DNA from: a virus
Virus record (IMG/VR): IMGVR_UViG_3300003702_000014
Span: 1-47,543 of that record
Length of the DNA stretch: 47,543 nucleotides
Strand: one strand, 5' to 3'
Part shown: piece by piece, positions 1-47,543 of the stretch
How positions within the stretch are numbered: the first letter of the stretch is position 1
Layout of the letters: each line of letters begins with the position of its first letter
Position numbers and translations under genes: made by a program
Notes under the pieces: generated by a model
Told to the model about the DNA's origin: nothing
Database searches by the model: none
Seen by the model: only the letters and a program-made list of their open reading frames with translations

Positions 1-2
1 AA

Positions 3-41
3 ATTTTATCAACTGTGAACGCTAAGACTCAAACAGAGTAA
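3..41 (+). CDS. possible 3' end of an upstream gene (partial)
   Basis: One frame stays open from the left edge to a TAA at 39-41 and reads ILSTVNAKTQTE. It could be the tail of a gene lying outside the window. The fragment is too short to identify and the frame could be open by chance. Confidence 0.2.
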   Translation: MLSTVNAKTQTE

Positions 42-627
42 AGTCGGTTAAAGATTCACGCGGGAACCGAGTAATCCGCACTATATAAAAAGGAGAAGGA
101 CTGAAAAAGCCCACGCCTTGACGCCACCTCACCTAACAGGTTAGAGGAGTGAAAAAATGATCCCTCATATGCCTATACAAACGGAAGGCGGCATCGAACA
201 TCATCATGGTAGTCGGACGGAAGTAGGGAGTCTTGGTCGGCAGACCGAGCCTGTGGATATCCAGAGCTGATCCCACTTGAATAAAGTGCCTGCCAAATCA
301 CACGCAGGTTAAATAAATAGATAGCGGTAATGTAGAACATAAGTTAAAAACCCACTGACACCGCTTAAAATAAAGAAAATGGTTTTACTTAGCTCTAGTA
401 GCGACTTCCATGAGTCTTGCTGAAATCTAGAGAGGCGGTTCTAAGGCAGAAGTCAAACAATACATATCTTCTAATAAGCCTTCGTAACCCAAACCCTCGC
501 TGCGAGGCATACATATCAGCGAGTAAAACAAAAATCTGTAGCGGACGAAAGGATCGAAAACGGGCGAGTAGCTTTCCCCCCTTAGTGCAGACATGACGCA
601 CGATAAACAAATAACAAACATTTTTGT
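42..627 (+). other. long untranslated, structured region
   Basis: About 590 bases hold no convincing long reading frame on either strand, but many short inverted repeats. Examples are CCTGC/GCAGG near 290, a 7-bp stem CTTGGTC/GACCGAG near 228-245, and CTCGCTG/CAGCGAG at 496-523. The stretch looks richer in G+C than its neighbours and ends in a strong intrinsic terminator, so it is probably transcribed on the + strand. No tRNA or known RNA family is recognised. A word GGAGAAGGACT (92-102) recurs in the other leader-like region at 14559-14569. A small frame at 157-270 is listed separately. Confidence 0.45.
157..270 (+). CDS. possible 37-residue small protein
   Basis: An ATG follows a good ribosome binding site (GAGGAG at 144-149) and opens 37 codons ending in TGA. 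The peptide starts MIPHMPIQTEGG and contains a His-rich HHH. It lies in a region rich in inverted repeats, so the frame may instead be part of a structured RNA. No homology is recognised. Confidence 0.3.
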   Translation: MIPHMPIQTEGGIEHHHGSRTEVGSLGRQTEPVDIQS

Positions 628-656
628 ACCGCCACCACAACTGGCGGTTTTTTTAT
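628..656 (+). terminator. intrinsic terminator
   Basis: ACCGCCA (628-634) pairs perfectly with TGGCGGT (642-648) across a 7-base loop, and a run of eight T follows directly. It would end transcription coming from the untranslated region to its left, just before the promoter at 708-736. Confidence 0.85.
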
Positions 657-697
657 CTCTCAAACGCGGACACATCAAAATTTTAAAGTGCTCGCTC

Positions 698-743
698 TAA
701 ATAATCCTTGACAAATCATGTCTAGCGTGATATAATAGTATAT
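698..743 (+). promoter_or_regulatory. sigma-70-type promoter
   Basis: TTGACA at 708-713 and TATAAT at 731-736 are separated by 17 bases. The predicted start is near 743, about 38 bases before the first gene. It sits between the terminator at 628-656 and the gene at 781. Confidence 0.85.
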
Positions 744-780
744 AGAAATCAAAATTAACAAGAAAATCGGGAGTAGGCAT

Positions 781-1017
781 ATGAACTTAGCATTATTGAA
801 ACAAACAGACAGGCAACTCAATGCGTTAAGGTTTTCATCACCTGACAAAAAGTTAGCAAAGGAAGCTAAAGAAGAGATGCTAAGACGGAAAGCAGTCGGT
901 TCTTGGGATGGCACAATGGCATTCGTAGTAACAGAACAGAACGCTAGCTTTGATGAAGAAAAAAGCACAGAGTACGTCTACGCTACCGGTGTTGAAGAAG
1001 TTGTTGAGGAAATCTAA
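781..1017 (+). CDS. hypothetical protein, 78 aa
   Basis: This is the first gene behind the promoter at 708-736, with a GGGAGTAGG-type binding site upstream of the ATG. The N-terminal half is Lys/Arg-rich and predicted helical; the C-terminus is acidic (EEVVEEI). An intrinsic terminator follows within 10 bases, so it appears to be a single-gene transcript made early by host RNA polymerase. No family is recognised. Confidence 0.75.
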   Translation: MNLALLKQTDRQLNALRFSSPDKKLAKEAKEEMLRRKAVGSWDGTMAFVVTEQNASFDEEKSTEYVYATGVEEVVEEI

Positions 1018-1024
1018 AAGTGAA

Positions 1025-1055
1025 GCTCGCTACAGTAATGTAGCGGGCTTTTTTA
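1025..1055 (+). terminator. intrinsic terminator
   Basis: GCTCGCTACA (1025-1034) pairs with TGTAGCGGGC (1039-1048), with one G-T pair and a GTAA loop. A run of six T follows. It ends the 781-1017 transcript, although some read-through is likely because no clear promoter precedes the next genes. Confidence 0.85.
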
Positions 1056-1147
1056 ATGGGAAAACACGAATTGAAAAAAATTATAGTAGTATTAAAACGA
1101 TGGTTAAAAAAGTATGTCAAACAACGTTTCTCCTGAGGGAGAGCGGG

Positions 1148-1480
1148 ATGCTAAATGAAGAAATCCAATGGCATTTGGAAAAGATACAAGAATACAGACG
1201 AGATGCCTTTGCTTTACTTGGTATGGCTCACTATAATAATAGCAATTCTATATTGGAGCGACAAGTGGTTGACAAAATTAACGAAGGGCGAGAAGAACGA
1301 GCCGACGAAATATTGGGAGTCTTAAAACGACTACTCACAGGAAATCCCGCAGCTTGCGATGTAAGTGAATTAGCGGAGAAGTTAGTAGAATATGATGAGG
1401 CTATGGCAAACGGATTAAGTGTAGTTATAGGCTTTGAATTAGAAGATAAGGCAAGGAGAAAAAATGCCAACAAAATTTAA
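1148..1480 (+). CDS. hypothetical protein, 110 aa
   Basis: The ATG at 1148 is preferred because GAGGGAG lies 8-13 bases upstream. The frame is open further left, but longer versions would cross the terminator at 1025-1055. The product (MLNEEIQWHLEKIQEYRRD...) is charged and mostly helical. Its last 17 bases overlap the next gene. No family is recognised. Confidence 0.65.
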   Translation: MLNEEIQWHLEKIQEYRRDAFALLGMAHYNNSNSILERQVVDKINEGREERADEILGVLKRLLTGNPAACDVSELAEKLVEYDEAMANGLSVVIGFELEDKARRKNANKI

Positions 1481-1697
1481 GAAAGACGGATTAGAGTGGA
1501 GTGGAAGCTTCAATGATAAAAAATCAAAAGTGAAGCGATACTTCATTAAAAATACTTCGCAACAGGAGTTAATCGACTATATCAATAACAGCAGGGGGCA
1601 GCCAAAAATTAAGCAAAAGTGCAGAATTGAGCTTACCCGTCGGGGCGTGAGATTGATCAAGGTTGATCCAGCGAAGATAAGGATGTTCGATTTATGA
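1464..1697 (+). CDS. hypothetical basic protein, 77 aa
   Basis: The ATG follows AAGGAGA. The product is strongly basic (MPTKFKKDG..., KKSKVKRYF, KIKQKCRIELTRRG), which would suit nucleic-acid binding. It overlaps both neighbours (ATGA-type junction at 1694). No family is recognised. Confidence 0.7.
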   Translation: MPTKFKKDGLEWSGSFNDKKSKVKRYFIKNTSQQELIDYINNSRGQPKIKQKCRIELTRRGVRLIKVDPAKIRMFDL

Positions 1698-2143
1698 AAA
1701 TAGAATTTGATAAAACATACCACTTCGATATGCCAACTGATCAGTTTCAGTTTGGCGATATAGACAAAGAAGGGCTAATAGCATTATTCCGTGATGGAAG
1801 GATTGCTTCATATTTCTTTGAGAGGCAAATACCACATTGGTTTCCTGAGCTAACTTTCGTAGATCAAAAAGGCTACGATCATGTTGATGGAGATGGGAAT
1901 AAATATGACGCTAAAGGCTTTACGAAGCATGGTTGTAAATTTATGCCATCTAGTCAGATTGGTGCAGGTAGAAAGTTTGATGCCGAGAGTGCTCATGCAC
2001 ACGCTAACGAAATATCCTATATCATACACGATATTACGGAGTTTCCTAGTGTAAAACTGATATTCAAAACAGGCAGTAGCCTTTTGGAAGATTTTCCTAA
2101 GTGTAGTATTACCTACGCTAAGAAGGGGATGCTGTTTAAGTAA
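1694..2143 (+). CDS. probable PD-(D/E)XK-type nuclease, 149 aa
   Basis: The segment around residues 52-72 reads GYDHVDGDGNKYDAK, then GFTKHGCKF. An acidic residue, a short strand and then D-x-K fits the active-site layout of PD-(D/E)XK endonucleases. The following Gly-Arg-Lys stretch (GAGRKFD) and strands SYIIHDI and VKLIFK fit the same core fold. A phage-encoded restriction-like or repair nuclease is therefore plausible. The assignment rests on motif reading only, and the true family could be different. It overlaps both neighbours by a few bases. Confidence 0.5.
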   Translation: MKIEFDKTYHFDMPTDQFQFGDIDKEGLIALFRDGRIASYFFERQIPHWFPELTFVDQKGYDHVDGDGNKYDAKGFTKHGCKFMPSSQIGAGRKFDAESAHAHANEISYIIHDITEFPSVKLIFKTGSSLLEDFPKCSITYAKKGMLFK

Positions 2144-2241
2144 TGGAAAGCTTCTTCGTAAACATTTTGGTTCAAGCAATGGTTTGGGTGCTCATTGGAG
2201 TATTCATAGTAGCGGTATTAACGCAGAGCTGGCATGATTGA
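2143..2241 (+). CDS. small single-span membrane protein, 32 aa
   Basis: It starts on the TAATG junction with the previous gene. Nearly the whole product is one hydrophobic segment (VWVLIGVFIVAVL) after a short polar start. It overlaps the next small membrane-protein gene. No function is assigned. Confidence 0.5.
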   Translation: MESFFVNILVQAMVWVLIGVFIVAVLTQSWHD

Positions 2242-2323
2242 ACCAAATATAGCACTTTTAGTAGTAATAGTAGTAATATTACTGTATTTTTACTATAATG
2301 GAGGCAATAGACCAAGATATTAG
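2234..2323 (+). CDS. small single-span membrane protein, 29 aa
   Basis: The ATG lies inside the end of the preceding small gene (CATGATTGA). The product has one membrane span (ALLVVIVVILLYFYY) and a short basic tail (NRPRY). It is too short for any family call. Confidence 0.45.
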   Translation: MIEPNIALLVVIVVILLYFYYNGGNRPRY

Positions 2324-2331
2324 GAAAAATT

Positions 2332-2574
2332 ATGGACGATAATAAGATAAAAGACCGATTCAGCAACGTAATTCCATTCCCAACTGTCAAAGAGGCAGAC
2401 TTATTAAGGGATGCAATGAGTGGTATGGAGAGGCAAATAAAGCTAAGACTTGATAAACTTCAAGTATTAAACGAAGATATAGTCGAGCTAACGATAGAAT
2501 ATGAGCAAATGCTTCATAGGCTATGCGAATTAACAGGGGTTGAGCTTCCCCACCATGAGTGGGAAGATAAATAG
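2332..2574 (+). CDS. hypothetical protein, 80 aa
   Basis: The region after residue 25 forms one long charged helix with heptad-like spacing (MERQIKLRLDKLQVLNEDIV), so a short coiled coil is likely. It is followed by a tandem repeat at 2572-2613. No family is recognised. Confidence 0.65.
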   Translation: MDDNKIKDRFSNVIPFPTVKEADLLRDAMSGMERQIKLRLDKLQVLNEDIVELTIEYEQMLHRLCELTGVELPHHEWEDK

Positions 2575-2613
2575 TAGTAAATAAACGATATATTAGTAGT
2601 AAATAAACGATAT
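2572..2613 (+). repeat. 20-bp tandem direct repeat
   Basis: TAGTAGTAAATAAACGATAT occurs at 2572-2591 and again at 2594-2613, a 22-base period. It spans the stop codon of the preceding gene and the spacer before the next. The core AGTAGTAAATAAA also lies just before the gene at 7118. Confidence 0.85.
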
Positions 2614-2629
2614 TTACAGTAGGAAACAA

Positions 2630-2788
2630 ATGAAAAAAGTACACAAATTTAGCTTAAGAGATTTTAGAATAAGAAAACTAACATCTCAAGGGCAAGGTGG
2701 TAGAGGGCGCAGAATGCGAATAGCGACTTCTACTATGAATAAAAGCAAAAAACTTTCGCATAAAAAGTATAGAGGACAAGGTAGATAG
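2630..2788 (+). CDS. small, very basic protein, 52 aa
   Basis: The ATG at 2630 lies behind AGGAAACAA. The product is dominated by Lys, Arg and Gly (GQGGRGRRMR in the middle), consistent with nucleic-acid binding, and has no hydrophobic segment. It sits directly upstream of the gene at 2790. No family is recognised. Confidence 0.55.
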   Translation: MKKVHKFSLRDFRIRKLTSQGQGGRGRRMRIATSTMNKSKKLSHKKYRGQGR

Positions 2789-2789
2789 A

Positions 2790-3056
2790 ATGGGAGAAGA
2801 ACAGTATGAAAATGATGTGAATAATCCTATACTTCCATTTCTTGGCGATTGGCAAGAACTGGGGAAAGGAGTTCACGTTCATTCTAAAGATGGTATCCTT
2901 ACCATTGTGGTAGACACAGAAAAGGATTATGGGCTCAGTGCTAGTGGTAAATCAACGATAATCGCCAGTAGCAGTGGTAATCAAAAAATCAATATAGGTT
3001 CTGATGAGAGTGAAGATTTAGCTTTCTTAGGACTTAATATTTATAGGAAGGCATAA
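2790..3056 (+). CDS. hypothetical protein, 88 aa
   Basis: The product is acidic with alternating beta-type stretches (GILTIVVDTEKDYG) and a Ser-rich middle (SASGKSTIIASSSG). The GKST there is not in a full Walker A context. No family is recognised. Confidence 0.65.
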   Translation: MGEEQYENDVNNPILPFLGDWQELGKGVHVHSKDGILTIVVDTEKDYGLSASGKSTIIASSSGNQKINIGSDESEDLAFLGLNIYRKA

Positions 3057-3060
3057 AGGC

Positions 3061-3240
3061 ATGAATGAAGCAAGGAGAGATATGGCAGTAAGCGAAAAGA
3101 AAGAGTTTGAAGTAACTGGTAGTTTCAAAGTGATATTCCATTCGGAAACACAGGGTGACGCAATACTAGCAATAGTTCAAAGTTTATTAGAACATGATGT
3201 AGATGTAGAGGATATAAGGGCATATGAAGTTAGAGATTAA
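3061..3240 (+). CDS. hypothetical small protein, 52-59 aa
   Basis: Two starts are possible: the ATG at 3061 or the one at 3082, which has AAGGAG at 3072-3077. The core (EFEVTGSFKVIFHSE, then a helix AILAIVQSLLEHD, then a strand) suggests a small alpha/beta fold. It overlaps the start of the MazG-type gene. Confidence 0.6.
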   Translation: MNEARRDMAVSEKKEFEVTGSFKVIFHSETQGDAILAIVQSLLEHDVDVEDIRAYEVRD

Positions 3241-3631
3241 CGAATACGCAGACTTTGTAAAATCTACTACATCAGCAGAGAGTTTGAGAACTGAGGTTAT
3301 GATGGATCGAATGTTCGGATTACAACGTAGTAATGAAAATACACAGTTCTCGCAACTCTTAACTGCCGCAATCGGAATGCAGGCAGAAAGTGGTGAGTTC
3401 AGCGAGATTATCAAGAAAGTAATATTTCAAGGTAAAGAATGGAATGAAGCAGAACGCTTTCACTTAAAAAGAGAACTAGGTGATGTTCTCTGGTATTGGG
3501 TTCAGGGCTGTATGGCTCTAGGCTACACACCAGAAGAAGTGTTAATGGAGAACATCAAGAAATTAAGCAAGCGCTACCCTCATGGATTCGAGATTCTTCG
3601 TAGCGAAAACAGAGAAGAAGGAGATATATAG
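3224..3631 (+). CDS. MazG-like nucleotide pyrophosphohydrolase, 135 aa
   Basis: The sequence has the all-alpha NTP pyrophosphatase signature: E55-x-x-E58 in AESGEFSEIIKK, and E84-x-x-D87 in RELGDVLWYW. These acidic residues bind magnesium in the MazG/dUTPase-2 family. Such enzymes hydrolyse (d)NTPs to monophosphates. In phages they are thought to clean the nucleotide pool or alter the stringent response. The length fits a single-domain phage MazG. The exact substrate cannot be read from sequence. Confidence 0.8.
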   Translation: MKLEINEYADFVKSTTSAESLRTEVMMDRMFGLQRSNENTQFSQLLTAAIGMQAESGEFSEIIKKVIFQGKEWNEAERFHLKRELGDVLWYWVQGCMALGYTPEEVLMENIKKLSKRYPHGFEILRSENREEGDI

Positions 3632-3632
3632 T

Positions 3633-3836
3633 ATGGAAACGATGGTTAATATAATATTGTTGCCATGGACTTTAATAGAGTGGGGGTTCAGCATCCTAGT
3701 ATGGTATGTTGTATTCTCATGGGTAAAGGGAATAGCACAGGGCGAAGATATCGGAGAGATAGGTGATATAGTCAAAATCTGGTTTATAGACCTTTATCAT
3801 GACGCTAAAGCTGCTTTAAAGTTTAGGAACAAATGA
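3633..3836 (+). CDS. small membrane protein, 67 aa
   Basis: The ATG at 3633 follows GAAGGAG. An N-terminal hydrophobic stretch (IILLPWTLIEWGFSILVWYV) forms one long or two short membrane spans, followed by a soluble tail. It lies in a chain of overlapping small genes. Function unknown. Confidence 0.6.
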   Translation: METMVNIILLPWTLIEWGFSILVWYVVFSWVKGIAQGEDIGEIGDIVKIWFIDLYHDAKAALKFRNK

Positions 3837-4087
3837 CACAGTTTGACGAGAAAGTCGAAGAAGTCAGACGACAAAATGAAGCGAGAGAGTGGGCTAAGCA
3901 AGTCAAACAAATCTACGCTCATGACGGGGTAACAGAAATCCACTACAATAGTGGTAAAGTGACGCATTTTTTAGGGCTAACCATGTTGGGTAGGTCGATA
4001 GAAATGCAAGTAATAGCGGGTGATAGTTGGAAAACGATATATGATAGGTTTTCTAGAGCGATGGTAGACAGAGGAATTTATGGTTAA
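3833..4087 (+). CDS. hypothetical protein, 84 aa
   Basis: It begins with a charged helix (FDEKVEEVRRQNEAREWAKQ) and continues with short strands (VTEIHYNSGKVTHFLG). It overlaps the next gene by 8 bases. No family is recognised. Confidence 0.65.
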   Translation: MTQFDEKVEEVRRQNEAREWAKQVKQIYAHDGVTEIHYNSGKVTHFLGLTMLGRSIEMQVIAGDSWKTIYDRFSRAMVDRGIYG

Positions 4088-4271
4088 CATATTTTCAGGC
4101 GTAAGAGCTCCTGTGTCTAGCAGAAGAACCCAACAAGAGAGTGAGTATTTTAAAGCCGTTGAAGAATATGGTGAAGAAGAAGCTATATTTGTTCTAGCAG
4201 ATATGTGGGGCGAGTCTACTCATAGTGTAGAAATAATTATAAAGAAAATAGGAGATGACATATGGCTATAA
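4080..4271 (+). CDS. hypothetical protein, 63 aa
   Basis: The product is small and acidic with a central helical part (EYFKAVEEYGEEEAIFVLAD). It overlaps the next gene, an HTH protein, by 10 bases. Translational coupling is likely. No family is recognised. Confidence 0.6.
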   Translation: MVNIFSGVRAPVSSRRTQQESEYFKAVEEYGEEEAIFVLADMWGESTHSVEIIIKKIGDDIWL

Positions 4272-4606
4272 ATTATACACAAGATATGGTCGACCTAATG
4301 ACAGTTAGGTATAGTGCTAATCCGACCAGAGAAACAGTAGAAGAATTAGCATCAGAACTCAATAAGAGTATAAAATCGGTAATTGGTAAACTATCTAGAG
4401 AGGGCATATATCAGAAAACTGAATATTTGACCAAGACGGGTGAAAAGCCGATTACTAAAAAAGAATTAGTGACGAGAATTGGGGAAGTGTTGGGAATTGA
4501 ATACCAAGCCCTAGCGGGTTTAGAAAAGAGTCCCAAGCAAGCATTAAAAAGTTTAACCGAGTCTTTAGTATTAAATCTAAAGCCTGAAGAATGGGAATCG
4601 TTATGA
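4262..4606 (+). CDS. helix-turn-helix protein, 114 aa
   Basis: The ATG follows AGGAGATGACAT. Residues about 5-52 match a pattern repeated in other proteins of this window: an acidic helix, ETVEELASELNKS, then SIKSVIGKLSREGIYQK. This resembles GcrA/Myb-like HTH domains in which the last helix contacts DNA. The C-terminal half (about 60-114) differs from the relatives at 17663 and 25199. A role in transcription or DNA packaging is inferred, not shown. Confidence 0.65.
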   Translation: MAINYTQDMVDLMTVRYSANPTRETVEELASELNKSIKSVIGKLSREGIYQKTEYLTKTGEKPITKKELVTRIGEVLGIEYQALAGLEKSPKQALKSLTESLVLNLKPEEWESL

Positions 4607-4821
4607 GAGTAGCTAAGATAACTGGAGAAACAGCTGATTTACTAGAGATAGTAGCAGAGCATGGAGTATATGCTGAAGTATTGGGCTTATCTGAAACCCC
4701 AACGGGTTTACAAGCACGTCTTAAGTTTGGAGATGACCATAGAGAGAGGCTAAAGGTTCAAGACATAAGAATCTTACAAGATCGCGACTGGGAAAAGCTC
4801 AGAAAGACTGGAGTAATATAA
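4603..4821 (+). CDS. hypothetical protein, 72 aa
   Basis: The ATG at 4603 overlaps the preceding stop (ATGA). An in-frame ATG at 4591 would add four residues. The product looks like a small beta-barrel-like domain with charged tail. It is the last gene before a terminator and the convergent minus-strand operon. Confidence 0.6.
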   Translation: MRVAKITGETADLLEIVAEHGVYAEVLGLSETPTGLQARLKFGDDHRERLKVQDIRILQDRDWEKLRKTGVI

Positions 4822-4865
4822 CGACATATTAAACAGTAACAAATAAACGCATTGTGCGATAAATT

Positions 4866-4891
4866 ACCTCAATCTTATTGGGGTTTTTTAT
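4866..4891 (+). terminator. intrinsic terminator
   Basis: ACCTCAA (4866-4872) pairs with TTGGGGT (4878-4884) with one T-G pair, a 5-base loop, and a run of T. It ends the rightward operon 1148-4821. Confidence 0.8.
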
Positions 4892-5329
4892 TTGTATATT
4901 TTTTGTAATTGGAGCAAGTTGTGCGGATTTTTGATACAGTTGTAGGAACAAGTTGTCTTTAGTTGTAGTTTTTAGCGGGGTTGCTTTGCTTGATTTTTTT
5001 GTATAACATGTTTACACAATAGACTCCTGATCTTCTCCAGAACAAACAGATTATTGAGTCGATCTCCCCCGCTGACGCTCCTCCGATCTCCAATTCAAAG
5101 TTCTGAGATTTGGAGTGGTGGAGTAATTGGTGGTTGGTGTTTGCTCTTGTTTTAATTATAGTAATATTATATCACACTTTTTGAAATATTGCAAGAGATG
5201 TTTTTGAGGTGGGGTGTGCGTGAAGGGGTTGGAATACGATTTAGTAACATAAAAAAATTTTATTTTTGGAAAGATGTTGAACAATACTGAGTTGTAAGTC
5301 TATGTAGTTGTAAATTGACCAACGATTGA
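4892..5329. other. non-coding spacer between converging operons
   Basis: No gene is seen. AGTTGT occurs at 4917, 4938, 4951, 4961, 5290 and 5306. An imperfect inverted repeat (CTCCAA ... TTGGAG) lies around 5087-5115. The right end holds A/T runs (AAAAAAATTTTATTTTT near 5251-5267) that may act as a weak terminator for the minus operon. A replication origin or regulatory role is possible but unproven. Confidence 0.4.
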
Positions 5330-5551
5330 TTACCAGTGTTGACGGAGGCGATCTAATCTATCCTTTTCATCTTGTATTATCTTTTGTTGTCTACGCTTGG
5401 CAGCGTTCATTTTTCTTTGTTTTTTCTCGGCTGGCTTCTCATAATGTTCTCTTTTTCTGACCTCTTGTAGAATACCTGCGTTGTCAACTTTCTTCCTGAA
5501 GATCCTTAAAGCACGCTCAAAGGGTAAGTTCTTAGAGTAAACCTTAGGCAT
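5330..5551 (-). CDS. rpsU: ribosomal protein bS21, phage-encoded, 73 aa
   Basis: The sequence PFERALRIFRKKVDNAG followed by ILQEVRKREHYEKP is the bS21 signature, and the remainder is the usual Lys/Arg-rich helix. bS21 joins the 30S subunit near the mRNA platform and helps initiation. Phage copies are thought to bias ribosomes toward phage messages. The start at 5551 (MPKVYSKN) fits the bacterial protein length. An upstream ATG at 5611 with AGGAAG in front would add 20 residues. It is the last gene of the minus-strand operon. Confidence 0.9.
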   Translation of the reverse strand: MPKVYSKNLPFERALRIFRKKVDNAGILQEVRKREHYEKPAEKKQRKMNAAKRRQQKIIQDEKDRLDRLRQHW

Positions 5552-5665
5552 CTGGTAAATCGTTCCATCTATAAAACTTCTTTGTTTTCCAATGCCAGTG
5601 CCACCCCTCATATTTGTGTGCTTCCTGTCTAAGTGAGTGCACGTATGTTCGGGTGTCTATTAGTT

Positions 5666-5896
5666 TCACCATGAGCCTCTCTCAGCATCATCTTTTGTTA
5701 CTGGAGGGGCTGTGCCAGAGAATAAACTTTCTTCATCTTCTTTCCAGCGTTTTAAATCAGTCATGTTTAAATCCATGGGCGATCTTATAAGTTTGATATT
5801 CGGATAGTATTTTAAGAAAAATGCTTTACTAGTAACGCTTAAAAGTCTTTGAAAGACTTCTCCCGTTCGTAAATTTTCGAATATGTAAAGCTTCAT
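5666..5896 (-). CDS. hypothetical protein, 76 aa
   Basis: The ATG overlaps the stop of the gene upstream (ATGA), which favours this start over one eight codons earlier. The product MKLYIFENLRTGEVFQRL... looks like a small alpha/beta protein with an acidic tail. No family is recognised. Confidence 0.65.
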   Translation of the reverse strand: MKLYIFENLRTGEVFQRLLSVTSKAFFLKYYPNIKLIRSPMDLNMTDLKRWKEDEESLFSGTAPPVTKDDAERGSW

Positions 5897-6300
5897 GCTT
5901 TTTCTATTATACTTTTCCAAAGCATGCGTCGTCTGTTATCTTTTTCAAGACGATCCTGTTGCATTTGTTTTGCTGCTTCAATATCATCTGACTCATCAAA
6001 TTCTGTAGGATGCCAAACTGGACCGCCTTCATAAGTCATGTTAGTACTCGGCTCTAAGTCAAAAACTGCTGTTGTATGAGATTGATGAATAATCGGTTCT
6101 AATTCGTCTTGCATTTCTTCTGATACTGTCCGTTCTGTTACATCGCGAACACGATCAAATGCAAAACCTTTTTTGCGTAAACTGAAGACATGATTACGAA
6201 CTGCTTGTTCAGAGCGCATAAGTGCCTTAGCTATTTTACTAATTGGCTCGTTATTATACGCTTTGCGTAAAAAGTTGTTCTCTTTGTCTGTCCAGTTCAT
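5893..6300 (-). CDS. GcrA-like helix-turn-helix protein, 135 aa
   Basis: The N-terminus reads MNWTDKENNFLRKAYNNE, then ISKIAKALMRSEQAVRNHV and FSLRKKGF. This closely follows the GcrA/SANT pattern: WT-x-E, an LA-type helix, then a recognition helix ending in a basic turn and KG. The remaining 80 residues are polar and probably disordered. It is encoded on the minus strand between a membrane protein and an unknown gene. It may regulate phage or host promoters. Confidence 0.65.
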   Translation of the reverse strand: MNWTDKENNFLRKAYNNEPISKIAKALMRSEQAVRNHVFSLRKKGFAFDRVRDVTERTVSEEMQDELEPIIHQSHTTAVFDLEPSTNMTYEGGPVWHPTEFDESDDIEAAKQMQQDRLEKDNRRRMLWKSIIEKA

Positions 6301-6752
6301 TTAACTTCGATTGTTCCGTTTTCTTCTATTGATATTCCCCGACCTTTTAAAGTCGCTCTTAAGTCTGCTCTTTCAGCAGTGCATTGTGCTACTGTATCGC
6401 CTAATGATCTAAAACTTTTAATCATTTCGGAGGACATAATATGCTTTTCTACAAACAATTCTGATTGCTCAGGAGCCATCCTAATTGCAGTTTCTTCTAT
6501 TTTATCCTTTTCCCATACTTTAACTTGTGCCGTTACTCTATTGTCCATTGGTTCTATTACTCCTAGTTTCTTTTTAGTAAAAAGCATAACCATTCCACAA
6601 AGGGCAAATAATATTCCTACAGAGCAAGCTACACTAACAGCTATTGCCATACCCTGATCGTGTCCACCATACTCAAATGTTGAAAATCCCCACCATAAAG
6701 CGGGCGCTGATGCAACTAAATATGTGATTGCTTGTTTGCGTCTTGGCGTCAT
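6297..6752 (-). CDS. two-span membrane protein, 151 aa
   Basis: Two hydrophobic segments (about residues 8-24 and 35-58, the latter VSVACSVGILFALCGMVMLF) precede a long charged cytoplasmic or periplasmic domain with helical character. It is the first gene of the minus-strand operon, behind the promoter at 6790-6818, and overlaps the next by ATGA. Function unknown. Confidence 0.7.
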   Translation of the reverse strand: MTPRRKQAITYLVASAPALWWGFSTFEYGGHDQGMAIAVSVACSVGILFALCGMVMLFTKKKLGVIEPMDNRVTAQVKVWEKDKIEETAIRMAPEQSELFVEKHIMSSEMIKSFRSLGDTVAQCTAERADLRATLKGRGISIEENGTIEVK

Positions 6753-6782
6753 CTTCCTTAATTATTCCTTTTCTCAAAAATA

Positions 6783-6828
6783 TACCCCTATTATATCAAA
6801 AAATAAGGATTGTGTCAAGAACTTTTTT
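6783..6828 (-). promoter_or_regulatory. sigma-70-type promoter for the minus operon
   Basis: Read on the minus strand, TTGACA (6818-6813) and TATAAT (6795-6790) are 17 bases apart, with AAAAAAGTTC directly upstream. The predicted start is near 6783, about 30 bases before the membrane-protein gene. Confidence 0.85.
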
Positions 6829-6839
6829 AAGAGGTGTTA

Positions 6840-6885
6840 TAAAAATATCTTGACATGGCGCTTAAATACCTGTATAATATAAGAA
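6840..6885 (+). promoter_or_regulatory. sigma-70-type promoter for the tRNA pair
   Basis: TTGACA at 6850-6855 and TATAAT at 6873-6878 are 17 bases apart. The predicted start is at 6885, where an ATG opens a two-codon frame (ATG AAA TGA). It diverges from the minus promoter only 22 bases to the left. Confidence 0.85.
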
Positions 6886-6907
6886 TGAAATGAAAAAATA
6901 AAAAGCT

Positions 6908-6981
6908 GGTCTAATAGTGTAATGGGAACACGCAAGCTTGTCACGCTTGAAGTCGGAGTTCAATTCTCCGTTAGACCGCCA
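6908..6981 (+). tRNA. tRNA-Asp (anticodon GTC)
   Basis: A cloverleaf can be drawn: acceptor GGTCTAA/TTAGACC, D stem GTGT/ACAC, anticodon stem CAAGC/GCTTG with loop TTGTCAC, and T stem CGGAG/CTCCG with loop TTCAATT. The CCA end is encoded at 6979-6981. Confidence 0.93.
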
Positions 6982-7026
6982 AACCGAGTGAGGTTTGCAT
7001 ATCGAAAAGCCTCAATAGATTGTTAA

Positions 7027-7102
7027 GCGGGTATCGTATAGTGGTATATTACCGGAGCTTTCCAAGCTAATGACGCGGGTTCGATTCCCGCTACCCGCTC
7101 CA
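7027..7102 (+). tRNA. tRNA-Gly (anticodon TCC)
   Basis: The acceptor GCGGGTA/TACCCGC and T arm GCGGG-TTCGATT-CCCGC are perfect, and CCA is encoded. The anticodon loop TTTCCAA gives TCC. The anticodon stem GGAGC/GCTAA pairs at only three positions, leaving two adjacent G-A mismatches at its outer end, which is unusual. Confidence 0.9.
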
Positions 7103-7117
7103 ACAAGTAGTAAATAA

Positions 7118-7885
7118 ATGGATTCTAAATCAATAGATAAATTCTATACAAAACCAAATGTAGCTGAATTTTGCAGTCTAATCTTTTATAGATATATTAG
7201 ACAAGGAGAGGAAACAGTAGTTGAACCTTCAGCAGGAGCGGGCGCTTTCTCTGTCTACACAGACATAATGTTAGACTTATACCCCGACGTAGGCTATAGT
7301 AATTATATTACTAAGCAGGATTTTTTAAAATGGGATAGTAGTAAGTATAAATACTACCTAGGAAATCCGCCGTTCGGTAAAAATTCTTCATTAGCTGTAA
7401 AGTTCTTTAATCATGCCGCTAAAGGTAAAGGTATGATTGGATTTATACTACCCAGAACATTCAGAAAGAGTAGTATAACGAATCGTTTAGACTTAAACTT
7501 TTGGCTAATTAATGACACGATTTTACATAAAAATTCATTTACATTAGACGGAAAGCCTTATGCTGTTCCGTGCGTTTTTCAAATATGGGAGTATAGAGTA
7601 GAAAAACGAGACAAGATTATACTCCCAACAACTCATTCAGATTTTAGTTTCTGCTCAGCAGAAGACGCAGACTTCTCTATTCGTAGAGTAGGAGGTAGAG
7701 CAGGCAAAGTGAATCCGCATAATAATTATGCACCAGCTTCTAATTATTTTATTAAAGGGAGTTGTAAACAAACGTTCCTCAAACTAGAGTCTACTTTGCA
7801 TGAAATTGCACAAGATACTGCTGGAAACCCCAGTATAGGTAAAGGGGAGTTAATAGTAGCATACACAAAAGAAGTGGAGAGATAA
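7118..7885 (+). CDS. N6-adenine DNA methyltransferase-like protein, 255 aa
   Basis: Residues 36-44 (EPSAGAGAF) are the SAM-binding motif and 83-86 (NPPF) the catalytic motif of amino-methyltransferases. The following FFNHAAKGKGMIGFILPRTF matches the helix-strand region of type I/II adenine methyltransferases. It probably methylates adenine in DNA, protecting phage DNA or marking it. No target-recognition domain is obvious. No ribosome binding site is visible; the spacer to the tRNA-Gly is only 15 bases and contains AGTAGTAAATAAA. Confidence 0.8.
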   Translation: MDSKSIDKFYTKPNVAEFCSLIFYRYIRQGEETVVEPSAGAGAFSVYTDIMLDLYPDVGYSNYITKQDFLKWDSSKYKYYLGNPPFGKNSSLAVKFFNHAAKGKGMIGFILPRTFRKSSITNRLDLNFWLINDTILHKNSFTLDGKPYAVPCVFQIWEYRVEKRDKIILPTTHSDFSFCSAEDADFSIRRVGGRAGKVNPHNNYAPASNYFIKGSCKQTFLKLESTLHEIAQDTAGNPSIGKGELIVAYTKEVER

Positions 7886-7887
7886 AG

Positions 7888-8037
7888 ATGGATTTAGGAT
7901 TTGGATTTAGTGAGATACAATGGCTAGTATTAGTCATCTGTAGTGGCGGTTTATTCTATACTATAGGAAGGCACATTGGTATAAGCGATGCACTTGATTA
8001 TATGCGGGATAAAGGTTATATTGATTATGATGACTGA
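7888..8037 (+). CDS. small single-span membrane protein, 49 aa
   Basis: The ATG lies two bases after the methyltransferase stop. A membrane span (WLVLVICSGGLFYTI) is followed by an acidic tail (DYMRDKGYIDYDD). Its stop overlaps the AAAATAGTTC element of the next promoter. Confidence 0.55.
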   Translation: MDLGFGFSEIQWLVLVICSGGLFYTIGRHIGISDALDYMRDKGYIDYDD

Positions 8038-8082
8038 AAATAGTTCTTGACAACAAGGTCTATTTTTGGTATAATGAGTATG
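8037..8082 (+). promoter_or_regulatory. sigma-70-type promoter for hsp20
   Basis: AAAATAGTTC (8037-8046), TTGACA (8047-8052), 17 bases, TATAAT (8070-8075). The start is predicted near 8080-8082, where an ATG lies (8080) and a strong stem-loop begins. Confidence 0.88.
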
Positions 8083-8170
8083 AAAGTGATGAATTCACTT
8101 TCTTTTTTAGGCGTTCATACCGCAAGGGTGGACAAAGTTTAACTGTAAAAGGTAAATTTAGGAGAATATT
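8082..8170 (+). promoter_or_regulatory. structured 5' leader of the Hsp20 gene
   Basis: The predicted RNA starts with an 8-bp stem GAAAGTGA/TCACTTTC (8082-8102) followed by six T, terminator-like yet at the very 5' end. The stretch TTCTTTT at 8100-8106 can also pair with the binding site AGGAGAA at 8160-8166 (two G-U pairs). A switch between these shapes would resemble FourU RNA thermometers of small heat-shock genes. A 20-codon frame (8080-8142, MKVMNSLSF...) also spans the leader. All of this is inferred. Confidence 0.4.
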
Positions 8171-8566
8171 ATGGTAACAAATGCTATAAGTAGAGAACTA
8201 TTCAGAAACTTTTGGTTAGGACATAATCCAGCGTGGTTCGAAAATGAGGACTTCGCTAGTACGTCTTATCCAAGATACAATATAGTGGAAGGCAAGGCAG
8301 GCTTCGTAATAGAAGTTGCAGTGCCAGGTTGGAGTAAGAAAGACCTTAAAGTCGTAGTGAAAGATAATGAACTACGGATTCAAGGAAGCAGAGATGATAG
8401 AGGAGGTGATTCTTATCTACATCAAGGGCTAAGTACTAAGTCATTCGACAAAGTATTTGTTCTTAACAACGACCTTAAAGTAGAAGAAGTCAAATTACTT
8501 GACGGACTACTGACAATTACTATTGAGCGAGATCGCTCAGCTGAAGTCAATTTTGACATCAAGTAG
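8171..8566 (+). CDS. Hsp20-family small heat-shock protein, 131 aa
   Basis: Residues from about 35 form an alpha-crystallin domain: strands around YNIVEGKAGFVIEVAVPGW, DLKVVVKDNELRIQG, and VKLLDGLLTITIE, with the usual V-P-G turn and a C-terminal strand. Such chaperones hold unfolding proteins in the cytoplasm. Phage versions are common in marine myoviruses and may help virion assembly. AGGAG lies 6 bases before the ATG. It has its own promoter and a structured leader. Confidence 0.9.
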   Translation: MVTNAISRELFRNFWLGHNPAWFENEDFASTSYPRYNIVEGKAGFVIEVAVPGWSKKDLKVVVKDNELRIQGSRDDRGGDSYLHQGLSTKSFDKVFVLNNDLKVEEVKLLDGLLTITIERDRSAEVNFDIK

Positions 8567-8576
8567 TAATTAAATG

Positions 8577-8607
8577 ATAGGACGTTAGTTGTAAACTGAC
8601 GTCCTAT
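8577..8607 (+). terminator. strong stem-loop after hsp20, possible terminator
   Basis: ATAGGACGTTAGTT (8577-8590) pairs with 8594-8607 across a GTA loop, 14 pairs with one G-T. The following TGCTTTCC is a poor T run, so it may instead stabilise the hsp20 message or limit read-through into the lysis genes. Confidence 0.55.
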
Positions 8608-8636
8608 GCTTTCCACGTGTAATAACAGGAGAGCCT

Positions 8637-9143
8637 ATGAATAATAAGCTACAATGGTTAGCTATACTTCTCCTTGCAATGGGATTGATTTGGAGTATTT
8701 ATATGCAATTAAGCGGCAAAGGACACGACATACTAAAGTATTTTGAAGGTTGTAAACTAGCGGCTTATCAAGATAGTGTGGGCGTGTGGACAATAGGTTA
8801 TGGACATACCAAAGGCGTTCATAGAGGTATGACAATAACTCAAGAACAGGCAGAACAAATGCTACTTGAGGAATTGGTAGAGTATGAAGGCTATATAGAA
8901 AAATATGTGGAAGTAGACCTCACGCAGGAGCAATTTGATGCACTGACAGTATGGGTTTACAACCTCGGACCTACGAACTTTAGAAAGAGTACACTTTTAA
9001 AGAGATTGAATGAAGGTAACTTCGAAGACGTGCCAACTCAGATAAAAAGATGGGACAAAGCAGGTGGTCAAACACTCTCTGGTCTTACAAAAAGACGCGC
9101 ATCTGAAGCACATTTATTTGAAACTGGAGAAGTAGTACATTGA
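8637..9143 (+). CDS. SAR endolysin, lysozyme family (GH24), 168 aa
   Basis: An N-terminal hydrophobic segment rich in weakly hydrophobic residues (LAILLLAMGLIWSIYM) fits a signal-anchor-release sequence. The catalytic triad of T4-type lysozymes is visible: E37 in FEGCK, D46 and T52 in AYQDSVGVWTIGYGH. C39 next to the active site recalls redox-regulated SAR endolysins. It cuts peptidoglycan after release from the membrane. AGGAG precedes the ATG. The next three genes continue the lysis set. Confidence 0.92.
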   Translation: MNNKLQWLAILLLAMGLIWSIYMQLSGKGHDILKYFEGCKLAAYQDSVGVWTIGYGHTKGVHRGMTITQEQAEQMLLEELVEYEGYIEKYVEVDLTQEQFDALTVWVYNLGPTNFRKSTLLKRLNEGNFEDVPTQIKRWDKAGGQTLSGLTKRRASEAHLFETGEVVH

Positions 9144-9436
9144 TTGGAAAGTTAAAACTAGGACTGAAAAGAGTAGGGCAATGGTTAGCTCTACCTTTCA
9201 TCTATCTTTGGAAAGGTATTTGGTGTTGTCTTAAAGAAATATGGTATTTCATATTCCCTAGATATATACTACACGTTAGTTACGATCAAACATGGGGTAA
9301 CGCAGACGATCAATCATTTGAAGTTAAGAAATTCATTGTAAAGAAAGAAAAGTTTCTTAAGTTCAAAACGATTGAAGGAGATATAGTAGAAATACGAGGC
9401 TCCAAAGGATTGAATTATAGGATAGAAGAAGTATGA
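9140..9436 (+). CDS. membrane-anchored hypothetical protein in lysis cassette, 98 aa
   Basis: No ATG exists in the frame, so the likely start is TTG at 9140, overlapping the endolysin stop as TTGA. A basic N-terminus leads to a hydrophobic aromatic region (WLALPFIYLWKGIWCCL, then WYFIFP), followed by a soluble basic half. Its place between endolysin and spanin suggests a lysis role, such as pinholin or regulator, but this is inference only. Confidence 0.55.
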   Translation: MIGKLKLGLKRVGQWLALPFIYLWKGIWCCLKEIWYFIFPRYILHVSYDQTWGNADDQSFEVKKFIVKKEKFLKFKTIEGDIVEIRGSKGLNYRIEEV

Positions 9437-9831
9437 ATCAACTATTAATAGGTATTATTTTAATGTTAGGAATAGGAGGCTATGTCCTTTACATTCAAAA
9501 TGAGAACTTAAAAGCAGAGAATCTCGCTTACGAGGTTCGTGACCAAGAACAAAAAGCTGCAATCGAATCTATACAAAAAGATTTCGCATTACAGACTTCT
9601 GCATTAACAGATATGCAGAAAAAGAACAACGAGATAGAGGGGGAAATGAACCGCTATCTTGATATTTTCAAAAGACATAATCTGTCGAAATTAGCAGCTG
9701 CTAAGCCCGGCATGATTGAACCGAGAGCAAACAATGCAACAAAAGAAGTATTTGACAGTATTGAAGCAGACAGTAGGATTATTGATAGTCTTGACGATGA
9801 TCTCGAGCTGCAGCCTACTGGGACTGGGTAA
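9433..9831 (+). CDS. inner-membrane spanin (Rz-like), 132 aa
   Basis: One N-terminal membrane span (residues 4-20, LLIGIILMLGIGGYVLY) is followed by a long charged coiled-coil region. Another frame within its 3' end starts a lipoprotein, the classic Rz/Rz1 arrangement. The inner spanin links with the outer one to fuse the membranes in the last lysis step, implying a Gram-negative host. Start is an ATGA junction. Confidence 0.75.
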   Translation: MNQLLIGIILMLGIGGYVLYIQNENLKAENLAYEVRDQEQKAAIESIQKDFALQTSALTDMQKKNNEIEGEMNRYLDIFKRHNLSKLAAAKPGMIEPRANNATKEVFDSIEADSRIIDSLDDDLELQPTGTG

Positions 9832-10141
9832 AAAACAGGTAGAAGTAATAACTAAACCACTCGAAAGGATAATAGCACAACCTGTTATGCCTCGCGAGAT
9901 AGACTTAAAAGAGCCTTACTGGTATGTTGTTTCAGACAAAAACATTGATGAATTTCTAGCTAGAGTAGAAAAAGAACATGGACAAGTAGTGTTCTTTGCT
10001 ATGAGTGTCCCAGATTATGAACTGATGGCATATAATATGCAAGAGTTACGTAGATATATTCGCGAACTCAGAGAGGTAGTTGTTTACTATGAAAAAGTAA
10101 CCAGCCCTGAGAAAGAAGATAATGAAACAGATTCCAATTAA
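9734..10141 (+). CDS. outer-membrane spanin-like lipoprotein, 135 aa
   Basis: Starting inside the Rz-like gene in another frame, it has a signal peptide (VGLLIVLTMISSC) with the lipobox Cys at residue 26. The mature part is long for an Rz1 (about 110 residues). It contains PYWYVVSDKNIDEFLARVE and ELMAYNMQELRRYIRELRE, resembling larger phage outer spanins or accessory lysis lipoproteins. The ATG at 9734 is preferred over an upstream TTG. Confidence 0.72.
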   Translation: MQQKKYLTVLKQTVGLLIVLTMISSCSLLGLGKKQVEVITKPLERIIAQPVMPREIDLKEPYWYVVSDKNIDEFLARVEKEHGQVVFFAMSVPDYELMAYNMQELRRYIRELREVVVYYEKVTSPEKEDNETDSN

Positions 10142-10799
10142 AAATATAAGTTTTTTAAGACGACTTGATGCCCTAGCTGAGAGTCTTTATAAGTATCCGC
10201 ATAGCGCAGTAGGATTACCTAAACCTGACCTTACTTTTGCAACCTTAAGAGAGTATCAAAATGATGAAAACTTTGTAGGTTATCCTAAAGAGCATAACTA
10301 TAGAGATTATTCAGGTAATATTCCTTTAAAAAGACGAGGCTCTAATCAGTTTCTTAGAAAAGATGGCAGTTTTAGAACGATGAAAATGTGGTTTCTCAGA
10401 GGTTTTCAAGCAGGTATTGAAGGCGCTGAGTCTGATAAATGGTATTTCGATACTTTAACACTACAATCTCCCGATGTTGGTTTTACAGGGTGGCATAATT
10501 CTAAAAATAAAACACATCATTCACTAAGATTTATAAATAATGGTGGACGTGGTTACTCTATTGCAGTAAGAAATGGTAGAGTATGTAGAGTTCCAGATCA
10601 ATTTAGAGGAAAAGGTTTCGGTCAAGGGACTAGAGGTGCAGGAAATTGGACTTGTGTCCGTAATATGTTTGATGGCGAAACATGGTTTGCAGATAAAAAT
10701 CAAGGTAGTAAACCTAGATTTGTAGTAGACATGGCTATACCTATTGAAAGGGGTGCAAAAATGGACGCAGTAGAAACTTGTATATCTAATTTTGTTTAA
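10122..10799 (+). CDS. hypothetical protein, 225 aa
   Basis: The last 20 bases of the spanin gene overlap its start. The product contains GFTGWHNSKNKTHHSLRFIN, then long Gly-rich loops (NNGGRGYSIAVRNGR) and WFADKNQGSKPRFVVDMAI. A GWH turn followed by Arg-containing strands loosely recalls phage 2OG/Fe(II) oxygenase-like jelly rolls. However, the standard HxD...H set is not clear. It begins the cargo island before the holin. Confidence 0.55.
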   Translation: MKQIPIKNISFLRRLDALAESLYKYPHSAVGLPKPDLTFATLREYQNDENFVGYPKEHNYRDYSGNIPLKRRGSNQFLRKDGSFRTMKMWFLRGFQAGIEGAESDKWYFDTLTLQSPDVGFTGWHNSKNKTHHSLRFINNGGRGYSIAVRNGRVCRVPDQFRGKGFGQGTRGAGNWTCVRNMFDGETWFADKNQGSKPRFVVDMAIPIERGAKMDAVETCISNFV

Positions 10800-11227
10800 T
10801 GTATTTATCAAGTCCTGAAGTTTCTTATGAAATAGTTTATTGGCATCATGACTTGCAAATTAAAAAACGAACGATTACAAAAACTCCTATAGAAGATATT
10901 GCTCTATCTGTATTTCCTTCTGGGGAAATGGCAAAGTTAAAATATGATATTATAAAAGAGGGGTTATTACACCCTATTATAGTAATTGATAACACAAAAT
11001 ACAACTATCAGATGTCAATAAGACAAGTATCAAAAGATTTAATACTACCATTTGACAGTAAAAAACCTTTACTAGCCTACACAGGAAATCAAAGAATAGT
11101 AATAGCAAGGAAGTGGAAATATAGCTACATAAGTACCCTTATAATGCCAGATGTGCATTGGGCTCATGCGGCTCAGTTACATATACAAGATGGAAAGGTA
11201 GATAATCGTGATCGTAGGACAGTATAA
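10799..11227 (+). CDS. ParB-like domain protein, 142 aa
   Basis: The middle reads LKYDIIKEGLLHPIIVI and later LLAYTGNQRIVIARKWKY. This resembles the ParB/Srx N-terminal fold, where a G-x-x-x-P-I-x-V strand is followed by a GxxR motif. In this superfamily GxxR binds nucleotide. Related patterns occur at 27331 and 29042. The target is unknown. Confidence 0.5.
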   Translation: MYLSSPEVSYEIVYWHHDLQIKKRTITKTPIEDIALSVFPSGEMAKLKYDIIKEGLLHPIIVIDNTKYNYQMSIRQVSKDLILPFDSKKPLLAYTGNQRIVIARKWKYSYISTLIMPDVHWAHAAQLHIQDGKVDNRDRRTV

Positions 11228-11753
11228 AATTGATGCTTTTAATAAGTTAAAAAATGACTGTATCAAATACATGTCGCCTGAACGCGATTGGCACTACCCT
11301 AGAGCAGATATGTATTTGCTCTATTCTTTAACGCAATCTCCTCCTTATAATTGTTCCGCCCCATTCTGGAGAGATATTCGAGAAGAAATTTTTGCCGAGT
11401 TAAAACGAGTAATAAATAAACCTACTATCTATCATCTAGCTCTTGTAAAGCATAACGAAAAATCTTTTGCTTTACCTATTGGAGAAGAATGTCCAGATAC
11501 GTATGGTTTTTTCTTTTTGGAGGCTAATGAAGCAGATATAATTAACACGGAGAAAGGCACAGCATATTCTTATATATCTGCTTGTAAAGACTTAGGACTT
11601 GAACACCCCCATTTAATACAATGGTTTGAAAGAGACAAAAGGTGGCATAAAGTAGAGGATAATTTATCCTACCTTGCTGGAAATTTATTTTATTCTACAG
11701 TAATACCAAAGAAAGGTACTACTTATTTTCATGTAGAGTATAGAAATGATTAG
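11208..11753 (+). CDS. hypothetical protein, 181 aa
   Basis: The frame opens with GTG at 11208 behind AAGGTAG, overlapping the previous gene. The protein is aromatic-rich (DWHYPRADMYLLYSL, TYGFFFLEANEADI) with no membrane segment. No family is recognised. It lies between a ParB-like and a glycosyltransferase gene. Confidence 0.6.
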   Translation: MIVGQYKIDAFNKLKNDCIKYMSPERDWHYPRADMYLLYSLTQSPPYNCSAPFWRDIREEIFAELKRVINKPTIYHLALVKHNEKSFALPIGEECPDTYGFFFLEANEADIINTEKGTAYSYISACKDLGLEHPHLIQWFERDKRWHKVEDNLSYLAGNLFYSTVIPKKGTTYFHVEYRND

Positions 11754-12513
11754 AATATTTGTTGGTACTAGCGACACAGAGGATAACTGGATTGAGAAAA
11801 TACTAGTTTATAGTCTATTTAAACATACATCAGAAGAATTAGATATAACTTTTTTAAGACCTAAAATGTTTCCTAACTGGAATATGAGAGGGTGGGGTAC
11901 ACCCTTTACGAATTTTAGATATACAGTCCCTGAACTATGTAATTTCAAAGGTAAAGCAATATACCTTGATGTTGACCAATTGAATTTTAGAGACATAGCA
12001 GACTTATATAATACAGACTTAGAAGAAAATACTTATGCTATGGTATGGGACGCTTTAACAGATAATGGGGAAAAGATGAAAGGCACAAGGTATGAAAAAG
12101 GCTTTTATTGTGATAGTGTAATGTTGATAGATTGTGAAAAAGCACAAAAATATACACTCCCAATTCCTGAAATTGCTCAGTTTGAAAATAACTATAAATA
12201 CACTTGGTTTTTAGGGTTAGGTAAACCTTTCAAACACAGAAGCGAAGGAATAATAAAACAATTAAATCCTAGATGGAATAGTTATGATGGAAGAAATACT
12301 AGTTTTCAACCGAAAGATTTTAATGCGAATAATCAACCCCCATTCAGTTTAGATGAAATTTGGCATTTACATTTTACTGCAATGAGCATGCAACCATGGC
12401 ATCCTACTTATACACCTTGGGCTAAAGGTAACTTTCCTAGAGAAGACATAGCTGAAGTTTTATGGAGGTATGCTAAGGAATGTAAGATGATAAGTAATCC
12501 AGAGGAATTTTAA
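11746..12513 (+). CDS. GT8-like glycosyltransferase, 255 aa
   Basis: The start MIRIFVGTSD and the motif YLDVDQL at 73-79, a DxD metal and nucleotide-sugar site, fit a GT-A fold. The C-terminal IWHLHFTAMSMQPWHP has a His-rich loop of the type seen in GT8-like enzymes. It should transfer a sugar from a nucleotide donor, but the acceptor is unknown. It could modify host surface glycans, virion proteins or DNA. It overlaps neighbours on both sides. Confidence 0.7.
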   Translation: MIRIFVGTSDTEDNWIEKILVYSLFKHTSEELDITFLRPKMFPNWNMRGWGTPFTNFRYTVPELCNFKGKAIYLDVDQLNFRDIADLYNTDLEENTYAMVWDALTDNGEKMKGTRYEKGFYCDSVMLIDCEKAQKYTLPIPEIAQFENNYKYTWFLGLGKPFKHRSEGIIKQLNPRWNSYDGRNTSFQPKDFNANNQPPFSLDEIWHLHFTAMSMQPWHPTYTPWAKGNFPREDIAEVLWRYAKECKMISNPEEF

Positions 12514-13109
12514 TGTTGGTATCAGTTTTTAAAAACGCATTAGATATAGAAGTATATAGAGCTGCTATAAAAACTTTTTCAACCCATATTCCAACAAAAG
12601 CCTTAGTAGGAAAAACAGCAGCCGATGCCCGTGAAGATACTTGGAGGTCTGCTGATGTAAGATATATTAAACCACCACCGGGCGGATATATTGTACCTCC
12701 TGCACGTAGTTTAAAAACTGCAGGACATGCAGGAGTAAATGTATTTAAACCAGAACATATTATTCATAGTGAATTAACTAAATTTGCTAGTCAATTTGGT
12801 AATTATGACTGTGAAATAGTACAGATTATAACATACAGAAAAGGAAATTATTATAACTGGCATCAAGATGGTAGTGGTCATGGATATAGAAAACTATCTT
12901 TTATATCATGTTTAAATCCACCTAATGAATATGAAGGTGGAGAGTTAGAAATTGAAGGAATAGAGCTACCTGAGTTTGCATATGATCCTTTATCTATTAT
13001 TGTTTTTAATCCAGCATTAAAACACAGAGTGAAACCTATAACACGAGGAATAAGACACTCTCTAGTAACTTGGTTTAAAGAAAAAGATTTCCCAAAAGAA
13101 CTATTATGA
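12513..13109 (+). CDS. 2OG-Fe(II) oxygenase, prolyl-hydroxylase-like, 198 aa
   Basis: Iron ligands are visible as H117-x-D119 (NWHQDG) and H171 (LKHRV). R181 in GIRHSLVTWF is the likely 2-oxoglutarate anchor. The order and C-terminal position match PKHD-type hydroxylases. It probably hydroxylates a protein or small molecule in the cytoplasm using oxygen and 2-oxoglutarate. It forms an overlapping pair with the JmjC-like gene next to it. Confidence 0.88.
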   Translation: MLVSVFKNALDIEVYRAAIKTFSTHIPTKALVGKTAADAREDTWRSADVRYIKPPPGGYIVPPARSLKTAGHAGVNVFKPEHIIHSELTKFASQFGNYDCEIVQIITYRKGNYYNWHQDGSGHGYRKLSFISCLNPPNEYEGGELEIEGIELPEFAYDPLSIIVFNPALKHRVKPITRGIRHSLVTWFKEKDFPKELL

Positions 13110-13813
13110 GCATACCATTTGAACAATTATTACCAATGCCTATAGAAAGATTTTATGATGTTTTTAAGGATAAGAAATATTTTGTAGCTAAAAGTGAACA
13201 GAACATTTTTAAAGATCACTTTAGTTGGAATGAACTTGATATGTATTTAAATAGTCATAAATTGAATGGGTGGGATCGTATGCCACAATTACAGATAGTA
13301 ACTCCCACAGGGAAATACTGTCACAAAAAGGCAGAGATTAAATTAACTAGAGAAGAAATTTTTGGATATTGGCAGCAAGGTTGCAGTTTCATTTTGACTC
13401 TTAGCGAGTTTTTAAATAAAACAATGTGGAAACAATGTCAAGAATTTGAAAAGTATTATGGAATTGGTCAAGCAAATCTTTATTGTTCAAATCAAAAAGG
13501 AGCTAGATGCTTTCCAATTCATGCGGACTCAACAGATAACTATCTCTTTCACGTAAGGGGAGATGTTCGTTGGTATATATATAATGAGTTCGAAAATGAT
13601 TGTCCTGAAAGAGATGAGGCAACAGTTCAAACTGTAATTGACTTATCTGAAGGGGATTTATTATATATACCTAAAAAATTATATCATAGGGTAGATACCC
13701 TAAGCCCAAGAATATCCATTTCTTTTCACTTTACAGAGAAGAAGAAAGGTCGAAAGCCCTACAAAAGAGTGGAATGGATAGACTGGTTGGGAGAAATAGA
13801 AAATGGCACATAG
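13106..13813 (+). CDS. JmjC/cupin-like oxygenase, 235 aa
   Basis: H139-x-D141 (FPIHADSTDNYLFHV) and H194 (YIPKKLYHRV) fit the double-stranded beta-helix of JmjC/cupin-4 enzymes such as bacterial ribosomal oxygenases. The phrase EGDLLYIPKKLYHRV is typical of that family. It would hydroxylate a protein residue. The usual target in bacteria is a ribosomal protein, but the phage enzyme's target is not known. Confidence 0.8.
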   Translation: MSIPFEQLLPMPIERFYDVFKDKKYFVAKSEQNIFKDHFSWNELDMYLNSHKLNGWDRMPQLQIVTPTGKYCHKKAEIKLTREEIFGYWQQGCSFILTLSEFLNKTMWKQCQEFEKYYGIGQANLYCSNQKGARCFPIHADSTDNYLFHVRGDVRWYIYNEFENDCPERDEATVQTVIDLSEGDLLYIPKKLYHRVDTLSPRISISFHFTEKKKGRKPYKRVEWIDWLGEIENGT

Positions 13814-14189
13814 TGAAGAATTTCATGGAGACATGAGTCGTAATGAGGTTGAGATTGATCTCAATAAATTTATGGCTATGGTCTCAGAAATTGGCGAATT
13901 AAAAGCAGAAATAATGCAAATGAAGATGGAAAGGGAACCAGACAATCCTTGGCAGAGGTGGATATGGTTTTCTAATATGATAGACGCTTATAGGATATTT
14001 CCTAGAGCATTTTTATCTGTCTACATCTACTTATTGTACTTCTGTACAATGTGGTTCATGGCTTTAGAAGCACCAACTTTCGAGCAATCTGGATTAATTT
14101 CCATAGTTGTTGGAGCAGGTGCTGCATGGTTTGGTTTATATGCTGGCACGGCTAAAGACAAAATCAATAGTCAAGGTGCGAAGAAGTAA
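13803..14189 (+). CDS. holin-like membrane protein, 128 aa
   Basis: A coiled N-terminal third (IGELKAEIMQMKMERE) leads to NPWQRWIWFSNMIDAYRIFPR, then two membrane spans (FLSVYIYLLYFCTMWFMAL and GLISIVVGAGAAWFGLY) and a basic tail. This layout, with the GAGAAWFGLY second span, matches holins of marine phages. It would open the inner membrane for lysis. The endolysin and spanins lie 4 kb to the left across cargo genes. Confidence 0.65.
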   Translation: MAHSEEFHGDMSRNEVEIDLNKFMAMVSEIGELKAEIMQMKMEREPDNPWQRWIWFSNMIDAYRIFPRAFLSVYIYLLYFCTMWFMALEAPTFEQSGLISIVVGAGAAWFGLYAGTAKDKINSQGAKK

Positions 14190-14210
14190 GGATTAAATAA
14201 TACGATCCCA

Positions 14211-14256
14211 AAAATAGTTCTTGACACGACTTCAAAAATTTAGTATAATATAAGTA
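14211..14256 (+). promoter_or_regulatory. sigma-70-type promoter
   Basis: AAAATAGTTC (14211-14220), TTGACA (14221-14226), 17 bases, TATAAT (14244-14249). The predicted start at 14256 is the A of an ATG, so the transcript would be leaderless. Confidence 0.88.
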
Positions 14257-14402
14257 TGAAATTGAAGAAGAAACTAAAAACACAAACCACGGCATGGGAC
14301 AATGCTTTGCAGTTTTATCTGCAAACTCATCCAAAGTGCTTATGTGGTAAATTTTTACATGAGTGCGGTGACGCTTATAGTCACCAGACTCAAGGCTACT
14401 AG
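14256..14402 (+). CDS. possible leaderless small protein, 48 aa
   Basis: The ATG coincides with the predicted transcription start. The product is basic at the N-terminus and has FYLQTHPKCLCGKFLHECG. That recalls the Cys-containing start of HNH endonucleases, but the HNH core is absent. It could be a small Cys-rich protein, a decayed HNH fragment, or the 5' part of an untranslated leader. Confidence 0.4.
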   Translation: MKLKKKLKTQTTAWDNALQFYLQTHPKCLCGKFLHECGDAYSHQTQGY

Positions 14403-14587
14403 GTCAGTCCTTCATAGAAGTACTCTAAGTGAACTTAATCTTTAGATACGTAACCCTATACATAACACCAAGCGTCCTGAACGCTTCGCGAGTAAATAAG
14501 GCAGCAGGCATTAAATAAAGGGGAACTACTTTAGAGGCGGTACCTGCCAGTTCGATCTGGAGAAGGACTTACCTTTTAATTAAAATA
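14403..14587 (+). other. untranslated leader-like region
   Basis: No gene is seen. It holds a 6-bp hairpin AAGCGT/ACGCTT (14470-14486) followed by AGTAAATAA, a second TAAATAAAG at 14512, and GGAGAAGGACT at 14559-14569, a word shared with position 92-102. It lies between the small frame at 14256 and the gene at 14588, whose ATG has no nearby ribosome binding site. Confidence 0.45.
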
Positions 14588-14821
14588 ATGGATAAACACA
14601 ATTTAATAAGAGATCCAAAAACTGGTATCAGAGCATACGAGTTAGATGGTATGCGTGTCTGTTTTCCGCCCGATTGGGATGACGATCAGAAAAACGCTTG
14701 GTTTGATAAAGCTAGGCAAGACTTTGGTCAGCGTAGACTCTTAAGAATGATTAAGAAAGACGGCGTTTCAACCGTTCTTAGATCATGGAGAGAGCATGGA
14801 AGCAGACATGGAGAAACCTGA
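14588..14821 (+). CDS. hypothetical protein, 77 aa
   Basis: The product is charged, with VCFPPDWDDDQKNAWFDKA and a basic C-terminus (RRLLRMIKKDG). No Shine-Dalgarno sequence lies within 15 bases of the ATG; GGAG is about 25 bases away. No family is recognised. Confidence 0.65.
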   Translation: MDKHNLIRDPKTGIRAYELDGMRVCFPPDWDDDQKNAWFDKARQDFGQRRLLRMIKKDGVSTVLRSWREHGSRHGET

Positions 14822-15008
14822 GTTAATTGGGATAGTCGGAGAAGAAATGAAAACTATGACACAGAGGACAATGTTAAGAGTTAATCTTCAGAAGCAACAG
14901 AAAGAAGCTGAAGAGCAGATAACTGTGCTTGAAGGAAGACTCAATCGCCTCAAAGAATACCTTGCAAAAATAGAAGGTGGTCTGGACGTACTTGATGAGC
15001 TAGAGTAG
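14796..15008 (+). CDS. coiled-coil hypothetical protein, 70 aa
   Basis: Behind GGAGAG, the ATG opens a frame that is almost all charged helix (LQKQQKEAEEQITVLEGRL and onward), a clear coiled coil. It overlaps the gene before it by 26 bases and shares a base with the next start. Function unknown. Confidence 0.65.
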   Translation: MEADMEKPELIGIVGEEMKTMTQRTMLRVNLQKQQKEAEEQITVLEGRLNRLKEYLAKIEGGLDVLDELE

Positions 15009-15625
15009 TGGTCTACATAGTAGATGACTTTTATCCTGATCCCGATAAAATTCGTCATAAAGCTCTTAAGCTAGAGTTTATAGACGGACAAAGAACAGGG
15101 AAATCGGTTAACCATCCGGGGGCTAGAGCTTTTAATCCTTGGTATGATAATATGATCTACCTAAGAAATAGGTGGGAAAATATTACAAGTAAAAAAGTAG
15201 TTAGATTTCGATATGGTTGGAGCAACGGAGCTTTTAACTTAGGTTACAAAAGAAAACACTACTTTAATTGGGTTCATGGAGATCATACTAAAGACGTACG
15301 TGGAGATTTTATGTATTGGGCTGCAGTTATTTATTTAAATCCTAATCCTCCTAATGGTACTGGTACAGTATTGCTAGAACATAGAAAGACAAAGGTTATT
15401 AGACAGTATGAAAATGATGCTCCTACAGTAGGAGAATCTTTTACAGAGTTTATTGGTAGTAAAGCAGAAGATGCATGGAAGCCTCATGTAACGATTGAAA
15501 ATAGATACAATAGGTGTATAATATATGATGGAACATTATTTCATGCCCCTAGAGTAACTAGTTTCGGACACAATAAAGAAACAGGTAGATTAACACAATT
15601 AGGATTTTGGCAATCGGAATGGTAG
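15008..15625 (+). CDS. DUF6445-like 2OG-Fe(II) oxygenase, 205 aa
   Basis: A GTG start overlaps the previous stop. H90-x-D92 (NWVHGDHT), H179 (LFHAP) and R194 (GRLTQLGFW) are the expected iron and 2-oxoglutarate residues. MVYIVDDFYPDPDKIR and RCIIYDGTLFHAPRVTSFG are hallmarks of the DUF6445 group. Substrate unknown. It is one of at least five such oxygenases here. Confidence 0.78.
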   Translation: MVYIVDDFYPDPDKIRHKALKLEFIDGQRTGKSVNHPGARAFNPWYDNMIYLRNRWENITSKKVVRFRYGWSNGAFNLGYKRKHYFNWVHGDHTKDVRGDFMYWAAVIYLNPNPPNGTGTVLLEHRKTKVIRQYENDAPTVGESFTEFIGSKAEDAWKPHVTIENRYNRCIIYDGTLFHAPRVTSFGHNKETGRLTQLGFWQSEW

Positions 15626-15918
15626 ATTATAAAGATATAGATTATAAGTTTAATGAAGAAGACGCTCTTGCAGTAGCAAAACAGTATATAAATGACACTT
15701 ATGACAAGCATTACGCTCGGGGAAATATCCAAGCAACAGAGTTCATATTTGATGCAGAACACGGAGTAGGGTTTTGTATAGGAAATATAATAAAGTATGC
15801 TCAACGCTACGGAAAAAAGAACGGGTATGATGAAGCTGATCTACTAAAAATAATTCACTATGCTATAATGTTATTAGGACGACAACTAGCAAATAATGGG
15901 GATTACGATTGGCATTAG
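15619..15918 (+). CDS. DUF3310-like protein, 99 aa
   Basis: ATEFIFDAEHGVGFCIGNI followed by IKYAQRYGKKNGYDEADLLK matches DUF3310, a small helical phage family often annotated as nucleotide-kinase-related (T7 gp1.7 C-terminal region). The ATG at 15619 overlaps the previous gene's end; an upstream TTG is less likely. The role is unknown, perhaps nucleotide metabolism. Confidence 0.75.
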   Translation: MVDYKDIDYKFNEEDALAVAKQYINDTYDKHYARGNIQATEFIFDAEHGVGFCIGNIIKYAQRYGKKNGYDEADLLKIIHYAIMLLGRQLANNGDYDWH

Positions 15919-16622
15919 CAATAAGAAAGAAAGACTACGAAAAATTAACAGATGCAAACATTAGTCATGTAATTGACCTCCTTAGCACAGACGATCCAAT
16001 TACTAAAAAAGCAGCCTGCGAAATTCTGAATATAAGGTATAACACGACCCGCCTTCAGAGAATCATAGATGATTTTGAAGATACTCTTGCATTTAAAGAA
16101 CTACGTAAGAGTCAAAATAAAGGAAAGGGCGCAACCAGAGCTGAAATAAAAGAAGTAATAGAGTTGTATTTAGACGGAGATAATATCTCGGCTATTGCAA
16201 AAAGACTATATAGATCAAATGCTTTTGTAAAAGGAATTATCGAAAGAGTAGGTATTCCACAAAAATTACCAAAAGGATTTAGTAAGACTAGAGATATATT
16301 ACTTCCAGATGAATGTGTTGCCGAATCTTTCCAAGAAGGTGAACGGGTCTGGGCGGCTAGAGAAAACGCTCCCGCTAAAATAGTTAGAGAATATACCAAA
16401 GAATACCAAGATAGTATGGCAGGTATACAAACTTTTGATTATGAAAAAAAGTACGGAGCAAAAGGATATAGTATTTATGTCTATCAGGACTACCAAGGCA
16501 ATGAAGATTTTCATTATGCCTATGGACTTTTAGTCAATGGACAAGCAGGACACTATGGATTCTCTCTAGCTTATGATTTAGGCAGCTTGAGGCATCTGGA
16601 AAAATATGGAGTATCTTTTTGA
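15909..16622 (+). CDS. HTH-containing DNA-binding protein, 237 aa
   Basis: No ATG precedes residue 150, so TTG at 15909 inside the previous gene is the probable start. Two HTH-like stretches are visible: ITKKAACEILNIRYNTTRLQ near 32-51 and AEIKEVIELYLDGDNISAIA near 78-97, followed by KRLYRSNAFVKGIIERVGIP. The C-terminal 90 residues are aromatic-rich (YSIYVYQDYQGNEDFHYAYG). A transcriptional or structural DNA-binding role is inferred. Confidence 0.6.
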   Translation: MALAIRKKDYEKLTDANISHVIDLLSTDDPITKKAACEILNIRYNTTRLQRIIDDFEDTLAFKELRKSQNKGKGATRAEIKEVIELYLDGDNISAIAKRLYRSNAFVKGIIERVGIPQKLPKGFSKTRDILLPDECVAESFQEGERVWAARENAPAKIVREYTKEYQDSMAGIQTFDYEKKYGAKGYSIYVYQDYQGNEDFHYAYGLLVNGQAGHYGFSLAYDLGSLRHLEKYGVSF

Positions 16623-16875
16623 TTGGGTTATACCCTTATGGTTAGCATCTTGGATTTTTGTAATGTGGCAGATATATATACCTGCTATAGCATTAGTTCG
16701 AGAACTTGATGATGAGCATATAGTTTACAAGTGGCGTTATTTAACTTTTCTTATATGGAGTGTTCTAAGTATGGTATGCGTACCATTACTTATGATAGCA
16801 GCCTTAGGAGAAAGATATAGACAACGCTTTATTATTAGTTACGTAAAAAACTTAATGGATAGAAATGAGAGATAA
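16606..16875 (+). CDS. two-span membrane protein, 89 aa
   Basis: Two hydrophobic regions (IPLWLASWIFVMWQIYIPAI and YLTFLIWSVLSMVCVPLLMI) flank a short acidic loop, and the C-terminus is basic. Overlapping genes on both sides suggest coupled translation. Function unknown. Confidence 0.65.
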   Translation: MEYLFDWVIPLWLASWIFVMWQIYIPAIALVRELDDEHIVYKWRYLTFLIWSVLSMVCVPLLMIAALGERYRQRFIISYVKNLMDRNER

Positions 16876-17062
16876 AATAAAAAATGCCCTTCAATTAAAA
16901 TATGAGGGCGAAATAGCAGAAGCACAAGCAAATGTAGAAGTATTTTTAACTAACCCCGTAGGTATAGGAGAACACCCTGATCTTATTGGGGCTATAGATA
17001 CTCAAATGCATAGGATCGCAGAAGCAGAAGATAAGCTTCTAGCGTTAGAAAAGTATTTTTAA
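16865..17062 (+). CDS. conserved small phage-type protein, 65 aa
   Basis: The product, with IAEAQANVEVFLTNPVGIGE and a helical tail (QMHRIAEAEDKLLALEKYF), resembles a small helical protein common in marine T4-like phages. Its function is not known to me. It overlaps the membrane-protein gene by 11 bases. Confidence 0.65.
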   Translation: MRDKIKNALQLKYEGEIAEAQANVEVFLTNPVGIGEHPDLIGAIDTQMHRIAEAEDKLLALEKYF

Positions 17063-17063
17063 A

Positions 17064-17231
17064 ATGGCAGACATACACACAGTAGCAGAATGTAGTAAGA
17101 AATTAGTAGTATTACTAGATAAAATTAGCGCTCTGGATCATATGGTTATGAGTGAATATCATTTAGCAGATGTTAAAGCCTTAGCAAGAGAACTAGAGAA
17201 TGAATCAGAGTTTATTTCTGGAATCCGATAG
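17064..17231 (+). CDS. hypothetical helical protein, 55 aa
   Basis: The ATG follows the previous stop by one base. The product is helical throughout (AECSKKLVVLLDKISALDH). Its last 32 bases overlap the sulfotransferase-like gene in another frame. Confidence 0.5.
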   Translation: MADIHTVAECSKKLVVLLDKISALDHMVMSEYHLADVKALARELENESEFISGIR

Positions 17232-17559
17232 TAAAACTATCGGAGTAATACGAAATCCTTACGAAAGAATTGTTGCATTATACCGCAGCAGTTGGGATTG
17301 GATTGGCTTTGATAAGTGGATTAAAAAATCTAACTTACAGAGTCAGGTAGATTTATATAAAGATTGTGATATGATTATCACATTAGAGAACTGGGAACAG
17401 GATCTCATAGCTCTTGATATGGAACAAGTAACAAATAGTTCAATTTTGATGGAGCAAACAATAGCAAAGGACTACAGAAGGTGGTATACAAATAAGAGTC
17501 TAAATGTGACTGCTGCACTAGTAAAGCCAGACCTTGATACCTACGGGTACACCTATTAA
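17200..17559 (+). CDS. short sulfotransferase-like protein, 119 aa
   Basis: Residues 15-30 (IGVIRNPYERIVALYR) match the 3'-phosphate-binding strand and helix of PAPS sulfotransferases. The 5' phosphosulfate loop, present in the 33844 protein as PRTGGTS, is missing, and the length is about half. It may be a truncated enzyme, a partner subunit, or a divergent protein. It ends exactly at the next promoter element. Confidence 0.55.
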   Translation: MNQSLFLESDSKTIGVIRNPYERIVALYRSSWDWIGFDKWIKKSNLQSQVDLYKDCDMIITLENWEQDLIALDMEQVTNSSILMEQTIAKDYRRWYTNKSLNVTAALVKPDLDTYGYTY

Positions 17560-17605
17560 AAAATAGTTCTTGACAAAGCCCTTATTCTTTAGTATAATAA
17601 TAATA
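17560..17605 (+). promoter_or_regulatory. sigma-70-type promoter
   Basis: AAAATAGTTC (17560-17569), TTGACA (17570-17575), 17 bases, TATAAT (17593-17598). The start is predicted near 17605, leaving a leader of about 58 bases to the preferred ATG at 17663. Confidence 0.88.
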
Positions 17606-17662
17606 TAAAAAGAATAAAAAGATATGGGCGACAGATTTTATTATCAACAACGGAGAAAGAGA

Positions 17663-18016
17663 ATGCCTTGGGAAGAAGCAAAGAAACAACAGGCAATAGA
17701 GAAATACACAAGCGAAGAACCAACTCCTGAAAACAGTATGGAAATCGTTAAAGATATTTCTACCGAGTTAGGCGAGAGCCCAAATGGTGTAAGAAATATA
17801 TTAGTGAGAGCTGGTGTATATGTTAAGAAAACTCCTGCAACTCGTTCCTCTAGTAGTAAAACGAATGGTGGTCGTGTGTCAGTAGCTGATGCACAGGCAA
17901 CTTTAGCAAGTGCAATTCGTGATACTGGAGAAGAACCTGATGAATCAATAATTAGTAAGCTGACGGGAAAAGCGGCTAATTATTTTGCAGCGATAATTAA
18001 CAAAGTAAACGAATAA
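17663..18016 (+). CDS. helix-turn-helix protein, 117 aa
   Basis: GGAG at 17652-17655 lies 7 bases from the ATG at 17663, favouring it over the ATG at 17624. The N-terminal half (MEIVKDISTELGESPNGVR, then NILVRAGVYVKK) is the same HTH type as in 4262 and 25199. The C-terminal half (DAQATLASAIRDTGEEPDES) looks like a second small helical domain. It forms a one-gene unit between a promoter and a perfect terminator, consistent with an abundant regulator or nucleoid-like protein. Confidence 0.7.
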   Translation: MPWEEAKKQQAIEKYTSEEPTPENSMEIVKDISTELGESPNGVRNILVRAGVYVKKTPATRSSSSKTNGGRVSVADAQATLASAIRDTGEEPDESIISKLTGKAANYFAAIINKVNE

Positions 18017-18027
18017 CTACCCCTGAT

Positions 18028-18060
18028 CGTTGGGGATAGCAATATCCCCAACGTATTTTT
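18028..18060 (+). terminator. intrinsic terminator
   Basis: CGTTGGGGATA (18028-18038) and TATCCCCAACG (18043-18053) form a perfect 11-bp stem closed by a GCAA tetraloop and followed by TATTTTT. Confidence 0.9.
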
Positions 18061-18140
18061 GTAACTTCAGGAAAGACCTCGTTTTAAGGAAACCATTGTT
18101 TGGGACGGTGACCAATAAGTACTAACCCACAAGGAACCTA

Positions 18141-18413
18141 ATGAAGAAAGAGGAATTCGTCCGTCAGGTTGATAAATACGGCGATGCAATTATTACTTAT
18201 AGAAGTCAGAACAGTCGTAGACTAAAGTATAACGTCTGTACACTAAACTTCGATAATAAGTATATCCAGTCTAAAAGGAATAGAGCCAGACCAAATGACA
18301 AGCAAGTTTTGTTATTTTGTTGGGATACTGATTCTTACAGATTACTAATGCCTGAGAATGTTACTTCTATTATTCCTTTACAAGCGATTTTGAAGAATGA
18401 TAGAAATACATGA
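18141..18413 (+). CDS. hypothetical protein, 90 aa
   Basis: AAGGA lies 6 bases before the ATG. Features include KYIQSKRNRARPNDKQVLLF and CWDTDSYRLLMPENVTSIIP, which suggest a beta-rich small domain; a similar layout is seen in small proteins of marine phages. No promoter is visible after the terminator at 18028-18060, so expression may rely on read-through. It overlaps the PC4-like gene. Confidence 0.65.
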   Translation: MKKEEFVRQVDKYGDAIITYRSQNSRRLKYNVCTLNFDNKYIQSKRNRARPNDKQVLLFCWDTDSYRLLMPENVTSIIPLQAILKNDRNT

Positions 18414-18699
18414 AGCCCCACCCGTATTTGAAAAACTGATACACTATAACGAAGAAAAACACGAGAAGGTTTTTCTAACAATCAATACTTTTAGAGATAT
18501 TGAGTATCTATCTATACGCAAATACTACCAAGATTTTGATGAAGAATGGAAGCCTAGCAGGGAAGGAATTTCTATACCTCTAGACTTTGATAACAGTAGA
18601 AATCTGTTTGACGGACTAGTCGAAATCCTCTCGCTTACCGAAGTTAAAGACATACTAGAAGAATATTTTAAAGATAAGCTCGATCAAATTTATCTGTAA
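18397..18699 (+). CDS. PC4-like single-strand DNA-binding protein, 100 aa
   Basis: The core KVFLTINTFRDIEYLSIRKY, then YQDFDEEWKPSREGISIPL followed by a helix, matches the PC4 coactivator fold (beta-strands, a KGI-type turn, a helix). PC4-fold proteins bind single-stranded DNA and melt duplexes as dimers. In phages they occur in replication and transcription regions. It lies just before the ligase promoter. Confidence 0.6.
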   Translation: MIEIHEAPPVFEKLIHYNEEKHEKVFLTINTFRDIEYLSIRKYYQDFDEEWKPSREGISIPLDFDNSRNLFDGLVEILSLTEVKDILEEYFKDKLDQIYL

Positions 18700-18717
18700 T
18701 CTATTTTTACTTTCGCA

Positions 18718-18763
18718 AAAATAGTTCTTGACATAGCCCCCAAAATTTAGTATAATATCTCTA
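18718..18763 (+). promoter_or_regulatory. sigma-70-type promoter for ligase N-half
   Basis: AAAATAGTTC (18718-18727), TTGACA (18728-18733), 17 bases, TATAAT (18751-18756). The predicted start, 18763, is the A of the ligase ATG, implying a leaderless message. Confidence 0.9.
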
Positions 18764-19713
18764 TGAATAGAGATTTAGAAGTATACATAAATAAATGTCG
18801 CGATCAATACTACAAAGGTCTGCCCATCATTCCAGATGAGGTTTACGACCATTTAGTTGAAAACACACAACAAGAGTTTAGAATTGGGCATGAAACGAAC
18901 AGTAGATTCGCTCATCCCTTTCCTATGTACTCACTTCAAAAAGTCTTTTCAAATGAAGACACACCCCCCAATTATAAAAATTATGCAGTAGTTGCCACAC
19001 CTAAAATGGACGGCGCAGCTGTGTCTCTTTGTTATGTAGATGGTTTATTTCATGATGCACTTACTAGAGGAGATGGCATATCGGGTTTAGACGTAAGCGA
19101 TAAAATTAAGCATATCACACCTCGCTCATTAGAATTTGGCAAAACACTATTCTCTGGATTAAGACAAATCACAGGAGAAATTGTAGCTCCCAAAACAATA
19201 AAAAATGCGAGAAATTATGCAGCTGGTGCACTAAATCTAAAAGATGTAAAGGAGTTTAAAAAAAGAGAACTCACCTTAATAATTTATGGGATTCAACCAC
19301 AAATTGGGGAATACTGGAGTCAAGATATGAAACTCTTAGAAAATTGGTTTAATGTAATTACATTAGGCGATTACACTGAGTTCCCTCAAGACGGAACAGT
19401 ATTTCGTGTTGACAAGTATTCCTACTTTGAAGAATTAGGTCACACTTCTCATCACCCTCGCGGAGCATACGCGTTAAAAACAAGGGAGAAAGGAGTAGTT
19501 ACAAAATTACTTGATGTAGAATGGAATACAGGAAAGAGTGGAGCGGTAGCTCCCGTAGGAATTCTAGAACCAATAGAAATCAAAGGAGCTACTATCTCCC
19601 GAGCAACCCTACATAATATCGGTTTCATAAATCAATTAAATTTAGAAATAGGTTGCATGGTAGAAGTTATTAGAAGCGGGGAAATTATCCCTAGAATAGT
19701 GAGGAGAGTTTAA
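18763..19713 (+). CDS. ligA: NAD+-dependent DNA ligase, N-terminal half, 316 aa
   Basis: K81 in PKMDGAAVSLCYVDG is the adenylated lysine of the KxDG motif, and TRGDGISGLDVS (101-112) is motif III-like. EYNTGKSG-type and SRATLHNIG regions mark the end of the nucleotidyltransferase and the OB fold, ending GEIIPRIVRRV. The protein stops where bacterial LigA continues with a zinc finger, HhH and BRCT; those are encoded separately at 24442. It would seal nicks with NAD+ as the AMP donor. The helical NAD-binding Ia part is short. Two-gene ligases of this kind are known in T5-like phages. Confidence 0.93.
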   Translation: MNRDLEVYINKCRDQYYKGLPIIPDEVYDHLVENTQQEFRIGHETNSRFAHPFPMYSLQKVFSNEDTPPNYKNYAVVATPKMDGAAVSLCYVDGLFHDALTRGDGISGLDVSDKIKHITPRSLEFGKTLFSGLRQITGEIVAPKTIKNARNYAAGALNLKDVKEFKKRELTLIIYGIQPQIGEYWSQDMKLLENWFNVITLGDYTEFPQDGTVFRVDKYSYFEELGHTSHHPRGAYALKTREKGVVTKLLDVEWNTGKSGAVAPVGILEPIEIKGATISRATLHNIGFINQLNLEIGCMVEVIRSGEIIPRIVRRV

Positions 19714-19886
19714 TGCTATTATATTTAGAAGAACAATTACAGCAAGCGTATAGAGTTTATATTTCTAAGATTCCAGCAGGACATCACGCTGTTGATATAG
19801 AAACTTTTAGAACAATGGTTGAATTTGATGAAGATTTGTTTGAGGACTTATTAGCAGAGTATTCAACAGTAGAAACTCTACATTAA
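19713..19886 (+). CDS. hypothetical acidic protein, 57 aa
   Basis: It starts on the TAATG junction with the ligase N-half, behind GAGGAG. The product is acidic and helical (MLLYLEEQLQQAYRVYI; FDEDLFEDLLAEYS). The stop overlaps the next ATG. No family is recognised. Confidence 0.6.
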   Translation: MLLYLEEQLQQAYRVYISKIPAGHHAVDIETFRTMVEFDEDLFEDLLAEYSTVETLH

Positions 19887-20260
19887 TGAGTAAAGGTGTT
19901 TACAACGAAACTTATTTTAAAAATCGCCCACAAGAAAAAGGACGTGATGGAGTTTTATATGGAGTTGTCTTAGTAAACAAAACAACATTTGAAAGAGAAT
20001 GTATTAAAGTGGGTATTGCTGCTGGAAAAGATTGGCGTCAAGTAGTTAAAAGAAGTTATGGCTTTACAGGTTATGAAGTTCGCATACAGAGAACTTGGCA
20101 CAGTACTCTTTATGAAGTGTTCTGTTTAGAACAAGCACTTCATAAAGAGTTTGAAAATGATGGATTTAAACCATCTCAGAAATTTGGTGGATACACGGAG
20201 TGTTTTAAAATGACAAGTAAAATTTTGGATAAGTTCCCAAAAAAAGGAAGTCAAAGATGA
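19886..20260 (+). CDS. GIY-YIG-like (T5orf172 type) nuclease domain protein, 124 aa
   Basis: LYGVVLVNKTTFERECIKVG, then later YEVFCLEQALHKEFENDGF follow the T5orf172/MUG113 variant of the GIY-YIG fold: a first strand, K-x-G with Arg downstream, and an E-x-x-L-H helix. These domains are putative nucleases, often in mobile or phage genes. It begins the 4.7-kb insertion between the ligase halves and may be a clue to how the island moved. Confidence 0.6.
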   Translation: MSKGVYNETYFKNRPQEKGRDGVLYGVVLVNKTTFERECIKVGIAAGKDWRQVVKRSYGFTGYEVRIQRTWHSTLYEVFCLEQALHKEFENDGFKPSQKFGGYTECFKMTSKILDKFPKKGSQR

Positions 20261-20340
20261 GAAATCAATATAAAAATGTTTTATTTCTAGGCTTAATTGC
20301 TGTAGGAATGATACTGCTAGTTATTGTCGGGAGTGTTTAA
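20257..20340 (+). CDS. tiny membrane protein, 27 aa
   Basis: ATGA junction with the previous gene. After a short polar start (MRNQYKN) it is one membrane span (VLFLGLIAVGMILLVIVGSV). It is the first of three tiny membrane genes in a row. Confidence 0.45.
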   Translation: MRNQYKNVLFLGLIAVGMILLVIVGSV

Positions 20341-20459
20341 TGGCTGATAAAGATAACCCTATGACCCTACTAGACTTTGTAATAATAGCAGGCCCGATGA
20401 TGTTGGTATTGATTATAGGTCTAGTGGCATACTTTATTAGATGGGGTTTAGGAACATGA
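20340..20459 (+). CDS. tiny membrane protein, 39 aa
   Basis: TAATG junction. One membrane span (FVIIAGPMMLVLIIGLVAYF) follows an acidic start, and the C-terminus is short. No function is assigned. Confidence 0.45.
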   Translation: MADKDNPMTLLDFVIIAGPMMLVLIIGLVAYFIRWGLGT

Positions 20460-20560
20460 AATTATTAAGAGAGAATGTTTTAAAAGAAGCAATGGTTCCA
20501 GTTCTCTGGTTTTTCTTTATTTTATCAGTATTAGGATGGTTGATATATTCTAGAAGGTAA
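20456..20560 (+). CDS. tiny membrane protein, 34 aa
   Basis: ATGA junction. One membrane span (VPVLWFFFILSVLGWLIY) lies between basic ends. It overlaps the beginning of the open SET-domain frame at 20544-20846. Confidence 0.45.
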   Translation: MKLLRENVLKEAMVPVLWFFFILSVLGWLIYSRR

Positions 20561-20846
20561 TTACCTTCCATATCCAACTAAAACTTCTATACAAGTAAGA
20601 AATAAACATATAGAAAGTTGGGCAGGCGGTCATGTAAATCATCATTGTAATCCTAATACTAAAGTTGTTGTGGAACATGGTGATCTTCTAATGCTGCCTT
20701 ATTTAGTAGCTCTAAGAAATATAAAGAGCGGAGATGAAATTACTTTTAATTATGAATCAAATGAAGAAGAACTGGCAGTACCTTTTAAATGTGACTGTCA
20801 CGGCAGACTAATAGTGGGTTTTAATCCATTCCAAAGAGTAGTTTAA
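20544..20846 (+). pseudogene. 5'-truncated SET-domain protein fragment, about 100 codons
   Basis: An uninterrupted frame reads YLPYPTKTSIQVRNKHIESW, then AGGHVNHHCNPNT, then LVALRNIKSGDEITFNYES, then a Cys pair (CDCHG). NH-x-CNPN and GDEITFNYE are the core motifs of SET lysine methyltransferases. No ATG, GTG or TTG precedes this core in frame; an in-frame TGA lies at 20541-20543, and the first half of the SET fold is missing. It is therefore probably a decayed or truncated gene, unless a rare start is used. Confidence 0.65.
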
Positions 20847-21005
20847 ATGAAGTATAGTAAAGAAATTTTATATCATTTCAGTTGTGAAGTCTGTCATAAT
20901 TGGTGGAGTTATCCATCTGTAAAGGAAGTAGACTTTGATACAAAGACATGGTTTTGTCCACATTGTCTACACGAATACAATACACGAATACAAGCCTCCA
21001 CATAG
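20847..21005 (+). CDS. small zinc-ribbon protein, 52 aa
   Basis: The product has C13-x-x-C16 in FSCEVCHNWWSY and a second CxxC in WFCPHCLHEY, the arrangement of a zinc ribbon. It starts one base after the SET fragment stop. A nucleic-acid or polymerase contact is possible, but no specific function is known. Confidence 0.6.
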   Translation: MKYSKEILYHFSCEVCHNWWSYPSVKEVDFDTKTWFCPHCLHEYNTRIQAST

Positions 21006-21029
21006 GGGTATATTTCTAAAGTCAGACAA

Positions 21030-21596
21030 ATGAAAATAGATAGAGAAAATTTTAGTATAGTAGGAATTAAACCTAACTTTTGGACAGTAGGAAAATGTGA
21101 TGATCTCATCAGAAAGTATACTGATGATATGATTATGTTTGATTCAGAAAAACATAAAAGTTATGGAGATGCTATTAGTCCTAATCCTTATCCTATGACA
21201 GTTTGGAGACAAACTATATTTGAATTTGCCGATGCAGACTTATGGAAACTGGCAGAAGAATATAATGAAAAGAGTTATCAGTTCAAGTTAGGAAACGATA
21301 CTATACAGTATGTAAATAAAATTACATACAGAGAGGATTTAGGTTGGCATAAAGATAATCATTTAGATTTAGAAAACTATTATAGACACAAAGCCCCTTA
21401 TCGTGTTAGTGTAGTTGTAAATCTAAATAATAAATACGAACGAGGAGAAACAGAAATTTTTAAACATAAACCTTTTAAGCTAAACACAGGAGATGCAGTA
21501 GTATTTAGCTCTCATATGTGGCATAGAAGTAGAAAAGTGATAAATGGAACTAAATTTAGTTTCTCATGGTGGGTAGGAGGAATCCCAGTAGAATGA
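21030..21596 (+). CDS. 2OG-Fe(II) oxygenase, 188 aa
   Basis: H107-x-D109 (LGWHKDNHLD) and H165 (HMWHRSRKV) are the iron ligands, and the strand PYRVSVVVNLNNKYERGET is typical of the prolyl-hydroxylase fold. GDAVVFSSHMWHRS matches the usual end of the core. The likely 2OG-binding basic residue is about ten residues after the last His. Substrate unknown. Confidence 0.8.
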   Translation: MKIDRENFSIVGIKPNFWTVGKCDDLIRKYTDDMIMFDSEKHKSYGDAISPNPYPMTVWRQTIFEFADADLWKLAEEYNEKSYQFKLGNDTIQYVNKITYREDLGWHKDNHLDLENYYRHKAPYRVSVVVNLNNKYERGETEIFKHKPFKLNTGDAVVFSSHMWHRSRKVINGTKFSFSWWVGGIPVE

Positions 21597-21709
21597 ATAT
21601 TAGACAGAGAATTGTTACATTATATTGTTTCTTATTTTTATATACACCTTTAATTAAACAAAGGTTTATGGAAAAATATATTGTTCCTATGAATAATAAG
21701 ATTCGATGA
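21593..21709 (+). CDS. small membrane protein, 38 aa
   Basis: ATGA junctions on both sides. A hydrophobic stretch (IVTLYCFLFLYTPLI) sits between basic ends. Function unknown. Confidence 0.45.
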   Translation: MNIRQRIVTLYCFLFLYTPLIKQRFMEKYIVPMNNKIR

Positions 21710-22092
21710 CAGAGCAGTTGTATTCTGAGATCAAGGGTATATATGCTTTTGCTAAGGCGAAAGATTATTTAGGTAATTGGCATTACTTGGCAGCAGATAG
21801 TGAAAAAGCGATTGAAGAACATTGTGAATGTTATTCACCTAGAGGAATATATCCGCACGAAAGTAATAAGTTAGCAATAGACCAATGGATTAATTATGTT
21901 GATCCAATACAGGTATGTTTTTTCTTTGAATGGGTAGGTAAAAGACATAATCCTTTTGTAGTAGCAAAGCCTTTTAAATATAGAGGTGCCACAGAGGGAA
22001 TCAAATGGTCATGGGAGGCAGACAGGGAAAAGAGGGCTAGGAAAGCTAGATTAGTCGGTCCCTCACCAAAAACTTCATTGGTAAAAAAATGA
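21706..22092 (+). CDS. hypothetical protein, 128 aa
   Basis: The protein is soluble and aromatic-rich (GIYAFAKAKDYLGNWHYLAA; VCFFFEWVGKRHNPF) with a basic C-terminus. It overlaps the carbamoyltransferase gene by ATGA, so the two are probably co-translated. No family is recognised. Confidence 0.6.
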   Translation: MTEQLYSEIKGIYAFAKAKDYLGNWHYLAADSEKAIEEHCECYSPRGIYPHESNKLAIDQWINYVDPIQVCFFFEWVGKRHNPFVVAKPFKYRGATEGIKWSWEADREKRARKARLVGPSPKTSLVKK

Positions 22093-23462
22093 AAGTATTA
22101 GGTGTTTCATCAGGATTTCATGATGCATCAGTATCATTAGTTGAAACCTCACCCTACATAGATGAGCCAAAGATTCTCTTTGCTGCACATGCAGAACGCT
22201 ACACGGGGAAAAAGAATGATCCAACTATACCACAATGGTTACTAAATATGGACGCAGATGTCTCCGTTTTTTATGAGGACATTAAACTAAAGAACGAAAG
22301 GAGAGCAGACTGGTACATAGATCCAGTTGAATATGAAGATGTATGTGATTACCACTTAAAACATCACGAAAGCCATGCAGCGGCAGCATATTATACTGCC
22401 CCATTCTCCAATGATATTGTTATTGTTGTGATTGATGCTATTGGAGAATGGCAAACTTCTAGTATTTGGATTCCAAAAGATGGAAAATTGGAATGTGTCT
22501 GGTGTGATAATTATCCACACAGTATCGGACTGTTTTATAGTGCTATAACGAAACGAATTGGTTTAAAACCAAATGAAGATGAATATATCACTATGGGTAT
22601 GGCTGCTTTTGGAGAGCCTATAGTTAGTATGCGATGGTGTTTTGATTTACCAGACAAGAACTGGCATAAAGGTTTCTCACTCACAGACTTTCAAGGACAC
22701 GCTCCAGAAGATATAGCAGCTAGTGCACAGTTTGAAATTGAAAGACGTATCAATGATATAATGAAACATGCTAGTAAGTTTGGAAAGAATCTTTGCTATG
22801 GAGGTGGAGTGGCACTTAACTGTGTAGCTAATAGTAAAGTAGTAAATAAACATTTCGACAAGGTTTGGATATTCCCAAATCCTGGCGATGCAGGAAGTAG
22901 TTTAGGAGCTGCTCTCGGTTATATCGGGAAGCAGATAAAGTTTAAAAATTGCTTTTTAGGATATGAAATAATGGGTATGCCCAATCCTAGAAAGATCGTA
23001 GATAATCTACTTGCATACAAAGTAGTAGGAGTAGCAAATGGAAAAGCAGAATTTGGACCTAGAGCCTTGGGAAATCGCAGCTTGCTCGGTGATCCCCGCT
23101 ACAATATTAAGCGCACGGTTAATCGAATTAAGAAAAGACAAAAGTTTAGACCTTTTGCCCCTGCAATTCTTGAGGAGTTTGCAGACGATTATTTCGATGG
23201 ACCAAAAAACGAGTACATGCAGTTTGTGTCTCAAGCCAAACACGATTACAAATCAGTTACCCATGTGGATGGTAGTGCAAGAGTTCAAGTTGTAAAACGA
23301 GATAACCCTTCTATCCTAAGAAAAATTTTAGAAGAATACTATGAGAGAACTAAAGTCCCTATGTTATTAAATACAAGTTTAAATCTGAAAGGAAAACCAT
23401 TAGTTAATGATTGGAACCAAGCTCAAGTATTTCAACGAGAAACACAAGTGAGAGTATTTTGA
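22089..23462 (+). CDS. NodU/CmcH-family O-carbamoyltransferase, 457 aa
   Basis: The start MKVLGVSSGFHDASVSLV and HHESHAA at 92-98 form the metal-binding Kae1-like domain. GGGVALNCVANSKV and GPRALGNRSLLGDPR mark the ATP and C-terminal YrdC-like catalytic parts. The family makes carbamoyl-AMP from carbamoyl phosphate and ATP and moves the carbamoyl group to a sugar or other hydroxyl. It is shorter than NodU but complete by motif. Sugar decoration of glycan or DNA is a reasonable guess. Confidence 0.88.
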   Translation: MKVLGVSSGFHDASVSLVETSPYIDEPKILFAAHAERYTGKKNDPTIPQWLLNMDADVSVFYEDIKLKNERRADWYIDPVEYEDVCDYHLKHHESHAAAAYYTAPFSNDIVIVVIDAIGEWQTSSIWIPKDGKLECVWCDNYPHSIGLFYSAITKRIGLKPNEDEYITMGMAAFGEPIVSMRWCFDLPDKNWHKGFSLTDFQGHAPEDIAASAQFEIERRINDIMKHASKFGKNLCYGGGVALNCVANSKVVNKHFDKVWIFPNPGDAGSSLGAALGYIGKQIKFKNCFLGYEIMGMPNPRKIVDNLLAYKVVGVANGKAEFGPRALGNRSLLGDPRYNIKRTVNRIKKRQKFRPFAPAILEEFADDYFDGPKNEYMQFVSQAKHDYKSVTHVDGSARVQVVKRDNPSILRKILEEYYERTKVPMLLNTSLNLKGKPLVNDWNQAQVFQRETQVRVF

Positions 23463-24256
23463 TTTATTTTAATGGGTGTAGTTTTACCAATGGGTATGAA
23501 CTAGAGAAAAAGTTTACAGATAGATTTTCTAGTATTGTTTGTGCCTACTTTAAAACAGAAGAAGATAATGATGCTAAAGTAGGCGGATCTAATGATAGGA
23601 TTTGGAGAAGTACTATGAATCATTGTTTAACTAATGAATATGATTTAGTAGTTATAATGTGGACTGGAATAAATAGAATAGAATATTTACAAGTAGGAGA
23701 AAATACTTCTGGAAATGTATGGCTACCCACCCCTAAAACGAATAAACCAAGATGGCGAGCAACTAATTGGAAGAACCATGTGTTAGCGCATCGAAGTTTA
23801 GAAGTTGATAAGTTAAAAACAAACCTATTTAAACATCAAGACCAAAGCGATAGTCACTTTCATTATCTAAATGGATATATGAAAGAAGTAAGAAATGTAA
23901 GATTAAATCTAAAATATACTATTAGTTACATGCTTTCGACAAAATACTTTTTAGAAGCAGAAGGTATTCCTTATCTGTTCTATACATTTTCAAGTGGGCA
24001 ATACAAGCCCTTTTTGTATTTACTAGACGAGGACTATCTTGAAGCAGCAAATAATTATTGGGACTCAATAGAGCTTAGTAAAAAACAAGTAGTAAAGGAA
24101 CTACCTTTTTTAGAAGAAGATGGTTTCTATGATATAGTAAAGAAAGCAAAGTTGCCAATCGGTGAAAAAGATCACCCCTTAGAACAAGGACATGAATATA
24201 TGGCAACAAGAATTATAGAGGACATAGAAGATGAAAAGATTCAAGCGTTTTTATAA
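23459..24256 (+). CDS. SGNH/GDSL-like hydrolase, 265 aa
   Basis: A TTG at 23459 overlapping the carbamoyltransferase stop (TTGA) gives MIYFNGCSFTNGYE, with Ser8 as the block I nucleophile. GGSND (42-46) and D238-H239 (KDHP) fit the remaining SGNH blocks. Such enzymes remove or add acyl groups on sugars. It follows the carbamoyltransferase without a gap and may act on the same substrate. The upstream frame is open but has no better start. Confidence 0.6.
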   Translation: MIYFNGCSFTNGYELEKKFTDRFSSIVCAYFKTEEDNDAKVGGSNDRIWRSTMNHCLTNEYDLVVIMWTGINRIEYLQVGENTSGNVWLPTPKTNKPRWRATNWKNHVLAHRSLEVDKLKTNLFKHQDQSDSHFHYLNGYMKEVRNVRLNLKYTISYMLSTKYFLEAEGIPYLFYTFSSGQYKPFLYLLDEDYLEAANNYWDSIELSKKQVVKELPFLEEDGFYDIVKKAKLPIGEKDHPLEQGHEYMATRIIEDIEDEKIQAFL

Positions 24257-24356
24257 ACGTATTAAAATATTATACTTTGAGTGGCAACTTCGTCGAACAT
24301 ACAAGTCGGACACCTATGTCTATGAAGACGAAGAAAATTTTAATCCTAAAAAATAA
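24231..24356 (+). CDS. small basic protein, 41 aa
   Basis: The ATG lies inside the end of the SGNH-like gene. The N-terminal half is Lys/Arg- and aromatic-rich (MKRFKRFYKRIKILYFEWQL) and the tail is acidic. It is the last gene of the island before the ligase C-half promoter. Function unknown. Confidence 0.5.
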   Translation: MKRFKRFYKRIKILYFEWQLRRTYKSDTYVYEDEENFNPKK

Positions 24357-24367
24357 GACATAAATTG

Positions 24368-24413
24368 AAAAAACTTCTTGACACACGGTTAAATTTTTAG
24401 TATAATATACAAT
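24368..24413 (+). promoter_or_regulatory. sigma-70-type promoter for ligase C-half
   Basis: TTGACA (24378-24383), 17 bases, TATAAT (24401-24406), with AAAACTTC in place of the usual AAAATAGTTC. The start is predicted near 24413, five bases before a six-codon leader frame. Confidence 0.85.
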
Positions 24414-24417
24414 ATAA

Positions 24418-24438
24418 ATGAAAAAGAATGAGAAATAG
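24418..24438 (+). CDS. six-codon leader frame (MKKNEK)
   Basis: The first ATG in the predicted transcript opens ATG AAA AAG AAT GAG AAA TAG and stops three bases before the ligase C-half ATG. It may set up re-initiation at the ligase start, which lacks a strong ribosome binding site. This is inferred from position only. Confidence 0.25.
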   Translation: MKKNEK

Positions 24439-24441
24439 CGA

Positions 24442-25212
24442 ATGGAACAAATTTTAGCTCCCACGAACTGTCCCTCCTGCGATAGCGAATTGAATTTTAT
24501 TAACGAAATACTATATTGCTTTAACAAGATGTGTCCAGCTCAATGGGATAAAAAATTAGAAAACTTTGCTAAACATTTGAAGATAAAGGGGCTAGGTCCT
24601 GCAACTATTAACAAGTTGAAAATCCTAGACTATCCAGAACTTTATGAGCTTACTGTCGGGGAAACTACCGTCAGACTGGGCTCGGAGAAAATGGCGAAGA
24701 AGTTAGTAAATGAAATTGAGAAATCAAATTCGATAGATTTACAGACACTATTACCCGCTTTTTCTATTCCGCTTTTTGGTCGATCAGCTTCCCGTAAGTT
24801 ATGCGAAAAGGTTTCATCTATTGAAGATGTATCCATCGAAAGCTGCATTGAAGCAGGCATTGGTCCGAAAGCAACAGCTAACCTTATAGCATGGTTAGAA
24901 ACTGAGTTTTATCCGAATAGGTATAAAGAACTCTTACCGTTTAGTTTTAAATCGAAGAAAGTTATAAAACGACAAATAGTAGGAACTGTCTGCATAACAG
25001 GTAGACTCAAAAGTTTCCCCAGCAAAGCTCATGCTGAAAAAGTTTTGGAACAACATGGATATGTTGTAAAATCCAGTTTGACAAAAGACTGCACTCATCT
25101 AATAAATGAGAGTGGTATTGAGTCGGCTAAAACGCAGACTGCTCGGGAACGAGGAGTCATTATTATAAACAAACTAAATATTTTATTTGGAGAAAAAAAT
25201 GGCATTACCTAA
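24442..25212 (+). CDS. ligA: NAD+-dependent DNA ligase, C-terminal half, 256 aa
   Basis: C10, C13, C26 and C31 (NCPSC ... CFNKMC) form the ligase zinc finger. KIKGLGPATINKLKILDYPE and later GIGPKATANLIAWLE are the helix-hairpin-helix repeats. The last about 80 residues (GTVCITGRLKSFPSKAHAEK and THLINE) are a BRCT domain. These are exactly the parts missing from the 18763 protein. Together the two should form a working ligase. The gene has its own promoter. Confidence 0.93.
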   Translation: MEQILAPTNCPSCDSELNFINEILYCFNKMCPAQWDKKLENFAKHLKIKGLGPATINKLKILDYPELYELTVGETTVRLGSEKMAKKLVNEIEKSNSIDLQTLLPAFSIPLFGRSASRKLCEKVSSIEDVSIESCIEAGIGPKATANLIAWLETEFYPNRYKELLPFSFKSKKVIKRQIVGTVCITGRLKSFPSKAHAEKVLEQHGYVVKSSLTKDCTHLINESGIESAKTQTARERGVIIINKLNILFGEKNGIT

Positions 25213-25921
25213 ATGGACAGACGAAAGAACCGCATCATTGGAATCTTTTGTCGGTGACGAAACCCCAGTTTCACAAGCTACTGTTGCTAGCGCAGCTGAA
25301 GAACTCGAAACTTCAGTACGCTCAGTATCAAGCAAATTGAGAAAAATGGGTTATGATGTAGAGCTAGCTTCTAGCTCAAACACTAAAGCTTTTAGTGACG
25401 AACAAGAAGCCACCCTCAGTAACTTTGTAACTGGCAATACAGGCCAGTATACTTATGCTGAAATCGCTGAACAATTCTCAGACGGATTTTTCAGTGCCAA
25501 ATCAATACAAGGTAAGATCCTTTCTATGCAACTTACAGAGCATGTAAAACCTGCTCCTAAAGTTGAAAGTGTAAAAACTTACACTGATGCAGAAGAAGTT
25601 GTATTCGTTCGCATGGTTAACGATGGTTCATTCATCGAAGCTATTGCAGCAGAAATTGGTAAGAGTGTAAACTCTATCCGAGGAAAGGCACTCTCTCTAC
25701 TTAGAGCTGGCGAAATTAACGCTATCCCTAAGCAAGAACACACAAAGGGTTCTGGAAAAGCAGATCCTTTGGCTGATGTTGAAATCGACGACCTTACGGT
25801 TGAAGAAATTGCTGATCAAATCGGCAAGACTGTCAGAGGTGTAAAGACTATGCTCACAAGGCGTGGTCTCGTATGCGCTGACTATGACGGTTCAGCTAGA
25901 AAAGAAAGAGTACAATCTTAA
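25199..25921 (+). CDS. protein of four tandem HTH repeats, 240 aa
   Basis: GGAG lies 6 bases from the ATG, inside the ligase 3' end. Four related units are visible, at about residues 1-55, 58-115, 125-175 and 185-232. Each has an acidic entry helix and ends in SVSSKLRKMGY, SIQGKILSMQL, SIRGKALSLLR or GVKTMLTRRGL. The pattern is the same as in the single-domain HTH proteins at 4262 and 17663. It sits where T5 carries its D5 DNA-binding regulator, but homology cannot be claimed. A DNA-coating or regulatory function is likely. Confidence 0.7.
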   Translation: MALPKWTDERTASLESFVGDETPVSQATVASAAEELETSVRSVSSKLRKMGYDVELASSSNTKAFSDEQEATLSNFVTGNTGQYTYAEIAEQFSDGFFSAKSIQGKILSMQLTEHVKPAPKVESVKTYTDAEEVVFVRMVNDGSFIEAIAAEIGKSVNSIRGKALSLLRAGEINAIPKQEHTKGSGKADPLADVEIDDLTVEEIADQIGKTVRGVKTMLTRRGLVCADYDGSARKERVQS

Positions 25922-25939
25922 GCTTTTATTGTCAGGACT

Positions 25940-25965
25940 ACTAGGAGGGTTTCGACTCTCCTAGT
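25940..25965 (+). terminator. stem-loop between HTH and helicase genes
   Basis: ACTAGGAG (25940-25947) pairs with CTCCTAGT (25958-25965). The following TATTCTT is a weak T run, so it may act as a partial terminator or an attenuator that lowers helicase expression relative to the HTH protein. Confidence 0.5.
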
Positions 25966-25982
25966 TATTCTTGGGAGAGAAA

Positions 25983-27344
25983 ATGACAGTAGAAAGCGCA
26001 TTATTGAAGCAAATCTTAACTACAGGCGATTTTGAAACATGGAATCGGCTGAAGCAACACTATCTACCCGAAGGCGAGTATCAAAAGCTATGGAAGGTAG
26101 TGGATAAACACGTCCACAAATTTCATGCTCTCCCATCTTTTGAAGATTTAAAGTATGAGATTCGGTCTAGAAAGTTGCAAGAACAGATTTATGCAATAGA
26201 AGCGGTTGATACTGAGGTGCCCGCGTTTGAACTACTTGAGTATCTAAAAGACCAATTTACCCAAACGGAAATATTGGATCGGATGGAAACTTATTTAGAT
26301 GATACAATAAGTATCGCAGACGCAAAAGAAAATATTGACCACCTACAAGAAATTGTAGTGCAGGTTCAAGATAGAGTCGATACGGCACAAGATAGTGAAG
26401 AAATGGATACTATCGATTTATTCGACTCAGAAGAAGATTTAGCGAAATATTTACCTCTTGGATTAAACCAAGACTATGATATTTCCTACCAGTTCTCTCC
26501 CAAAGACTTGGTCGTTGTGGGAGCCCAAAGAGGACACGGAAAAACATTTACCTGTGCTAACGTTGCTGTTGAAGCACAGAAGTCAGGTAGAAGCGTTCTT
26601 TATTTTACAATAGAAATGGATTCGAGACCAATTCTACAAAGAATGTGTAGTATGGCTACAGGTGTTCCATTAAATAGACTTATAAAAAGAAATCTTTATG
26701 AGAAAGAATGGAACAAAATAGGACAATGGTGGGCAGATCGTTTTGAGGGAGGAGATGAAATACTATCTAAGTATCAAGTCTACGATCAATTCGACGAGTT
26801 CCATTATGACCTTAGTAGAAATACGAAGTTAAAAAATGAAGCACAATTAGATGTGTTCTACGATCCCGGACTAACCCTTGCTAAAGTGATTAGTGTCGTA
26901 AGACAAAAGAAAGTAGAATATCCCGACCTCGGTTTAGTAGTCGTTGATTATTTAAACCAAGTAAGGCGCCACAACGTCCCAAGTCGCACAGGTCAGTATG
27001 ATTGGATGGAGCAAATTGAAATTAGTAAGGGGTTAAAAACTCTTGCTCAAGATCAACAAGTTCTAGTTCTATCTGCTTACCAAACCAATCCCAAAGGAGA
27101 GGCACGTTTTTCAAGAGGTATTCTTGATGCAGTAGACGCTGCTTTTACTTTGGAACATTGGGGGAAAGAAGAAAATTGTATTAAGTTCAAATGTGACAAA
27201 ATGAGAAATGGAGAAATGAAATCCTTTGTTAGTGAAATTGATTGGGAAACATTGAAAATCGGACCACACTCCGCAATGGATCCTGACCAAAAAGAAGAAA
27301 TGAAGAAAGACATGAAAGTCGGGGAGACATATGATGATTTATGA
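25983..27344 (+). CDS. dnaB: DnaB-type replicative helicase, 453 aa
   Basis: GAQRGHGKTF (180-189) is the Walker A motif and LVVVDYLNQVRR (318-329) Walker B, with YFTIEMDSRPILQRM between them as in RecA-fold helicases. The N-terminal about 140 residues are helical. The hexamer would unwind the fork 5' to 3' and work with the primase at 29674. GGGAG precedes the ATG. The N-terminus is shorter than in bacterial DnaB. Confidence 0.92.
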   Translation: MTVESALLKQILTTGDFETWNRLKQHYLPEGEYQKLWKVVDKHVHKFHALPSFEDLKYEIRSRKLQEQIYAIEAVDTEVPAFELLEYLKDQFTQTEILDRMETYLDDTISIADAKENIDHLQEIVVQVQDRVDTAQDSEEMDTIDLFDSEEDLAKYLPLGLNQDYDISYQFSPKDLVVVGAQRGHGKTFTCANVAVEAQKSGRSVLYFTIEMDSRPILQRMCSMATGVPLNRLIKRNLYEKEWNKIGQWWADRFEGGDEILSKYQVYDQFDEFHYDLSRNTKLKNEAQLDVFYDPGLTLAKVISVVRQKKVEYPDLGLVVVDYLNQVRRHNVPSRTGQYDWMEQIEISKGLKTLAQDQQVLVLSAYQTNPKGEARFSRGILDAVDAAFTLEHWGKEENCIKFKCDKMRNGEMKSFVSEIDWETLKIGPHSAMDPDQKEEMKKDMKVGETYDDL

Positions 27345-28089
27345 TACCTCCACCATTCCATTCCGAGCAGCCATATTTGAAGTTAGTATAAAAGATTTTA
27401 ATCCAGCAGGATTTAAAGAACACAGAGAAGGCGTATATGTACCCCTATGGCTGAAAAGACAGCAGAATAGGATATATTTACGCCTTTTTGTTTTTGTGAA
27501 TGATGTTATAAAATGGGGATTTAAAGAGCCCATTATAATATGGGGGAACTTAGAAAAACAGACAATGAGAATACACCCCGGCGTTAATAGATATATTTTT
27601 AATACAGTATTAGAAGATTTACCTCACTTAATGCAATACCCTCCTTTAAAAGGCTGGGTTATAGATTGGACTTGTTCTCATAGAGATCAATACAAACACA
27701 TATTTAAAGACATAAAACCAATACGCAGAGATAAGAATGGGGATCTTAATATGCTATGGAAAGTGGATCATAGAACTACAGTTGATCCTATGAATCCTCA
27801 TTCTATTGCCGAACAACTACGAGAAGATCAGTATGAATTCTCCCCAAATGGAGAAAACTATTTAGGAGATCTTGATAATAACGAGCTAAGAAAAGAATGG
27901 ACATATAAACTCGAATCTCATAGAGGCTTTGGGTGTTGGTATGATGGAAAGAAATTTTACGATATTGGTAGGAATAAGCCTATACAGTATGAAATAAACC
28001 AAGTGGCAGGAGTTTATCAATTATTTTTAAAACACTTTTTTGATATTGACGAAGATCACTTCACAACTAAATATTATGAGAGGATATAA
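27331..28089 (+). CDS. hypothetical protein, possible ParB-like fold, 252 aa
   Basis: The region KWGFKEPIIIWGNLEKQTM, then RIHPGVNRYIFNTVLEDLP has the P-I-x-x strand and GxxR turn seen in ParB/Srx-like folds. The rest is not recognised. GGGGAG lies 5-8 bases before the ATG pair, and it overlaps the helicase gene by 14 bases. Confidence 0.5.
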   Translation: MMIYDTSTIPFRAAIFEVSIKDFNPAGFKEHREGVYVPLWLKRQQNRIYLRLFVFVNDVIKWGFKEPIIIWGNLEKQTMRIHPGVNRYIFNTVLEDLPHLMQYPPLKGWVIDWTCSHRDQYKHIFKDIKPIRRDKNGDLNMLWKVDHRTTVDPMNPHSIAEQLREDQYEFSPNGENYLGDLDNNELRKEWTYKLESHRGFGCWYDGKKFYDIGRNKPIQYEINQVAGVYQLFLKHFFDIDEDHFTTKYYERI

Positions 28090-28604
28090 TGAAAGCAGGT
28101 AAAATATGGGGACAGACAGAACTAATCCATGCAAATGGAGTTCTTGAGTTCCACCGCATAGAGTATAAGGCGGGATATAAATGCTCAGAACATGAACACG
28201 AATTTAAATGGAACGGCTTTTTTGTAGAGAGTGGTAAAATGATAGTTCGTGTATGGCAACTTGACTATGATCTAGTAGATGAAACGTTACTATTACCGGG
28301 CGACTTTACACAAGTTAAGCCGGGTTGCATACACCAATTTGAAGGAGTAGAAGATGGTGTTGCATTTGAATTATATTGGGCAGAGTTTAATCATAATGAT
28401 ATTAAACGAAGATCAGTAGGTAGACCTGTGCCACCTAAAAAGTCTAAGCCAGCTAAAGAGTACAATTTACATGGAAAAGAAGTAGGAAATAAATCAGTTT
28501 TAGGAGAGGGCAAGTTACTAGGTGATTATCGTACGCCTAAAATAGAGTATGGACCGCAGCCTCTGCATCCTTGGCACTCACGTGCAGGATACGGAAAGGA
28601 GTAG
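28089..28604 (+). CDS. cupin-domain protein, 171 aa
   Basis: A single cupin is visible: YKCSEHEHEFKWNGFFVESG, then LLPGDFTQVKPGCIHQFEG, giving the His/Glu metal set and the second His motif. The last about 60 residues are a basic, probably disordered tail. Cupins of this type bind metal and often act on sugars. The function here is unknown. Confidence 0.65.
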   Translation: MKAGKIWGQTELIHANGVLEFHRIEYKAGYKCSEHEHEFKWNGFFVESGKMIVRVWQLDYDLVDETLLLPGDFTQVKPGCIHQFEGVEDGVAFELYWAEFNHNDIKRRSVGRPVPPKKSKPAKEYNLHGKEVGNKSVLGEGKLLGDYRTPKIEYGPQPLHPWHSRAGYGKE

Positions 28605-28608
28605 TAAA

Positions 28609-28749
28609 ATGACACCGGGTATACCTATCTTTACAGAGTGGTGGGAAATGGCAGTATTCATACTATTAGGTTTAATACTAGCTTGTATAGGAATACTATT
28701 CAGTCCTATAATTTTAACCGCAAAACTCATTGAATATATAAGGAGATGA
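28609..28749 (+). CDS. small membrane protein, 46 aa
   Basis: The ATG follows GGAGTAGTAAA. A polar start (MTPGIPIFTEWWEM) leads into a long membrane span (AVFILLGLILACIGILFS) and a basic end. Function unknown. Confidence 0.55.
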   Translation: MTPGIPIFTEWWEMAVFILLGLILACIGILFSPIILTAKLIEYIRR

Positions 28750-28754
28750 TGTTC

Positions 28755-29042
28755 ATGAATCAGAAAGATATAGAGAAGCATAAGGCTTCTCTCAAAGCGC
28801 AATTTACAAGAAATTTAGTAGCAAAAAATAGTAGAAATAAAAGTGGGGCAGGTTCACACACATCTGATAAAGACTATAATCGGTATGAAAAAGAGTATGA
28901 AAATGATGCTCTTTCATATATTGAATTAACAGAACAGATAGAACTACTTAAAGCACAACAAGCTGCAGGTGTAAATCTGAAAGAACGCGAACGTTTACAG
29001 TATGAAATAAATGAGTTACAAGATCAACTAAAGGAACTATAA
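28755..29042 (+). CDS. coiled-coil hypothetical protein, 95 aa
   Basis: AAGGAG lies 9 bases before the ATG at 28755, which is better spaced than the ATG at 28746. The second half is a coiled coil (LTEQIELLKAQQAAGVNLKE and LQYEINELQDQLKEL). The stop overlaps the next ATG. Confidence 0.65.
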   Translation: MNQKDIEKHKASLKAQFTRNLVAKNSRNKSGAGSHTSDKDYNRYEKEYENDALSYIELTEQIELLKAQQAAGVNLKERERLQYEINELQDQLKEL

Positions 29043-29632
29043 TGGCTAACGACAGAATAAGTAGAGCAACAGCAGAGTTAGTACCTATGCCTCCACATAC
29101 TTGGTATGTGCGCTCTATAAATTGGTTGCTAGAACAAGAAAAAGTAAAAGAGAATATATTATCTGTTCCATACAATACTAACCTAGCACATAGCTTATAT
29201 GATCACGGAATGGTATCTCCTATTTTAGTAATGCCAAATTGGTATCCAATCGCTGGAAGTCAAAGACTAAGAGCTATGGCTGAATTAGTTAAAACACGAC
29301 CCGATTTGGGAGAACAGGAGATAAGAGTTTGTCGAATAGACCAAGAGTATTGGCTAGTATGGTATCTATGGGGAGATAAAGATTTTAGGGATACTGCAGT
29401 CGCAGTATATTTTCAAATGGTTGAGCTCGTTTGGAAAAGTAGATACTACGAAGAATCACACGATCCAAGTGGAAACTTGATGACTGATTTTGAAAAGGAA
29501 GGAGACGAGCTTGAGTGGAACCATAAATCAGAACTGGGTAAAGCGAGGAAGAAGGCAAAATCTTTGAGACAGCTAATAGGAGAGGTGCCGGACAAGCGAT
29601 TGAACAAGGAGAACCGTAGTCCCGAAAAATAG
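29042..29632 (+). CDS. ParB-like domain protein, 196 aa
   Basis: HSLYDHGMVSPILVMPNWYP, then IAGSQRLRAMAEL reproduces the ParB N-terminal pattern: a helix, P-I-L-V strand, then G-S-Q-R. The remaining 90 residues are charged and end in a basic tail. The stop codon TAG is part of the AAAATAGTTC element of the next promoter. No HTH DNA-binding domain of true ParB is seen. Confidence 0.6.
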   Translation: MANDRISRATAELVPMPPHTWYVRSINWLLEQEKVKENILSVPYNTNLAHSLYDHGMVSPILVMPNWYPIAGSQRLRAMAELVKTRPDLGEQEIRVCRIDQEYWLVWYLWGDKDFRDTAVAVYFQMVELVWKSRYYEESHDPSGNLMTDFEKEGDELEWNHKSELGKARKKAKSLRQLIGEVPDKRLNKENRSPEK

Positions 29633-29671
29633 TTCTTGACAGATGGTTTATTTTTTGATATAATATATATA
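29626..29671 (+). promoter_or_regulatory. sigma-70-type promoter for primase and polymerase
   Basis: AAAATAGTTC (29626-29635), TTGACA (29636-29641), 17 bases, TATAAT (29659-29664). The start is predicted near 29671, only three bases before the primase ATG. Confidence 0.9.
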
Positions 29672-29673
29672 AA

Positions 29674-30510
29674 ATGATAGCAATAGATTTATTAAGCGAG
29701 AAAGGAATAAAGTTTTCTGTTAAAGGACAGGATGCTCTCATATCATGTTTAAATCCTGAGCATGATGATAACAACCCTAGTTTACGAGTAGATAGGGTTA
29801 CAGGTATAATGCATTGTTTTTCCTGTGGTTTCAAAGGAAACTTATTTACTTACTACGGAGCTCCTGATAGCCCTCTTGAAGTAAGAATACACAGAATTAA
29901 AGAAAAGATTGCGAAGACCAAATCGCAAACTGTCGGTATCCAACTCCCGGAAGACCGCATAGAATGGAAAGGTGGTCCGTTCAGAAACATATCTGAGAAA
30001 ACTCTTAAGATATGGCAAGCCTTCACTTGGAATGTTCCAAAGTTTGAAGGGCGGATCATCTTTCCCATTCGTGACATCACAGGAAAGACTGTAGCATTAC
30101 TTGGTAGAAAAATATCAGGCATGACAGATAAGTATTATATCTATCCACTAGGAGTAGAAATGCCGTTCTGTCCTGCTAAAGTTAAGCCTATAAATAATAG
30201 AGTGATTCTAGTTGAAGGAATATTTGATGCTCTTAATTTATGGGATAATGGTTTAAAGAATACAGTTTGCTGTTTCGGAACTCAGCAAATGAATTGGGTT
30301 AAACTTTCACTTCTAAAATTACAAGGGGTGCAAGGAATAGATATAATGTTTGACGGAGACGAAGGTGGAAGACAAGCGGCAGAAAGTATTAAAGGATTGG
30401 CAGAAAAAATGCCAATGTCTGTTCAAATTGTTACATTAAAAGACGGGCAAGACCCCGGCAACTTCAATCCAGACGAAATAAGGAGGTTGAAAAAACAACT
30501 ATATGGATAA
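29674..30510 (+). CDS. dnaG: DnaG-type DNA primase, 278 aa
   Basis: C25, H30, C48 and C51 form the CHC2-type zinc finger (SCLNPEH ... MHCFSCG). The TOPRIM core shows E181 in VEGIFDALN and DGDEGGRQAA at 227-236. It would make RNA primers at the fork with the helicase encoded upstream. It is compact, lacking a long C-terminal helicase-binding domain. The message would have almost no leader. Confidence 0.92.
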   Translation: MIAIDLLSEKGIKFSVKGQDALISCLNPEHDDNNPSLRVDRVTGIMHCFSCGFKGNLFTYYGAPDSPLEVRIHRIKEKIAKTKSQTVGIQLPEDRIEWKGGPFRNISEKTLKIWQAFTWNVPKFEGRIIFPIRDITGKTVALLGRKISGMTDKYYIYPLGVEMPFCPAKVKPINNRVILVEGIFDALNLWDNGLKNTVCCFGTQQMNWVKLSLLKLQGVQGIDIMFDGDEGGRQAAESIKGLAEKMPMSVQIVTLKDGQDPGNFNPDEIRRLKKQLYG

Positions 30511-30790
30511 AAATGATAAAAGTTTAGATTCTCTAAGAGGAGATTCAGCAGAGCTTCATGCTTCTGCTTGGCTAGTTGATCGAGGTTGGTTGGTTTTCAA
30601 AAATGTAGGTGGTAGTGGTTATGTAGATATGATTGCATTAAAAGATGGTGAAACTAAAAAGATAGATGTTAAAACTAAAGGAGCAAGATCAGGTAGAGCT
30701 AGAACAGCTCAACAGATAGAAGATGGAGTAGTATTCTTAAACTATATACCCGAGACACATGAATGTTATTTTGTAGAGCATGGGTACTAA
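30503..30790 (+). CDS. PD-(D/E)XK nuclease-like protein, 95 aa
   Basis: E17 in GDSAELHASAWL, D42 in GYVDMIAL and D55-V-K57 in KKIDVKTKG form the Hjc/VRR-like nuclease core. Size fits a minimal domain. It may process branched DNA or nick DNA during replication. It lies between the primase and polymerase genes and overlaps both. Confidence 0.7.
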   Translation: MDKNDKSLDSLRGDSAELHASAWLVDRGWLVFKNVGGSGYVDMIALKDGETKKIDVKTKGARSGRARTAQQIEDGVVFLNYIPETHECYFVEHGY

Positions 30791-33056
30791 AATGCAAGTA
30801 GCACTAATAGAAACTAAACCCTCCGCTCAAAACTACGATAAGTATTTTGAGTTTGAATTTGACAGATTTGCATTGTGTTCAGATAGTAGCGTTCAGAAAG
30901 TTCTAAAACGAAATGTAGATTTAGAGTTAGATACAGATGAATATGACTGGCTTATCTTAGTCGGAGCAGAAGCGTTCAAACATTTTACAAAGAAGTCTTC
31001 CGTAACAGAATATAATGGAAAGATTATTGATGAGAAGTTTTTAGCACTTATCAATCCAAGTATGATTAAGTTTAGACCTGAAGCAAGGAAAAGTTTTGAA
31101 GATGCAGTAGAAAGTATCACTAAGTATATTAGTGGAGAATTGAAATTAAAAAAATTAGATGAAGATAAATGTTATGGAATCCAAGATAAAGGAAAGTGCC
31201 TTGAGTTTATACAGTCAGCGATTGACTCACCTAGAGATTATGTCGCACTTGACTCAGAAACAAGCAGTCTATATGCGAGAGACGGCTATATGCTCGGCTT
31301 TAGTATGTCTTACGAGCCTGATCATGGTTGCTACTGTGATAGTGACATCATTGATAATGAGGTAGAAGAAAAATTACAAGAGTTATTCGATAAGAAAAGA
31401 ATAATCTTTCATAATGCTAAGTTCGATCTTCAATGGTTTGAGTATCATTTCAACTTTAAATTCCCACGATTTGAAGATACCATGCTTATGCATTATATCT
31501 TTGATGAAAACCCCGGCACTCATGGTTTGAAACAACTTGCTCTGAAGCACACTCCTTATGGCGATTATGAAAAACCCTTAGAAGATTGGGGTAATGAATA
31601 TCGTAGAAAGCATGGAGTTCTTAAAGCAGCTTTCAGTTATGATTTGATACCTTTTGATATAATGTATCCGTATGCGGCAATGGACGCTATAGTTACGTTT
31701 TTATTATATGAAAAGATGTCAAAGGCACTAGCTAAGAATAAAAAACTCACATGGGTTTATGAAAATATATTATTAACTGGTTGTAACTTTTTAAAACAAG
31801 TAGAGTCTAATGGAGTACCTTTTGATAGAGAAAGATTAGAATTTGCGCAAGGAGTAATGCAGAAAGATATTGACGCTGCTGTAGAGAAACTATATGAATT
31901 TCCTGAGGTAAGGTTATATGAAAAAGCAAAAGGTAGTGACTTCAATCCTAACAGCACATTACAGTTGCGCTCACTTCTTTATGATTATATTGGTTTAACC
32001 CCAACGGGTAAAAAGACGGGGACAGGGGCTGATTCCACTGATGCCGAGGTTCTAGGCAAATTGGGACAAGTTCATGAGGTTCCCCAATTAATCCTTGAGA
32101 TACGGCAAAAACTTAAAATTAAAAATACATATCTCGATAAAATTATACCAAATTTGGACAGAGATAGTCGGTTGAGAACAGGATTCAACTTACACGGAAC
32201 CACTTCAGGACGTTTGTCTAGTAGTGGAAAATTGAATATGCAACAATTACCGAGGGATAATCCCACGGTCAAAGGTTGTATTAAAGCAACTAAAGGACAC
32301 AAGATTGTGTCAATGGACTTAGAAACGGCAGAAGTGTATGTTGCCGCGGTTTTGTCAAATGATGAAGGCTTAAAAGATGTATTTAGAAGTGGAGGAAACT
32401 TTCACTCTACAATAGCAAAACAAGTCTTCAAGTTACCATGCGAAGTTGACGAAGTAGACAAGTTCTACAATGATAGACGTCAACAAGCAAAAGCCGTTAC
32501 ATTCGGAATAATGTACGGAGCAGGACCAGCTAAAATTAGTTGGCAAGTAACGAAGGACTCTGGTAAAGAGTTCTCCATGCGTGAAGCAGGAAGGGTTATA
32601 AAAGACTACTTCGAATCATTCCCCAATCTAAAAGAGTGGCTAGATGATTGCAACGGATTTATTAAAACCAATGCATTCATTTATAGCGAACTTGGAAGGA
32701 AGCGAAGGCTTCCAAATGCCAAGAGTAAGGATAAAGGTATTGCCTCTCATGAGGTAAGAAGTGGAATTAACTTTCTTGTTCAATCTGTCGCGTCAGACAT
32801 AAATCTATTGGGCGCAATAGATATGCAAAATTATATCAATAGAACGGGAATGAAATCCAAAATCTTCGCTTTAGTGCATGACTCTATCCTAGCAGAAGTG
32901 CCCGAAGATGAAATGGAAATCTATTGTAATAAACTGAAATTATTCGTTCAAAATGATCGAGGCATTTCAATCCCCAACTGCCCTATTGGGTGTGATTATG
33001 AAATAGGAGATGATTATTCTATGGGTAAGTGGGAAAAATTTTATGGAAAAAAATGA
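30780..33056 (+). CDS. polA: family A DNA polymerase with 3'-5' exonuclease, 758 aa
   Basis: The proofreading domain shows D158-S-E160 (VALDSETS), then HNAKFDLQWF and YAAMDA. The polymerase has motif A (SMDLETAEVYVAA, near 510), motif B (RQQAKAVTFGIMYG, near 566-580) and motif C (LVHDSILAE, near 698). The residue equal to E. coli F762 is Phe. Motif C has HDS instead of the common HDE. No 5' nuclease domain is fused; that function is at 46323. A second ATG at 30792 could be the true start. Confidence 0.95.
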   Translation: MGTKMQVALIETKPSAQNYDKYFEFEFDRFALCSDSSVQKVLKRNVDLELDTDEYDWLILVGAEAFKHFTKKSSVTEYNGKIIDEKFLALINPSMIKFRPEARKSFEDAVESITKYISGELKLKKLDEDKCYGIQDKGKCLEFIQSAIDSPRDYVALDSETSSLYARDGYMLGFSMSYEPDHGCYCDSDIIDNEVEEKLQELFDKKRIIFHNAKFDLQWFEYHFNFKFPRFEDTMLMHYIFDENPGTHGLKQLALKHTPYGDYEKPLEDWGNEYRRKHGVLKAAFSYDLIPFDIMYPYAAMDAIVTFLLYEKMSKALAKNKKLTWVYENILLTGCNFLKQVESNGVPFDRERLEFAQGVMQKDIDAAVEKLYEFPEVRLYEKAKGSDFNPNSTLQLRSLLYDYIGLTPTGKKTGTGADSTDAEVLGKLGQVHEVPQLILEIRQKLKIKNTYLDKIIPNLDRDSRLRTGFNLHGTTSGRLSSSGKLNMQQLPRDNPTVKGCIKATKGHKIVSMDLETAEVYVAAVLSNDEGLKDVFRSGGNFHSTIAKQVFKLPCEVDEVDKFYNDRRQQAKAVTFGIMYGAGPAKISWQVTKDSGKEFSMREAGRVIKDYFESFPNLKEWLDDCNGFIKTNAFIYSELGRKRRLPNAKSKDKGIASHEVRSGINFLVQSVASDINLLGAIDMQNYINRTGMKSKIFALVHDSILAEVPEDEMEIYCNKLKLFVQNDRGISIPNCPIGCDYEIGDDYSMGKWEKFYGKK

Positions 33057-33199
33057 ATTTAGAAGAAAGAAGACGGGCAAGACTCGGTCCGAACGACATT
33101 AGAAGAAACCGTAGAGCAAGGAGAGCAGACGAGATAGCATTAGCTACATTGTCTGGTGTTGTTATTGTTACTATGGGATTTGTATTATGTTCACTATAA
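33053..33199 (+). CDS. small basic membrane protein, 48 aa
   Basis: ATGA junction with the polymerase. An Arg-rich first half (RRRARLGPNDIRRNRRARR) precedes one membrane span (ALATLSGVVIVTMGFVL). The orientation is probably N-in. Function unknown. Confidence 0.55.
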   Translation: MNLEERRRARLGPNDIRRNRRARRADEIALATLSGVVIVTMGFVLCSL

Positions 33200-33209
33200 G
33201 GAACTGATA

Positions 33210-33857
33210 ATGGAAGAAAGAAAAATTGGTGTGATAGGTCACACTGGTGGAATAGGATTAGAAATTTTTAAAATCCTACAATTTAGAGGAGATGATGTAA
33301 AAGGTTACAGCAGATCCAATGGATTTAATATGGCTTTTAAACAGGGAGATGATATTATAAATGATATTCTAAGGAATGATCTTGATGTCGTCTTTAACAA
33401 TGCGTGGTATCCTAGAGTTCAATGTAAGATTCAAAAAACCTTGCATAAACAATGGGCAGATCGAGAAGATAAGTATGTTATCAGCACAGGGTCAGCAAGT
33501 ATATATCAACCGGGATTAACTGGTGATGTATACTTAAATGATAAAAAAGAATTAGCAGAGTATGCTAAGTCAGTAGCATCTGATTGGCCAGTAGTAAATA
33601 AATGTAGGTGTATGACAGTAAGCCTTGGTTGGACTAATACTCCAATGGTTGGCGAGCATGAAGGTTTTATTTCGGCTCATGAAGCTGCACGAATATTAGT
33701 ATATCTTATGCAGGAACAAAGTTATATAATTCCTGAACTTGTAGTAGCAAATAAACAGTTACCACGTGACGAAATATTAAAAATTAGAGATGCTGCAGCA
33801 GAGTATGTAGTTGATGACATAACTAAAACTAACAGATTATTAAATGCTGATCGATGA
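33210..33857 (+). CDS. NAD(P)-binding Rossmann-fold (SDR-like) protein, 215 aa
   Basis: AAGGA precedes the ATG. GHTGGIG at 10-16 after KIGVI is the dinucleotide-binding loop, and VVFNNAWYPR recalls the NNAG motif of short-chain dehydrogenases. YVISTGSAS gives the catalytic-strand region, though a full Y-x-x-x-K is not obvious. It could be a sugar or nucleotide-sugar reductase or epimerase. It starts the second cargo island. Confidence 0.65.
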   Translation: MEERKIGVIGHTGGIGLEIFKILQFRGDDVKGYSRSNGFNMAFKQGDDIINDILRNDLDVVFNNAWYPRVQCKIQKTLHKQWADREDKYVISTGSASIYQPGLTGDVYLNDKKELAEYAKSVASDWPVVNKCRCMTVSLGWTNTPMVGEHEGFISAHEAARILVYLMQEQSYIIPELVVANKQLPRDEILKIRDAAAEYVVDDITKTNRLLNADR

Positions 33858-34452
33858 AGCTGGGATAGGATTTGTTCATATACCCAGAACAGGCGGGACA
33901 AGTATAGAAGCTTCTTTACAAGCTAAGTATAAAAATGATATACGTCAGATAAATTCGCAGCAACAAGATAAAGCAATACAAGTAGTATATACAGTTCATG
34001 GCGGTAAGAAAGAGTTTCATAAGAAGCATGCTACTTACCATGAATTAATTGAGTTCGGTCCAGACTATAAATATTATGTATTAGTGAGACACCCTCTTAG
34101 AAGGATTGAAAGTTTATATAGACTTCTAGTACATATAAAGTTAGTAAATACAGAATTTGATAAATGGATTTACCGTTTAATATATGGATATATGTATGGG
34201 GAAGCCAATGCGGGATTAGATAAGGAACCCTACAATATAGAATTGAGGTATGGACCTCTTAGACAGGTAGAGTTTATAGGAAAAGCAGAAGTGCATAAAT
34301 TAGAAGAACAAACTATTTGGAAGGCATTAAATATTAGCCCGATAAAAGTTTTTGATCTTCCCAATGTGCTTCCAATAGTATGGAATAAACATAGTATTAA
34401 ACTGACGGAAAAATACTATGAAGTAGATTACGAGAAATTAAATTATGAATGA
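33844..34452 (+). CDS. sulfotransferase family protein, 202 aa
   Basis: IPRTGGTSIEASL (13-25) is the 5' phosphosulfate loop and VRHPLRRIESLYR (near 80) the 3' phosphate site of PAPS-dependent sulfotransferases. It should transfer sulfate, probably to a sugar or polysaccharide. The gene overlaps its neighbours. A shorter relative lacking the first loop lies at 17200. Confidence 0.82.
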   Translation: MLIDEAGIGFVHIPRTGGTSIEASLQAKYKNDIRQINSQQQDKAIQVVYTVHGGKKEFHKKHATYHELIEFGPDYKYYVLVRHPLRRIESLYRLLVHIKLVNTEFDKWIYRLIYGYMYGEANAGLDKEPYNIELRYGPLRQVEFIGKAEVHKLEEQTIWKALNISPIKVFDLPNVLPIVWNKHSIKLTEKYYEVDYEKLNYE

Positions 34453-34855
34453 CGCATCAGAATTTTGGCAAGCCATCAGAGATTATAATAAAGAAAGGGA
34501 GGAATATATCATGGAAGCAAAAAGTTATCCAATGATCAATACTGGAAAGAAAAATCCAGTAATAAAGGAGGCATTTGAAGATCGAATGAATATGAGAAAG
34601 TTAGAAGCAAGAGTAAATGCAATCGAAAAGAAACAAGCAGAACGATTTCCAATGTTAATGAAAAGACTGGATGAACTCGGGAAACCTCATTTCGGTCTAT
34701 TTAATATAGAAAGAATAGAACGAATTGAGAATTCATTTCCAGCGATTGTAACAAGATTGGAACAACTGGAAAACAGACAAAACGCAGCAATGTATAATGA
34801 TTCAGAAATGGATTATAGTGGAGCATTTGAATCGGATATAGATGCTAACCGTTGA
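34445..34855 (+). CDS. coiled-coil hypothetical protein, 136 aa
   Basis: The product is mostly charged helix (RKLEARVNAIEKKQAERF; IERIERIENSFPAIVTRLEQ). The C-terminus is acidic. It overlaps the sulfotransferase and methyltransferase genes. Function unknown. Confidence 0.6.
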   Translation: MNDASEFWQAIRDYNKEREEYIMEAKSYPMINTGKKNPVIKEAFEDRMNMRKLEARVNAIEKKQAERFPMLMKRLDELGKPHFGLFNIERIERIENSFPAIVTRLEQLENRQNAAMYNDSEMDYSGAFESDIDANR

Positions 34856-35372
34856 TAAACTAGCAAAAGAATATCGTTGGTATCATAAGAATGTAGGAAA
34901 CCTAAATGGGGGCTCTACTATTCTTAGTAAGAAACAAATTAAAAAATTTATAGACGAAGTAAAGCCTTCCACTATATTAGATTATGGTTGTGGAGCTGGA
35001 GTGCAATACAGAGGAAAAAAATGCCACGAATATTGGGGTGTTGATTTACCCTATATGTATGATCCTTATATTGAAAAATATAGTATAAAACCGACAGGAC
35101 ACTTTGATCTAGTACTATGCGTAGACGTATTAGAGTGCTTACATTATGATGAATTTCATGATGTTTTAGCTGAAGTCTGTTCATTCGGAGATGCGATATA
35201 CTTTAAACTTGATACAAAGCCCGCATCTAAAAAATTAAGAGGAGGTATTGATATGCACACAATTTTAAATAATGAAGATTGGTGGTATGAAACTCTTGAA
35301 ATTTTAGTTCCTGAGGATAAGAAAATAGCGATTAGTTTTAAACATGATAGAGTTAGTAGGTCAAATAGATGA
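34842..35372 (+). CDS. class I SAM-dependent methyltransferase, 176 aa
   Basis: TILDYGCGAG (44-53) is motif I, YWGVDLPY motif II, and FDLVLCVDVLECL motif IV of class I methyltransferases. No DNA methyltransferase NPPY-type motif is present, so a small molecule, sugar or protein substrate is more likely. It overlaps the flanking genes. Confidence 0.78.
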   Translation: MLTVDKLAKEYRWYHKNVGNLNGGSTILSKKQIKKFIDEVKPSTILDYGCGAGVQYRGKKCHEYWGVDLPYMYDPYIEKYSIKPTGHFDLVLCVDVLECLHYDEFHDVLAEVCSFGDAIYFKLDTKPASKKLRGGIDMHTILNNEDWWYETLEILVPEDKKIAISFKHDRVSRSNR

Positions 35373-35581
35373 AAGAAACATTTGAAAAAAGATTAGAACG
35401 CAGAATGAAAAACTGGAAACAAGAACAACACGAAAAGAAAATATTTGGCGATCCAGAAACTGAAGAAGTGGAGTGGAAAATAGTAGAGTTAGAAGGCGGT
35501 GGTTTTATAAGAAAACCTTTTAAAGTATACAAAAAAGAACAGTGGAAAAAACAAGTAGAAGAATGGTATGGTTTAAAATGA
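35369..35581 (+). CDS. hypothetical charged protein, 70 aa
   Basis: The product is Lys/Glu-rich, ending QVEEWYGLK. Its last 31 bases are the left copy of the direct repeat around nfuA. The right copy after nfuA is a remnant of this gene end that is no longer attached to it. Confidence 0.65.
   Translation: MKETFEKRLERRMKNWKQEQHEKKIFGDPETEEVEWKIVELEGGGFIRKPFKVYKKEQWKKQVEEWYGLK
35551..35581 (+). repeat. 31-bp direct repeat, left copy
   Basis: Starts ACAAGTAGAAG and ends GGTTTAAAATGA. It is identical to 36149-36179. It covers the last codons of the 35369 gene, its TGA, and the ATG of nfuA. Confidence 0.95.
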
Positions 35582-36156
35582 AAATAACAGAATCAGCACA
35601 AGAGTTTTTAAGTGAACTCCTTGCAACTAAAGGACAATTTGCTATGGGCATTAAAATAGAAGTCCTTGAGCCTGGCACTCCTAGAGGAGAGACAGTTATT
35701 GCATATGCTACAGAAGAGGATGACTTATCAAATTATAGACTAGAAGAAGGGTATAATTTTAAAGTATATTTAGATGAAAAATCTTTATGTTATATGGAAG
35801 GTGCTATTGTAGATCATTCGAAAGATAGATTTGGTGGCACACTAACGATCAAAGCACCAAATTCAAAAATACCCGAAGTAACAGAAGATGCCTCTTTAGA
35901 ACAAAGAATAAATTATGTATTGTATTCAGAGATTAACCCTGCTCTAGCAAGTCATGGTGGAGAGGTATCATTACATGAAGTTGTTAATGACGATACAGCT
36001 GTACTTACATTTGGTGGTGGTTGTCAAGGTTGTGGTATGGTAGATGTAACCTTAAAGGCGGGAGTAGAAAGGACATTATTAGAACAGGTAGCAGGACTGG
36101 CAGCGGTTACAGATATAACAGACCACAGTTACAAAGAAAACGCATATTACAAGTAG
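35578..36156 (+). CDS. nfuA: NfuA, Fe-S cluster carrier protein, 192 aa
   Basis: Length and whole-protein layout follow E. coli NfuA. There is an A-type-like N-terminal domain (ITESAQEFLSELLATKG; LTIKAPNSK) and a NifU-type C-terminal domain with C149-x-x-C152 in FGGGCQGCGMVDVTLK. NfuA dimers hold a 4Fe-4S cluster and deliver it to apo-enzymes, especially under stress. It starts by ATGA overlap with the preceding gene. A perfect 31-bp repeat brackets it, so it looks recently acquired from a bacterial source. Confidence 0.96.
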   Translation: MKITESAQEFLSELLATKGQFAMGIKIEVLEPGTPRGETVIAYATEEDDLSNYRLEEGYNFKVYLDEKSLCYMEGAIVDHSKDRFGGTLTIKAPNSKIPEVTEDASLEQRINYVLYSEINPALASHGGEVSLHEVVNDDTAVLTFGGGCQGCGMVDVTLKAGVERTLLEQVAGLAAVTDITDHSYKENAYYK

Positions 36157-36179
36157 AAGAATGGTATGGTTTAAAATGA
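36149..36179 (+). repeat. 31-bp direct repeat, right copy
   Basis: Identical to 35551-35581. It begins within the last codons of nfuA and ends at the ATG of the QueC-like gene, so removal of one copy plus nfuA would join the 35369 gene to the QueC-like gene by a clean ATGA. Confidence 0.95.
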
Positions 36180-36961
36180 CACTAGTAACATCAGAAGATA
36201 TTGCAAAGGCGTGTGCAGATCACCCTGAAACTAATGCATACATGCCCCTTAGTGCGGGAGTGGAAAGTACAGCAACTTTATTATATGCAGTAAAAGATCC
36301 AGAGATACACCCCTTGTGTGTTCATTGGTATGAGCCACGCTATGGACAGTTTGCTGATGCAATGGCTTTTTATAGTAAGAAACAGGCAGACCATTTTAAT
36401 TTACCGTATGGAAATGATACTTCTATGCTTTCTACAATAGGGCATACTAGAGAAGTTCCAATTATTATAAGTGGATTAAGTGCTTTCATGCAATGTGTTA
36501 TTGGTAAGCCCGGAGGTATTAACTGGAAATGGTTTATGATGGGTGGTAACGCTGAAGATGATATGCGTATGCGTCTACAGTTTAGAGAATATCGTAAGAT
36601 TATGATAAACTATTTAAGTGATTGTTTAGACTCATCTGGTGTGCACTTTGATGCAATTAGAGATGTTCCAGAAGTAAGAAATCCATTAGATTTTTTAAGT
36701 AAAGCAGAAATGCTTTCTTTAATACTGAGGCATGATCCAAAACTATATGATATGATTTGGTGTTGCCCTTTTCCTAAAGGAACTCTTACTAAAGATAATG
36801 AAATTACAGGCTACATTCCCTGTGGGGAATGTTATAAATGCGGAGAATTTAAAGCCGCGCATAAACTAGCAAAAGATGCAAAGTTTAGATATCAGGAAGG
36901 AAAGGAGTATTACACTCGTTTCTATGAAGTAGAAAAGAAAATGGGGAAAGATAATCGATAG
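36176..36961 (+). CDS. QueC-like PP-loop ATPase, 261 aa
   Basis: PLSAGVEST (24-32) sits where PP-loop ATPases have SGGxDS; the Asp is replaced by Glu. The C-terminal IPCGECYKCGEF matches the zinc-binding Cys cluster of QueC (preQ0 synthase), and DPKLYDMIWCCPFPKG fits the preceding loop. It may activate a carboxylate or related group with ATP, but 7-deazaguanine synthesis is not certain. The ATG at 36176 (ATGA of the repeat) is preferred over 36161. Confidence 0.62.
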   Translation: MTLVTSEDIAKACADHPETNAYMPLSAGVESTATLLYAVKDPEIHPLCVHWYEPRYGQFADAMAFYSKKQADHFNLPYGNDTSMLSTIGHTREVPIIISGLSAFMQCVIGKPGGINWKWFMMGGNAEDDMRMRLQFREYRKIMINYLSDCLDSSGVHFDAIRDVPEVRNPLDFLSKAEMLSLILRHDPKLYDMIWCCPFPKGTLTKDNEITGYIPCGECYKCGEFKAAHKLAKDAKFRYQEGKEYYTRFYEVEKKMGKDNR

Positions 36962-37034
36962 AACTCAAGTAGATAACTGGACTATTGTTCAGGGGTTTCT
37001 ATTACGCGAAACTTGTGAGATACTACAAGAATAT

Positions 37035-37559
37035 ATGGATCTTGCTATTAGTAATAAATTGACCTATTATGGACAAGTTAATAGAGTTCCTCAAGGAATG
37101 TGTCATGATCTATATGGCGATGCTTTTTGCGAAGCAATAGGGCTTGCAAAACTACCAGAACTAGAACGCTATATGCATGCAGCCCCAAGTTTAACTTATG
37201 GAATACTAAGACAGTATCAAAATAAGGCATCACTTGGTTGGCACAGAGATCGTTGGCACTGTGAATTTTCAGTAACTGTTCAACTTGATAAAGTCCCTTG
37301 GGCTATGCACTTTGCTATGAACGGAGCTATAGGTGGACAATGGAGAAAAGACGCTTCAATACTCTTACAACAAGGAGATGCAATTTTATATAGAGGCTGC
37401 GAAGTATATCACAGTAGAGATAAACTAAGACAACACCGTTCAAGACATTTATTTTTACACTATGTAGAAAAAGGAAGTGCCTTAGATAATAAAGATAGTA
37501 GACCCGAATACGGTATTAACAAAAGAATTAAAGGATTAAAAATTGTCAGCAATAGTTAA
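37035..37559 (+). CDS. 2OG-Fe(II) oxygenase, 174 aa, start uncertain
   Basis: H70-x-D72 (LGWHRDRWH) and H126 (EVYHSRDK) are the iron ligands, with GDAILYRGCEVYHS closing the core; Arg residues follow (QHRSRHLFLHY). The ATG at 37035 has no ribosome binding site. The same frame is open back to 36933 and reads IIDRTQVDNWTIVQGFL, then LRETCEILQEY, which looks like the true N-terminus. That stretch has no ATG, GTG or TTG. A lost or rare start, or a frameshift from the QueC-like gene, may be involved. Confidence 0.75.
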   Translation: MDLAISNKLTYYGQVNRVPQGMCHDLYGDAFCEAIGLAKLPELERYMHAAPSLTYGILRQYQNKASLGWHRDRWHCEFSVTVQLDKVPWAMHFAMNGAIGGQWRKDASILLQQGDAILYRGCEVYHSRDKLRQHRSRHLFLHYVEKGSALDNKDSRPEYGINKRIKGLKIVSNS

Positions 37560-38139
37560 AGAAGAATACTCAGATAACATAGTTAAAGAACTACGTCATT
37601 TTAGAGACTTAAGTAAACAAGAATACGGAAAAATTCTTAAGCAACGAGTAGATATGTTTGTAGTATGGAATAAACGTATTATGAATCCTATAGATAGAGA
37701 TGATCTAAATGCTCATTATATATTAATTTGGCAAGGCACTAAGTTATTAGGTTGTTGTAGAATTACTTTACCTTATTCTCAATCCTTTACAACTGAAGAT
37801 TATGTTTATAATTATATGGTATGGGATAAATGCACAATAGTAGATATGCGAATATCTATGTTTCCTGTAGGAAAAGCAATAGCTTGTATGTGGGCTCCTG
37901 AATGGGGAGATAAAGTTACAGGAACTCACAACGGACAAATGGATATGTATGCAGATGGGCATGCAATAGTTACAGAGCATGCAAAGAAAGAAAAGGACAT
38001 GCATTTTATTGGAGAATACAAAGACAAGTGGGGATATGACGGATACCGCTGGGTATATGAGCCTGAAGATAGACTAGAAGCACAGTTAAAATTAAATAAT
38101 TGGCTACACGAATACGTTAATGAATCGGCGGTTAAATAG
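37543..38139 (+). CDS. hypothetical protein, possible GNAT-like fold, 198 aa
   Basis: A TTG at 37543 is the likely start; AAAGGA lies 7 bases upstream and no early ATG exists. DRDDLNAHYILIWQGTKLLG, then CCRITLPY loosely recalls GNAT acyltransferases of the autoinducer-synthase type. Other parts (MDMYADGHAIVTEHAKKE) are not recognised. Confidence 0.5.
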   Translation: MSAIVKEEYSDNIVKELRHFRDLSKQEYGKILKQRVDMFVVWNKRIMNPIDRDDLNAHYILIWQGTKLLGCCRITLPYSQSFTTEDYVYNYMVWDKCTIVDMRISMFPVGKAIACMWAPEWGDKVTGTHNGQMDMYADGHAIVTEHAKKEKDMHFIGEYKDKWGYDGYRWVYEPEDRLEAQLKLNNWLHEYVNESAVK

Positions 38140-38185
38140 TGATAGACTTCTCCAAAGGCAGAAAGCCCAAAAGAGAATATACAGA

Positions 38186-38686
38186 ATGATAAACTACAGC
38201 ATAGCAACATTTATTGAAGATATAGTATTTCCTGTATTTGTAATACATAGTGATAATGTAGAAGAAATAGATGGTATCTTATGGCTTGATAACCAAGTGT
38301 TAGACGATAAAAATATGGAAGGTGAAACACTAGGAATAAGAAGAATTCAAAGTCCAATGAAAAGTATTTATCCTTTGAAGTACATGATTGAAGATGACAT
38401 CGGACTCATGAAACATAGAGGTAGAACTTTTATTGATACTAAAGGAAAAGTTATAAACTATGAAAAAACTAGAAGTCTAAAACTTAAGTATCATAAGATA
38501 ATCAAAAGAGAAAAGAAAGGAATTGCTACTGTTTTATGGTTAAAAGGTGTTCCCTTTCCCTATGCAGAAAAGAGTCCTCCTGATCCTGATTTAAGTTGGG
38601 CAGGAGTTTTATATAATAGAGGAATACCGTGGAAAATATATGACTTTTCCCACGAAAAGAAAAAAAATACTTGGAGAAAGATATGA
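38186..38686 (+). CDS. conserved hypothetical phage-type protein, 166 aa
   Basis: MINYSIATFIEDIVFPVFV opens a domain with ILWLDNQVLDDKNMEGETLG, IRRIQSPMKSIYPLKY and PWKIYDFSHEKKKNTWRKI. The layout is like proteins seen in large marine phages, but no function is known to me. An in-frame ATG at 38120 would add 22 basic residues. Confidence 0.6.
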   Translation: MINYSIATFIEDIVFPVFVIHSDNVEEIDGILWLDNQVLDDKNMEGETLGIRRIQSPMKSIYPLKYMIEDDIGLMKHRGRTFIDTKGKVINYEKTRSLKLKYHKIIKREKKGIATVLWLKGVPFPYAEKSPPDPDLSWAGVLYNRGIPWKIYDFSHEKKKNTWRKI

Positions 38687-38994
38687 TTGATATAAGTAAA
38701 ATTATTGACGCAATGGCTAAAGGAATTATTCTTTTAGAATACACCAGTTTAAATAGTGGTAAACATAAGAGTAGGGAAGTGACTACTTGTTGGAGATACA
38801 TGCCTGATGCAGCTAAAGTATTTGCTAAAAATTGGCATCAAAATGCTGGTGATAGTAAAATGCTTTGCTATGACATAGAGTTTAAAAAATGGGACGATAT
38901 TGATAGGGACACTATAGTAACTTGGCAAGAAATTGAAGGAGACTGGAAAGTAAAACAAGCAAAACTTACTGACCTTAACTGGGACGGTAATTAA
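38683..38994 (+). CDS. hypothetical protein, 103 aa
   Basis: ATGA junction behind GGAG. The sequence ILLEYTSLNSGKHKSREVTT has a short beta-barrel look (an SH3-like hairpin). The C-terminus (WQEIEGDWKVKQAKLTDLNW) also has strands. It overlaps the asparagine synthase start. Confidence 0.6.
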   Translation: MIDISKIIDAMAKGIILLEYTSLNSGKHKSREVTTCWRYMPDAAKVFAKNWHQNAGDSKMLCYDIEFKKWDDIDRDTIVTWQEIEGDWKVKQAKLTDLNWDGN

Positions 38995-40511
38995 TGTGTG
39001 GATTCGTAGGAACAACTAATCATAACTTAGTAAGGTTAATGATTCAAAAACAAGAGCATCGAGGTCCTGATGCTCTCGAATTTTGGTCAGATGAAAAATT
39101 TTCTTTTGGACACGCATTACTAGACATCAATGGGGAAAGACAATTACAACCTTATATAACACCTAAAGGCAATGTTCTTTTATTCAATGGGGAAATGTAT
39201 GACACGACAATCCCTAATGATACAGAATGGCTAGGAAAAGCTTTGGATAAGTTTGGCTTTAAGTTTTTAGAACATACAGATTGGCATGGATCTATTGCGT
39301 GGTATTTACCTGCACAGGGAAAACTAGTTCTAATACGAGATCATTTTGGAGCTAAGCCTCTGTGGTGGTATTGGGACGGTAAAACATTTGAATTTAGTAC
39401 TAGTTTGAAATCTTTTATTCATAAAGAAATAGACGATAAAATTTTAACACCAAAGTTATTAAAAAATACTCAACTAATGGGCGATACTAGTATGTATAAA
39501 CATACTCATAAGGTTGAAGCAGGAGGTTGGTTAGAGTTTGATTTAAATAATAATTTTAGGGGAGATAGAAAAAATTTATGGACTTACTATGATATCAAAT
39601 CAGAACCGCTAGATACTGCAGAATTTAGATACAACATTAAAAAATCAATTCATAAGGTTGCTAAAAATATAAATAAGACAGCACTTTTTTTAAGTGGTGG
39701 AATGGACAGTACGCTTGTTGCTTCTATTTTGCGGGATTCTGAAGTAGACATTGAAGTTTTTACTTGTGGTTATAATGTAAAACAAAAAGGGCATTATTGG
39801 GCACATCATGATTTTAATTGGGAATCTAATATGGCAGTTAAAACAGCTAAAGAATATGGATATAAAGTTCATAGAGTAGTTCTAGAACGAGATGATAGAT
39901 TCAGTTTAGGAAAGATGTGGTTAGCAAATACACATTATTTGTGGTCAGATCATAATAGAACAGCTCCTCGCTATCTTTTATGTAAGGCAGCTGCAAATGC
40001 AGGGTGTAAAGTAGTACTTACAGGGGATAGTGGAGATGAGTTGTTTACAGGATATATTCATCATTTACCTAGATTTGATCCAGAGTATTGTAAAAACCAA
40101 GTAGAATATTTTAAAACTCAAAGATGGTTTCCCTCTCATGCCTTTGGTGATGATATGATGAACAATACTTTATTTGCAGATTTATTATGCACTTCTGAAC
40201 AAAATGTTTTAGCAACAGATCAAACTGCTGGAATGTTTGGAATGGAAAGTAGAATTCCTTTATTGACTCAAAGTTTTGCTAAGTATGTATTAAGTATTAT
40301 GGGTAGAGTTAAATTTCGACAGACCAAAAAATACAGAAAAGGAACAAACAAATTTTTAATGAGAGAAGTGATGAGAGATTATTTACCTGATCATGTGAGA
40401 AATAGAAAAACAAAAGTAGGTTGGTCAAGCCCATGGGATAATAACCACCCCGAGTTAAGTCCCCGATGGAAAGGACAAGATCTACATTTTTTAAAACAAC
40501 TGAGTAGATGA
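38994..40511 (+). CDS. asnB: asparagine synthase (glutamine-hydrolysing), 505 aa
   Basis: Cys2 in MCGFVG is the glutaminase nucleophile, with HRGPDALEFW and FNGEMYD following. The synthase half has the PP-loop LFLSGGMDST (near 231-240) and LTGDSGDELFTGY. It forms asparagine or a similar amide from aspartate, glutamine and ATP. Phage AsnB-like proteins may amidate other carboxylates, including in peptide or sugar modification. The gene sits at the end of the second cargo island. Confidence 0.9.
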   Translation: MCGFVGTTNHNLVRLMIQKQEHRGPDALEFWSDEKFSFGHALLDINGERQLQPYITPKGNVLLFNGEMYDTTIPNDTEWLGKALDKFGFKFLEHTDWHGSIAWYLPAQGKLVLIRDHFGAKPLWWYWDGKTFEFSTSLKSFIHKEIDDKILTPKLLKNTQLMGDTSMYKHTHKVEAGGWLEFDLNNNFRGDRKNLWTYYDIKSEPLDTAEFRYNIKKSIHKVAKNINKTALFLSGGMDSTLVASILRDSEVDIEVFTCGYNVKQKGHYWAHHDFNWESNMAVKTAKEYGYKVHRVVLERDDRFSLGKMWLANTHYLWSDHNRTAPRYLLCKAAANAGCKVVLTGDSGDELFTGYIHHLPRFDPEYCKNQVEYFKTQRWFPSHAFGDDMMNNTLFADLLCTSEQNVLATDQTAGMFGMESRIPLLTQSFAKYVLSIMGRVKFRQTKKYRKGTNKFLMREVMRDYLPDHVRNRKTKVGWSSPWDNNHPELSPRWKGQDLHFLKQLSR

Positions 40512-41788
40512 AAGCAGTATTTAGTAACAGAATACAAATAGAAGGTAGTCCTACTTTACTACAAGAAATGGAAGAAGAACTGACTTATACTATACCGCCT
40601 AGGATTCCGAGTGATCCTCCTATGGTCATAAAAACAATTAGACCTTTAAGAAAGGGGTTGGTTTCTATTCCAATGGGAAGAATAGATTTAATCCCAGAAG
40701 AATACGAAGTTGTAGATAAACGGGTTAAAGTGCCAATTAACTTTCCTGATTTTAAGTTCACTTTAAGAGAGAGTCAAAAGTGGTGTTACAACCAAGTAGA
40801 TGACTGTGCTATAATTAACGCTTGGGTTAGTTGGGGAAAGACAATAACGGCTTTAGCAATAGCTAAGAAGCTTGGTCAAAGAACGCTTATTGTAACTCAT
40901 ACTACTAATCTAAGAAATCAGTGGGAAAAAGAAGCATTTAAAGCCTTTGGAATCCCTGCAGGCAGAATAGGAAGCGGAGTGTTTAATGTTGAGGAACCTA
41001 TTTGTGTGGGGAATATTCAAACTTTATACCGCAGAATCCCAGACATCAAACAACATTTTGGAACTGTAATTTTAGATGAGATGCATCACGTTAGTAGTCC
41101 TACTTTTACTAGAATTATAGATGAAATGCCTGCCAGATATAAGATAGGCTTGACAGGCACGTTAGAAAGAAAAGATGGTCGACATGTAGTCTTTAGGGAC
41201 TATTTTGGGCACAATGTTTTAAAACCTCCTAAAGAAAATTATATGACTCCAAAAGTTCATATAATTAAATCAGAAGTAAGATTTCTAGATGGATCTTATA
41301 CACCATGGGCTGAGAGAGTTAATCATCTAGTAAATACAGAAGAATATATACATAGTATAAGTTTGATTGCTGCTAAATATGCAGCCGAAGGACATAAAGT
41401 ATTAGTAGTATCGGACAGAGTTGCATTTCTAAAAGTTTGTCATAGACTAGTAGGAAATAAATCAGTTTGTATTACAGGAGAAATGGACTTTATTGAACGA
41501 GACAAAACTATGAAATTAATTGGGAAATCTAAAAATATACTGTTTGGAACACAAGCAATATTTTCAGAAGGTATATCTTTAGATGATCTTAGTTGTTTAG
41601 TATTAGGTACACCAGTAAATAATGAACCCTTACTAACACAGTTGATTGGTAGAATAATAAGACAGAAAGAAGGTAAGTTACAACCTGTTGTTGTAGATAT
41701 TAATCTTAAAGGTAAAACAGCTACTAGACAGGCAAATGCCCGAATGGGTTATTATATAAAACAAGATTATAAGGTTAGAGTATTATGA
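40508..41788 (+). CDS. SF2 helicase, UvsW/T5-D10-like, 426 aa
   Basis: The SF2 motifs are VSWGKTITALAIAK (motif I, 107-120), LDEMHHVS (motif II), LTGTLERKDG (motif III) and QLIGRIIRQK (motif VI). Motif I has SWGKT instead of GxGKT. Such helicases remodel forks and branched DNA in T4 (UvsW) and T5 (D10). Its place after the polymerase suits a recombination or fork-restart role. Confidence 0.88.
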   Translation: MKAVFSNRIQIEGSPTLLQEMEEELTYTIPPRIPSDPPMVIKTIRPLRKGLVSIPMGRIDLIPEEYEVVDKRVKVPINFPDFKFTLRESQKWCYNQVDDCAIINAWVSWGKTITALAIAKKLGQRTLIVTHTTNLRNQWEKEAFKAFGIPAGRIGSGVFNVEEPICVGNIQTLYRRIPDIKQHFGTVILDEMHHVSSPTFTRIIDEMPARYKIGLTGTLERKDGRHVVFRDYFGHNVLKPPKENYMTPKVHIIKSEVRFLDGSYTPWAERVNHLVNTEEYIHSISLIAAKYAAEGHKVLVVSDRVAFLKVCHRLVGNKSVCITGEMDFIERDKTMKLIGKSKNILFGTQAIFSEGISLDDLSCLVLGTPVNNEPLLTQLIGRIIRQKEGKLQPVVVDINLKGKTATRQANARMGYYIKQDYKVRVL

Positions 41789-41874
41789 AAGCATTTGGAG
41801 GGAATGTGTTGAGCAGAGAAAAAATAGTGCTTGACAAACGCTTCGATTTTTGGTATAATAATGATATATTATAA
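41785..41874 (+). CDS. possible 29-residue protein across a promoter
   Basis: ATGA junction with the helicase opens 29 codons (MKAFGGNVLSREKIVLDKRF...). The frame covers the whole promoter at 41821-41859, so it may be translated from upstream messages or be accidental. Confidence 0.3.
   Translation: MKAFGGNVLSREKIVLDKRFDFWYNNDIL
41821..41866 (+). promoter_or_regulatory. sigma-70-type promoter before ssb and sbcDC
   Basis: AAAATAGTGC (41821-41830), TTGACA (41831-41836), 17 bases, TATAAT (41854-41859). The predicted start near 41866 lies just after the ATG at 41861, so it most likely serves the single-strand binding protein and downstream genes. Confidence 0.85.
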
Positions 41875-42250
41875 TTGGAAAAAGATTGTAGAAGCGAGTC
41901 AAGGAAACGTTGGTGACATAATTACAATCCTTAGAATAATTACATACAAAATAACACCTAAGAATTATTATGATAAAACATTTAAGTTTTATGAAAAGAA
42001 TTTTGGAGGGAGTAGTTTTCTGATATACCCAGAAGAACTACTAACTACTGGACGCGCTCAATATAGCGATAGAGAAGTAGCGGAGTATGCAGGCGTCGCA
42101 TCCTTCCGTAACTATCACGAGTTTGTCCGCAATAAAGACGCTAGATTAGACCTCATTTTCTGTAAAGTTAATGAGGACATTATAGAAAAAAACAGACTGC
42201 TCGAAATTAGAGAGGGGTATATTGTCTTTAAATTTGAGGAGACAAATTAG
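41861..42250 (+). CDS. hypothetical protein, 129 aa
   Basis: MIYYNWKKIVEASQGNVGDI opens a mixed alpha/beta protein with KNFGGSSFLIYPEELLT and YSDREVAEYAGVASFRNY. The ATG is two bases from the -10 box. The message from the local promoter would start after this ATG, so expression probably depends on read-through. No family is recognised. Confidence 0.65.
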   Translation: MIYYNWKKIVEASQGNVGDIITILRIITYKITPKNYYDKTFKFYEKNFGGSSFLIYPEELLTTGRAQYSDREVAEYAGVASFRNYHEFVRNKDARLDLIFCKVNEDIIEKNRLLEIREGYIVFKFEETN

Positions 42251-42260
42251 GAGAAGAATT

Positions 42261-42887
42261 ATGGCTATTAGCTTTAATACAACCAAGGGCTCTGCCCAAA
42301 AATCAAAAATTGAAACCTACAATTTTTCAGCGAGAGAAGATCATAAAGTTCGTTTAATAGGCGACTTGCTTCCTCGTTATGTTTATTGGGTTAAAGGTGA
42401 AAACAACAAAAATATTCCTATGGAATGTTTGTCGTTTGACAGAACAACTGAAACCTTTAACAACAAAGAACACGATCACGTTCGTGATTTCTTCCCTGCT
42501 TTAAAATGCGGTTGGGCATATGCTGTCCAAGGCATTGATTACTCTGACAATAAAGTCAAAGTAGTTAATCTAAAAAGGAAACTTTTTGACCAAATTTTAG
42601 TTGCTATGGAAGACTTAGGTGATCCAACTAGTTATGACACTGGTTGGGACGTTTATTTCAAACGTTTAAAAACTGGACCGCAGGTCTTTAATGTGGAGTA
42701 TCAATTACAGGCACTCAAATGTAAGCCTCGTGCTTTAGAAGATTGGGAAAATGAATTAGTTGCAGAACTAAAGTCTATGGACGACGTTCTCCCAAGACCT
42801 ACAGTAGACGCTCAATTAGAGTTACTTAAAAGGATTACTGCACAGGATCAAGCGGAAACTGTTGATGAAGAATTTGACGTAGCATGA
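42261..42887 (+). CDS. ssb: single-stranded DNA-binding protein, gp32-like, 208 aa
   Basis: AGGAG lies before the ATG. The product has an OB-like core (HKVRLIGDLLPRYVYWVKG; GWAYAVQGIDYSDNKVKVVN; YDTGWDVYFKRLKTG) and an acidic C-terminal tail (DQAETVDEEFDVA) typical of SSBs that recruit partners. There is no gp32 zinc motif. Position between the SF2 helicase and SbcDC supports a replication and recombination role. Confidence 0.75.
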   Translation: MAISFNTTKGSAQKSKIETYNFSAREDHKVRLIGDLLPRYVYWVKGENNKNIPMECLSFDRTTETFNNKEHDHVRDFFPALKCGWAYAVQGIDYSDNKVKVVNLKRKLFDQILVAMEDLGDPTSYDTGWDVYFKRLKTGPQVFNVEYQLQALKCKPRALEDWENELVAELKSMDDVLPRPTVDAQLELLKRITAQDQAETVDEEFDVA

Positions 42888-43831
42888 TCTTATTCACAGC
42901 TGACTGGCACTTAAAGCTAGGACAAAAGAATGTTCCTATAGAATGGGCGTGTGCCCGCTATAAAATGTTCTTTGAACTAATTAGAGAGTTAGAAAATGAC
43001 TGTGATAGACATATCATAGGTGGGGACTTGTTTGATCGAGTCCCCTCCATGGATGAACTTACTCTTTATTTTGATTTTATTAGTGGTATTACGATACCTA
43101 CTTTAATTTATGACGGAAATCATGAAGCGACTAGGAAAAATAATACTTTCTTTACAAATCTTAAGAAAGCTACATCAGATATAAACCCGTTAGTAGAAAT
43201 TATAGATACTACTTATACGGAAGATGACTGGGCAATACTGCCCTATGCTGACTTACATAGAAAAGGCAGTATAGAGGCGATAGATGCCCAAATTCTTTTT
43301 ACTCATGTTCGTGGAGAGATACCACCTCATGTAGTACCAGAAGTGAAGTTGGATAGATTTGACAAGTTTAATACTGTCTTCGCAGGAGATTTACATGCCC
43401 ACGAGAATACTCAACGGAATATTGTATACCCTGGTAGTCCAATGACAACTTCTTTTCACAGAAGTCGGGTTAAGACGGGTTGTCTATTGATTGATAAGGA
43501 TTGGTCTTGGGAATGGAGGGAACTTAAGTTACCTCAATTAATCCGTAAAACAGTAGACAATCCCGATCTTATGATTCAAACAACCTTTGATCATACGATA
43601 TACGAATTAGAAGGAGATATTCAAGACTTAGCAAAAATTAAGAACTCTGATCTCTTAGATAAGAAAGTAATAAAACGACAAGTAGAAGCACGACTTAATT
43701 TAACTGCAGATATGACTATCGGAGATGAATTGGTATTGTATCTACAAGAGATATTAAATCTAGACAACACTAAAATTAAAAATATAATAGGAGTATTCAA
43801 TGATTATTCTACAGAAGTTACGTTGGGATAA
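42884..43831 (+). CDS. sbcD: SbcD/Mre11-like nuclease subunit (gp47-like), 315 aa
   Basis: The phosphoesterase motifs D7-x-H9 (TADWHL), GGDLFDR (46-52), GNHE (78-81), THVRGE and AGDLHAH hold two metal ions. With the SbcC partner it would process DNA ends for recombination-dependent replication, as gp47 in T4 and its T5 counterpart do. ATGA junction with ssb. Confidence 0.9.
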   Translation: MILFTADWHLKLGQKNVPIEWACARYKMFFELIRELENDCDRHIIGGDLFDRVPSMDELTLYFDFISGITIPTLIYDGNHEATRKNNTFFTNLKKATSDINPLVEIIDTTYTEDDWAILPYADLHRKGSIEAIDAQILFTHVRGEIPPHVVPEVKLDRFDKFNTVFAGDLHAHENTQRNIVYPGSPMTTSFHRSRVKTGCLLIDKDWSWEWRELKLPQLIRKTVDNPDLMIQTTFDHTIYELEGDIQDLAKIKNSDLLDKKVIKRQVEARLNLTADMTIGDELVLYLQEILNLDNTKIKNIIGVFNDYSTEVTLG

Positions 43832-45650
43832 CTGCTTCTCCTATGGTAAGGATAATGAAATAGATTTAGATAATGCTACTTTAACTCAGTTAGTAGGAAC
43901 TAATGGAGTAGGTAAGTCCTCTGTTCCACTTATTCTTGAAGAAGTAATGTTTAACAAGAATAGTAAAAATGTGAAGAAAGCAGATATTGCTAACCGTTAT
44001 ATAAATAATGGCTATGATATTAGTTTAGATTTTAATGTTGATGGAGATAGTTATAATATAACAGTATCAAGACGAGCAGGTTTAAAGTGTAAATTGACAA
44101 AAAACGGAGAAGATATAAGTAGTCATACAGCGATGAATACTTATAAAACTTTGCAAGAACTATTAGGTATTGACTTTAAAACTTTTACCCAATTAGTTTA
44201 TCAAAATACAAATTCAAGTTTACAGTTTTTAACTGCTACTGATACTAATAGGAAGAAGTTCCTAATTGATTTACTAAAATTGGATGATTATGTTACATTC
44301 TTTGAAAGATTTAAAGGAGCTGTAAGGGAAACTTCCTTAGAAATTGCAAAGCTAAACGCAAAAATTGAGACAATCGTAAAATGGTTAACAGACAACAAAT
44401 TGGAGAGTATGACACTACTATCGAAAGTGGATTTACCAAAAGTTGAAGAAAAAGACGAAAAGAAACTGCGTTCTCTCCATCTCGAATTTGAAAATATCTC
44501 GGAGAAAAATCGAAAAATAAATTATAATAATAACTTACTGAATAGGTTAAAATCAATTAATGTTGAATACGCACAAAGTATGTTAGAAAAATATCCAGAG
44601 ATGCAACCAACACAAGAATTGGTTTCTGGATTAGGTGGTTTGGAATCTCAAAGAGAAAGAGAGTTAGATATGAGTGAAAAATATCAAACTCTTAAAGAGG
44701 CAGAATTTCAACAATGCCCTACTTGTGAACAAGAAATAGATATGCAATTTGTTGATAGTCAGTATAAAAAACATATTAACAAAGCAAACGATATTTTATA
44801 TAAATCTTCACAAGATAGCAATAAGCTAGAGGAACTAGAAAATGAAAATCAAATACATAGGCAGGCAGCCCGAAACATCTCAGACTGGGAAACAGTATTC
44901 AGGGGCATTGACACTAGCCTCCCAACGAGAGTACTTGACAAAGAGAAAGTGGAAAGTCAAATACGAGAGTTGGAAGACGAAGTTAAAGCAGCTAGGGAAA
45001 CGCTCGAAGGAATAGTAGATGAGAACATCAGACGAGAAAGACACAATACTAGAATTAGTATTATTGGAGAACAGACTACAGACTTTGAAACAGAACTGGC
45101 TGGAATCACAGATACTCTTGGAAACATCGAAGATAAACTTTCAGTTCTTGAGGTTCTTAAAAAGGCATTTAGCACAAATGGACTTTTGGCATACAAAATC
45201 GAATCCTTGGTTAAAGAACTAGAGTCCTTAACTAATGAGTATTTGGCAGAATTTAGTGATGGACGATTTTCTATCAATTTTGTGGTGGAGAACGATAAGC
45301 TCAATGTAGAAGTTGGGGATAATGGTAAAATTATAGATATATTAGCCCTGTCTAGTGGAGAACTAGCTAGAGTTAATATTGCTACATTAGTAGCTATTAG
45401 AAAGCTAATGACTTCTATTAGTAGAAGTCAAATCAATGTGTTGTTCCTTGATGAAGTGAACCAAGCACTTGATGAAGCAGGTAAGGAGAAAGTCGTAGAG
45501 ATACTCCTTAAAGAAGAAACACTTAATACATTTTTAGTTTCTCATGGGTGGACACACCCATTACTTGAGAAAATAGAGATCCTTAAGGAAGATAACATAA
45601 GTTACTTGGAAGCATATCATCTTCCAAGACAGATGCGTGGAAACGCATAA
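43800..45650 (+). CDS. sbcC: SbcC/Rad50-like ATPase (gp46-like), 616 aa
   Basis: GTNGVGKSS (33-41) is Walker A, CPTCEQE near 306 the zinc hook, LSSGELARVN near 516 the ABC signature, and INVLFLDEVNQALDEA near 547 Walker B. Coiled coils flank the hook. It forms the end-processing complex with SbcD. AGGAG precedes its ATG inside the sbcD 3' end. It is shorter than bacterial SbcC, as is usual for phages. Confidence 0.92.
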   Translation: MIILQKLRWDNCFSYGKDNEIDLDNATLTQLVGTNGVGKSSVPLILEEVMFNKNSKNVKKADIANRYINNGYDISLDFNVDGDSYNITVSRRAGLKCKLTKNGEDISSHTAMNTYKTLQELLGIDFKTFTQLVYQNTNSSLQFLTATDTNRKKFLIDLLKLDDYVTFFERFKGAVRETSLEIAKLNAKIETIVKWLTDNKLESMTLLSKVDLPKVEEKDEKKLRSLHLEFENISEKNRKINYNNNLLNRLKSINVEYAQSMLEKYPEMQPTQELVSGLGGLESQRERELDMSEKYQTLKEAEFQQCPTCEQEIDMQFVDSQYKKHINKANDILYKSSQDSNKLEELENENQIHRQAARNISDWETVFRGIDTSLPTRVLDKEKVESQIRELEDEVKAARETLEGIVDENIRRERHNTRISIIGEQTTDFETELAGITDTLGNIEDKLSVLEVLKKAFSTNGLLAYKIESLVKELESLTNEYLAEFSDGRFSINFVVENDKLNVEVGDNGKIIDILALSSGELARVNIATLVAIRKLMTSISRSQINVLFLDEVNQALDEAGKEKVVEILLKEETLNTFLVSHGWTHPLLEKIEILKEDNISYLEAYHLPRQMRGNA

Positions 45651-45665
45651 AGGAGATATATTATA

Positions 45666-45893
45666 ATGGATTACGAAGGACCAGTAAAAAAGATACTTTC
45701 AAAACAGTTAGGAATAGAATACGATAGTGTCAAAGGAAACCTTATTGACGATATGGGTGCTGACTCACTAGATTTAGTAGAAGTAGTAATGGTATTAGAA
45801 GATGAGTTTGGAATTGAAATTCCTGATGAAGAAGCCGAAAACTTGAAGACGTTTGAACAAATTGTAGATTACATTTCAAAGAACGCTTCTTAA
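45666..45893 (+). CDS. acpP: acyl carrier protein, 75 aa
   Basis: S34 in GADSLDLVEVVM is the phosphopantetheine attachment site, within the standard four-helix ACP. AAGGAG lies 10 bases from the ATG. ACP carries acyl chains for fatty acid or lipid A synthesis. It sits between sbcC and a nuclease gene, an unusual place, and may be a host gene acquired to steer lipid metabolism or an acylation partner. Confidence 0.93.
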   Translation: MDYEGPVKKILSKQLGIEYDSVKGNLIDDMGADSLDLVEVVMVLEDEFGIEIPDEEAENLKTFEQIVDYISKNAS

Positions 45894-46384
45894 TGGTAAA
45901 TAGTAGAGCAAAAGGTGCAAGAGCAGAAGTACTTGTTGCCAGTATGTTACATAGACATACAGGATTGAATTTTATTCAAACACCTGGCTCTGGTAACGGA
46001 AAGATCAAAGGAGATCTCTATTTACAACATCAACATAATATATTTTTAATAGAAGTGAAGTTTTACAAAGACGATGCAGTCACAAGTAAAGTTTTCACAA
46101 ATAAAAGTAATAACTTTGTGCAATGGTGGGCTAAAACAATAAAACAGGCTCAAGATAATAAGCTAGAGCCTTTATTATTCTACAAAGCTAATCATGCACA
46201 ATTTTTTGTAGCAACAGTAAGAAAACCATTATTCATAACTAAGTATATGTATATATCTTGGCTTGGAGTATATATCATGCTCGCAGAAAAATGGTTGGAA
46301 CACGAAACAACGGAATTTAGTAATGGCAATAGAATTTACGAGCCTTGGAAAGCCAGCCCCGAATGGGAACTTGCTGATAGTTGA
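45893..46384 (+). CDS. Holliday-junction-resolvase-like nuclease, 163 aa
   Basis: SRAKGARAEVLVASMLHRH, then KIKGDLYLQHQHNIFLIEVK has the E ... D ... E-x-K layout of PD-(D/E)XK resolvases. GARAE near residue 8-12 gives the first acidic residue. It would cut branched DNA formed during recombination. It starts one base after the acyl carrier protein stop and overlaps the flap endonuclease gene. Confidence 0.7.
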   Translation: MVNSRAKGARAEVLVASMLHRHTGLNFIQTPGSGNGKIKGDLYLQHQHNIFLIEVKFYKDDAVTSKVFTNKSNNFVQWWAKTIKQAQDNKLEPLLFYKANHAQFFVATVRKPLFITKYMYISWLGVYIMLAEKWLEHETTEFSNGNRIYEPWKASPEWELADS

Positions 46385-47174
46385 TGGTCTCAACTTAGCT
46401 TTCCGATGGAAACACCAGAAAAAAGAATTTTATAAAGCGGAATATGTGGCGACAGTAATAAGTCTAGCCAAATCCTACGACTGTGGAGATATAGTTGTAT
46501 TAGGAGATGGCGGTAGTGACTACCGTAAAGCCATAGATCCCGAATATAAAGCGAATCGTAAAGAACGATACGCAGACCAAACACCTGAAGAAGAACAAGA
46601 ATTTTTAAACTTTCTTGCAGAATTTCAGAAAACAATGGAAGCCTTAACAGATAAAGGCTTTTTAACAATTAAGTATCAAGGCGTAGAAGCAGATGATATT
46701 GCAGCAATAATATGTCTCGCAAGAGAAGAAATTGGTCTGAATAACATTTGGCTAGTAAGCTCTGATAAAGATTGGGATCTTCTAGTAAATGAGAACATAT
46801 CACGGTTTTCAACCGTAACTAGAAAAGAAACAACAATGGGAAATTGGGACGAGCATTATGACTTTGATCCAGAATATTACTTGACTTTCAAGTGCTTAAC
46901 TGGAGATAAAGGAGATAACGTTCCCGGAGTTAATGGAATCGGTCCGAAACGAGCAGCAGGCGTAATCGAAGATTATGGAGATGTTTTTGATATTATGAGT
47001 TCTCTACCGATAGATAGCAAATATAAATTCATGCAAAACTTAAACGAGTTTGGAATGGATAAACTTGCTACTAATGTAGAACTAATGGATTTAACATACA
47101 GCCCTGATGAACAAGTATGTGGACGACAGAAAGAAATTATACGATTAGTGGAGAATCATGTCAGTAAAAATTGA
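46323..47174 (+). CDS. 5'-3' exonuclease/flap endonuclease, T5 D15-like, 283 aa
   Basis: D21 in LLIVDGLNLAFRWK, GVEADDIAAIICL and SSDKDWDLLV are PIN/FEN metal sites; GDKGDNVPGVNGIGPKRAA is the H3TH DNA-binding turn. It would remove RNA primers and flaps, the function missing from the polymerase. The ATG at 46323 lies inside the resolvase gene. T5 has the same gene at the end of its replication block. Confidence 0.9.
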   Translation: MAIEFTSLGKPAPNGNLLIVDGLNLAFRWKHQKKEFYKAEYVATVISLAKSYDCGDIVVLGDGGSDYRKAIDPEYKANRKERYADQTPEEEQEFLNFLAEFQKTMEALTDKGFLTIKYQGVEADDIAAIICLAREEIGLNNIWLVSSDKDWDLLVNENISRFSTVTRKETTMGNWDEHYDFDPEYYLTFKCLTGDKGDNVPGVNGIGPKRAAGVIEDYGDVFDIMSSLPIDSKYKFMQNLNEFGMDKLATNVELMDLTYSPDEQVCGRQKEIIRLVENHVSKN

Positions 47175-47543
47175 TTATAGCAAGGATAGCTTACTTGATG
47201 AGTTTGCAATGACAACTCTAAAAGATAGATATATGATCGCGGGAGAGGACTCGCCGCAAAATGCATTTGCTAGAGCGGCTGAGGCTTTTGCTGATGACGA
47301 AGATCACGCACAAAGACTGTATGATTACGTTAGTAATCTATGGTTTATGTTTGCAACCCCTATTTTATCAAATGGGGGCACTACTCGTGGATTACCCATT
47401 AGTTGTTTTTTAAATTACATAGACGACAGCCGTGAAGGTATTACAGAACATTATGTAGAAAATGCTTATCTTTCTTCTTTTGGAGGAGGTATAGGCGGAG
47501 GCTGGAGTGATGTGCGTTCACAGGGGACGGCTACATCAAAAGG
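47158..47543 (+). CDS. ribonucleotide reductase large subunit, N-terminal part (partial)
   Basis: The frame runs to the window edge. FMFATPILSNGGTTRGLPIS, then CFLNYIDDS carries the redox Cys of the large subunit, followed by a Gly-rich loop (FGGGIGGGW). There is no obvious ATP-cone at the N-terminus. It reduces ribonucleotides for phage DNA synthesis. Class I or II cannot be decided from this fragment. It overlaps the flap endonuclease end by 17 bases. Confidence 0.88.
   Translation, partial: MSVKIDYSKDSLLDEFAMTTLKDRYMIAGEDSPQNAFARAAEAFADDEDHAQRLYDYVSNLWFMFATPILSNGGTTRGLPISCFLNYIDDSREGITEHYVENAYLSSFGGGIGGGWSDVRSQGTATSK

Follow-up and report, generated by a model that had tools for sequence, protein, structure and literature searches.

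A SAR86-like nfuA gene between two copies of a 31-bp direct repeat in a viral operon, probably joined at short shared sequences

nfuA is flanked by a perfect 31-bp direct repeat

The analysis of the window (the whole stretch of 47,543 nucleotides of viral DNA) favours, on balance, the reading that nfuA, a gene for an Fe-S carrier protein, is a fairly recent single-gene arrival that entered a slot upstream of a QueC-like gene of a marine phage through two microhomology-guided joints. The features on which this reading turns are the following:

35369..35581, plus strand: g70, a 70-aa ORF of no family and the upstream neighbour of nfuA; it ends with the left 31-bp repeat copy
35551..35581, plus strand: left 31-bp copy, made of the g70 tail (..QVEEWYGLK-stop) and the ATGA start of nfuA; judged original
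35578..36156, plus strand: nfuA, encoding a 192-aa Fe-S carrier protein with an A-type-like N-terminal domain and a NifU domain with a C-x-x-C motif (FGGGCQGCGMVD)
36149..36179, plus strand: right 31-bp copy, made of the final 8 bp of nfuA with the TAG stop, the duplicate of the g70 tail and the ATGA start of the QueC-like gene; judged a duplicate
36161..36961, plus strand: QueC-like gene, lying downstream of nfuA and forming the fixed right edge of the slot; conserved start at 36176, with a possible start at 36161 that adds MVWFK

The 31-mer ACAAGTAGAAGAATGGTATGGTTTAAAATGA occurs without mismatch at 35551-35581 and 36149-36179, the copies starting 598 bp apart, as a sequence-only reading of this DNA had reported. 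No other exact direct repeat in the 47.5 kb is as long, the runners-up measuring 20 bp, and a length of 31 bp is far beyond chance when compared with 100 dinucleotide-preserving shuffles (mean longest repeat 15.9, maximum 19). The same reading had assigned the left copy to the end of the gene at 35369 plus the start of nfuA, and the right copy to the stretch from the end of nfuA to the ATG of the QueC-like gene; both assignments are borne out, with the nfuA start ATG (35578) lying in the left copy as an ATGA overlap with g70, the nfuA end ..TAC AAG TAG (stop 36154-36156) in the right copy, and the QueC-like ATG (36176) also in the right copy, together with an in-frame ATG at 36161. Its description of nfuA as "bracketed exactly" holds insofar as the repeat flanks the gene, but the two copies overlap nfuA itself, the right one by 8 bp and the left one by 4 bp. 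The identity of all 31 bases bounds the age of the duplication: assuming neutrality, 0.05 substitutions per site per copy would leave all 31 unchanged with a probability of 4.5%, and 0.1 with a probability of 0.2%. A segment inside nfuA, TAGAAGAAGGGTATAATTTTAAA (35741-35763), resembles part of the repeat with 83% identity, probably by chance.

Neither the exact 31-mer nor a degenerate EEWYGLK+ATGA pattern had any match in the viral contig collection (viral_contigs) besides the window. This bears on the possibility that the repeat falsely joined two sequences in a metagenome graph, a concern for any record that, like this one, is an uncultivated virus contig; with the 31-mer in no other viral contig there was nothing to confuse, both joints yield intact, in-frame and closely coupled genes, and the GC content of nfuA (0.366) matches that of the window (0.358), so that an assembly artefact is quite improbable. 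Retention of the repeat for function, as a conserved translation-coupling segment for nfuA and QueC rather than a recent scar, would agree with the fact that each copy has at its end the ATGA with which the following gene starts, and in relatives too the 3' end of the upstream gene provides the start of the next. Against it, no RNA structure (z 0.12 and 0.65) and no Rfam element were found in the repeat, there is no strong Shine-Dalgarno sequence, other gene junctions carry no comparable repeat, and perfect identity over 31 bp exceeds what an initiation signal needs; we regard a functional repeat as very improbable. Barely credible is a transposition-like insertion at a staggered break, with the repeat as a target-site duplication: the insert is indeed flanked by direct repeats, but 31 bp is unusually long for such a duplication, the insert consists of the ORF only, with no transposase or homing endonuclease inside it and no terminal inverted repeats at the nfuA ends, and nfuA itself contains the 8 bp and 4 bp that are shared.

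The gene lies in a variable slot upstream of a QueC-like gene

The QueC-like gene (weak match to PHROG 1550, 3.5e-6) is present in 28 viral loci at 61-85%, around which the order polA-SDR ... QueC-...-asnB-helicase is kept while the interval between SDR and QueC varies. Judged by this comparison of gene order, the position of nfuA, next to the QueC-like gene on its upstream side, is a variable slot. In most of the distant relatives SDR adjoins QueC, with one other gene between them in L048, and nearer relatives have various genes in addition; two loci (L007, L015) read SDR-sulfotransferase-QueC; L010 and L012 have an additional small membrane ORF. The slot of L027 has an additional membrane ORF, a methyltransferase and a ~60-aa ORF, and that of L006 an 85-aa ORF, the methyltransferase, the same ~60-aa ORF and a lipoprotein-like ORF. 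The window slot holds a sulfotransferase, a 136-aa ORF, a methyltransferase, g70 and nfuA, the first three of which were identified as slot occupants by presence or absence across relatives, with Pfam matches as further evidence:

33844-34452, plus strand: sulfotransferase-like gene
34445-34855, plus strand: 136-aa ORF
34842-35372, plus strand: methyltransferase-like gene

The g70-nfuA pair was found at the slot in none of the 28 QueC-bearing viral loci. The slot of the closest relative (L006, on contig G001), whose polA DNA is 91.5% identical with a four-fold-site difference of 0.14-0.24, has neither g70 nor nfuA, as is also the case for L027 and the other QueC contigs; hence the arrival of nfuA probably postdates the split from L006, unless g70-nfuA was lost there. 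These observations, together with the judgement that the right copy is the duplicate, support the earlier proposal that nfuA is an insertion, and the anciently conserved repeat that had been set as its counter-case did not appear in relatives. The g70-nfuA-QueC structure is carried by one genome only, a single uncultivated virus record (G000). An empty g70-QueC site with a single 31-bp copy was not found, and the collections searched contain no g70 adjoining QueC. By its DNA polymerase the window is closest (about 44%) to phages such as Vibrio phage Thalassa and Salmonella phage Shivani, which we take to be T5-like; a blastn search against named phages for a counterpart of the slot gave no match.

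The left copy is judged to be the ancestral tail of g70

The g70 product had no match in Pfam, PHROGs or NCBIfam. Its homologues (L016-L025; about 79-88% over residues 2-52) lie at a different locus in other phages, several of them directly upstream of a homologue of the window gene at 29042, and g70 itself appears to have moved in from another locus. The C-terminus reads FKEWYTRGG in L016-L019 and L025 versus VEEWYGLK in the window, and the corresponding 3' ends are ...WKEHLESMKSKAFKEWYTRGG in the near-identical L016-L019, similar in L025, and ...QWKKQVEEWYGLK in the window. Because the homologues end in a similar EWY motif, the 31-bp tail can be read as g70's own and the copy behind nfuA as its duplicate; we therefore judge the left copy to be the ancestral g70 tail and the right copy the duplicate. 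The final residues differ (GLK in the window, TRGG in the homologues), and the end of the 31-mer may thus derive from the QueC leader, which would mean that g70 and QueC were adjacent before nfuA arrived. In one homologue locus (L025, 4934-5023), a 24-bp direct repeat with copies 66 bp apart duplicates the start of the g70 homologue.

Comparison with L006 and L027 also indicates what may have preceded g70 in the slot. In both, the ~60-aa ORF comes after the methyltransferase, and its remnant lies at the end of the methyltransferase gene of the window, which suggests that g70 replaced this ORF:

35344..35385, plus strand: probable remnant, the start of the ~60-aa ORF (MIELVGQIDERNI-stop), recognised by sequence comparison with L006 and L027

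The nfuA product is divergent and SAR86-like

The nfuA ORF is intact, and its product has the A-type-like N-terminal domain and the NifU domain with CxxC. It matches Pfam NifU (4.5e-17), PHROG 18436 (4e-41) and, over its full length, NCBIfam NfuA TIGR03341 (E 7e-70), in the last case below the equivalog cut-off (234.6 vs 269.35 bits). On these profile matches the protein is a divergent NfuA-like member, full length but short of the equivalog score. Its best matches are from SAR86, at up to 67%, while other viral-contig NfuAs reach up to 50%. This affiliation was further strengthened by a maximum-likelihood tree that places the protein inside the SAR86 clade (support 100/98) on a long branch (0.51), and a clade uniting it with the other viral-contig NfuAs was rejected (p-AU 0.021).

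Recent capture from a sampled SAR86 host was ruled out by the identity of 67% at best. The 31-mer core, with up to 2 mismatches allowed, is absent from 35 SAR86 genomes and therefore did not travel with nfuA from a sampled host. Since NfuA is far more diverged from sampled SAR86 than the repeat copies are from each other, an unsampled SAR86 or an intermediate phage is indicated as supplier; thus nfuA is SAR86-like and probably reached the slot through an unsampled SAR86 lineage or another phage. No donor nfuA genome was found, and none of 33 other viral-contig nfuA loci has a flanking repeat longer than 11 bp. The named-phage matches to NfuA were discarded: a 115-kb record labelled Acinetobacter phage MD-2021a (L207, CAKLQF020000014.1), in which the stretch read has nfuA beside fepA, cynT and tesA, looks like bacterial chromosome, and two further matches are Salmonella assembly contigs of more than 500 kb.

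Both joints probably formed at microhomology

To place the joints, the ends of nfuA were compared with those of SAR86 genes, and two short segments emerged as candidates:

35578..35581, plus strand: ATGA, the probable left-hand microhomology, common to the g70 stop/QueC start and the codon-4 ATGA of several SAR86 nfuA genes
36149..36156, plus strand: ACAAGTAG, the probable right-hand microhomology, common to the native nfuA 3' end and g70 35551-35558

All 20 of the SAR86 nfuA 3' ends read encode NAYY followed by K (R in one) and a stop. The L189 gene ends ..TACTACAAGTAG, with all 8 bases of the repeat start, and the L204 gene ends ..TACAAGTAA. The notion that the right copy supplied a stop codon missing from nfuA was set aside, NAYYK-stop being native in SAR86. 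At the other end, several SAR86 nfuA genes start M-x-E-M-[TN]-IT, and their codon-4 ATGA aligns with the first codon of the phage gene (e.g., L189, GAAATGAATATAACC); the phage gene is about 3 N-terminal codons short relative to SAR86, as expected from a joint at this ATGA. Both junctions thus probably lie on microhomology, of 4-6 bp on the left and 4-8 bp on the right, which may be as short as 4 bp on each side. The shared ATGA by itself says little, since no insertion into an overlapping operon could work without a start codon at that place; the right-hand ACAAGTAG is the stronger clue. Simple tandem duplication, as the sequence-only reading had also suggested, fits poorly with these ends, which instead fit microhomology joints with a foreign gene.

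Initially, in the favoured course of events, g70 would have abutted QueC, with an ATGA overlap between them. A strand that ended in the g70 ATGA would then, in replication or recombination-repair, pair with the ATGA near the 5' end of an nfuA template; nfuA would be copied, and its 3' end, ACAAGTAG, would then pair with the same 8-mer in the g70 tail, 27 bp behind the exit point. Copying on into QueC would leave the last 31 bp of g70 on both sides of nfuA. Both neighbours would keep their reading frames because the overlap adapter (the g70 tail plus ATGA) is duplicated. This two-joint model would account for the arrangement as a whole, for neighbours that stay in frame, for the missing N-terminal codons and for the second copy of the tail. 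The same product would result whether a replicating strand switched template or exonuclease-processed ends annealed. The joining steps, their direction and the intermediate donor are what we infer; alternatively to a single-gene arrival, g70 and nfuA may have come together in one complex event.

A different route, unlikely though worth weighing, is homologous recombination with a phage carrying nfuA beside or between the same 31 bp, so that nfuA arrived as a preformed block. Homologous recombination can act on a stretch of 31 bp, the length of the NfuA branch implies that the gene passed through some intermediate carrier, which may have been another phage, and g70 itself appears to be a migrant. 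The absence of the exact and degenerate patterns from other viral contigs speaks against this route, as do the other nfuA-bearing viral contigs examined, which lack the flanking repeat, and the native nfuA ends, which fit direct microhomology joints. Published parallels exist in the mycobacteriophages Island3 and LRRHood, for which recombination through shared sequence has been discussed (Pope et al. 2011, PMC3029335).

Returning to the two-joint model, the window differs from G001 and G009 by several other gene-sized differences at gene junctions, whose joints have some 2-6 bp in common, in many cases inside ATG/ATGA, and none of which has a long repeat. As judged from these comparisons, gene entry at ATGA junctions is common in this phage group and the 31-bp duplication is the exception. 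A more speculative extension, which we hold to be doubtful, is that the junction upstream of QueC acts as a self-renewing docking port, where incoming genes would join at the ATGA stop-start, regenerate the ATGA adapter before QueC and accumulate one after another; if so, nfuA, whose adapter duplicate has not yet changed, would represent the most recent of these additions. Deleting the segment between the copies in silico restored the ATGA overlap of g70 and QueC, in line with what had been proposed from the sequence. Repeat-mediated deletion makes loss between 31-bp repeats plausible, and precise loss of nfuA from such a "removable cassette" is a possible outcome that we offer as a prediction.

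Other features of the window

A promoter-like sequence, approximately AAAATAGTTCTTGACA ... TATAAT, recurs at 6830, 8037, 14201, 17550, 18708, 24358, 29616 and 41821, and probably represents the phage's own set of strong sigma-70-type promoters. A tandem 20-bp repeat, TAGTAGTAAATAAACGATAT, occurs at 2572-2613 as two copies 22 bp apart, and its counterpart in G001 lies at a junction with extra DNA in that contig. The NAD-dependent DNA ligase is apparently split between 18763-19713 (a PHROG 3359 match) and 24442-25212 (judged by eye). A second tRNA gene and a methylase-like gene lie at 6908-7885, and at the corresponding place, about 5014-5770, G001 (L208) seemingly has several tRNA genes.

Significance and comparison with known systems

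The arrangement illustrates, base by base, how a host-type metabolic gene can enter an overlapping phage operon and leave its neighbours unbroken, with one joint falling on the stop-start overlap and the return joint a little upstream, whereby the overlap is copied as well. Marine phage cargo also gains an Fe-S carrier gene; sufA-type Fe-S genes have been reported in OM43 phages (PMC10580990), and no paper on a phage-encoded NfuA was found in the literature searched. SAR86 is a possible phage host, to which one gene points; the group is dominant in the ocean and was called resistant to cultivation in 2013 (PMC3569297).

Like the SAR86-branch NfuA Fe-S carriers (TIGR03341), the window protein has the two-domain full-length architecture, CxxC and a C-terminal NAYYK, whereas it scores below the cut-off, shares 67% identity at best and is about 3 residues shorter at the N-terminus. 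The accretion of morons and auxiliary metabolic genes in tailed phages likewise places a host-type metabolic gene between phage genes; morons are obvious stand-alone units, whereas nfuA is translationally coupled to its neighbours. The closest likeness is to two mycobacteriophages. In Island3, gene 68 is inserted after gene 67 with a shared 3' end of about 50-60 bp that is single-copy in Brujita (Pope et al. 2011, PMC3029335), again with a single extra gene immediately following one whose 3' end (18 codons) recurs downstream. The Island3 repeat, however, makes up the 3' end of the inserted gene, and its empty relative is known; the repeat in the window is a short, perfect one with the next gene's start behind it, and although searches for an empty relative found none, the family and likely source of the inserted gene are known. 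In LRRHood, a 1.35-kb insert (genes 43-46) is flanked by 29-bp repeats that are single-copy in Cali, by a route that the authors were unable to reconstruct (PMC3029335); direct repeats likewise form the flanks, with one copy in the end of the upstream gene, although four genes were inserted there and a single gene at an ATGA overlap here. Of the features that mark both cases, the window presents direct-repeat flanks that include the 3' end of the upstream gene and an insert absent from close relatives, and its structure is of the same kind as theirs, not a new kind.
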